From: a virus
Direction: 5' to 3' (one strand)
Virus record (IMG/VR): IMGVR_UViG_3300047299_000161
Location: 1-38,162 of that record
DNA: 38,162 bases
The stretch's first letter is position 1. Every line of letters begins with the position of its first letter. Of this stretch, positions 1 to 38,162 are shown one piece after another. The position numbers and the translations under genes were made by a program. Under the pieces are notes generated by a model, which had not been told where the DNA came from, did no database searches, and worked only from the letters and a program-made list of their open reading frames with translations.

Positions 1-124
1 AGGGGATTCGAACCATGATGATTACTAACTCGCGACACTTTCATCATCTTTAAATTAACCTAGCTTATAAAAGCACCCAATTTACCGGTGGGCCGTGTTT
101 CCCTACACGAGTACAATCATATTG
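1..124 (-). other. Unassigned structured non-coding stretch with a T-arm-like end
   Basis: Read on the minus strand, this stretch ends at the window edge with GGTTCGAATCCCC, which looks like a tRNA T loop, but the flanking T stem (CATGG against CCCCT) pairs at only two positions. Upstream are a CGTGT/ACACG hairpin, a CCCA/TGGG pairing and a GATGAT/ATCATC pairing (43-48 with 17-22). I could not fold a normal anticodon arm. It may be a partial tRNA-like RNA cut by the window or a degenerate tRNA. No coding frame is seen. Confidence 0.3.
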
Positions 125-197
125 TGACTCCGGGTGGGCTCGAACCACCAATTTCCTAATTAAAAGTTAGGAGCCTTACCAATTTGGCCACGAAGTC
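125..197 (-). tRNA. tRNA-Lys (anticodon UUU)
   Basis: Complete 73-nt cloverleaf. The acceptor is GACTTCG with CGGAGTC (one G-U pair). The D arm is GCC/GGC. The anticodon stem CCTAA/TTAGG holds loop CTTTTAA, giving UUU. The T arm is GGTGG, TTCGAGC, CCACC. The discriminator is A and CCA is not encoded. It is the leftmost complete member of the tRNA cluster and lies downstream of the promoter-like element at 831-883. Confidence 0.96.
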
Positions 198-391
198 TTG
201 CCTTTTTTAGAGTTTTTGAATAGAACTCAAGGACAGTACGACCTATAAACTAATAAAGAGTGTAAAAGAAACGTCTTACCTAAGACCGCGAATCCATGTA
301 AGACTTAACTTTACCAGCTTAATGATTTGCAACTCATATAGATGTCCAGTTACTACTATACTGCTTCTTTTACTGCTTCCAGTTTCTTACT
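198..391 (-). other. Non-coding spacer with a 7-bp hairpin
   Basis: No convincing gene was found between the tRNA-like element and tRNA-Lys. A perfect 7-bp inverted repeat (GTCTTAC at 273-279, GTAAGAC at 298-304) encloses an 18-nt loop. A short AAA-CTG-GAA-GCA-GTA-like reading frame runs straight into TAG TAG TAA. The stretch may be a transcribed spacer or a small structured RNA. Confidence 0.3.
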
Positions 392-461
392 ACGACAATA
401 CAGGATTCGAACCTGTAACCTCCGGCTTCTGCCGGTGCTCTCACCATTGAGCTAATCGCCG
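392..461 (-). tRNA. Non-canonical tRNA-like gene with a 4-nt anticodon loop
   Basis: The acceptor (CGGCGAT with ATTGTCG, all seven pairs form with G-U), D arm (GCTC/GAGC, loop AATGGTGA) and T arm (ACAGG, TTCGAAT, CCTGT) are intact, and the variable loop is five bases. The anticodon stem is a strong CCGGC/GCCGG but closes a loop of only four bases, AGAA, where seven are required, so there is no U33 and no readable anticodon. Total length is 70 nt. The discriminator would be U. Either three loop bases have been deleted and the gene is dead, or this is a tRNA mimic that is not used in decoding. The fold is directly visible; the function is unknown. Confidence 0.6.
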
Positions 462-490
462 CAGTCATTAACTTTCTGCTTTTCTCTTTG

Positions 491-587
491 CAATCATGAT
501 TGGATTCGAACCAATTTCAGCTTTGCCATAAAGAGTCTATTTCAACTCAACCTTGGGGAGGTGCTTCCAACCAATGGACTCATGATT
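491..587 (-). tRNA. Non-canonical tRNA-like gene with an expanded anticodon/variable region
   Basis: The acceptor AATCATG/CATGATT and the T arm ATTGG, TTCGAAT, CCAAT are perfectly paired, and the D arm is TCC, ATTGGTT, GGA. Fifty bases lie between the D arm and the T arm, against about 22 in class I and up to about 38 in class II tRNAs. That interval can form ACC/GGT, GAGTT/GACTC and CTTT/AAAG hairpins, but no 7-base loop with U33 and a convincing 5-bp stem. The only 7-base option gives CCC with C33. It is either a tRNA carrying an insertion or a tRNA mimic; identity was not assigned. Confidence 0.5.
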
Positions 588-713
588 ATAAAAAATGTTG
601 CATCGTTAGATATGCTAAATGCTCTCTAATATTTATGTGCCATTCATGCTCTGGGTAAGGCTAACATAAGTTACTATACTTCGCTTAATGCTTCTATCAT
701 CTACATTTTTTTG

Positions 714-785
714 AGCAGATACCCGGAATCGAACCGAGATCTCAGGCTTGGAAGGCTAGAGTAATAACCGTTATACGATATCTGC
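714..785 (-). tRNA. tRNA-Gly (anticodon UCC)
   Basis: The acceptor GCAGATA/TATCTGC is perfect. The T arm is CTCGG, TTCGATT, CCGGG. The anticodon loop CTTCCAA gives UCC. The anticodon stem CTAGC/GCCTG has two mismatches, which is weak for a tRNA. The discriminator is U. It is the first gene after the promoter-like element at 831-883. Confidence 0.9.
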
Positions 786-830
786 TTGTGTTACCAATAT
801 GTCAAAGAACTCTCTTGTTTAATTTGATAT

Positions 831-883
831 GTAAATCTAACAATAATTCCCGAATAAAAAAAATATTTTAGCAATTATTTTCA
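831..883 (-). promoter_or_regulatory. Repeated phage promoter, copy a (tRNA cluster)
   Basis: Minus-strand element with the shared layout: AATAATTGC, an A/T block with a T run, TTCGGGAATT, then TTAGATTTAC as the -7 box. It overlaps the stop codon of the 58-aa gene and faces tRNA-Gly and the RNAs beyond it. It matches eight other copies in the window, with a slightly divergent core. Confidence 0.65.
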
Positions 884-1044
884 TTTATTAATTCAATTTC
901 TTTTTCTATTCCCAATCCGTGTTTTTCAGCTTGTATACAAAAACACACGGATGCTTCTGAAACTGCTTTAATAATATCTTCTATTGAATTTTCATCAGTG
1001 ACAGTTTCTATACCTAATAAAGGTATTTTAATAATGTTTGCCAT
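868..1044 (-). CDS. Small acidic protein inside the tRNA cluster (58 aa)
   Basis: An uninterrupted frame from ATG to TAA begins MANIIKIPLLG, continues through DENSIEDIIKAV and ends INENNC. It contains a Cys-Phe-Cys near residue 35. Codon use resembles the neighbouring genes. It lies between tRNA-Phe and tRNA-Gly, and its last codons form the upstream part of promoter copy a. It was too short for a typical ORF cut-off. I do not recognise the family. The likely coding nature rests on its length in AT-rich DNA and its clean fit between RNA genes. Confidence 0.6.
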   Translation of the reverse strand: MANIIKIPLLGIETVTDENSIEDIIKAVSEASVCFCIQAEKHGLGIEKEIELINENNC

Positions 1045-1063
1045 AACTTTGATTTATTTTTAG

Positions 1064-1136
1064 TGGGTCCTACAGGAATCGAACCTGTTCCTCTAGTTCT
1101 TCAGACTAGCGTACGCACCAGCTATACCAAAGACCC
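1064..1136 (-). tRNA. tRNA-Phe (anticodon GAA)
   Basis: 73 nt. Acceptor GGGTCTT/AGGACCC, anticodon stem CTAGT/ACTAG with loop CTGAAGA, T arm ACAGG, TTCGATT, CCTGT, and discriminator A. All arms are well paired. CCA is not encoded. Confidence 0.96.
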
Positions 1137-1141
1137 AATAG

Positions 1142-1211
1142 AGTACAAGGTCAGAATCGAACTGACTCCGCAGATTTTGCAGACCTGCTGGCCTCCACGA
1201 CCAACTCGTAC
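1142..1211 (-). tRNA. tRNA-Cys (anticodon GCA)
   Basis: 70 nt. Acceptor GTACGAG/CTTGTAC, anticodon stem CAGGT/ATCTG with loop CTGCAAA, T arm GTCAG, TTCGATT, CTGAC, and discriminator U as usual for tRNA-Cys. Only five bases separate it from tRNA-Phe. Confidence 0.95.
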
Positions 1212-1219
1212 TTTTTTTG

Positions 1220-1300
1220 TACCCAGGGAGAGACTCGAACTCTCACGTCTTGCGACCACGGTTTCTAAGACCGTTATGTCTACCATTCCATCACCCGGGC
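1220..1300 (-). tRNA. tRNA-Leu (anticodon UAG)
   Basis: 81-nt class II tRNA. Acceptor GCCCGGG/CCTGGGT with G-U pairs, anticodon stem ACGGT/ACCGT with loop CTTAGAA, a long variable arm (around GGTCGCAAGACG), T arm GAGAG, TTCGAGT, CTCTC, and discriminator A. Confidence 0.95.
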
Positions 1301-1334
1301 AACTTTACCAATATGTCAAAGAACTATTCTTTTG

Positions 1335-1410
1335 TCTAGATGGCAGGATTTGAACCTGCGTGCTCTTACGTCCAAGGTAAGCGAGATAGACCTGACTCCT
1401 CTACATCTAG
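1335..1410 (-). tRNA. tRNA-Pro (anticodon UGG)
   Basis: 76 nt. Acceptor CTAGATG/CATCTAG perfect, anticodon stem CTTAC/GTAAG with loop CTTGGAC, T arm GCAGG, TTCAAAT, CCTGC, and discriminator A. It begins just after the terminator at 1421-1447. Confidence 0.95.
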
Positions 1411-1420
1411 TTGTTATAAC

Positions 1421-1447
1421 GAAAAAAGCCCGATAAAATCGGGCTCT
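1421..1447 (-). terminator. Rho-independent terminator
   Basis: On the minus strand an 8-bp stem AGCCCGAT/ATCGGGCT with a TTT loop is followed by six T. It closes the unit containing the 34-aa and 94-aa genes, just upstream of tRNA-Pro. The tRNAs beyond it would need processing of read-through or another promoter. Confidence 0.85.
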
Positions 1448-1473
1448 TTCAGTTGTAAATATATTGTCAATAC

Positions 1474-1578
1474 TTAACTTTTATCAGAGCCCTTGAGATT
1501 GTCACTAAACACTATCGGTTGATTGAACCAATAGCCCTTCGCGCAATTCATCGTAATATGTAGCCCTTGTAGTTGCAT
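1474..1578 (-). CDS. Possible small protein (34 aa)
   Basis: An ATG-to-TAA frame starting MQLQGLHITMNCAKGYW and ending NLKGSDKS lies between the 94-aa gene and the terminator. The position just before a terminator and within the same unit supports expression. No family was recognised; the length is short enough that chance cannot be excluded. Confidence 0.4.
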   Translation of the reverse strand: MQLQGLHITMNCAKGYWFNQPIVFSDNLKGSDKS

Positions 1579-1635
1579 TGTTTGTTTATTTAATTTGTTT
1601 CTTATATATCTATTACTTTTTAAAGTTTCACATTT

Positions 1636-1920
1636 TTATGAAACTTTTTTCAATCTTTTTTCTTCTCTAAGTTTTTCTACCTGATTTTTAAACTTTCTTT
1701 TAGATTTGTATGCGTTTAATTCTGCATGCATTTCTGTGTTGTGTTTAAAGATTTCATCAAATATTCTTAACTTATCTTCTTCTGTTAATCGCTTTTTACC
1801 TTTATACTTTATTTGGAATTCAGATTCAGAGTATTCAAATAATGTAGTTCTGATAATATTTGCTAATCTGGCTTTAATTGCCATTGTTTTAAGTGCGATT
1901 GCTTTTTCTTGCTTTTTCAT
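1636..1920 (-). CDS. Hypothetical basic protein (94 aa)
   Basis: Lys/Arg-rich, starting MKKQEKAIALKTMAIKARL, with a predicted mostly helical make-up and a strongly basic tail (KSKRKFKN...REEKRLKKVS). Such small basic helical proteins often bind nucleic acid, but no motif proves it. It is the first gene of a short unit ending at the 1421-1447 terminator. The 200 bp upstream (1921-2122) hold no gene that I can see. An opposite-strand frame over it is a shadow. Confidence 0.7.
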   Translation of the reverse strand: MKKQEKAIALKTMAIKARLANIIRTTLFEYSESEFQIKYKGKKRLTEEDKLRIFDEIFKHNTEMHAELNAYKSKRKFKNQVEKLREEKRLKKVS

Positions 1921-2122
1921 GTTGTTATATTTTATTTTATTGGTTTATTTTTTTCTAGTTTCTGGTTTACTTTTTAAGTAGGACCAGCTCTAGCGAACCA
2001 TAAAATAAAATCAACATTAATCTAGTACTTTTTCATGATTTTAGTTTTATTTTTATGTTATACACTTACATAAAAGTTAGTTTCATTTAAGTGTTAAAAA
2101 ATTATATATCTTTTTATTTTTG

Positions 2123-2194
2123 TGTCCAACAAGGGAATCGAACCCTTCTCCTCGGTTTTAGAGACCGTTATAATAACCTCTATACTAGTCGGAC
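2123..2194 (-). tRNA. tRNA with CUA anticodon (amber suppressor type)
   Basis: 72 nt. The acceptor GTCCGAC/GTTGGAC is fully paired with G-U. The D arm is GTAT with loop AGAGGTTA. The T arm AAGGG, TTCGATT, CCCTT is perfect and the discriminator is A. The anticodon stem ACGGT/ACCGA has four pairs plus an outer A-A mismatch. The loop is CTCTAAA, which puts C34 U35 A36 after U33, so it should read UAG. The neighbouring tRNA-Leu has the same stem with loop CTTAGAA, which confirms the register. The amino acid is unknown; characterised phage suppressor tRNAs often insert Gln. It sits immediately downstream of the nucleotidase gene. Confidence 0.85.
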
Positions 2195-2217
2195 TCTTTA
2201 AACTTATACCCGTAACT

Positions 2218-2679
2218 TTAAAATAGTTTTTGAGTATCGCTTAAATATTCAAGAATTTTATCCCAATTCTCAACGCCAGGTTGTCCAAACTGAATCCATT
2301 CTCCTTTAAATTCTGCAGCACCGTTATTTGGTCTATCATCGATTAAGAAGTCTCCCATTAATAGATCTTTTCGGTGACTTAAGATTAAACGCTTATGTGC
2401 TAATTTACCTAAGTGTTTTTGTACCCATCTACGTTTAGAGCTCCAGGACTCTGCGTTTGACCATGGTGCAGTGCTTAAGAAAAATATATCGTACTTCTCC
2501 GATAAGATTTTAATGGCCTCGATCGCACCTGGAATAGGTTCAGGATCCTCAAATAACTGTTTATCAACAGAAGTTAATCTGCCTAAGTGTTTAACTGCAT
2601 CTGGGCCATGTCTTTTAATAGCATGACTTTCAAGGTCTACCATTACTCCATCTAAATCTACGTATAAAATTTGTTTCAT
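2218..2679 (-). CDS. 5'(3')-deoxyribonucleotidase, HAD family
   Basis: The 153-aa protein opens with the HAD catalytic motif DLDGVMVD (residues 8-15). It has the later T/S motif FFLSTAPW (about residue 68) and the acidic motif FLIDDRP near residue 115, as in NT5C-type nucleotidases. These remove phosphate from (d)NMPs in the cytosol. The length fits small phage versions. It is the first gene behind promoter copy b, with tRNA-CUA following. It probably tunes nucleotide pools or recycles host-derived nucleotides together with guanylate kinase and ThyA further along. Confidence 0.88.
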   Translation of the reverse strand: MKQILYVDLDGVMVDLESHAIKRHGPDAVKHLGRLTSVDKQLFEDPEPIPGAIEAIKILSEKYDIFFLSTAPWSNAESWSSKRRWVQKHLGKLAHKRLILSHRKDLLMGDFLIDDRPNNGAAEFKGEWIQFGQPGVENWDKILEYLSDTQKLF

Positions 2680-2696
2680 CTTTTCTAATTGTTATA

Positions 2697-2746
2697 GGTA
2701 AATATAACCAATTCCCGCGATATAAAAAAATATTTGGGCAATTATT
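2697..2746 (-). promoter_or_regulatory. Repeated phage promoter, copy b
   Basis: Minus-strand order: AATAATTGCCC, AAATATTTTTTT, TATCGCGGGAATTGG, then the -7-like TTATATTTACC and an A/T leader of about 20 nt to the nucleotidase ATG. It is nearly identical to copy e over 45 bases. Confidence 0.8.
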
Positions 2747-2753
2747 TTTAAAT

Positions 2754-2784
2754 AAAAAAGGGTTCCTTGTGGGAACCCTTTCTT
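2754..2784 (-). terminator. Rho-independent terminator
   Basis: Minus-strand stem AAAGGGTTCC/GGAACCCTTT with loop CACAA, followed by a T run. It ends the unit containing the 199-aa gene (2800-3399), directly before promoter copy b. Confidence 0.9.
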
Positions 2785-2799
2785 TTAAGAATTTAATGA

Positions 2800-3399
2800 T
2801 TAGATCATGTCTTCAACAGAACCTTCACCAAAGATTTTCTCTAATTCAGGTTTTAATCTAACATACAACCATTTGTATGGATTTTGCTGAAATTCTGGAT
2901 GTTGAGTATTAGCAATGCATCTTTCTACGATTTCAGTGCTAACAATTCTTTTTTCAGTTGAAGGAATCTTTTTAATCTTTTCTACTGGATTACCATCGTC
3001 ATCGAAATCAACGTATTTTTGTTCAATTTCAACTTCAACTTCTTCAAATTCATGTCTTTCTTCTTTAATCATTTCTCCTACCGGAAAATAGAAACCATGA
3101 CATGTAACTCTAAAATCCGTAAATAGATCTTCAAGTTTAAATTGTTCTCCTCCGATTTCAGCCTGTTCGTCTACAATCAAAGGAAAAGAGTCAGCTGGAA
3201 TGTGAGATAAGTCAGGTCCATGTGATTCTCTAGAATATTTGTTAGTATATCCTTTAGCGGCCTCAGCATCTCTATAATATTGCACTAATGCATACGAAGT
3301 TCCGGCTAATCGGTCCGTTACAGTCATTTCTATTCTACAATAAAAAGACTCTAACGGTTCGCTATTTCTTTTATAGCTTTTTTTAATTAAAAATCCCAT
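2800..3399 (-). CDS. Hypothetical protein (199 aa)
   Basis: Starts MGFLIKKSYKRN. It has an acidic central stretch (EEVEVEIEQKYVDFDDDG near residue 120) and no membrane segments or recognised catalytic motif. It is followed by a strong terminator and preceded by the Ser/Gly-rich gene, so the two may form a pair. The N-terminal beta-rich sequence would be compatible with a virion protein, but this is a guess; function unknown. Confidence 0.75.
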   Translation of the reverse strand: MGFLIKKSYKRNSEPLESFYCRIEMTVTDRLAGTSYALVQYYRDAEAAKGYTNKYSRESHGPDLSHIPADSFPLIVDEQAEIGGEQFKLEDLFTDFRVTCHGFYFPVGEMIKEERHEFEEVEVEIEQKYVDFDDDGNPVEKIKKIPSTEKRIVSTEIVERCIANTQHPEFQQNPYKWLYVRLKPELEKIFGEGSVEDMI

Positions 3400-3432
3400 A
3401 TATTTTGTTTTAAATGATAATAATTCCTTTAA

Positions 3433-3927
3433 TTAACTCCAACCACAATATAATTGAGTAACTCCTGTATTTCCAGACCATGTGTATGGATTTGCAGTTG
3501 ATTGTAATGCACCTCCTGCAAAGGATGGATTACTAAACCAACCTTGGAAAGAAGCTGCATATAGAGATGTACCAATATAAATTCTGCAGCTTGGTGAAGT
3601 AGCTGAGTCCATATAAACTCTATAACCGTCAGCTGCAACAGGTGTACCACCGGTAGCTTGGTTAGCTGAAGTAAAGTTTGCGCTAAGAGACCATGTAACT
3701 GAAGCTCCCCAATCTACAACAATAGAACATGTACCTAATACGTTTCTATTATTAATTCCAGCCGTTTGTAACGCGTAGAATGTCTTTCCATAGTAATGAC
3801 CACCTACTGAAATATTAGATGAAACTCTAGGGTATCTATATTGTGTTGCTCTTGTGTATGCACTGCTAGAACCAAATCCACCTAATGATATATTTGAAGT
3901 TCCTGGTGTAAAAACTGTACCTGCCAT
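3433..3927 (-). CDS. Putative virion structural protein, Ser/Thr/Gly-rich (164 aa)
   Basis: Starts MAGTVFTPGTSNISLGG. Rich in Gly, Ser, Thr, Ala and aromatic residues (YRYPR, GGHYYGK, WSLSANF), with few charged residues and no signal peptide. This composition is typical of beta-rich phage fibre, decoration or tail proteins. The short N-terminal methionine-alanine start and the position next to another hypothetical gene fit a structural pair. No family is recognised. An overlapping frame at 3429-3650 is a shadow. Confidence 0.7.
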   Translation of the reverse strand: MAGTVFTPGTSNISLGGFGSSSAYTRATQYRYPRVSSNISVGGHYYGKTFYALQTAGINNRNVLGTCSIVVDWGASVTWSLSANFTSANQATGGTPVAADGYRVYMDSATSPSCRIYIGTSLYAASFQGWFSNPSFAGGALQSTANPYTWSGNTGVTQLYCGWS

Positions 3928-3965
3928 ATTTTATAAAATATTTTTTGTTTGATGTATATATCTGA

Positions 3966-3992
3966 CATTATGGAACTCCAATTACCATAATG
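3966..3992. repeat. Perfect 8-bp inverted repeat in an intergenic gap
   Basis: CATTATGG at 3966-3973 and CCATAATG at 3985-3992 are separated by 11 bases. On the minus strand no T run follows, so it is a poor terminator. It could be an operator or an mRNA hairpin upstream of the gene starting at 3927. Confidence 0.45.
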
Positions 3993-4012
3993 TACATTCT
4001 ATATAATATTTT

Positions 4013-4492
4013 TTAGAAATTTGGATCTGTAATTCGCATGTCGTAATCCGTAAATCCTTCGAACTGTTTTTCGTCTGCTTCTAATCTTCTCCACTTTAAA
4101 TCATCTACGTCTTGGCGAGCTCCTAATCTTTCAATTCTAGTCTCCTGGTCAATATCAATAAAGATTACAAAACATTGTTTTCTGATCTCTGGAGATAACA
4201 TTGCAAGTCCTTCTACGTTTAAAATCATTACTTCGCATGCGTCAAAGACTTCTTTTGTCATACCGTAATACCACCCATTAAATTGTTGGTATTCAATCAT
4301 TTCTCCTCTCTCAACTCTAGCTAAGAAATCTTCCTCGGTTGTAAATAAATAGTCAACTCCATGCACCTCGCCATCTTTAACTCTAGGAGGTCTTGTTGTG
4401 TAACTTACACCGTATTTAGCTCCTTGTTGCATCATTCTTTTGCGTAAATAATCTTTACCCGATGCCGCTTTTCCTACAATTACAATCTTCAT
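4013..4492 (-). CDS. gmk: Guanylate kinase
   Basis: The 159-aa protein has the P-loop GKAASGKD (residues 7-14), the GMP-binding signature YTTRPPR with GEVHGVDYLF (about 31-50) and the downstream YYGM motif. It phosphorylates (d)GMP to (d)GDP with ATP. It is shorter than bacterial Gmk (about 205 aa), mostly because of a trimmed C-terminal part. It follows the epimerase gene by four bases, so the two are translated from one message. It supplies nucleotide diphosphates for phage DNA synthesis. Confidence 0.88.
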   Translation of the reverse strand: MKIVIVGKAASGKDYLRKRMMQQGAKYGVSYTTRPPRVKDGEVHGVDYLFTTEEDFLARVERGEMIEYQQFNGWYYGMTKEVFDACEVMILNVEGLAMLSPEIRKQCFVIFIDIDQETRIERLGARQDVDDLKWRRLEADEKQFEGFTDYDMRITDPNF

Positions 4493-4496
4493 TTTT

Positions 4497-5402
4497 TTAT
4501 GCTGGTTTAAATTGTTTTCTATCTGGTGTAGATTCTATGATCTGATCAATCCATTGTTTCAAACTATGTGCTGGCTTCCAATTTAAGCGAGCTTCTGTGT
4601 CTGACTCAAATTCATGACTTGTAAATCTTTCTCCCTTTCGTTCTGGAATTAATTTCCATTCTGAGCCAAACATCTCTGCAACTTCTTTAATAGGAACATT
4701 AATGCCGCTTCTTAGATGCCATTCTCCTTGTAAATTAGATTTTGCAGCAGCAACAACACCATCAATCACATCATAAATATGCGTAAAATCTCGGCTCTGT
4801 GTTCCTGGTGTTACAACGGTCAAAGGTTCTCCTGCTCTAAATTGTCTTTCAAAGATTCCAACTACGGTTGCATAATCTCCTTCTGTAATTTGACCTGGAC
4901 CATATACGTTAAAGAAATAGCAGATCTCGTATTTTAAACCATACCATTCTGCATAGTTCTTTACCAATTCCACCATCTTTGCCTTCATCCATGAATATGG
5001 AGAAAGATTCTCATCGCGGCCTTCATTACCAAATTTAGATGAACTCGCCGAGTAGATTAATTTAGCACCCCATTTACGACACATTTGTAAAACCTTAGGG
5101 GTTCCAAATAGGATGGTTTCAGATACGTATTCTACGTCATCGAATGATTTAACAATTCTGGAATATTCTCCAAAATGGAATACTGTATCAAACTCCTCAT
5201 CTCTGAAAAGATCTTCAACTTCCCATGAAGCGCCAAACACATATTTAACTCTAGGGTCATCTACGTGATTTTCAACCTTGCCTGTGAAATAATTATCTAA
5301 TGAAGTAATTTGAATATCTGCATACTCTTTTCTCCATAATAAGGACTTAATTAGATTAGAGCCTACAAATCCAGCTCCGCCTGTCACTAATACTTTTTTC
5401 AT
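4497..5402 (-). CDS. NAD-dependent sugar epimerase/dehydratase (SDR family)
   Basis: 301 aa. An N-terminal Rossmann motif GGAGFVGS (residues 8-15) and the extended-SDR active-site pair Y136-x3-K140 (YSWMK) with a Ser-rich strand SASSSK just before it. It resembles UDP-glucose 4-epimerase/dTDP-glucose-type enzymes acting on nucleotide sugars. Its start overlaps the stop of the upstream UDP-glucose dehydrogenase, so they form a sugar-nucleotide pair that likely feeds the glycosyltransferases upstream. The exact substrate cannot be told from sequence. Confidence 0.85.
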   Translation of the reverse strand: MKKVLVTGGAGFVGSNLIKSLLWRKEYADIQITSLDNYFTGKVENHVDDPRVKYVFGASWEVEDLFRDEEFDTVFHFGEYSRIVKSFDDVEYVSETILFGTPKVLQMCRKWGAKLIYSASSSKFGNEGRDENLSPYSWMKAKMVELVKNYAEWYGLKYEICYFFNVYGPGQITEGDYATVVGIFERQFRAGEPLTVVTPGTQSRDFTHIYDVIDGVVAAAKSNLQGEWHLRSGINVPIKEVAEMFGSEWKLIPERKGERFTSHEFESDTEARLNWKPAHSLKQWIDQIIESTPDRKQFKPA

Positions 5403-6304
5403 TATATTTTTTCTATTTTTGATGATATTACAGCTCTACCAACTTGTTGTTCCCAGTCTCTGTTCTTTCTAATTCTATTGTTAGTCTTAACAGCTGCTTC
5501 TACGACATTCAGGTTAATTCCAGCATCTCTTGCTACAAACTTTAATGCTTCCATGTCCTTTGGAAAGCAGTGTCCTCCGAAGCCTCTGTCACCATCGGGA
5601 CCAGGTACTTGCCAATGTGAAGCGCCTAATCTTTTGTCTAATTTTGCACCATTAATAACCTCATCATAATCAGCACCTACCGATTGGCATAAATCATACA
5701 TTTCATTTGCAAAACTAACCTTCACTGATAAAAAGCAGTTCGCAACATACTTAATCATCTCAGCGTTTGTGGCCGTAGTTTCAAAAATAGTTGCGTTAGG
5801 GAATGCATATTTATAAAGTTCTACTAATTTTGAAATATCTTGATAGTCTGTCGCGCCCAATACAATTCTATCTTGGAACATAAAATCGTTGATTGCATTT
5901 GCTTCTGTTAAAAATTCTGGATTAAAGGCAATATTGCTTAATAACATTCTACTGTTTAATCTTTCAGAAGTCCCAGGTGGAATTGTAGATTTAACAACTA
6001 AGATGGGTTTGTGTGTGATTCTTTTTTCACGATGTAATTCTCGTACAATTTCTTCGACACCCACAACAACCTCTTCCACGAAGCCAGTATAAGATTCTCC
6101 AGTTTCTAGAACCATCGGGGTTGGAATGCACACGAAAATGATTTCACAATTTTCAACTAGATTTTCTAAAGTTGAATTACTTTTTTGAGTTTGAAACTTG
6201 TCGTACGTTAAGACAGTTGTTACGTGTTCGAATCCGGCTTTTACAGCAGAGCCAACAAAACCTTGGCCTACAATACCGACTTTAAATTCTTTGTTTATTT
6301 CCAT
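5402..6304 (-). CDS. UDP-glucose/GDP-mannose dehydrogenase-like protein, short form
   Basis: 300 aa. N-terminal NAD-binding motif GIVGQGFVGS (10-19), the central motif FNPEFLTEANAIND (127-140), and the catalytic loop GFGGHCFPKD with Cys246. These define the UDP-sugar 6-dehydrogenase family, which oxidises a nucleotide sugar to the uronic acid in two NAD-dependent steps. Cellular enzymes are about 390-450 aa with a C-terminal UDP-binding domain that is largely missing here, so substrate binding must be modified. The gene starts immediately after the terminator at 6310-6342. Confidence 0.85.
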   Translation of the reverse strand: MEINKEFKVGIVGQGFVGSAVKAGFEHVTTVLTYDKFQTQKSNSTLENLVENCEIIFVCIPTPMVLETGESYTGFVEEVVVGVEEIVRELHREKRITHKPILVVKSTIPPGTSERLNSRMLLSNIAFNPEFLTEANAINDFMFQDRIVLGATDYQDISKLVELYKYAFPNATIFETTATNAEMIKYVANCFLSVKVSFANEMYDLCQSVGADYDEVINGAKLDKRLGASHWQVPGPDGDRGFGGHCFPKDMEALKFVARDAGINLNVVEAAVKTNNRIRKNRDWEQQVGRAVISSKIEKI

Positions 6305-6309
6305 GTATT

Positions 6310-6342
6310 AAAATTAAAAAGAGGATACTAACTATATCCTCT
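6310..6342 (-). terminator. Rho-independent terminator
   Basis: Minus-strand stem AGAGGATA/TATCCTCT with a 7-nt loop, then TTTTTAATTTTAA. It ends the short unit of the 131-aa gene, just ahead of the dehydrogenase ATG. Confidence 0.85.
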
Positions 6343-6371
6343 TATACTATATATGCGCTAAATGTTTCAAT

Positions 6372-6767
6372 CTATTTTTCTAGAGAAACTGAGATCTTTT
6401 TTAAGAGATTTAATTCATTTTTAAAGATTTCTTTCTCCATTGTAACTCTGTCTCGATCAATACGGTGACGAACTCGTCTAATTAAAGGCAACATTGTTTT
6501 ATCACTGTAATGACGAACAATATAGAAATTATGATTTGTAATTTTGATAGCATTGTCCGTTAAAACTGCAAAATATTCACGCTGTTTATCTTCTAAATAG
6601 TACATTCCATCAACATTACTTGGCATCATTACCAATTTAGTTTCACTGTTCAAGCACATTTTATGAACAATGTCATAAATTAATTGCTGCTCTTCATCTA
6701 ACTTAGGAGTTCGCTTATTCTTATAAGCTACCAAACCCTTCAGATACATTCTTTTTAATTTATTCAT
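6372..6767 (-). CDS. Hypothetical basic protein (131 aa)
   Basis: Starts MNKLKRMYLKGL. Basic and helical at both ends, with a central stretch (TKLVMMPSNVDGMYYLED) and Arg-rich RRVRHRIDRDR. No family recognised. It stands alone between promoter copy c and a terminator, so it is independently expressed. It ends in TAG; if the CUA tRNA read through, nine residues would be added before a TAA. Confidence 0.75.
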   Translation of the reverse strand: MNKLKRMYLKGLVAYKNKRTPKLDEEQQLIYDIVHKMCLNSETKLVMMPSNVDGMYYLEDKQREYFAVLTDNAIKITNHNFYIVRHYSDKTMLPLIRRVRHRIDRDRVTMEKEIFKNELNLLKKISVSLEK

Positions 6768-6788
6768 AATGATAGTTTTTAAATATGA

Positions 6789-6838
6789 GTAAATATAACT
6801 ATAATTCCCGAAATAAAAAAATTATTTGGCTAATTTTT
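6789..6838 (-). promoter_or_regulatory. Repeated phage promoter, copy c
   Basis: Divergent copy: AATTAGCCAAATAATTTTTTT, TTTCGGGAATT, then AGTTATATTTAC. It overlaps the TAA of the flavoprotein gene and faces the 131-aa gene. Confidence 0.7.
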
Positions 6839-8096
6839 TTGATAAATTTTTAGCCTGTATGATATTATCCTCAATTGAACAATAAGTCCAAGATCCATAT
6901 CTTCCTATCGAATTGATTCCTAATGGATTATACAACTTACACCACTCTTCGTAAATACGATTACTTTCCTTAGTAATATGCACGTAAGCAGGGTTCATTT
7001 CAAGGTATTGATACTCAATTAGTTGTTGATCTGTGATGATTCCGGTCTTCTTCAGGTCATTAATAACCTGCTCTAATATAATCTTATGGTCTTCGAGTGG
7101 ACTGTCACCGTCAGCCCCTATTTCAACATAAAGGCTCATCTTATTTGTATCTAAAATATTGTTATAGAATCCAACTCTATAAAAAACTTCATCTCCTGGA
7201 AAATATCTCCAATGTGTTTTGATTTCTGTACCTTTATCGAATCCCAGGTTAAATACCTTTACTTTATTGGCAGATAGGGATTCTTTTCTATAATTCGCAA
7301 TATATGTAGGCCAATGAATCTCAGATAATTCTAATAGTTTATTGAACGGAAGAGTGCTCACTAATTCATTAAAGTGGTATTCACCGCCAGTTGTGTAAGC
7401 TATCTTTTGTTTAACGTCAATGCTTAAAACCGTAGTGTTAAGATAAATTTTATCTGGATCTAGTCTTCTGGTAATTGAGTTTACAAATTCAATGCTGCCA
7501 CCTGTTGGGTAGATAAAATAATCGTTGTATGAATTTGATTGTACATTATTTGAAATTTTATCTAATAAGTCTACAAAATTGATTGAAGCTGGGAAGAATC
7601 TGCCCATTGCTTCATGGTCCAATCTGTCTAAATCGCATGCGTACAATTTTTCATTATACGGTATTAAAAACTTTTCACAGATTGCGTCGCCAACGGTACT
7701 CTTAATCCAATTTTTAAAACTAGTTGTGTTTGCATTATTTAGAGATGCCAAGTATGCGTCCTTTAAGCACTGTATCATTTCTTCCTTTGGAAGTTGATGA
7801 ATATTGTGCTGAAATGGAAAGTCAATTATACGATTCTTATAATGAATGTCAGTTATTTTTCTAACGGAAACCATTTTAGATTCCATTTTTTCCATAATCC
7901 AATCTTTAATTTCTGGATTTCTAAAATGAAAAAAGTGTCCACTGTGATCCCACACAAACTCTCCTCGTATGGTTGTCTTGCAATAACCTCCAACCTCATC
8001 ACTAGCCTCTAATATCAGATAATCTCTATCTAAGAAAGCTGCAGTGGATAAGCCTGTGATACCACCACCGATAATTAAAACATCAGTTTTTATCAC
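6822..8096 (-). CDS. FAD-dependent oxidoreductase, UDP-galactopyranose mutase/amine oxidase-like
   Basis: 424 aa. N-terminal dinucleotide-binding motif IIGGGITGLSTAAFL (8-22) and the second FAD-site motif EASDEVGGYCKT. The C-terminus has the FAD-contacting GRYGSWTYCSIEDN motif seen in UGM-like and protoporphyrinogen-oxidase-like flavoproteins of glycan clusters. Its start overlaps the stop of the GT2 gene by four bases, and a sugar epimerase/dehydrogenase pair lies downstream. A role in making a furanose or modified sugar is likely, but true mutase activity is not proven by sequence alone. Confidence 0.8.
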   Translation of the reverse strand: MIKTDVLIIGGGITGLSTAAFLDRDYLILEASDEVGGYCKTTIRGEFVWDHSGHFFHFRNPEIKDWIMEKMESKMVSVRKITDIHYKNRIIDFPFQHNIHQLPKEEMIQCLKDAYLASLNNANTTSFKNWIKSTVGDAICEKFLIPYNEKLYACDLDRLDHEAMGRFFPASINFVDLLDKISNNVQSNSYNDYFIYPTGGSIEFVNSITRRLDPDKIYLNTTVLSIDVKQKIAYTTGGEYHFNELVSTLPFNKLLELSEIHWPTYIANYRKESLSANKVKVFNLGFDKGTEIKTHWRYFPGDEVFYRVGFYNNILDTNKMSLYVEIGADGDSPLEDHKIILEQVINDLKKTGIITDQQLIEYQYLEMNPAYVHITKESNRIYEEWCKLYNPLGINSIGRYGSWTYCSIEDNIIQAKNLSKKLAK

Positions 8097-9241
8097 GCAG
8101 TTTGTTCTTGTTTTAAAGCATTTTCAAAATGCTGAATGTTATCTAATAACCTTGGTCTATGATTTGCAAATTCTGGTAAATCTACAATTTCTTTAACTAA
8201 CGTAAGACCCTCTTCATATCTCCCAGTCCAAAAGCATGCCACTGCTAATTCATCATTAAAGCCAATTTCATACTGATGATCTTGAATAAACAGAATGTAC
8301 TTTTCCTTTGCATTTAATAATGAGCATTGTTTACCCTTTGACAAATAATCATAAGCTTTATCATGCAGACCTTTAGTATTTAAATATTCTCCAATAAAAC
8401 TATAAGGTTCTGCTCTATCTGAAAAAATAGCAATAGCTTTATCCATTTCTTCTACTACGCGATCAACTGGATAATTTAAATAGCTTAAGCATCTTGCAAC
8501 ACGCATCTGTGCTTCAAATCTTTCTTCAATCCAAGTATCTTTTAATTTAAGATATAATGAATTCCATTTCAAGCCTTCTTCGATCATGCCGTAATCCATA
8601 TAACTCTGTGCACAATAGAAAACTGAACGATGATTTAGGCCATCTGGATCTTCATACAATGTGTCAAAGAATTGTTTCTCTAAACGCTCTGCATCATAGA
8701 AATACTTCTTTGGATCAAACGCTCTTGAACCTACACCATCTGCAATTACGTAACCACGATCCCATAGGTCTCCAGTTGAATAATTAGGCTTATCTAAACA
8801 TTTAATGATAGTGTGTGCAGTACCGCAGAATTTCCAACGAAGGCGATTGTTATAGATAACTGTTGCTTTCCATGTTGAATTACCACGTTTCATTGTCATG
8901 AAATACGTGTCTTGACCCGCGTCTTCAGCTTCAAAGCTAAAATCACCCGTTAAAATATCGTCAGCATCTAAGTGTAATACGTAATCTGTCTTACCAAACA
9001 CATATTCCATCATTAAATTCTTGTTCTTATCAAAACCAAACCATTCATCTCTGTGAATCTCTCCTGGAATCCCAGTACGATCCATAAATTCTTGAACAAT
9101 TTCTAAAGTTCTATCAGTTGAGCCATTATCAGCTACTACAAGATAATCAATATACGGTGCAACTGCGTTCAATACAGTGCCAATGATGTGCTCTTCATTT
9201 TTACACATCGTTGCGAAAGCAAGCGTAGGTCTTCTATTCAT
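8093..9241 (-). CDS. Glycosyltransferase family 2 with C-terminal helical repeats
   Basis: 382 aa. N-terminal GT-A domain: FATMCKNEEHIIGTVL (9-24), ADNGSTDRT (37-45) and the metal-binding LDADD (91-95), the classic GT2 layout. The second half (from about residue 190) is helical with TPR-like spacing (YCAQSYMDYGMIEEGLKW). It transfers a sugar from a nucleotide-sugar donor. Its first codons overlap the end of the 97-aa gene. Probably decorates the virion or makes/remodels a cell-surface glycan. Confidence 0.88.
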   Translation of the reverse strand: MNRRPTLAFATMCKNEEHIIGTVLNAVAPYIDYLVVADNGSTDRTLEIVQEFMDRTGIPGEIHRDEWFGFDKNKNLMMEYVFGKTDYVLHLDADDILTGDFSFEAEDAGQDTYFMTMKRGNSTWKATVIYNNRLRWKFCGTAHTIIKCLDKPNYSTGDLWDRGYVIADGVGSRAFDPKKYFYDAERLEKQFFDTLYEDPDGLNHRSVFYCAQSYMDYGMIEEGLKWNSLYLKLKDTWIEERFEAQMRVARCLSYLNYPVDRVVEEMDKAIAIFSDRAEPYSFIGEYLNTKGLHDKAYDYLSKGKQCSLLNAKEKYILFIQDHQYEIGFNDELAVACFWTGRYEEGLTLVKEIVDLPEFANHRPRLLDNIQHFENALKQEQTA

Positions 9242-9527
9242 TTGCTGGGGTTGTGTCTACTGTAATAATTTTGTCATAATCGTCGATTGCATGTAAAAAT
9301 AAAATTTGCTTATCAACTGTATCTACGTCAAAACCTCTAATTACATATTGTTTATCATAAATAATTAAATCGGTTACGGTAACTCCTTGTTGAGCTACTA
9401 ATAAAGGATATTCTAAAAATTCATTTGGTAAATGCTGTAACCACATTTTTAAATCCTTTAATTTTAAACCAATGATAGGTTTATCTGGAGTTTCTTCTAA
9501 GTGTCTTTGTAATGGTGTTTTTTCCAT
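9234..9527 (-). CDS. Hypothetical protein (97 aa)
   Basis: Starts MEKTPLQRHLEETPDKP. It has a mixed alpha/beta pattern (LKDLKMWLQHLPNEFLEYPLL, then beta strands VTVTDLIIYDKQYVIRGF). Small phage proteins of this type occur widely without known role. It ends in TAG inside the ATGAATAG overlap with the GT2 start, which argues that TAG is a real stop here. Confidence 0.75.
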   Translation of the reverse strand: MEKTPLQRHLEETPDKPIIGLKLKDLKMWLQHLPNEFLEYPLLVAQQGVTVTDLIIYDKQYVIRGFDVDTVDKQILFLHAIDDYDKIITVDTTPANE

Positions 9528-9535
9528 AATGTTTA

Positions 9536-10282
9536 TTATAAATGTAAGAAGTATTCATCCTTCTCAATTAAAGATTTTATATGATTATGTAGATTTGTTT
9601 CAGCGTGGCGATCTATATTTCCTAAAATGAATCGATTGTCAATAGGCCTACCAAAACAAACTGCTGGTTCGTATTCTTCAATATATTCATCTAAGCTACA
9701 ATTTGTGTATAAGAAGAATGCCAATTCTTCAACATTTGCATTGATACCCTTATCTTCAACTATTTTAAATAGATCTTTACCAAATGTAGATTCATTAACG
9801 TAAATAAAACCTGCGTTTGGTATGATTAGCTCATTTCCTAATCGCCAACTCCATTTTTTAATTAAAGGAATAAGATTATTGGTCCACATTGCTGCATGCC
9901 CATCTAGCTTATTTTTTAGCTTCAAGTATTCTATTGGATATGAATATGTAGGCATTAAAATTCTTTTGTCTATCAGCGATTCATAAAAGGCATCATCTAG
10001 GGGTTTAATCAGTTTCATGTCCCAGTCTAATAATATAAATCTTTTAAAATCTTGGCATGCTCTATAAATTACCTTTAGTTTATTTAAAAATTTATTGATT
10101 TCTGCTTCACCGCCAAATGGATCTAAACTTATAATTTCAGTTTCATAACCCATTTTCTCAAATTTAGCTTGGTTTTCTTTACCAAATACATACACCAACT
10201 CATTGAATTGTGGTTTTTTTGGTACTTCAGAAAAATCAGTACCCCAAAAGGCTCTAACTATTCTAACGTCTTTCATATCCAT
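9536..10282 (-). CDS. Putative GT-A-fold glycosyltransferase (248 aa)
   Basis: An ILLDWDMKLIKPL segment (about residues 93-105) gives a DxD-type metal site after a hydrophobic strand, and the order of beta strands (VRIVRAFWG, LVYVFGK) resembles nucleotide-diphospho-sugar transferases. A later IIPNAGFIYVN fits the acceptor part. Its start overlaps the end of the GT25 gene. Family assignment is by pattern only. Confidence 0.65.
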   Translation of the reverse strand: MDMKDVRIVRAFWGTDFSEVPKKPQFNELVYVFGKENQAKFEKMGYETEIISLDPFGGEAEINKFLNKLKVIYRACQDFKRFILLDWDMKLIKPLDDAFYESLIDKRILMPTYSYPIEYLKLKNKLDGHAAMWTNNLIPLIKKWSWRLGNELIIPNAGFIYVNESTFGKDLFKIVEDKGINANVEELAFFLYTNCSLDEYIEEYEPAVCFGRPIDNRFILGNIDRHAETNLHNHIKSLIEKDEYFLHL

Positions 10283-10823
10283 TTGGAGCTATGTTTGAAA
10301 TAAAGCGATGTTCTACCTGCATAAAAATAGGTTCAGCCTCTTTTTTGATTTTAAATTCAATTGGTAATTTTGACAATTCCCAATCATAGGCCTGTGTTAC
10401 AGTATGTGTATTTAAATAGTGTAGAATTTTCTTTGCACCTTCAGGTGTTACCATGTATGCAAAACATGCAACATCTTTACCCGTTAAATTCCATAGATCA
10501 AAATCAAAATCAATTTCATTCCAATCTATTTGCTTAACTATATCAATGTCATCCTCTAGAATCAGAACATTTTCATTAGTTCTAGCTGCAATTTTTAATA
10601 AGATTACATGGCTTATAAAGGTTGCCATTACAGCTTCTTCGTTAATATCCCATTCGTGGAAATCAGTTGCATTGAAAAAAGATTTTATATTAGGCGTTAA
10701 CCTATTTGGAGTAAACGCGTCAAAGAATTCAAAATCTAAGCCAATTTTAGATTTAATGGAATTCATCCATTTTCTTCTTTCATAATCTTTTACAAGGGAC
10801 AATATGTAAGTTTTAAATTTCAA
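10263..10823 (-). CDS. Glycosyltransferase family 25-like protein
   Basis: 186 aa. Starts MKFKTYILSLVKDYERRKWM, the GT25 opening (strand, then Asp-Arg-Arg), with VLILEDDIDI (about 85-94) as the acidic motif and a GAKKILHYL helix. GT25 enzymes add galactose or similar sugars to LPS or proteins. The stop TAG overlaps the start of the downstream transferase. Slightly short for the family (about 200-260 aa). Confidence 0.8.
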   Translation of the reverse strand: MKFKTYILSLVKDYERRKWMNSIKSKIGLDFEFFDAFTPNRLTPNIKSFFNATDFHEWDINEEAVMATFISHVILLKIAARTNENVLILEDDIDIVKQIDWNEIDFDFDLWNLTGKDVACFAYMVTPEGAKKILHYLNTHTVTQAYDWELSKLPIEFKIKKEAEPIFMQVEHRFISNIAPNGYERR

Positions 10824-11049
10824 TTGGAGTTAATGGTATTATTGCATCGCGATTAAAATCACAGTCTTTCCAATTTTTCATGTGGCCATTTATCATTGGC
10901 ATCATGTGATGCTGTCTTTTACCACAGCATGAACATTCTCTAATATTAATATAAATATGTGTTCGATTGTTGGGATGATTGGTGACTTGGTGTTTTTCTT
11001 TTTTATATTTCCAATGGTGCCAATTTATTAAGCAAAACGGGGTTTTCAT
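10813..11049 (-). CDS. Small Cys/His-rich protein (78 aa)
   Basis: Starts MKTPFCLINWHHWKYKKEK. Contains CSCCGKRQHH (about 39-48) and further His residues, suggesting a small zinc-binding fold; similar to the 67-aa DUF1660-like protein at 13368 in having an N-terminal Cys/His segment followed by a Cys-x-x-Cys. Function unknown. Confidence 0.7.
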   Translation of the reverse strand: MKTPFCLINWHHWKYKKEKHQVTNHPNNRTHIYINIRECSCCGKRQHHMMPMINGHMKNWKDCDFNRDAIIPLTPIEI

Positions 11050-11058
11050 TACATAAAT

Positions 11059-11874
11059 TTATTTTATAAAATTATATCTTGAACTTAAATATTCTCTATA
11101 TGTATTTGATATTATTTTATTGCCTTCTAAAGTTGCATGAAAATCATCTACTTCCCCCTTAGTTAAATTCTTTATTTGTAATTTATTGTCCAACAAGAAC
11201 TCATAAATACAACAAGTATCTCCACTTCTATTGAATAACTGCATTGTATTTTCAGTAATTAAAGGATCTTGTCGTAAAGACAAATCAATAAATGGTTCCC
11301 CAAATAATTTGAATTCTATTTCTAGATATTTAAGCCTACAAATAAAATTAAATAGTCTATTCCCTAAAACTTCTGTTTCCTTAATCGGGTCACAAAACAA
11401 ATTCAACCACGTTTCCATGACATCATGTTTTGCATGGATCTTTGATTCAAAATCGTTATTTGGATTCCAGTGTTCTCCACTGTGCAGTGTTGGACAAAAT
11501 CCATCCTTTCTAACATTATAATCCCAATTGCAAATAATGTATCGTTGTAATTCAGAATCCCACACCTCCATTCTACCATAATTAGAAACTTCTAATAAGA
11601 ATAAAGTGTCTTTAACTTTTGTTGGATTTTGTTCGATCCACTCTAAAGTTTTTCTAATTAAATAGTCAACACCTGCACCATTAACTGCAAAGTTATAAAC
11701 TTTTGCGTCTATTTCTTTACTCAATAGTCCTGGCCAATTACAATCCTCCATTTTTTGTGGGATTGTTTCAGACATGTATTTTTGCATGATAGCTCTTGCT
11801 GGATTTATATCTTCGAATCCAGCACCGGCTGTAAAGGAGGTTCCACAAACATAAACATGTTTAATGTTCTTCAT
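11059..11874 (-). CDS. SGNH/GDSL hydrolase-like protein (271 aa)
   Basis: Block I-like CGTSFTAGAGFED (10-22), block II-like NFAVNGAGVDYL (about 61-72) and a C-terminal DDFHATLEGNK supplying the Asp-x-x-His of SGNH hydrolases. Such enzymes act as esterases, often deacetylating or acylating sugars. Its position among glycosyltransferases suggests action on a glycan. A second protein of this type occurs at 35747. Confidence 0.75.
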   Translation of the reverse strand: MKNIKHVYVCGTSFTAGAGFEDINPARAIMQKYMSETIPQKMEDCNWPGLLSKEIDAKVYNFAVNGAGVDYLIRKTLEWIEQNPTKVKDTLFLLEVSNYGRMEVWDSELQRYIICNWDYNVRKDGFCPTLHSGEHWNPNNDFESKIHAKHDVMETWLNLFCDPIKETEVLGNRLFNFICRLKYLEIEFKLFGEPFIDLSLRQDPLITENTMQLFNRSGDTCCIYEFLLDNKLQIKNLTKGEVDDFHATLEGNKIISNTYREYLSSRYNFIK

Positions 11875-12085
11875 GTTTTATGTATTTCTCTTTTAAAAGT
11901 TTACTAAAATGAATTCCAAAAATACCTACGTTTGTTATAATTACAGGCATACTATCAATCGACACACCATAACAGATCCATAATAAACATCCTAACGCGT
12001 TTACAATTCGTAATGTAGTCATGTCTTTCATCATAAAAGAAAGACCCACCATAAAGGTTGCAATATATCCTAAAATCTCTATCAT
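11861..12085 (-). CDS. Small three-helix membrane protein, SemiSWEET/YgjV-like (74 aa)
   Basis: Three hydrophobic segments: ILGYIATFMVGLSFM, LRIVNALGCLLWICYG and PVIITNVGIFGIHFS. The Gly-Tyr-Ile-Ala-Thr opening and the LLWICYG plus P-x-I-x-x-x-N pattern resemble SemiSWEET sugar transporters (normally about 85-95 aa dimers) and the YgjV family. It starts two bases after the ThyA stop. Could move a sugar; assignment is tentative. Confidence 0.65.
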   Translation of the reverse strand: MIEILGYIATFMVGLSFMMKDMTTLRIVNALGCLLWICYGVSIDSMPVIITNVGIFGIHFSKLLKEKYIKHEEH

Positions 12086-12086
12086 A

Positions 12087-13151
12087 TTAATTACTTAAAG
12101 GTGCTTTAATGGCTGGATGTGATTCGTAATTCTCTAAAATAACATCATTTAATGAGCTACAATAGATTCCATCTCTGACATGAACAGTTGGTAATTTCAT
12201 TGGTTCTCTATTCAATTGTTCTCTTGCCTGTTCTATATGATTTAAGTAGAGATGAGTATCTCCTAAATTACCGATCAATTCTTCTGGAATCATATTGACT
12301 TCATCCGCAATCATTTCTAACAATAAAGCGTAAGAAGCAATATTGAATGGTAATCCTAAAAATGTATCTACTGAACGTTGATTCCACATTAAAGAGATTG
12401 CTCGTGTAGGGACATTTGCACCATCAAAATACTTACGCTGCTCCTCTTCTGAAGATTCATCCACTGAATCGCAAACATCTCTATTTGGTTTATTATTTTT
12501 AAACCAATAATCCATTCTTTCTCCTTTACTCAATTCTCTTGTCCAAACTTGAAATCCATAGTGACAAGGTGGAAGTGTCATGTTATCAATTTCTCCAACG
12601 TTCCATGCATTAACCATTAAGCGCCTAGAATCTGGATTGTTCTTAAGGTCATTTATTAGGGTTTGGATTTGGTCGGTGTTTGAATTTAATCCTTCCCAAT
12701 TTCTCCATTGAGCACCATAAATTGGTCCCAATTCACCCCACTCTTTTGCAAATTCTGGCCAGGTTTTGATAGCATCTACAAATTCAGCTTCAGTCATAAC
12801 GCGAATCTTAGACTCTTTAAGATCTTCAACATGAACATTCATATCTGGTTCTTCTAAATTAGATGCATATTGTTTATATTTCTTATAAGCATCACCATTC
12901 CAAATGTTACAGCCGTTATCAACTAAATATTTGATATTTGTATCTCCTCTCAAAAACCACATTAATTCTACAACCATTGCTTTCCATGCCATTTTTTTTG
13001 TAGTCAATAATGGAAAACCTAACTTCATGTTGTGTCGTATTTGACGCCCAAAAACTGAAACGGTTCCTGTTCCAGTTCTATCCTGTTTCTCAACACCATT
13101 ATCAAGAATGTCTTTTAATAATTTTAAATAGTCGTGCTCTATATTGTTCAT
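12087..13151 (-). CDS. thyA: Thymidylate synthase ThyA
   Basis: 354 aa. Has the folate/dUMP enzyme motifs DRTGTGT (24-30), FPLLTTKK, ELMWFLRGDTN (62-72), GPIYGAQWR (142-150), catalytic LPPCHYGFQ (Cys196), RSVDTFLGLPFNIASYALL and a GDTHLYLNH segment. It methylates dUMP to dTMP using methylene-tetrahydrofolate. It is about 90 aa longer than E. coli ThyA (264 aa), with inserts after residue 90 and after the catalytic Cys (about 212-240). Supplies dTMP for replication of an AT-rich genome. Confidence 0.97.
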   Translation of the reverse strand: MNNIEHDYLKLLKDILDNGVEKQDRTGTGTVSVFGRQIRHNMKLGFPLLTTKKMAWKAMVVELMWFLRGDTNIKYLVDNGCNIWNGDAYKKYKQYASNLEEPDMNVHVEDLKESKIRVMTEAEFVDAIKTWPEFAKEWGELGPIYGAQWRNWEGLNSNTDQIQTLINDLKNNPDSRRLMVNAWNVGEIDNMTLPPCHYGFQVWTRELSKGERMDYWFKNNKPNRDVCDSVDESSEEEQRKYFDGANVPTRAISLMWNQRSVDTFLGLPFNIASYALLLEMIADEVNMIPEELIGNLGDTHLYLNHIEQAREQLNREPMKLPTVHVRDGIYCSSLNDVILENYESHPAIKAPLSN

Positions 13152-13153
13152 GC

Positions 13154-13366
13154 TTATGACATTAAGTCGGGCTCATCGTCCCAATTTGTGTTAATAATCG
13201 GTTTTAAATCTAATATTAAATCTTGAAGAATAACATCCCAGCTTTGTGCTTTATCCATCACAACTCTATTGTATTGTTCTAAGATATGTTGTCTTTGTTC
13301 TCTAGTTAGAGAAACACCTAATCTTTTCTCTACTTCTTCTACATCATTAAGGCTAACGTTGTTCAT
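13154..13366 (-). CDS. Hypothetical protein (70 aa)
   Basis: I chose the internal ATG (MNNVSLNDVEEVEKRLG) because it begins just after the stop of the upstream gene; a longer frame to 13405 would add 13 residues inside that gene. Helical and acidic, with REQRQHILEQYN. It sits directly before thyA. No function recognised. Confidence 0.65.
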   Translation of the reverse strand: MNNVSLNDVEEVEKRLGVSLTREQRQHILEQYNRVVMDKAQSWDVILQDLILDLKPIINTNWDDEPDLMS

Positions 13367-13367
13367 T

Positions 13368-13553
13368 TTAGTCGTTGTTTTCCACCCAGATGTATAAATC
13401 TTCACTTAGAGGATTTGATTCTCCGGGAACATAGTTGGGGTTTTTAACTGATTTCCATTTCTGGCCACATCTTCTACATTCACATTTGCTTGGCATCCAA
13501 CCAAAATTATATTTGTATTTATGTCCTAATATTTTACAGGTTAATTTCTTCAT
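13368..13553 (-). CDS. DUF1660-like small phage zinc protein
   Basis: From the internal ATG at 13553 (MKKLTCKILGHKY) the product is 61 aa; an upstream ATG at 13571 would add MYYYIK. It has a C-x-x-x-G-H motif followed by CECRRCGQKW, the pattern of DUF1660 phage proteins that probably bind one zinc. It overlaps the end of the 38-aa membrane gene by 20 bases. Role unknown. Confidence 0.75.
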   Translation of the reverse strand: MKKLTCKILGHKYKYNFGWMPSKCECRRCGQKWKSVKNPNYVPGESNPLSEDLYIWVENND

Positions 13554-13650
13554 TTTTATATAGTAATACATTTATTGTTATTAACGTTGCAATGATAGGC
13601 GTCATCAAGATACCGAATGTGAATGCAACAATTCCTGCTAAAACTCTCAT
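13534..13650 (-). CDS. Very small membrane protein (38 aa)
   Basis: Starts MRVLAGIVAFTFGILMTP and continues with one long hydrophobic stretch to LLYKNEEINL. Its ATG forms an ATGA overlap with the TGA stop of the 109-aa membrane gene, which strongly supports translation by coupling. It was too short for a typical ORF list. Probably a single or hairpin transmembrane peptide; function unknown. Confidence 0.6.
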   Translation of the reverse strand: MRVLAGIVAFTFGILMTPIIATLITINVLLYKNEEINL

Positions 13651-13976
13651 AACGTTTGTAAATATGTTATTAATGTCAGCGATAATTTATATCCAGTGAA
13701 TGCTCCTATCGCTGAAGGAATTGGAAACACTATTAAACGACCTAAATCAGTTACGTATTTTGGTCTATTAACTATTCTACCCATGTATGAATAGTAGGTC
13801 AAATAACCTATTAAAACTGCTAAATCAATTCTGGTTGAAATAAACACAACTAAGATTGCTCCTAAAAAGCCAAAAATGAAATTATCGCGAACACCTTCCC
13901 AGATTTCAGAAGTTGTAGCGTCATTCCATTCCTTGACGATCTTTTTTACGTTAGGCTTTTTTCTCTTCGGCTGCAT
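13647..13976 (-). CDS. Membrane protein (109 aa)
   Basis: Basic N-terminus (MQPKRKKPNVKK), then hydrophobic stretches FIFGFLGAILVVFIS, LAVLIGYLTYYS and IPSAIGAFTGYKLSLTLITYL, giving about three helices. It overlaps the end of the cytidylyltransferase gene by 26 bases. No family recognised; holin-like topology is possible but unproven. Confidence 0.7.
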   Translation of the reverse strand: MQPKRKKPNVKKIVKEWNDATTSEIWEGVRDNFIFGFLGAILVVFISTRIDLAVLIGYLTYYSYMGRIVNRPKYVTDLGRLIVFPIPSAIGAFTGYKLSLTLITYLQTL

Positions 13977-14373
13977 TGATGCGCTGTCTTAATTCAGTTG
14001 ATGAGAAGTCATGTTCTCTTTTATTATACACAATCTCAATACCTCTGTTTCCACAAATATCTTTGGCCGTAAAATCTTTACCTACGTAATCTTCACCAAT
14101 AATTCTAACATTGATTGGTAAAGCTTTAAAGATCTGTTTCAACTCTTCTTCGGTTGAATAGGGGATGATCTGGTCAACCCACTTAACTGCATTAAGTTGA
14201 ATATAACGTTCAACTAAGGATTGAACTGGCTTGTTCTTGGTGGGTCTATCAATGGTTGGATCTGTCTGTAAAGCACAGATTAAAAAGTCACAATGCTGCT
14301 TACATTCTTCTAGCATAATGACATGACCCGCATGGAGCAAGTCAAAGGTACTACATGTAATTCCTATTCTCAT
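13951..14373 (-). CDS. Cytidylyltransferase (TagD/HldE-type nucleotidyltransferase)
   Basis: 140 aa. Has TFDLLHAGHVIML with the catalytic H14-x-G-H17 motif, IIGEDYVGKDFTA, and a C-terminal FSSTELRQRI matching the S/T-S/T-x-x-[LI] signature. This family makes CDP-glycerol, ADP-heptose or similar activated alcohols/sugars. Length matches TagD (about 129-140 aa). It overlaps its neighbours at both ends, so it is part of a membrane/glycan unit. Substrate not determined. Confidence 0.85.
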   Translation of the reverse strand: MRIGITCSTFDLLHAGHVIMLEECKQHCDFLICALQTDPTIDRPTKNKPVQSLVERYIQLNAVKWVDQIIPYSTEEELKQIFKALPINVRIIGEDYVGKDFTAKDICGNRGIEIVYNKREHDFSSTELRQRINAAEEKKA

Positions 14374-14705
14374 TTATCGGATAATTTTTTATTAGCTTTA
14401 TTACTAATAAGTATAGTGGTTAAATCGCACAGAGAGGTGAATACCAATAATGGTGCTGCTGGAATCCCGGCTAAAGTTCCTCCGAGTACAGCAATTACTG
14501 AAATCGCTGAAATCTTATTGGCAAGAGCTTGTCCTTTTCCATAAGTAGTTAGTTCATCATGGATGTGCTCAATTTTAATGTTTACAGAATCCACCTGAGA
14601 TACAACTCCAACTGAATCTAATTCTGGATACATTTTAGTTTGAGATAAGCACTGTGTACTTAAACCCAATAAAAATGCCAATAAAAGAATTTTAAATTTC
14701 ATCAT
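14370..14705 (-). CDS. Exported or membrane-anchored protein (111 aa)
   Basis: Starts with a signal-peptide-like MMKFKILLLAFLLGLSTQCLSQ; the Thr-Gln-Cys could be a lipobox-like site although the fit is weak. A second long hydrophobic segment (ISAISVIAVLGGTLAGIPAA) follows a charged middle part. The ATGA-type overlap with the cytidylyltransferase shows coupling. Lysis-related (spanin-like) function is conceivable; nothing proves it. Confidence 0.65.
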   Translation of the reverse strand: MMKFKILLLAFLLGLSTQCLSQTKMYPELDSVGVVSQVDSVNIKIEHIHDELTTYGKGQALANKISAISVIAVLGGTLAGIPAAPLLVFTSLCDLTTILISNKANKKLSDK

Positions 14706-14904
14706 GTTTACCTTCTAATAAAGTTCTAATACGTAATACTAAATCAATTGGAGCTAATGCCCATCCAATAACTAGAACCATTATCATGTCTAGGGCTGGA
14801 GTTACTCCAATTACAGTGTCTTGACCTTGTTTTAAATTTTTCTTAATTACAAAGAACATGCAATATAATGTTGCAATTAAGTAATAAAGTTGTAAAGCTT
14901 TCAT
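14692..14904 (-). CDS. Small membrane protein (70 aa)
   Basis: Two hydrophobic segments (LYYLIATLYCMFFVI and DMIMVLVIGWALAPIDLVL) joined by a basic/polar loop, with a charged C-terminus (LLEGKHDEI). It overlaps the following exported-protein gene. Holin-like size and topology; function unknown. Confidence 0.65.
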   Translation of the reverse strand: MKALQLYYLIATLYCMFFVIKKNLKQGQDTVIGVTPALDMIMVLVIGWALAPIDLVLRIRTLLEGKHDEI

Positions 14905-14949
14905 AAATGTATTTAGACATTATATTAATAGCTTACAAAAGGTTTCAAA

Positions 14950-21789: not shown

Positions 21790-22200
21790 TTATAATTTTA
21801 TTTCAAAACGGTTACGCATATTTCCTAAAGTGGCATCTGGCACGTTATGCTGATTTACTCCGCCATGTCTATTCTCTACAATTACGGTAAAGACAGTATA
21901 ACCATACATCATTGCCAAATCAAAATATGGCTTCATTTCCCACTCTTGAGTAAAGGTGTTTGACACTGCAATTTCTCGATAGAATTGGTCATTCACTAAT
22001 GAGTCTTTCATCATAATTTCAACGCGGTTTCTGCACCACTCGTGAGCTTCTTTTATTTTAGACATGTCGAACTTGTATTCTCCATCTATCATAAAATATT
22101 TGTCAGCTTCACAAACTAAAAAGTCTGAGCCAACTATCGCTTCAGCAAATGTTGATTTTCCAGAACCTGGTAATCCTCTTACAATATACAATTTTTTCAT
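21790..22200 (-). CDS. P-loop (poly)nucleotide kinase-like protein, AAA_33 type (136 aa)
   Basis: I start at the ATG giving MKKLYIVRGLPGSGKST, which avoids running into the upstream stop; a start at 22224 would add eight residues. The Walker A is GLPGSGKST (9-17). DFLVCEADKYF and VSNTFTQEWEMKPY match the small kinase domain found in T4 Pnkp, N4BP2 and many phage kinases. Likely phosphorylates 5'-OH ends of RNA/DNA. It is directly downstream of the metallophosphoesterase, the same order of activities as the kinase and phosphatase modules of bacterial Pnkp. Confidence 0.75.
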   Translation of the reverse strand: MKKLYIVRGLPGSGKSTFAEAIVGSDFLVCEADKYFMIDGEYKFDMSKIKEAHEWCRNRVEIMMKDSLVNDQFYREIAVSNTFTQEWEMKPYFDLAMMYGYTVFTVIVENRHGGVNQHNVPDATLGNMRNRFEIKL

Positions 22201-22204
22201 AATC

Positions 22205-22849
22205 TTAAATTTCGTGATGGTCAAAGTGAAACATTGATTTAATAGGTTGCTTCTTCATGATAGCAAGAACTTCATTCAATGGAATAGGAGCCAAGTCATT
22301 TCCGTCAACTCCAACATCCATCATTTTACCCGGGCCAACTCTACGACCTTTTGGTAAGTGAACGTGGCCATGTAAGTGCATTACTCCTTGACCCATGTCT
22401 TGCCAACTTGCTATCGGGAAGTGGCTTAAGATGAAACGGTGTTTCATGGCAGGCTCACCCTTGGACTTTGCCTGCTCCACTATAGTCAAATAACAGTATT
22501 GATGAACCGACGTGAAAATGTCTTGGATGTCCTCCTTGTTATTCTGAATATGGTGGTCATGGTTACCCAAGATCAAGTGTATGTTCTTACATACCAATTG
22601 ATTTCTGAAATTAGAGATAGATTCAAAGCCTCCAAAGCTCCAGTCACCCAGGTGTATTAGGATGTCATTCTCATCTACCACCTCATTAATCTTATTAACT
22701 ATTACGGAGTTCATGTGGCTTAACGTGTCAAAGTCTCGTGTCCCTCTAGAGCCATCCCATTCTGAAACACCACGGCAAATGTTTGTGTGGTTGTAATGGG
22801 TATCGCTGGTGAAGAATACTCTTTGTCCTTTTTCTACTACTATTTTCAT
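22205..22849 (-). CDS. Calcineurin-like metallophosphoesterase (214 aa)
   Basis: All metal-site motifs are present: SDTHYNH (15-21), HLGDWSFGG (about 66-74), LGNHDHH (about 93-99), ILSHFPI and the terminal HLHGHVH. Such small phage phosphoesterases remove phosphates from nucleotides or nucleic-acid ends; the related domain in bacterial Pnkp removes 2',3'-cyclic and 3'-phosphates. First gene after promoter copy f, followed within five bases by the kinase. In this setting RNA 3'-end healing is a reasonable inference. Confidence 0.85.
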   Translation of the reverse strand: MKIVVEKGQRVFFTSDTHYNHTNICRGVSEWDGSRGTRDFDTLSHMNSVIVNKINEVVDENDILIHLGDWSFGGFESISNFRNQLVCKNIHLILGNHDHHIQNNKEDIQDIFTSVHQYCYLTIVEQAKSKGEPAMKHRFILSHFPIASWQDMGQGVMHLHGHVHLPKGRRVGPGKMMDVGVDGNDLAPIPLNEVLAIMKKQPIKSMFHFDHHEI

Positions 22850-22864
22850 CTTGTTTAATTGTTA

Positions 22865-22916
22865 GGTAAATATAACCAATTCCCACGACCTGGAAAAACT
22901 TTTTAGCAATTATTTT
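22865..22916 (-). promoter_or_regulatory. Repeated phage promoter, copy f (phosphoesterase/kinase unit)
   Basis: AATAATTGCTAAAAAGTTTT, TCCAGGTCGTGGGAATTGG, TTATATTTACCTAACAATT. Overlaps the stop of the 123-aa gene and sits 16 nt before the phosphoesterase ATG. Confidence 0.8.
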
Positions 22917-23281
22917 CTAATTTCTTCGATCGCAGATTGAGGCATTGTTCTAACACAATACTCGACCACGTGCTTCAACTCGGATGCTGACATTACCAAC
23001 ATTGATACAGAAAGCTGAGTTCCATAAGGAGTTTCATTCTCCTCAAAAGAATCTTTGTATTTTTCCATTAATTCTGAACTAAATCTTTGAATCATTTCTC
23101 GCTTTGAAATTTCTTTAACATCTAAACCAATTTCATTGTGTTGCATTTCATGTGAAATAATATGATTACATCGAACGTAATTTGATTCAAGAATAGACCC
23201 TTGTTTAAAATTTTTCAATACCTTTAAAAGTTCTGAATGTACTTCAATTCCATCCATATTAATGTTGTCTGTGCTTTTCAT
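22910..23281 (-). CDS. Hypothetical protein (123 aa)
   Basis: Starts MKSTDNINMDGIEVHSELLK; helical, with HIISHEMQHNEIG at about 45-57, a His-rich HExxH-like stretch (H-E-M-Q-H). This matches the HExxH consensus literally, so a metallopeptidase cannot be excluded, though no further zinc ligand is obvious. Four bases downstream of the NAMPT gene. Confidence 0.65.
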   Translation of the reverse strand: MKSTDNINMDGIEVHSELLKVLKNFKQGSILESNYVRCNHIISHEMQHNEIGLDVKEISKREMIQRFSSELMEKYKDSFEENETPYGTQLSVSMLVMSASELKHVVEYCVRTMPQSAIEEIRK

Positions 23282-23285
23282 AGAA

Positions 23286-24806
23286 TTATTTTAATTTAGC
23301 TCTAATTTCAGTTAAAGTTGTTTGATTTTCAAATTGACCATCTTTGTAGATAGTTTGTAATTCACCATTTTTCTCATTGTCCCAAGTCACTTTATCAACT
23401 AACATATACCCATTTTCATTACTTTTAGTAACATGTAACAATCCAGTTGCAGATTTTTTAGTACCATCATCAGTGATTGGATCTTTAAAGATCTCACGAC
23501 CTTCAATCCATTCTGGATTTGCATTTTTATTAAAAGCTTGATTAAGTCTTTCAGTTGCAACATCCCAGCGTTTAACTTCAACGTAAGTAGCTTTCATTGC
23601 AAAACCAAAAGTATCTCGGGTGTTATATTGATATGTGAAACTTCCAACGCCTAATACAATATTTGTACTTGCAAATCCTTTTGCTTCTAAACGTCTACAG
23701 ATTTCGTCAGCTCTTTCAATTGTGATAGAATCTCCATAGATTGCTCCAATATGAGGGTCAAGAACTTTATAACCTTGTTCGTTGATAGTTCCACCAAATA
23801 CATCCCATAATAATTCAATAACTCCTTTGTATTTTGCGTCTTTTAAACCATATTCACTCAATGGTGTTTGTAGTCCACAAATAATATCTACAGGATCTCC
23901 AGAGTCAGGACGAATAACTACTTTACCATCTCTTGCTAAAATCTCTTCTTTCAAAGTAACTACATGTTCGGTACAAACTTTCCATAAGTCCCATGTATCT
24001 GATACGATTGAAAGAATTCCAGTTGGATATGTTTTCATCAAATTTCGGAATGTACCAACTTCATCGTCCTTAGTTCCAGCACACATTACTGAGTGTTCAG
24101 TAGCATTCACAGAACCAGCTACGAATTCAGTTTCATTGTAATATTTACGTGCTCCAAAGATTGCCGGTAAGCTATCTGAACCTGAGAAACTTGTTAAGTG
24201 ACCAAGACCTGAAGAGATTACAGCATCAACTGAATCCATACCTCTCATCGAGAAGTCATGTCCTTGCCAATCAATAAACCAGCTTCTTTCCGCATCCGTC
24301 TTTTCTTGCCACTTAGTTAATACCTTACGATATTGGTGCGCAATTGTCGCAGAAGTCATTGGTTTCCATAACAAGTTAGAGATGATTGTCTCTAAGTAGT
24401 TAGTTATCCAAAAGAAATCTGGGTGAGTATTGTAAATTGTCAAAACAGGGACCTTGATAGGGACTAGAGTACCTTCTGGAAGTGCTTTAACTGCAATTGG
24501 TAAATAACCCAAATCATGTAAAGCTTCAAAGTGACTAACATCGTAATCAGTGTTTAAATACATTGACAACTCGCGTTTCATTTCACCACAAACTTCATCT
24601 TTAGGTTTGCTAAAGAAATCTTTTTGAAAGGCTTCATGAATTTGTTGCATTACCATCTGTTGACCAAAAGAGACAACCTGGTCACATCCTTTAGGTGCAT
24701 ATTTATTACTACGAGGAGTAAAGTTAGAATAGACTAATGTAGTTCCCTTTGGGTACTGTTGGTGATGGCCTGTTTTGTAGCCGTCTGTTAAAAGTAATGG
24801 ATTCAT
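23286..24806 (-). CDS. Nicotinamide phosphoribosyltransferase homologue (NAMPT/NadV; possible Namat)
   Basis: 506 aa, close to human NAMPT (491). The opening LLTDGYKTGHHQQYP is diagnostic. HDFSMRGM (183-190), SGSDS (208-212), ATEHS with His238, RPDSGDP (299-305) and a late TRDTFGFAMKATYVE-type segment fit the substrate and PRPP sites. NAMPT makes NMN from nicotinamide and PRPP. In the phage NARP1 pathway a NAMPT homologue instead joins nicotinamide to ADPR-pyrophosphate, giving NAD directly. A divergent PRPP-synthetase homologue at 27807 under the same promoter type makes that alternative attractive. It heads the promoter-g unit. Confidence 0.93.
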   Translation of the reverse strand: MNPLLLTDGYKTGHHQQYPKGTTLVYSNFTPRSNKYAPKGCDQVVSFGQQMVMQQIHEAFQKDFFSKPKDEVCGEMKRELSMYLNTDYDVSHFEALHDLGYLPIAVKALPEGTLVPIKVPVLTIYNTHPDFFWITNYLETIISNLLWKPMTSATIAHQYRKVLTKWQEKTDAERSWFIDWQGHDFSMRGMDSVDAVISSGLGHLTSFSGSDSLPAIFGARKYYNETEFVAGSVNATEHSVMCAGTKDDEVGTFRNLMKTYPTGILSIVSDTWDLWKVCTEHVVTLKEEILARDGKVVIRPDSGDPVDIICGLQTPLSEYGLKDAKYKGVIELLWDVFGGTINEQGYKVLDPHIGAIYGDSITIERADEICRRLEAKGFASTNIVLGVGSFTYQYNTRDTFGFAMKATYVEVKRWDVATERLNQAFNKNANPEWIEGREIFKDPITDDGTKKSATGLLHVTKSNENGYMLVDKVTWDNEKNGELQTIYKDGQFENQTTLTEIRAKLK

Positions 24807-24827
24807 ATCTGTTTGTTTTTAAATCTA

Positions 24828-24881
24828 GGTAAATATACAACTAATTTCTGACATGTGAAAACGTTTTTTCAATTATTTTTA
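24828..24881 (-). promoter_or_regulatory. Repeated phage promoter, copy g (NAMPT)
   Basis: AATAATTGAAAAAACG, TTTTCACATGTCAGAAATTAG, TTGTATATTTACCTAG. The most divergent copy: the GGG block is reduced but AATAATTG and the -7 box are kept. It overlaps the stop of the 144-aa gene. Confidence 0.65.
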
Positions 24882-25313
24882 AAAATTTATTGCATCTTCT
24901 TCAGCGTTAATAGCTGCAATCGTAATTAGCTTATAATCTTCTGAAACATGTGCAGGAATTCCTAATAAATTATGGGTTTCGACCGGCATTTCACCTTTTA
25001 GTGTTGCTTGACCTCCTGGTCTAAAACGAACATCTGTGTTTTCATCTATCATTCTTCGTAATTCAACACCCTTAGGTGTATTAATCAGTTCAATATCACA
25101 ATACAATACATCGTTAGAAATATATGCATTAGAATAAGTGAATGCTGATTCGGACAATGAAATTTCTAAACCTTCTGGAAAACCAATAGTTCCTATGTTT
25201 TTATTAACATCTGAATTAATTTGATTCTTGATTGTTTCAAGAACTTCAATCGGATAACGTCGATTATTTTTTGTTGGCTCAGTATTGAGTATAAGTTGAT
25301 TATATAGTTTCAT
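24879..25313 (-). CDS. Hypothetical protein, weak prohead-protease resemblance (144 aa)
   Basis: Starts MKLYNQLILNTEPTKNNRRYPIEVL. An N-R-R-Y-P motif after the first strand, then INTPKGVELRRMIDENTDVRFRPGGQATLKG, resembles the layout of small T4-type prohead protease-like proteins, but no clear catalytic set is visible. It lies among metabolic genes, not head genes. Keep as hypothetical. Confidence 0.55.
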   Translation of the reverse strand: MKLYNQLILNTEPTKNNRRYPIEVLETIKNQINSDVNKNIGTIGFPEGLEISLSESAFTYSNAYISNDVLYCDIELINTPKGVELRRMIDENTDVRFRPGGQATLKGEMPVETHNLLGIPAHVSEDYKLITIAAINAEEDAINF

Positions 25314-25323
25314 TATAATTCTA

Positions 25324-25647
25324 TTAATTGCTTAATTCATGAATCGATTCACGCTGATTATCAACTTCCACCTCCTCGATAAAAGGTTGATTTTCTAATT
25401 CTTCAATCACAATGTTAATTGCTTCGGGATAATGTTGTCCTTGTCCTGGTAGAAAAGAAATGCCGGCAAGTCCTAACACTTCGTTATCGATATAATGTCT
25501 GTTCTTACCTTTACCATTTAAAATTTGGTGGTCCATTGACACATCATTCCAATCACCTAATACTAATTTATGTCCACCTTTATTTTTGTGAACTAATCTA
25601 ATAATGTTATTGTGACTGAAGTTCTTAATAAATTCTCCTAATTTCAT
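25324..25647 (-). CDS. Hypothetical protein (107 aa)
   Basis: Starts MKLGEFIKNFSHNNIIRLVHKNKGGHKLV. The N-terminal part looks like a small beta-rich phage domain; an acidic tail (VDNQRESIHELSN) follows. A similar opening occurs in many phage proteins without known role. It is sandwiched between YqeY and the 144-aa gene with gaps of four and ten bases. Confidence 0.65.
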   Translation of the reverse strand: MKLGEFIKNFSHNNIIRLVHKNKGGHKLVLGDWNDVSMDHQILNGKGKNRHYIDNEVLGLAGISFLPGQGQHYPEAINIVIEELENQPFIEEVEVDNQRESIHELSN

Positions 25648-25651
25648 ATTC

Positions 25652-26110
25652 TTATAATTCTATTAATTGATTAACTAACATTTTTACAGTTCCAATATCT
25701 GCACGGCCTTGATATTGCTTATTGAATTCTCCAATAGTTTTACCAACAAGAGCTTGTGGATTTTTAATAGTCACTGAAAAATCCTGTAGAATTTCTTTAA
25801 GTGCTAATGTAATCTCTTGCTCGCTCATTTGGGCTGGCATATAATTTCGAAGAACGCATGCTTCTGCAGCCTCTTTATGTGCCAATTCTGGTCTGCCACC
25901 TCTTTCATACATTGCAATTGATTCTTCACGTTGCTTAATTGCCTTTGTAATTAATTTCAAGACTTCAGTGTCTGAAATTTCAGCGTTACCATTAGCTTTT
26001 TCAGCCACCGTAATTACTGATTTAATACCGCTTAGAGCCGCTTTAGCATCTAAGTCTTTTGCTTTCATTGCAGTTAAAAAATCTGCATTTATCTTTTCTT
26101 TAATTGTCAT
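25652..26110 (-). CDS. YqeY/GatB C-terminal-like protein (152 aa)
   Basis: MTIKEKINADFLTAMKAKDLDAKAALSGIKS and KAIKQREESIAMYERGGRPELAHKEAAEACVLRNYMP are split over the two characteristic helices of YqeY, and the C-terminal GKTIGEFNKQYQGRADIGTV matches the GatB/YqeY tail (G-x-x-D). The full family length is about 150 aa, so it is complete. The related GatB domain contacts tRNA in the Gln/Asn amidotransferase. A role in tRNA handling is plausible given the tRNA genes, but YqeY function is not settled. Confidence 0.9.
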   Translation of the reverse strand: MTIKEKINADFLTAMKAKDLDAKAALSGIKSVITVAEKANGNAEISDTEVLKLITKAIKQREESIAMYERGGRPELAHKEAAEACVLRNYMPAQMSEQEITLALKEILQDFSVTIKNPQALVGKTIGEFNKQYQGRADIGTVKMLVNQLIEL

Positions 26111-26114
26111 TTTT

Positions 26115-26348
26115 TTAAATTTTTAAAAGTTCAACTCTAAATAAATCCTTATCTTTCTTCCAAATCTTTTCTAATCTTTTCATTTCTTTAATAAAGATTG
26201 CATGATTATCTGGATTCATTTTACCGTGCTTAGATTCAAGAGCGATATATGCATCTCCTCTCATTGTAGTCCATTCTTTCATACAACCAGAACAAATTCT
26301 TCGATTGTCAAAGATATTCTTTTCATGGCACCTAATACAAGTTCTCAT
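26115..26348 (-). CDS. Small zinc-ribbon protein (77 aa)
   Basis: MRTCIRCHEKNIFDNRRICSG-type start with Cys-x-x-Cys at 4-7 and a second Cys-x-x-Cys at about 19-22, then a helical Lys-rich tail. Its ATG overlaps the stop of the 59-aa gene (ATGA). Likely binds zinc; function unknown. Confidence 0.7.
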   Translation of the reverse strand: MRTCIRCHEKNIFDNRRICSGCMKEWTTMRGDAYIALESKHGKMNPDNHAIFIKEMKRLEKIWKKDKDLFRVELLKI

Positions 26349-26524
26349 TCTCTTGGTTTTGCGTTATCTTCTAAATCATGCAGTGTATGACAGTTATTAC
26401 AACCAATATAAACTCTTTGATATGGTTCATTTGTGTCATCGTCTATTTCTTCAACTATCTCATAGTCAAACATGTCATTCTGACCACAATTTCCACAAAT
26501 GATATGTAATTTAGCGTGGGCCAT
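26345..26524 (-). CDS. Small zinc-ribbon protein (59 aa)
   Basis: Frame starts MAHAKLHIICGNCGQNDMF and contains a second Cys-x-x-Cys in IGCNNCHTLHDL, so it has a classic two-knuckle zinc ribbon separated by an acidic loop (EEIDDDTNEP). The stop forms an ATGA overlap with the next gene and its start overlaps the 63-aa gene. Missed by a length cut-off but well supported. Confidence 0.75.
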   Translation of the reverse strand: MAHAKLHIICGNCGQNDMFDYEIVEEIDDDTNEPYQRVYIGCNNCHTLHDLEDNAKPRE

Positions 26525-26702
26525 CTTCTACATTTGTTACGATTGTGAACATTACAGGATAGGCGCTAATAAGTTTATTAGTGTCTCCATACTCACCTTC
26601 CCAAAAACAATATGCACCATCTTTTATGGTCATTTCACGACATTGAATATACTCTACAGTAACATCACCGTCAATTCTACATTTTACTTTATAATTTGCC
26701 AT
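26511..26702 (-). CDS. Hypothetical protein (63 aa)
   Basis: Starts MANYKVKCRIDGDVTVEYIQC; beta-rich small protein with no motif. Both ends overlap neighbours, consistent with a translated gene in a packed unit. Confidence 0.65.
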   Translation of the reverse strand: MANYKVKCRIDGDVTVEYIQCREMTIKDGAYCFWEGEYGDTNKLISAYPVMFTIVTNVEDGPR

Positions 26703-27051
26703 TTTCTTTTTTTAAACGTTCAAGACCTTCTTCAATCATTTCAGATAGGCACGTACCTCCATTATAAAATTCCATAAAGAACGTAATAGTTCCATCTTCA
26801 TTAGGAATCATAATGTCTGCATATCCGTCTTCACCTTCAATGTGGTCGAAGACTTCCCATATTTCGCCATCCGTTATAAAATATTCATCATGGAAATGAT
26901 CTCTAAATTGTTCTTCCCATGAATCATTATAAGATGAAATTTCAGTGATGCCTTTCATTTGGCATTTTTCTTTGCACCAATCTTCTATGTTCCAATTTTC
27001 TGATAGTTCGATCTTGCGTAACTTACCAAAGTGTAATTCGTTCTGACTCAT
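26689..27051 (-). CDS. Hypothetical acidic protein (120 aa)
   Basis: Starts MSQNELHFGKLRKIELSENW. Strongly acidic and aromatic (WEEQFRDHFHDEYF, VFDHIEGEDGYADIM), resembling small phage proteins that may mimic DNA. No family recognised. Its ATG overlaps the stop of the 51-aa membrane gene. Confidence 0.65.
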   Translation of the reverse strand: MSQNELHFGKLRKIELSENWNIEDWCKEKCQMKGITEISSYNDSWEEQFRDHFHDEYFITDGEIWEVFDHIEGEDGYADIMIPNEDGTITFFMEFYNGGTCLSEMIEEGLERLKKENGKL

Positions 27052-27206
27052 TATTTGTTGTCTTGATTAAATCCTGTTATTTTAACAAGCAAATAAAATG
27101 GAATTAAGATTGCCCAAAACTGCCAATCTGTAATTGTTAATTTTGCAAATGCGCTAAGAGCAAATCCAAGATAAGCAGGTGCTAAAATATCTTTAAATCT
27201 TTTCAT
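27051..27206 (-). CDS. Small membrane protein (51 aa)
   Basis: MKRFKDILAPAYLGFALSAF followed by WQFWAILIPFYLLVKI: two hydrophobic helices with a basic start. The TAATG overlap downstream and the three-base gap after the macrodomain gene support it. Function unknown. Confidence 0.7.
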   Translation of the reverse strand: MKRFKDILAPAYLGFALSAFAKLTITDWQFWAILIPFYLLVKITGFNQDNK

Positions 27207-27209
27207 TCT

Positions 27210-27683
27210 TTATGGTTTATAAATTACTACTGACACTTTCATGTCTTTTAATTCTGTTTGAATAATCTGCTTAATTTGGTTCCAATCTCCTCCAGCTAAT
27301 CCAGCTCCAATCTTTGGTAAGCCAATGTGTTTACCTTTAAATCTATAATTAATTTTACGCATACACATTGTTAAGGCCTCGTAATCAATTGGCTTAGCGT
27401 CTCCATCCTTATGGTTTCTACCATAATTAAACTGAGTATATGAATTAACAACAAAAGGAATAGGACCTTCTCGTTCAATGAACCACTCAATCTGTCCCAA
27501 TTTATTTATGTCTCCTTTACGAGTAAAAGATTCAAGACTGTATTGGTCAACTCCAAAGGCTTTTGCCATTTGAGGTGCTATTCCAGCTCCCATTTGACAC
27601 ATGCAATTACAACCGTGTGTGATTACGTCAAACTTACCTTCTTTGGCTAATTGAATTAAGTCGCCTTCGATTTCTTGATACAT
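27210..27683 (-). CDS. Macrodomain protein (ADP-ribose-binding or -processing)
   Basis: 157 aa. VITHGCNCMCQMGAGIAPQM (about 20-39) holds the Asn/Gly-rich catalytic loop, and IGLPKIGAGLAGGDWNQI (about 121-138) holds the second ADP-ribose loop of macrodomains such as Poa1p. These hydrolyse ADP-ribose-1''-phosphate or remove ADP-ribose. It is two genes downstream of the PRPP-synthetase homologue in the same unit, and NAMPT is nearby. It fits ADP-ribose metabolism, either of tRNA-repair by-products or of NADase products. Confidence 0.9.
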   Translation of the reverse strand: MYQEIEGDLIQLAKEGKFDVITHGCNCMCQMGAGIAPQMAKAFGVDQYSLESFTRKGDINKLGQIEWFIEREGPIPFVVNSYTQFNYGRNHKDGDAKPIDYEALTMCMRKINYRFKGKHIGLPKIGAGLAGGDWNQIKQIIQTELKDMKVSVVIYKP

Positions 27684-27805
27684 TATTCCTCCTCTTCGTT
27701 TTTAACGTCAGATTCTTCTACTTTTACTTCTTTCAAAACATACTTTGAACCTAAGATTACGTCATGTTCAAGTACTACTACTTCGATTGTTTCTTTCTTG
27801 CTCAT
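27683..27805 (-). CDS. Small acidic protein (40 aa)
   Basis: Frame starts MSKKETIEVVVLEHDVILGSK and ends in a Glu run. Its stop overlaps the macrodomain start (TAATG), and its ATG is one base past the PRPP-synthetase stop. The tight fit supports translation. Function unknown. Confidence 0.65.
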   Translation of the reverse strand: MSKKETIEVVVLEHDVILGSKYVLKEVKVEESDVKNEEEE

Positions 27806-27806
27806 A

Positions 27807-28718
27807 TTAAAATACATTAAATTGTTTTACTAAATTTGGTTTGGTTATACTTGACCCCTTGCTATTTGTAGTAGAAGCTCTGTCACCGTACTCCTTAGAT
27901 GTAATATCTTCATAAGAATTAGTGCAAAATACACCGTCAAACATTGCGTCAAGAGTATCGAAGCCTGCACTAAAGATTCCATGTGTCACTACTAAATAAA
28001 TTTTAGCAGTTGGACGACCATCTTTAATAGCTTTTGCTAACTCGACGAAAGTTCTACCACCATCACAAATATCATCAACGATAACGTATTTCAAATCTTT
28101 ATGTTGGTCTAACACGGGAATTTCAGTTCTTAGAATATTACCTGTCTTCATATCACGAACTTTATTAGCTGTGATTATCTTTTCAATGCCAAATTTCTTA
28201 GCAACATCAAAGATTTTCTTATAAGCGCCAGCATCTGGGCTTACTAAGCAAAAATTATCTACATCCGCTAATGGGTCAATATCCATTAAAGCGTACTTAA
28301 CAATCATGTGATTGTCAATTTTCTCATAATTATTTAAGCAAGCTTCCAATACATCTGAATGCGGGTCTAACACAACAACAGCTGTAAAATTCAATGAATT
28401 GATAATTGGACAAATTACTTGCTTTAAGTAATTAACACCACCTTCTTGAAATTTACGATCTGAACGAGAACCTAAGAAATATGGAGCATACAATACAATT
28501 TCGCGATTGGGCTTAATGTTTCTGATTGCGGCAACTGCGCAAATCAATAATTCAACATCTCTGAATGAATTTAAGCGAGTTACAATTTTTACAGCATCAC
28601 TATATCTTTCTAATGATTCAGTATCTGTTAAGTCTACTGTTTGCTGTCCATCTGGAAATTGACTGATTTTAAAACCAATATTTGAATTCTCTGGATAAGC
28701 TAAGTTTAATGTTATCAT
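27807..28718 (-). CDS. Ribose-phosphate pyrophosphokinase homologue (Prs; possible Adps)
   Basis: 303 aa. PRPP-binding loop VIVDDICDGGRT (212-223) is canonical, and VLDPHSD (117-122), LYAPYFLGSRSDRKF (76-90) and LVSPDAGAYK (158-167) are recognisable but divergent versions of Prs motifs. Prs transfers pyrophosphate from ATP to ribose-5-phosphate. Phage homologues of the NARP1 system (Adps) act on ADP-ribose instead. The altered substrate-side motifs and the linked NAMPT homologue and macrodomain gene are compatible with that. It is the first gene after promoter copy h. Confidence 0.92.
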   Translation of the reverse strand: MITLNLAYPENSNIGFKISQFPDGQQTVDLTDTESLERYSDAVKIVTRLNSFRDVELLICAVAAIRNIKPNREIVLYAPYFLGSRSDRKFQEGGVNYLKQVICPIINSLNFTAVVVLDPHSDVLEACLNNYEKIDNHMIVKYALMDIDPLADVDNFCLVSPDAGAYKKIFDVAKKFGIEKIITANKVRDMKTGNILRTEIPVLDQHKDLKYVIVDDICDGGRTFVELAKAIKDGRPTAKIYLVVTHGIFSAGFDTLDAMFDGVFCTNSYEDITSKEYGDRASTTNSKGSSITKPNLVKQFNVF

Positions 28719-28738
28719 CTGTTTATTTTTTAATTATA

Positions 28739-28791
28739 GGTAAATATAACTAATTGTTTCGACAATAAAAAATCTCGAGGCAATTATTTTC
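28739..28791 (-). promoter_or_regulatory. Repeated phage promoter, copy h (Prs/macrodomain unit)
   Basis: AATAATTGCCTCGAGATTTT, TTATTGTCGAAACAATTAG, TTATATTTACCTATAATT. The GGG block is replaced but TCG, AATTAG and the -7 box remain. It sits 21 nt before the ATG. Confidence 0.72.
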
Positions 28792-28799
28792 AAAAGTTA

Positions 28800-29402
28800 T
28801 TAACAATCCAAAGAATCTGGATAATATAACAAAGTTGGATTCTTTTTCTGAATGTCCAAATCAGGATACTTCTCTTTAAACTTCATCACATCAAACTTCT
28901 TAGTGATAAGGTGATGACCGCTTTTAGTTGGAATGATAGCTTCAATTTTTGGACCGTATGGTTTACATTTATGATCGATATAAGCCATCATTAATGGACT
29001 CGCCTCCTTTATGTCATCAACATCAATGATCCATCTCTTTTCTTGAGTTTTGATTTGCCCAACAACAGAATCGAATAAGCCTTTTTGATTGTTGTTTCCA
29101 TCCTGAATTCTTTGAGCTAGAGTAACCATCATGTTTAGCGAAACATCAAAATGATTCTGCTTCTGAACATGAATATAAGCACGTGCTTTAAACATTTCAC
29201 AAAGCTGCATGATCTCATCATATCTACGTTCTAGATGGTCTATGCTCTCAATACAATAAGTCTTAATAGTTCTTACTGATTGGTGATTGTCTCGTTCTCC
29301 TTCAGGCTGATCTTTCTTACGCTTAAAAACGTACAGCATGTAAAAGTCTCCCTTCTTTTCGAAGTTAAGTAAAGGTCTTATTAATTCTAAATTGTTAATC
29401 AT
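28800..29402 (-). CDS. Hypothetical protein with primase-like motifs (200 aa)
   Basis: The segment RWIIDVDDIKEASP (about 126-139) gives an h-h-D-h-D pattern, and PTKSGHHLITKKF (about 159-171) gives an S-x-x-H pattern, in the order of motifs I and II of archaeo-eukaryotic-type primases (AEP). No motif III is evident, so this is a weak match. N-terminal part MINNLELIRPLLNFEKKGD is not helpful. It overlaps the 57-aa gene before it. Confidence 0.6.
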   Translation of the reverse strand: MINNLELIRPLLNFEKKGDFYMLYVFKRKKDQPEGERDNHQSVRTIKTYCIESIDHLERRYDEIMQLCEMFKARAYIHVQKQNHFDVSLNMMVTLAQRIQDGNNNQKGLFDSVVGQIKTQEKRWIIDVDDIKEASPLMMAYIDHKCKPYGPKIEAIIPTKSGHHLITKKFDVMKFKEKYPDLDIQKKNPTLLYYPDSLDC

Positions 29403-29568
29403 TGTCTTCGTTTTTATCTAGATCTTTCTTCCAGGATTTATCTTTTCTATTATACTTTGAATTGTCTCCATGATTCTTTTGCATCATGTTTCTACGAATT
29501 AAGGCCGCTAAATGACGTTCGGAATAACCGTCAATATCTGGATTCTTTGGTTTTTTCTTCTTTGCCAT
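29395..29568 (-). CDS. Small basic protein (57 aa)
   Basis: MAKKKKPKNPDIDGYSERHL start and Lys/Asp-rich end (KSWKKDLDKNEDND). Overlaps the primase-like gene start and begins three bases after the TAG of the protease-like gene. Probably nucleic-acid-associated by charge; no family. Confidence 0.7.
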   Translation of the reverse strand: MAKKKKPKNPDIDGYSERHLAALIRRNMMQKNHGDNSKYNRKDKSWKKDLDKNEDND

Positions 29569-29570
29569 AA

Positions 29571-30032
29571 CTATTTTACTTTAAATGCATAATGAACAAT
29601 GGTTCTTGGTTTCATAGCATCTGCTTGATTTCCGATTACACAGCCATTTTTAATTGTAAATGCATGACCTTGAACTAGCATGAAATAGGTTCCTTTAGGA
29701 TTTAATTTTGCAAACTTACCAACACTTAATCTGTAACGTTTACCTTTAGCATCATAAGTACAAGGTGATTTATATTTACTATACTCATTTGCCTTATCTC
29801 CTAAGATTTCAAAATTACTAGATAACCAATCAACTAATGGAAAAGTTCTTACGCCACGACCAGGTTTTCTCGTGAAGGTACGAGCAACAAAACTATGAGC
29901 TTGTTCGTATGGTATTTCCATAGCTGATGCAAGAGCTCTAACAACACAATCATTCTTTTCACGTTTAGCAACTAAAGATTCTGCATAACCTTCAATCGCT
30001 TCAGATGTTTTGATGTAAGTTAATTTTTCCAT
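29571..30032 (-). CDS. Papain-like cysteine peptidase-type protein (153 aa)
   Basis: KREKNDCVVRALASAMEIPYEQA (about 24-46, split here) places a Cys at the start of a helix as in papain/C39-like peptidases; GTYFMLVQGHAFTIKNG holds a His, and CVIGNQAD a following Asn/Asp, giving a plausible Cys-His-Asn triad. Similar proteins are common in large phages. First gene after promoter copy i; ends in TAG. Substrate unknown. Confidence 0.7.
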   Translation of the reverse strand: MEKLTYIKTSEAIEGYAESLVAKREKNDCVVRALASAMEIPYEQAHSFVARTFTRKPGRGVRTFPLVDWLSSNFEILGDKANEYSKYKSPCTYDAKGKRYRLSVGKFAKLNPKGTYFMLVQGHAFTIKNGCVIGNQADAMKPRTIVHYAFKVK

Positions 30033-30054
30033 TGTTCTTTATTAATTTGTTATA

Positions 30055-30100
30055 GGTAAATATAACCAATTCCCACGACATAAAAAAATCCTGAAGCAAC
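30055..30100 (-). promoter_or_regulatory. Repeated phage promoter, copy i
   Basis: AAGTTGCTTCAGGATTTTTTT, ATGTCGTGGGAATTGG, TTATATTTACCTATAAC. The upstream part is shared with the terminator stem and T run at 30082-30123, so the end of one unit and the start of the next are interlocked. Confidence 0.78.
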
Positions 30101-30123
30101 TTTTTTCAAAGTTTTTCAGGATT
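30082..30123 (-). terminator. Rho-independent terminator after the Ro-linked RNA
   Basis: Minus-strand stem ATCCTGAA/TTCAGGAT, with an inner AACTT/AAGTT helix, followed by seven T. It ends the RNA/Ro-like transcription unit. Confidence 0.92.
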
Positions 30124-30451
30124 AATTAGTTAACGGGATCGTGTTCGTACTCTTCAGCTCGGCAGCTATATCTCTTTTTGCGTCTTCGACTTCTGCTTAA
30201 GCGGCCTACTATACTTCAGCTGGCTTTCGGGCTTCTTCGTCTACAATGAGAAGTTGACGGCGTGCTTGTAGTTTTCAACCAGGGCACTGCTCTCCGGGTC
30301 TTGTCGGGGTGTTTCAACGTCTTGCGACTCCGCACTGGTTCCCAACGCTGTCATAGTAGTTTTAGATACTTTTTGCTGTATCGATCCACCTGGTTCCATT
30401 TTTCCGTAATTATCTGATATAGGTTTTATGGTTTGCTGTACGGAACCAATT
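30124..30451 (-). ncRNA. Structured RNA downstream of the Ro-like gene (candidate Y-RNA-like)
   Basis: A 328-nt gene-free stretch clearly richer in G+C than its neighbours lies between the Ro-like stop and a terminator. The ends pair (AATTGGTT at 30444-30451 with AACTAATT at 30124-30131; one G-U). Other helices visible: GGTTCC/GGAACC, GATAC/GTATC, GGAACCAG (twice) complementary to CTGGTT, and GTC-GCAA-GAC with a GNRA loop. No frame longer than about 50 codons is open. A 48-codon frame at 30122-30265 reads protein-like but has TAG TAG and TAA inside. Position beside a Ro-like gene is the reason for the Y-RNA idea; no sequence family match is claimed. Confidence 0.55.
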
Positions 30452-30462
30452 TCTTTTATATA

Positions 30463-31893
30463 TTAAACAATTGGAGCGTATCTTTCGCTCAAGATTGTTT
30501 TATCCATGATTTGTTGAGGAGACTCAATATCTCCTCCAAGTAAACTTGTCATAATTGCTGGAGAGAATCCTGACACTAATGCAGTTCCTGCTTTATCAAA
30601 CGCTACGGGTACTCCACCGTTTCTAGATTGAATGTTCCAGTACACAATTTGAGGCACTTTGTAACCTGCATCTGCATACATTTTTTCAATCATTTGTTGA
30701 GCAGTTGGATTCCATTTTCCACCTTCATTTCTCCAACCACCACCTCCGGTTGCTTGATTGAATTCCATGTCTGATAAGATAAGAATTTTATTTGGCATTT
30801 CTGCTTCAGATAAATTATGCTTAGTGGCCTGATTTAAAATCAGCTTGAAGGTCGCCTCGAGATTTGTTGACATACCCCAGTCGGAGCTTATCATCTGTGC
30901 GTAGCGATCTTTCAATGAACCACTTAATACTTGAAGTTGTGGATTACTTGAGAATGTGATGAAAGCATCTTTGAATGGACCTTCATTTCTTTCAGAAATA
31001 TAAAGACCCAATGAGACCGCAACATCCATACATGTTACAGTTTTATTGCCACCTGCTGAAGTTGACATAGAACCTGAAACGTCCACTACTGGTAAAATCA
31101 TATCATTTGCACCTTCCATATAATTTGGAAGAGCTTTCCATTGCTCATTTGCAACAGTTGCATTACCATGACCCAATGATTTTGTAACATCATAAGGGTA
31201 AACTGCGCCTGCGTTAATTTTAGCCTCTCCTTTCACTAAAGATTGGATATAAGCTGAATAGCTTTCGTATGCATTTCTTCCAAATGCCTTTTGATAACGT
31301 GCTGAAGCTACTGAAGGAATCTTACCAAATTCAATAGAATCCCATTCCTTAGCACACATTTTAGTTTCAACAACATTTGTCAATGTTACTAAAGTTTTAC
31401 GATATTGCTTTGGAGACATATTCATAAAGGCACGTAACGTTTCGGCTACTTTACCTTTACGTGGCATCCACTTAGCACATAGACCGTTTCCAGCTTTGAT
31501 TGCTTCAGCAATAACCTTTAAGGCGTCTTTCTCCATGTAAGTTCCAACAAGAACCAACAAGTCGTCAAAACGACCATATTCTGCGATTAAATGTAAGTTT
31601 GGTTTTAAGGCTAAATCGTGGTTTTCAGCCAAATAGACTAAAATGTCTTTGAAAACTTGACGTTCTCCAGCACCACCTCTAACATCACGTGCCCAGAATA
31701 AAAGCTTCATTGCACGCTTAGGATCTTCGTTAAACGCTTTAGAGAAAGTTGCAATTAGGCGCTGTTTATCTTGGCCTCTCATTGCTCCAATATTAAAGAA
31801 TAAATCAACGCATGCGTTCAACGATGTTGAATTGGTTGCCATTCCATTTTCAGTTAGTTGGTCCTCTTGACGTAAAGCATCTACAAAGTTCAT
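30463..31893 (-). CDS. Ro60-like RNA-binding protein: DUF2828/TROVE-type domain plus vWA
   Basis: 476 aa. N-terminal helical-repeat part with ALKLLFWARDVRGGAGER-type sequence (about 61-78), AEYGRFDDLLVL, CAKWMPRKGK and WDSIEF...VPSVASARYQKAF, the pattern of DUF2828/TROVE proteins. The C-terminal vWA domain has an intact MIDAS: DVSGS (271-275), Thr343 and Asp375. Ro60/Rsr proteins form rings that hold Y RNAs and misfolded RNA, and some phages encode them. The bacterial versions work with Y RNAs, some of which mimic tRNA. Here structured RNA follows directly, and tRNA-like RNAs occur elsewhere in the window. Confidence 0.82.
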   Translation of the reverse strand: MNFVDALRQEDQLTENGMATNSTSLNACVDLFFNIGAMRGQDKQRLIATFSKAFNEDPKRAMKLLFWARDVRGGAGERQVFKDILVYLAENHDLALKPNLHLIAEYGRFDDLLVLVGTYMEKDALKVIAEAIKAGNGLCAKWMPRKGKVAETLRAFMNMSPKQYRKTLVTLTNVVETKMCAKEWDSIEFGKIPSVASARYQKAFGRNAYESYSAYIQSLVKGEAKINAGAVYPYDVTKSLGHGNATVANEQWKALPNYMEGANDMILPVVDVSGSMSTSAGGNKTVTCMDVAVSLGLYISERNEGPFKDAFITFSSNPQLQVLSGSLKDRYAQMISSDWGMSTNLEATFKLILNQATKHNLSEAEMPNKILILSDMEFNQATGGGGWRNEGGKWNPTAQQMIEKMYADAGYKVPQIVYWNIQSRNGGVPVAFDKAGTALVSGFSPAIMTSLLGGDIESPQQIMDKTILSERYAPIV

Positions 31894-31949
31894 AATATTG
31901 TTTTTTTAGTATTAAATTCTAAAGTTATACTGGATAGTTTAAATTAGTT

Positions 31950-33851
31950 TCAACAATATTCACTAGTAATTTCAAAATATTTTTCGTATCTTGCGTTCAA
32001 CTTGTTAACATATTCATCTGTGTATTTTGCAACGCTAACATAGTGTTCTATCTTAGACTTTCTAATTTGTTCTAAATCAGATGAAATAATATAACCGTCT
32101 TTTTCGTCTAGAACACGGTGAGTTCTATTACTGAAAGCTCTATTTAAGATTCCTAGAAATGATTGCTCTTGTAAAAGAATTTTATAAGAATCATAACCTT
32201 CTCCGGTCATGGTCTTGTGGTCCCATTTTCTAAATTCAAACATCTTCACCATTTCAGCAAATTGATCGTTATTTGTGAACTTTTCAAACATAGTGTTATC
32301 AAGTCCCATAAATCCAGAATTAGTTGCTTGTAAACATGAAGTATTTGCGTAATATTCATCATTAATGTAAGCGCCAAAATGAACACATAATTTACCCATC
32401 ATACACTTATCTGAATCTGCAAATTGATCTGCACATGCGAACGGAATTTGATATGTTAATAGATGTTCTAATTCACCAATGGGTTTATCATTAAATAGAA
32501 TATCGTCATCATAAGTTAATAGATACTTAACTCTATTTTGGAAATAAAGTTTGTGATACATTAACAAATGGTAAATCCATTGCCATTCACCGAATTTTAC
32601 GATGATGTCTTCTGATAAATTTTTAGATCTAGCATATTCCTTATAGAATTCATCTCGATAAATTGTTAAAGAGTGACCATTGATTCTAGCGTAAGATGTA
32701 GCTCTATCAACTAAATCCTGATCAAAGTTATCTTCACCTTCTATTTCATTAATATTGATATGGAAGTCTAAATCATATTTAAATCCTATCTTATCGACTA
32801 ATTCGCATATAGCTACAAATTGTTGTTTGCCAAAAGCTCTCCAACTTCTAGAAACTGTTAGCTCTAATAAGTTGTCTCCCTTTGCTTTTTTTCTGTACTC
32901 TTTCTTAATGTGATTTATTAATTCAACACAAGTTGGATTAACCTGATTTGGAATTGCAAGCGGATGCACTAATGAAAGAGAATTACTAATCATTCTACTT
33001 CCTCTAAATTCCATGAAGGTATCTCCTGGAAATTCTAACACTACATCTACCAGATCAATCGCATCTTGAACACCTACGATATCGATCTTATTTGCCAACG
33101 CCCACATGATCCAAACTGTTTCATCACAATAGAACGAGTTGTCTGCGCATGCTTGAGCATATTGTTTATACTCTTCATTTACGAAATCTTTAGGTCTATA
33201 CGCAAAAAATGGACTAACGTACCAATTGTTGTTATCTAACCAATCCTTTAAAAATTCTGGAGTTAAACCTAATTGCTTGTCGAAAAAATTTAAGTATTGA
33301 CCTTTCTTTGGAATTCCATTATTTAAGTAAAGATGTCTAGACCAGAAAGTTTCATCGGCCTGTTTGCCATCATCTTTAACTAATAGAATTCCATTACCAA
33401 AACGATAATAGTCTTCAATCTTCTGATATAATTTACTAGGTTGTTCAGTAAAATAGAACATGTCAGAATCAGAAACAACTACAATTTCATAGTCCTTTAA
33501 TCTCTCATCTGAAGTAACTTGATATTTAACAGCGTTCCACTTTGGAACTTTAATAATCGCAGAAGGATCTATAAGACCACTAAATTGATGTACTGTATAT
33601 TCGTGAAAGTGTTCTTCGACATAGATATAAATGTCAGCTTTATCTAAAATGTCCGTATATAGAATTTGAGATAGGAGTGAATGGTACATATAGGGTAAAT
33701 ACGCCTCTGTCGACCATGTTTGATATACGGCTGCAATTTTCTTATCACCAGTATTTGCAATTGGTTGTTCTGGTTTTGGCCATCCGAAGAATCCTATTTC
33801 TTCTGCAACCCAAAACTTGTCATTATCATATCTGCGTTTTTTCTCTTCCAT
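31950..33851 (-). CDS. Two-domain GT-A-like glycosyltransferase (633 aa)
   Basis: Residues 1 to about 320 are clearly paralogous to the neighbouring 324-aa protein (shared AAVYQTWSTEAYLPY, SDSDMFYF, FYCDETVW, LSLVHPL and NPTC motifs). The SDSDM segment is a DxD-type metal site. A second, different domain follows (about 330-633) with YLLTYDDDILFND, another acidic metal-site candidate. Probably two transferase activities in one chain. Ends with TGA. Substrates unknown; it belongs to the right-hand glycan cassette. Confidence 0.75.
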   Translation of the reverse strand: MEEKKRRYDNDKFWVAEEIGFFGWPKPEQPIANTGDKKIAAVYQTWSTEAYLPYMYHSLLSQILYTDILDKADIYIYVEEHFHEYTVHQFSGLIDPSAIIKVPKWNAVKYQVTSDERLKDYEIVVVSDSDMFYFTEQPSKLYQKIEDYYRFGNGILLVKDDGKQADETFWSRHLYLNNGIPKKGQYLNFFDKQLGLTPEFLKDWLDNNNWYVSPFFAYRPKDFVNEEYKQYAQACADNSFYCDETVWIMWALANKIDIVGVQDAIDLVDVVLEFPGDTFMEFRGSRMISNSLSLVHPLAIPNQVNPTCVELINHIKKEYRKKAKGDNLLELTVSRSWRAFGKQQFVAICELVDKIGFKYDLDFHININEIEGEDNFDQDLVDRATSYARINGHSLTIYRDEFYKEYARSKNLSEDIIVKFGEWQWIYHLLMYHKLYFQNRVKYLLTYDDDILFNDKPIGELEHLLTYQIPFACADQFADSDKCMMGKLCVHFGAYINDEYYANTSCLQATNSGFMGLDNTMFEKFTNNDQFAEMVKMFEFRKWDHKTMTGEGYDSYKILLQEQSFLGILNRAFSNRTHRVLDEKDGYIISSDLEQIRKSKIEHYVSVAKYTDEYVNKLNARYEKYFEITSEYC

Positions 33852-34825
33852 TATTGAGGATACTTTTCTCTAAATTGTGATTCAATCATTCTTAATAATT
33901 CTAAACAAGTAGGATTTATTCTACCTGGACCAGAAAGAGGATGTACTAGCGAAAGATACATTTCAGTTTCTCCTTTTCTATGTCTTAAATATGGTGCTAA
34001 ATCCATACCCATGAAATCCAACCAAATTCTAACAGTATCCTGCATTTCGTGACGAATTGATTTGATAGGTACTTGTCTAGCTTTAGCCCATACCATCCAA
34101 ACCGTTTCATCGCAATAGAATTCATTATACGCACATGTGATTGCATATTGATAATACTTAGGATTGATGTATGTTTTTGGATTGTAACAGAAAATACAGC
34201 TAACTAGCCATTCAGTATTATCGATCCAATTTTCTAATTCATTTTTATCAATTCTCGTTTCTCTTACAAAATAATCTAAGTAATCTTCCTTTGGAACATT
34301 CTTATTTAAATCATGATGTCTTGACCAGAATACTTGAGTTGATGGAACGCCTGAATCAATTAATAAAATGTCATCATTAGTTTCATATCTCTTTTCTAAA
34401 GCTGCATAAAAATGAATTTTAGTGTCAGCATAAAAGAACATATCTGAATCTACAACAGCAACTGCTTTATATTTATGTAAAATAGGATGACATGTAACCA
34501 TATATTTAACTGCCATCATTCTAGACAATTTAATAATACAGCTTGGATCTAACATGTCTCTAAATAAATGAACTGTAAAATCATATCTTTCTTCATCTAC
34601 AAAAAGATAAATGTCTGCCTTTTCTTCTACGTCAGTGTACAATAGTTGTGACATTAATGAATAGTAGATATAAGGCAAATAAGCCTCAGTCGACCATGTT
34701 TGATATACTGCAGCCAAAGGTCTACCTTCATTCTTATATGGTTTTTCTGGCTTTGGCCAATTATCAAAACCTAATTGTTCTGAAACCCAGAATTTAAGGT
34801 TATCGTATTTTGTTTGTTTAAACAT
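33851..34825 (-). CDS. GT-A-like glycosyltransferase, paralogue of the neighbour (324 aa)
   Basis: Starts MFKQTKYDNLKFWVSEQLGF. Has AAVYQTWSTEAYLPY, VAVVDSDMFFY (DxD site), FWSRHHDLN, FYCDETVW and LSLVHPLSGPGRINPTC, all shared with the first domain of the 633-aa protein, so the pair arose by tandem duplication. It overlaps the next gene by eight bases. Donor and acceptor unknown. Confidence 0.75.
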   Translation of the reverse strand: MFKQTKYDNLKFWVSEQLGFDNWPKPEKPYKNEGRPLAAVYQTWSTEAYLPYIYYSLMSQLLYTDVEEKADIYLFVDEERYDFTVHLFRDMLDPSCIIKLSRMMAVKYMVTCHPILHKYKAVAVVDSDMFFYADTKIHFYAALEKRYETNDDILLIDSGVPSTQVFWSRHHDLNKNVPKEDYLDYFVRETRIDKNELENWIDNTEWLVSCIFCYNPKTYINPKYYQYAITCAYNEFYCDETVWMVWAKARQVPIKSIRHEMQDTVRIWLDFMGMDLAPYLRHRKGETEMYLSLVHPLSGPGRINPTCLELLRMIESQFREKYPQ

Positions 34826-35726
34826 TTTGAACTGCTTTCTTTAAGTTAACTTTTAATTTTTCAACATCTACCATTTTGCCGGCGCCGATGCAATTGTATA
34901 AGAATCTTATTTCTTTTTCGTAGCTATAACCCTCTTCATTGTCCTTAAACTTTCGTTTAGTTGGACCGTAGTGTTTAAATATTCTCCAAGTATCTTCTTG
35001 GCTCCACTCTCCTTTTTCGTTGATATCGCTGCACCATCCGTCGTTTTTACACAGCCAGGATTCTTTGATTAATGGAGAAGATTCTATTTTATATTTGTTT
35101 ACTAATTGTTTTAGTAATTTTTGCTCTGCGTATATGATTAGACGATTATCTCTGATTTTCATTTCAGTCCATTCTTCCATTAATTGAACTGACATGTTTG
35201 AATATTTCTTTAATAATTCAACATCGTTGAACGTTAAGAAGCAAACGTTGATTGCTTCCTGTGTTGTTGGAAACAATTCCTTAACAATTGGTGTTTTTTT
35301 CAATTCTGTTAGGTACCATTCATGATCCGCCAAATAGTAATCAACACCATTTTCATCATGTGAATAAACTAACGGTGATTTTGTTCTAACTTCGTCCATC
35401 GACTGAAAGGCTAACCAATCATTGTCAACTATTGTAACTGGTTCCTCTAAAGTTTGTAACACTTCAAGTTTTGAACCAGCCCAGAATACTGTTTTATCGA
35501 TTTTAGAATCTTGTTCTAAAACGTCAGTATTTACATCATGCCATAAATCTAATACTTCCAAGTAATTTAAAAGTAGATATGTTGGCATATCACAGTACAA
35601 AATAGTATGATCCTCAGGATGATACTTTCTCCAAAGTGAAACGGACGCTATCAAATTTAATATATTAAAACGTTGATAGAAGTCGTAATCTTTTCTAATG
35701 TTTTCTAAGACCCAAATAGTTTTCAT
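34818..35726 (-). CDS. Putative glycosyltransferase-related protein (302 aa)
   Basis: Starts MKTIWVLENIRKDYDFYQRF. The strand-rich part HTILYCDMPTYLLL and PVTIVDNDWLAFQ (a D-x-D-like site at about 100) resemble GT-A proteins of capsule clusters. It overlaps the 324-aa transferase gene, which supports a shared pathway. Not assigned to a family. Confidence 0.6.
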   Translation of the reverse strand: MKTIWVLENIRKDYDFYQRFNILNLIASVSLWRKYHPEDHTILYCDMPTYLLLNYLEVLDLWHDVNTDVLEQDSKIDKTVFWAGSKLEVLQTLEEPVTIVDNDWLAFQSMDEVRTKSPLVYSHDENGVDYYLADHEWYLTELKKTPIVKELFPTTQEAINVCFLTFNDVELLKKYSNMSVQLMEEWTEMKIRDNRLIIYAEQKLLKQLVNKYKIESSPLIKESWLCKNDGWCSDINEKGEWSQEDTWRIFKHYGPTKRKFKDNEEGYSYEKEIRFLYNCIGAGKMVDVEKLKVNLKKAVQNV

Positions 35727-35746
35727 TTCTTAAATCTTGTTCAAAT

Positions 35747-36532
35747 TTATATCTTGTGCCATGGGTTAGTTTCATCCCATTTCTCATTTATGTGTTTAAT
35801 AATTAATCTTGAAATCTCTCTATTGCCATCATCGCCAGGATGACCATCGTTTGGATGCCAGATTGGATCATGACTATAACTTTCATCGAGTCCAATTGCT
35901 AATCTCTGATCCCAACAAAAATAACCTAAAGATACATTTCTACAAGGATCTTTTAATTTATATGTAGGAGTTTCTTGTGGATTTTTGCATGGAAAATAAG
36001 GAATGTTTTTGTAATGCTCTGGTGGAATTACATTCGTCCATGTTTGATCTAAAAACAGTAAGATAAAATCTATTCCTACAGTTTCTTTTAGGTATTCTAA
36101 TAGATTCCACACCATCCAATAATGATAGAATATTTGCCCAATCGACCATGTGTTTGCAAATTCATACAATGATGTGTAATCTTCGAAATCTCTATTTATA
36201 TTTAAAACATCATTATGATAATTTATCTTACTACTTAATTTAATTCCCTCATTATTAGGTAATGATGCTGTTGTGAAATATCTGTTTTCGAAATTAAGTC
36301 CTATTCTATTATGATCAGTGAATTGAAATATGATTAAATCTCCTTTTTTAAATTGTTTCATTGAAAAAAGAAGCTTGTGATATGCTTCGTGGTATTCACT
36401 ACCGCCAACGCCCCATGCTTCATACTTAACATCATAATGTTTGGCAGTTAAATAAACCCATGATTTTTCTCTAGGAACCAACTGTCTAGTACTAAATGAA
36501 CACCCATAAGAATATAGTTTTCCTCTAGCCAT
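35747..36532 (-). CDS. SGNH hydrolase-like protein (261 aa)
   Basis: LYSYGCSFSTRQLVP (6-20) is block I-like with the nucleophile Ser after G-C-S, WGVGGSEYHEAYH (about 40-52) is block II-like, and the C-terminal WHPNDGHPGDDGN carries the Asp/His pair. Second SGNH-type gene of the window, again beside transferases. Likely acts on acyl groups of a glycan. Confidence 0.72.
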   Translation of the reverse strand: MARGKLYSYGCSFSTRQLVPREKSWVYLTAKHYDVKYEAWGVGGSEYHEAYHKLLFSMKQFKKGDLIIFQFTDHNRIGLNFENRYFTTASLPNNEGIKLSSKINYHNDVLNINRDFEDYTSLYEFANTWSIGQIFYHYWMVWNLLEYLKETVGIDFILLFLDQTWTNVIPPEHYKNIPYFPCKNPQETPTYKLKDPCRNVSLGYFCWDQRLAIGLDESYSHDPIWHPNDGHPGDDGNREISRLIIKHINEKWDETNPWHKI

Positions 36533-36534
36533 AA

Positions 36535-37143
36535 TTATAAAGCTTCTACAAATTTAAATACGCCATTAATAACATTATTGACTACAAATGGATGTGTGTA
36601 TCCTGAAGGAGCTATTAGAACATCTCCTCTTTTAAGTTTTACAGAAACTTGCTGAATTGGAAAATGAATCTTGCATTCATGTTCCCATTCATTGCTAACA
36701 CCAATAAAAACTGCTAAATTACCTAAATTACCGATCCATTTTGCAGAATTTCCAGCGTATAGCATGTTTGCTCTATGAACCATACTAGCGCCAGCCCATG
36801 AAATTTTTAATTGATGTGCATCAGAAGTTCTAAGAACGTTCCTATAAATTTTACCTTTAGATCTTTCCACTTCATCATGATCTGTGAAAAAGAAATAAGA
36901 AGCCTTTTGCAAATCTGGGCGATCTTTATGTTTAAATTCTAAAAGATAATCGTGAACAGCCGGTTGAAGTTCTTTTTGCAAAAATAAATTTATTCTATTA
37001 ATTGTACTTTCAGACAATTCCACATCAACTGGTCTATCTTCAATTTGACTATCTCCAAAATACGAGTCAATTTCTGTTAATAAGCTAGCCTTTGGATTAA
37101 TAGCATCTTTAAATAAAAATATGGTTGAATCTAGTAATATCAT
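36535..37143 (-). CDS. Possible 2-oxoglutarate/Fe(II) oxygenase-like protein (202 aa)
   Basis: The C-terminal half has CKIHFPIQQVSVKLKRGDVLIAPS (split) and GYTHPFVVNNVINGVFKF, which resembles the G-D-x-h-h-h-P-S-x-x-x-H core strand and Fe-ligand His of prolyl-4-hydroxylase-type oxygenases. A clear H-x-D pair upstream is not certain. Starts two bases after the SGNH gene stop region. Assignment tentative. Confidence 0.5.
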   Translation of the reverse strand: MILLDSTIFLFKDAINPKASLLTEIDSYFGDSQIEDRPVDVELSESTINRINLFLQKELQPAVHDYLLEFKHKDRPDLQKASYFFFTDHDEVERSKGKIYRNVLRTSDAHQLKISWAGASMVHRANMLYAGNSAKWIGNLGNLAVFIGVSNEWEHECKIHFPIQQVSVKLKRGDVLIAPSGYTHPFVVNNVINGVFKFVEAL

Positions 37144-37144
37144 G

Positions 37145-37267
37145 TTAGAAATTCTTATAATTAAAAGGATCTTGTTGTTTGTATTTGTCTAAGGCCTTTT
37201 TAAACGCAGCCTTTTTTCTACGTTCTGCTAATTTTACCTTAATAAATTCAATTAGTTTCTTAATCAT
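37145..37267 (-). CDS. Small basic protein (40 aa)
   Basis: Frame starts MIKKLIEFIKVKLAERRKKA and ends DPFNYKNF. The ATG overlaps the carbamoyltransferase stop (ATGA), a strong sign of coupled translation. An amphipathic basic helix; function unknown. Confidence 0.65.
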   Translation of the reverse strand: MIKKLIEFIKVKLAERRKKAAFKKALDKYKQQDPFNYKNF

Positions 37268-38162
37268 TTCTTTGTTATATATGTGTTGTTAATAATCAAT
37301 GCATCCATATCACAATCTAAAAATCTTTCAATCGCTTGATATGGTGTCATTGTTATTGTTTGGTCTTTGAAATTAAACGATGTATTTAAGCAAATTGGGT
37401 AACCTGAAAGTTCTCCAAGCTTTTTCAATAACTTATAATATTTATCATTTTGAAATTGCGTCACCGTTTGAACTCTAGCAGTGCCATCAATATGAGTAAT
37501 TGCGGGCATATTCTCATCTCTCACTGTGGTAATCTGATTCATATATGGAACAGCTTCTTTCAAGTTAAAGAATTTATTTGCATCTTCAGCAACACAACTT
37601 GGTGCAAATGGTCTAAAGCCTTCTCTCTTTTTAATAACTTTATTTAAGCGATCTTTCGTGGTCGATCCCAGTGGAGAGGCCAAGATAGATCTATTTCCCA
37701 GAGCACGTGCTCCAAATTCCATAGCTCCTTGAAACCAGCCAATTACTGCACCACCATTAATTGCATCAGCCGCATATTCTATCGTTTCATGTTCTTCCAA
37801 ATGTTTCCAGCTGATTCTATCATAAAATTGAATTAAATCTGGATATAAATCTGCGTTGTCATAATTAGGTCCAAGATATGGAGTAACTTCTACCATCTTT
37901 TCATTAGTAGCAAGGCATGCGCCGATTGCAGAACCAGAATCTGACGGAGAAAATGGAATCCAAACTGAATCAAAGTATTCGTACGCCAATGTATTTGCAA
38001 CTCCATTATAAGCGCAACCTCCACCTAAACACAGCTGTTTAACTCCATACGTTGCATTCCAAGCTGTAGAAACTATATGTCTAAAAACTCTTTCATATAC
38101 TTTTTGAATTGCAAGAGCCAGGTCGATGTATTCCGGACTCATTTCCATATCTTTAGTTCTAG
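37264..38162 (-). CDS. Carbamoyltransferase (NodU/CmcH family), C-terminal part, cut by window end
   Basis: The frame stays open past the first visible ATG (38148) to the window edge, so the N-terminal part lies outside. Visible motifs: LCLGGGCAYNGVANTLAYE, PFSPSDSGSAIGA, FQGAMEFGARALGNRSILASP and REGFRPFAPSC, followed by the C-terminal ICLNTSFNFKDQ...TPYQAIERF, all typical of NodU/CmcH/TobZ O-carbamoyltransferases. These move a carbamoyl group from carbamoyl phosphate to a sugar or antibiotic hydroxyl via carbamoyl-AMP. It fits sugar decoration by this glycan cassette. Confidence 0.93.
   Translation of the reverse strand, partial: RTKDMEMSPEYIDLALAIQKVYERVFRHIVSTAWNATYGVKQLCLGGGCAYNGVANTLAYEYFDSVWIPFSPSDSGSAIGACLATNEKMVEVTPYLGPNYDNADLYPDLIQFYDRISWKHLEEHETIEYAADAINGGAVIGWFQGAMEFGARALGNRSILASPLGSTTKDRLNKVIKKREGFRPFAPSCVAEDANKFFNLKEAVPYMNQITTVRDENMPAITHIDGTARVQTVTQFQNDKYYKLLKKLGELSGYPICLNTSFNFKDQTITMTPYQAIERFLDCDMDALIINNTYITKK

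Follow-up and report, generated by a model that had tools for sequence, protein, structure and literature searches.

Suppressor tRNAs that read TAG are known from recoded phages, a Sup-CTA tRNA being present in 375 of 715 phages predicted to use code 15 (PMC11210395), and some have been linked to the theta ribozyme, an HDV-like ribozyme located at the tRNA 3′ end (PMC10879173). Pre-emergent suppressor tRNAs have been described in crAss-like phages (PMC7886860), and the Zeta clade of crAss-like phages is reported to carry CTA tRNAs without suppression, for which an anti-host role has been argued (PMC12386605). Such silent suppressor tRNAs could be forerunners of a code change or agents acting on the host. 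Here we analyzed a window of 38,162 bases, a virus-collection record that is probably a genome fragment, that contains a tRNA gene with the anticodon CUA, together with its phage relatives. The account that fits best, to which we assign a probability of about 55%, is that this gene encodes an accessory amber-suppressor tRNA giving partial read-through of UAG, with TAG left unreassigned.

ARAGORN called the tRNA with the anticodon CTA (Table 1), and the Rfam tRNA model scored the same gene at 53.7 bits, far above chance (E 5.9e-9 when the whole window is searched). The predicted fold is canonical, with the acceptor stem paired at 7/7 positions including one G-U, the T stem at 5/5, and CUA placed after U33 in an anticodon loop of 7 nt (CUCUAAA); mismatches are found at columns 13-22 in the D stem and 27-43, the outermost pair of the anticodon stem. 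The well-formed CUA tRNA noted in the first-pass annotation was thus borne out, and the gene is near certainly a real tRNA. tRNA-Pyl has an odd body that lacks the usual G18G19 and TTC motifs. This identity was rejected, since the D loop of the amber tRNA has GG and its T arm has GGTTCGA; 'tRNA-Pyl' is merely the name ARAGORN gives to any CTA anticodon. As for charging, the most similar cores, in the related contigs G036, G052, G053 and G048/G049, are arms of the tRNA-Trp(CCA) type, the whole-length neighbours are of mixed tRNA types, and Gln tRNAs of the relatives also have the discriminator A; together these point to no single amino acid. A search of positions 1-2300 for HDV-like ribozymes (E up to 1) gave zero matches with the models of Rfam 15, which may or may not include the theta motif.

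ARAGORN counted nine tRNA genes in the window, eight of them within 1-2200 on the minus strand, where the amber tRNA stands at the head of an array and is followed by Pro, Leu, Cys, Phe and Gly tRNAs. The array member at 391-462 (minus strand) has a good body (57.2 bits) and an anticodon stem that closes on four bases, leaving no usable anticodon. T-arm-like sequence was seen by eye at 485-585 and 1-115 (both minus strand), with neither a call from the tRNA programs nor an Rfam match. The hairpin downstream of the amber tRNA has a fold z of -2.3, and the differently built hairpin of the relative L001 one of -5.0. Beyond the hairpin lies a five-codon mini-ORF, ATG-AAA-AAG-TAC-TAG (2036-2022, minus strand), whose counterpart in L001 reads ATG-AAA-AGA-ATC-TAG (45-59, minus strand). 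It was dropped, the peptides past TAG having no visible likeness and the comparison comprising two sequences only. Farther along the window, at 15642-15918 (minus strand), a group I intron splits a tRNA in the anticodon loop (Rfam Intron_gpI, 74 bits at 15703-15894); in intron mode ARAGORN read it as tRNA-Arg(TCT) with a 203-base intron, Lys(UUU) being a splice alternative by eye, and an endonuclease-like ORF is located nearby at 14950-15570.

Among the 56 window genes taken, 44 end in TAA, 7 in TAG and 5 in TGA. All seven TAG stops listed in the first-pass annotation (6372, 9234, 10263, 16188, 20644, 21032 and 29571) were confirmed. The C-terminal extensions, given there as 9-15 residues, were measured as 9, 10, 2, 15, 6, 4 and 20 codons in that order, and read-through at 10263 and 29571 would run into a second TAG. 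Relatives or a family match were found for five of the seven genes. Orthologues of 29571-30032, from G029 and two other loci, have TAA at the identical end codon, indicating that TAG there is a stop. Depletion of TAG stops was not detected (7/56 in the window versus 216/2935 in related loci, p 0.19; these 2935 stops come from 129 loci, L001 included, some of which overlap on one contig). Nor were back-up stops enriched, a further stop lying within 10 codons downstream in 5/7 cases after TAG and 24/44 after TAA (p 0.68), and in the window the extension lengths past TAG resemble those past TAA. Stops that are neither depleted nor protected would be expected equally of an inactive tRNA and of one with weak activity, and partial read-through at the seven positions is possible. 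When orthologues were scanned, one candidate in-frame TAG emerged at 28800-29471, where an ORF with TAG as sense lengthens the gene 28800-29402 upstream. In the 29 alignments listed, nearly all proteins of this gene start at one MINNLE-type start and the upstream part is unconserved; the candidate was discarded because its TAG sits in this leader.

Table 1. Location of the amber tRNA, its surroundings, the TAG-ended genes and the off-code tRNAs of distant carriers (window coordinates unless another locus is named).
Feature	Location	Strand	Basis or relatives
Remaining tRNA array: Pro, Leu(UAG), Cys, Phe, Gly, one without a normal anticodon loop, Lys	124..1410	-	ARAGORN
Hairpin 3′ of the amber tRNA; differently built hairpin at the corresponding place in L001	2062..2094	-	Fold z and alignment
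Amber tRNA gene, anticodon CUA	2122..2194	-	ARAGORN; Rfam; 57-nt core and compensated acceptor pairs in L001
TAG-ended gene, extension 9 codons	6372..6767	-	G029 relative, 37%, also TAG-ended
TAG-ended gene, extension 10 codons	9234..9527	-	G029 relative, 51%, TAA stop 8 residues earlier
TAG-ended gene, extension 2 codons, then TAG	10263..10823	-	Glucosyltransferase family phrog_2835, E 1.1e-7
TAG-ended ORF of 62 codons, maybe no gene, extension 15 codons	16188..16376	-	No relatives found
HNH endonuclease gene, TAG-ended, extension 6 codons	20644..21027	-	Family match
TAG-ended ORF, extension 4 codons	21032..21430	-	No family match
phrog_3754 gene, TAG-ended, extension 20 codons, then TAG	29571..30032	-	Orthologues TAA-ended at the same codon
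Off-code tRNAs and release-factor-like gene	L137 (G049:180001-200000) 16874-19179; L140; L142; L144 to L147 (G048)

Reading TAG as sense changed the ORF coverage of the window from 0.846 to 0.850, and TGA as sense gave 0.856. The control phage phAss-1 (record OQ749652, three annotated Sup-CTA tRNAs) had a coverage of 0.560 before and 0.958 after the same change over its first 40 kb, and of 0.817 and 0.936, respectively, over 40-90 kb; the clear gain in coding density that marks code 15 is thus present in phAss-1 and absent from the window and from the late contig G097 described below. The earlier description of a genome that carries a tRNA for decoding amber codons and yet retains TAG as a stop is supported. 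In 90-130 kb phAss-1 gains little (0.765 to 0.831, with TGA as sense higher at 0.853 and 9/55 ORFs TAG-ended), so that the early region of a recoded phage can look standard. The window genes searched, part of all its genes, look early or metabolic or have no assigned function; the protein 24879-25313 matches a head-maturation protease family weakly, and no terminase, capsid or lysis gene was seen among them. Late genes were therefore sought in relatives. With respect to metabolism, the window has a nicotinamide phosphoribosyltransferase gene at 23286-24806 (54% to annotated phage genes), near which a ribose-phosphate pyrophosphokinase-like gene (27210-27683) and a macro-domain-like gene (27807-28718) were named by eye; the three are possibly an NAD salvage set.

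The window protein 30463-31893 (family phrog_850) led to 80 related loci and the protein 22205-22849 to 75, and relatives of the protein 31950-33851 were not found in viral contigs. CUA pattern scans of 46, 45 and 3 records required a GGTTCRA T loop, so tRNAs may have been missed; ARAGORN confirmed a CUA tRNA in 4 of the 94 records (the window, L001, G048 and G049), and G046, G047 and G050 gave pattern-only matches outside these four. L001 was the sole other match to the core of the amber tRNA in viral contigs, also with a looser search, and there were 0 matches in genome contigs. ARAGORN further identified tmRNA genes in related phage contigs (L050 15323-15742 and L114 15064-15351; the one in G036 is of the permuted type, tmRNA*).

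L001 (12,635 bases) carries the amber tRNA at 161-233; 34% of this contig can be aligned with the window, at 75% identity. Comparing the two tRNA genes revealed differences in 9 of 73 columns: 8 of the 14 acceptor-stem positions and a single position in the D loop. Set against the 57-nt core, with its one difference, the acceptor stem shows an unusual split of rates within one tRNA. In L001 three acceptor pairs have changed on both sides and one has turned into a mismatch, and the anticodon arm is identical. In a shuffle control of the compensation 64 of 500 shuffles reached the observed value, which is weak with two sequences. The conserved core and the compensated stem argue that the amber tRNA works as a tRNA. 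With TAG as sense the coverage of L001 went from 0.836 to 0.840, which is no gain, and its phage lysozyme gene is complete.

The contig G036 (62,404 bases) is 93% identical to L001 across 96% of the latter, with one block of 94% over 11.4 kb. Its tRNA array is large and begins with Cys; a CUA tRNA was not found in G036 by pattern scan or ARAGORN, nor was a parent copy of the amber tRNA. In L001 the amber tRNA adjoins a gene whose G036 relative (78% identical DNA) sits just before the G036 array. Alignment searches with capsid and terminase recovered two late contigs, G097 (71,163 bases) and G098 (139,480 bases), which match each other at 93.4% identity across 96% of G097, the same distance as between L001 and G036. 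G097 shares the sample number of L001 (3300047392) and G098 that of G036 (3300021963), and from the shared numbers and the equal distances L001 and G097 would belong to one phage, G036 and G098 to another. No CUA tRNA was found by pattern in G097 or G098, as expected if the amber tRNA lies on L001 alone.

The late contig G097 looks standard-coded: its coverage is 0.936 under either code, the terminase match has no internal stop and the match to capsid covers residues 1-486 out of 487. When genes of G098 were compared with G097 DNA, none of 66 orthologue pairs had an in-frame TAG (one had an in-frame TAA), and none of 23 pairs from G036 had an in-frame stop in L001. One late gene has TAG as its stop in G097 but TAA in the sister G098; between G036 and L001 pairs TAG stops changed once each way. 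A 40-codon extension past TAG that overlaps no other ORF occurs in G036, where the CUA tRNA was not found. With the tRNA in L001, not found in G036, and no in-frame TAG in the 66 late orthologues, the amber tRNA seems to be gained and lost among sister phages without a change of code. A phage pair about 93% identical, of which one apparently lacks the amber tRNA and each has a standard-coded late-gene set, is a ready natural comparison, and it suggests that an amber tRNA alone pushes TAG neither out of stop positions nor into genes. Suppressor tRNAs in non-recoded phages being already published, this near-isogenic pair is a useful addition.

Two distant carriers, G048 (205,558 bases) and G049 (306,463 bases), share an identical CUA tRNA whose body is unlike that of the window; with the same tRNAs in the same order they look like one phage. 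Their coverage with TAG as sense (0.910 to 0.918 and 0.897 to 0.905, respectively) is that of standard-coded phages, and in G049 the terminase and the main capsid match have no internal stop. Both also carry a TCA (opal) tRNA as well as tRNAs whose loops have eight bases (ttcg in both, gagg in G049). About 2 kb away from the amber tRNA lies a gene for a release-factor-like protein of 133 residues (PF00472, 83.9 bits). Long in-frame extensions past TAG (three genes in G029, one each in G049 and G048) were rejected as read-through, as every one overlaps a downstream ORF and TAA stops show long extensions as well (at least 30 codons after 37 of 288 TAA stops in G049). Some large T4-like phages, the window and G048/G049 among them, might keep off-code tRNAs as purely trans-acting anti-host agents with their own genomes standard, a doubtful proposal that would make the amber tRNA a read-through or decoy weapon gained and lost as hosts change. 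In the 160 late-gene loci of relatives the top gain with TAG as sense was 0.104, where TGA gives 0.204, and none was typical of TAG recoding. The suggestion in the first-pass annotation that late genes beyond the window are recoded is therefore left unsupported by the late genes of relatives: G097 and G048/G049 are standard-coded, and the scan it proposed for in-frame TAG in late genes, run on relatives, returned none in the G097 pairs and a whole lysozyme gene in L001. Within the limits set by late genes that come from relatives of the window's phage and by the proposed L001-G097 link, we hold with high confidence that the phage group does not reassign TAG.

The accessory suppressor that we favour would occupy the variable first place in a large array of phage tRNA genes, and would probably be made and charged in the infected cell. 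Because of its anticodon it would compete with host release factor 1 at some UAG codons and cause partial read-through. In the phage's own genes TAG would be an ordinary stop, read-through adding just 2-20 residues in the window. The most plausible benefit, put forward tentatively, would be a disturbance of host messages that end in UAG.

Alternatively, the tRNA may be newly acquired and nearly neutral, with TAG codons not yet admitted to genes. Such an incipient code change has its precedent in the pre-emergence known from crAss-like phages (PMC7886860) and would suit both the presence of the tRNA in L001, not found in the 93% sister, and the single TAA-to-TAG stop difference in the carrier's late contig G097. 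The core, however, is common to the window and L001, whose aligned parts share only about 75% identity, so the tRNA is old or has moved, and an old amber tRNA should come with some in-frame TAG; we consider this explanation unlikely. That the gene is an inactive relic, not made or uncharged, would agree with TAG stops neither depleted nor backed up and with two stem positions mismatched in both the window and L001, plus one further in L001. The Rfam score and an anticodon arm kept identical through coordinated changes in three acceptor pairs make it improbable. Slightly less probable still is a decoy or spare part against host tRNA-cutting nucleases, in which reading of UAG is incidental: tRNA arrays have been discussed as counter-defence (PMC11025619), the amber tRNA lies within a large array beside a tRNA without an anticodon loop, and its acceptor stem, unlike its core, changes fast, but nothing links it to a nuclease and the rate contrast comes from two sequences only. 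Time-dependent recoding, with TAG read as an amino acid through the amber tRNA in late structural and lysis genes beyond the window, is known in other phages, and phAss-1 gains little in 90-130 kb and much in its first 40 kb, but the whole L001 lysozyme gene, the standard code of G097 and CUA-carrying G048/G049 and a typical TAG gain in 0 of 160 late-gene loci make it highly improbable.

Set beside known systems, the amber tRNA of the window resembles those of the Zeta crAss-like phages as described in PMC12386605: a CUA tRNA in a tRNA-rich phage whose genes bear no signs of amber suppression, retained across the group. The window's phage group appears T4-like rather than crAss-like, to judge from the Gp23 capsid of relatives. 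In Zeta, by the same account, TAG is rare and the next stop close, whereas TAG ends 7/56 genes of the window and back-ups are not enriched, a difference that argues against strong suppression here. As in the pre-emergence described for crAss-like phages (PMC7886860), one phage has the suppressor tRNA, its close relatives lack it or have a different one, and the codons are not reassigned; the crAss-like example in that source is a point change in the anticodon of tRNA-Gln, whereas here the carrier has an extra tRNA as the first of its array. The Sup-CTA tRNAs of phAss-1 (code 15) have an anticodon loop identical to that of the window and similar anticodon and T arms, yet phAss-1 reassigns TAG by the coverage test, and the window and its relatives do not.
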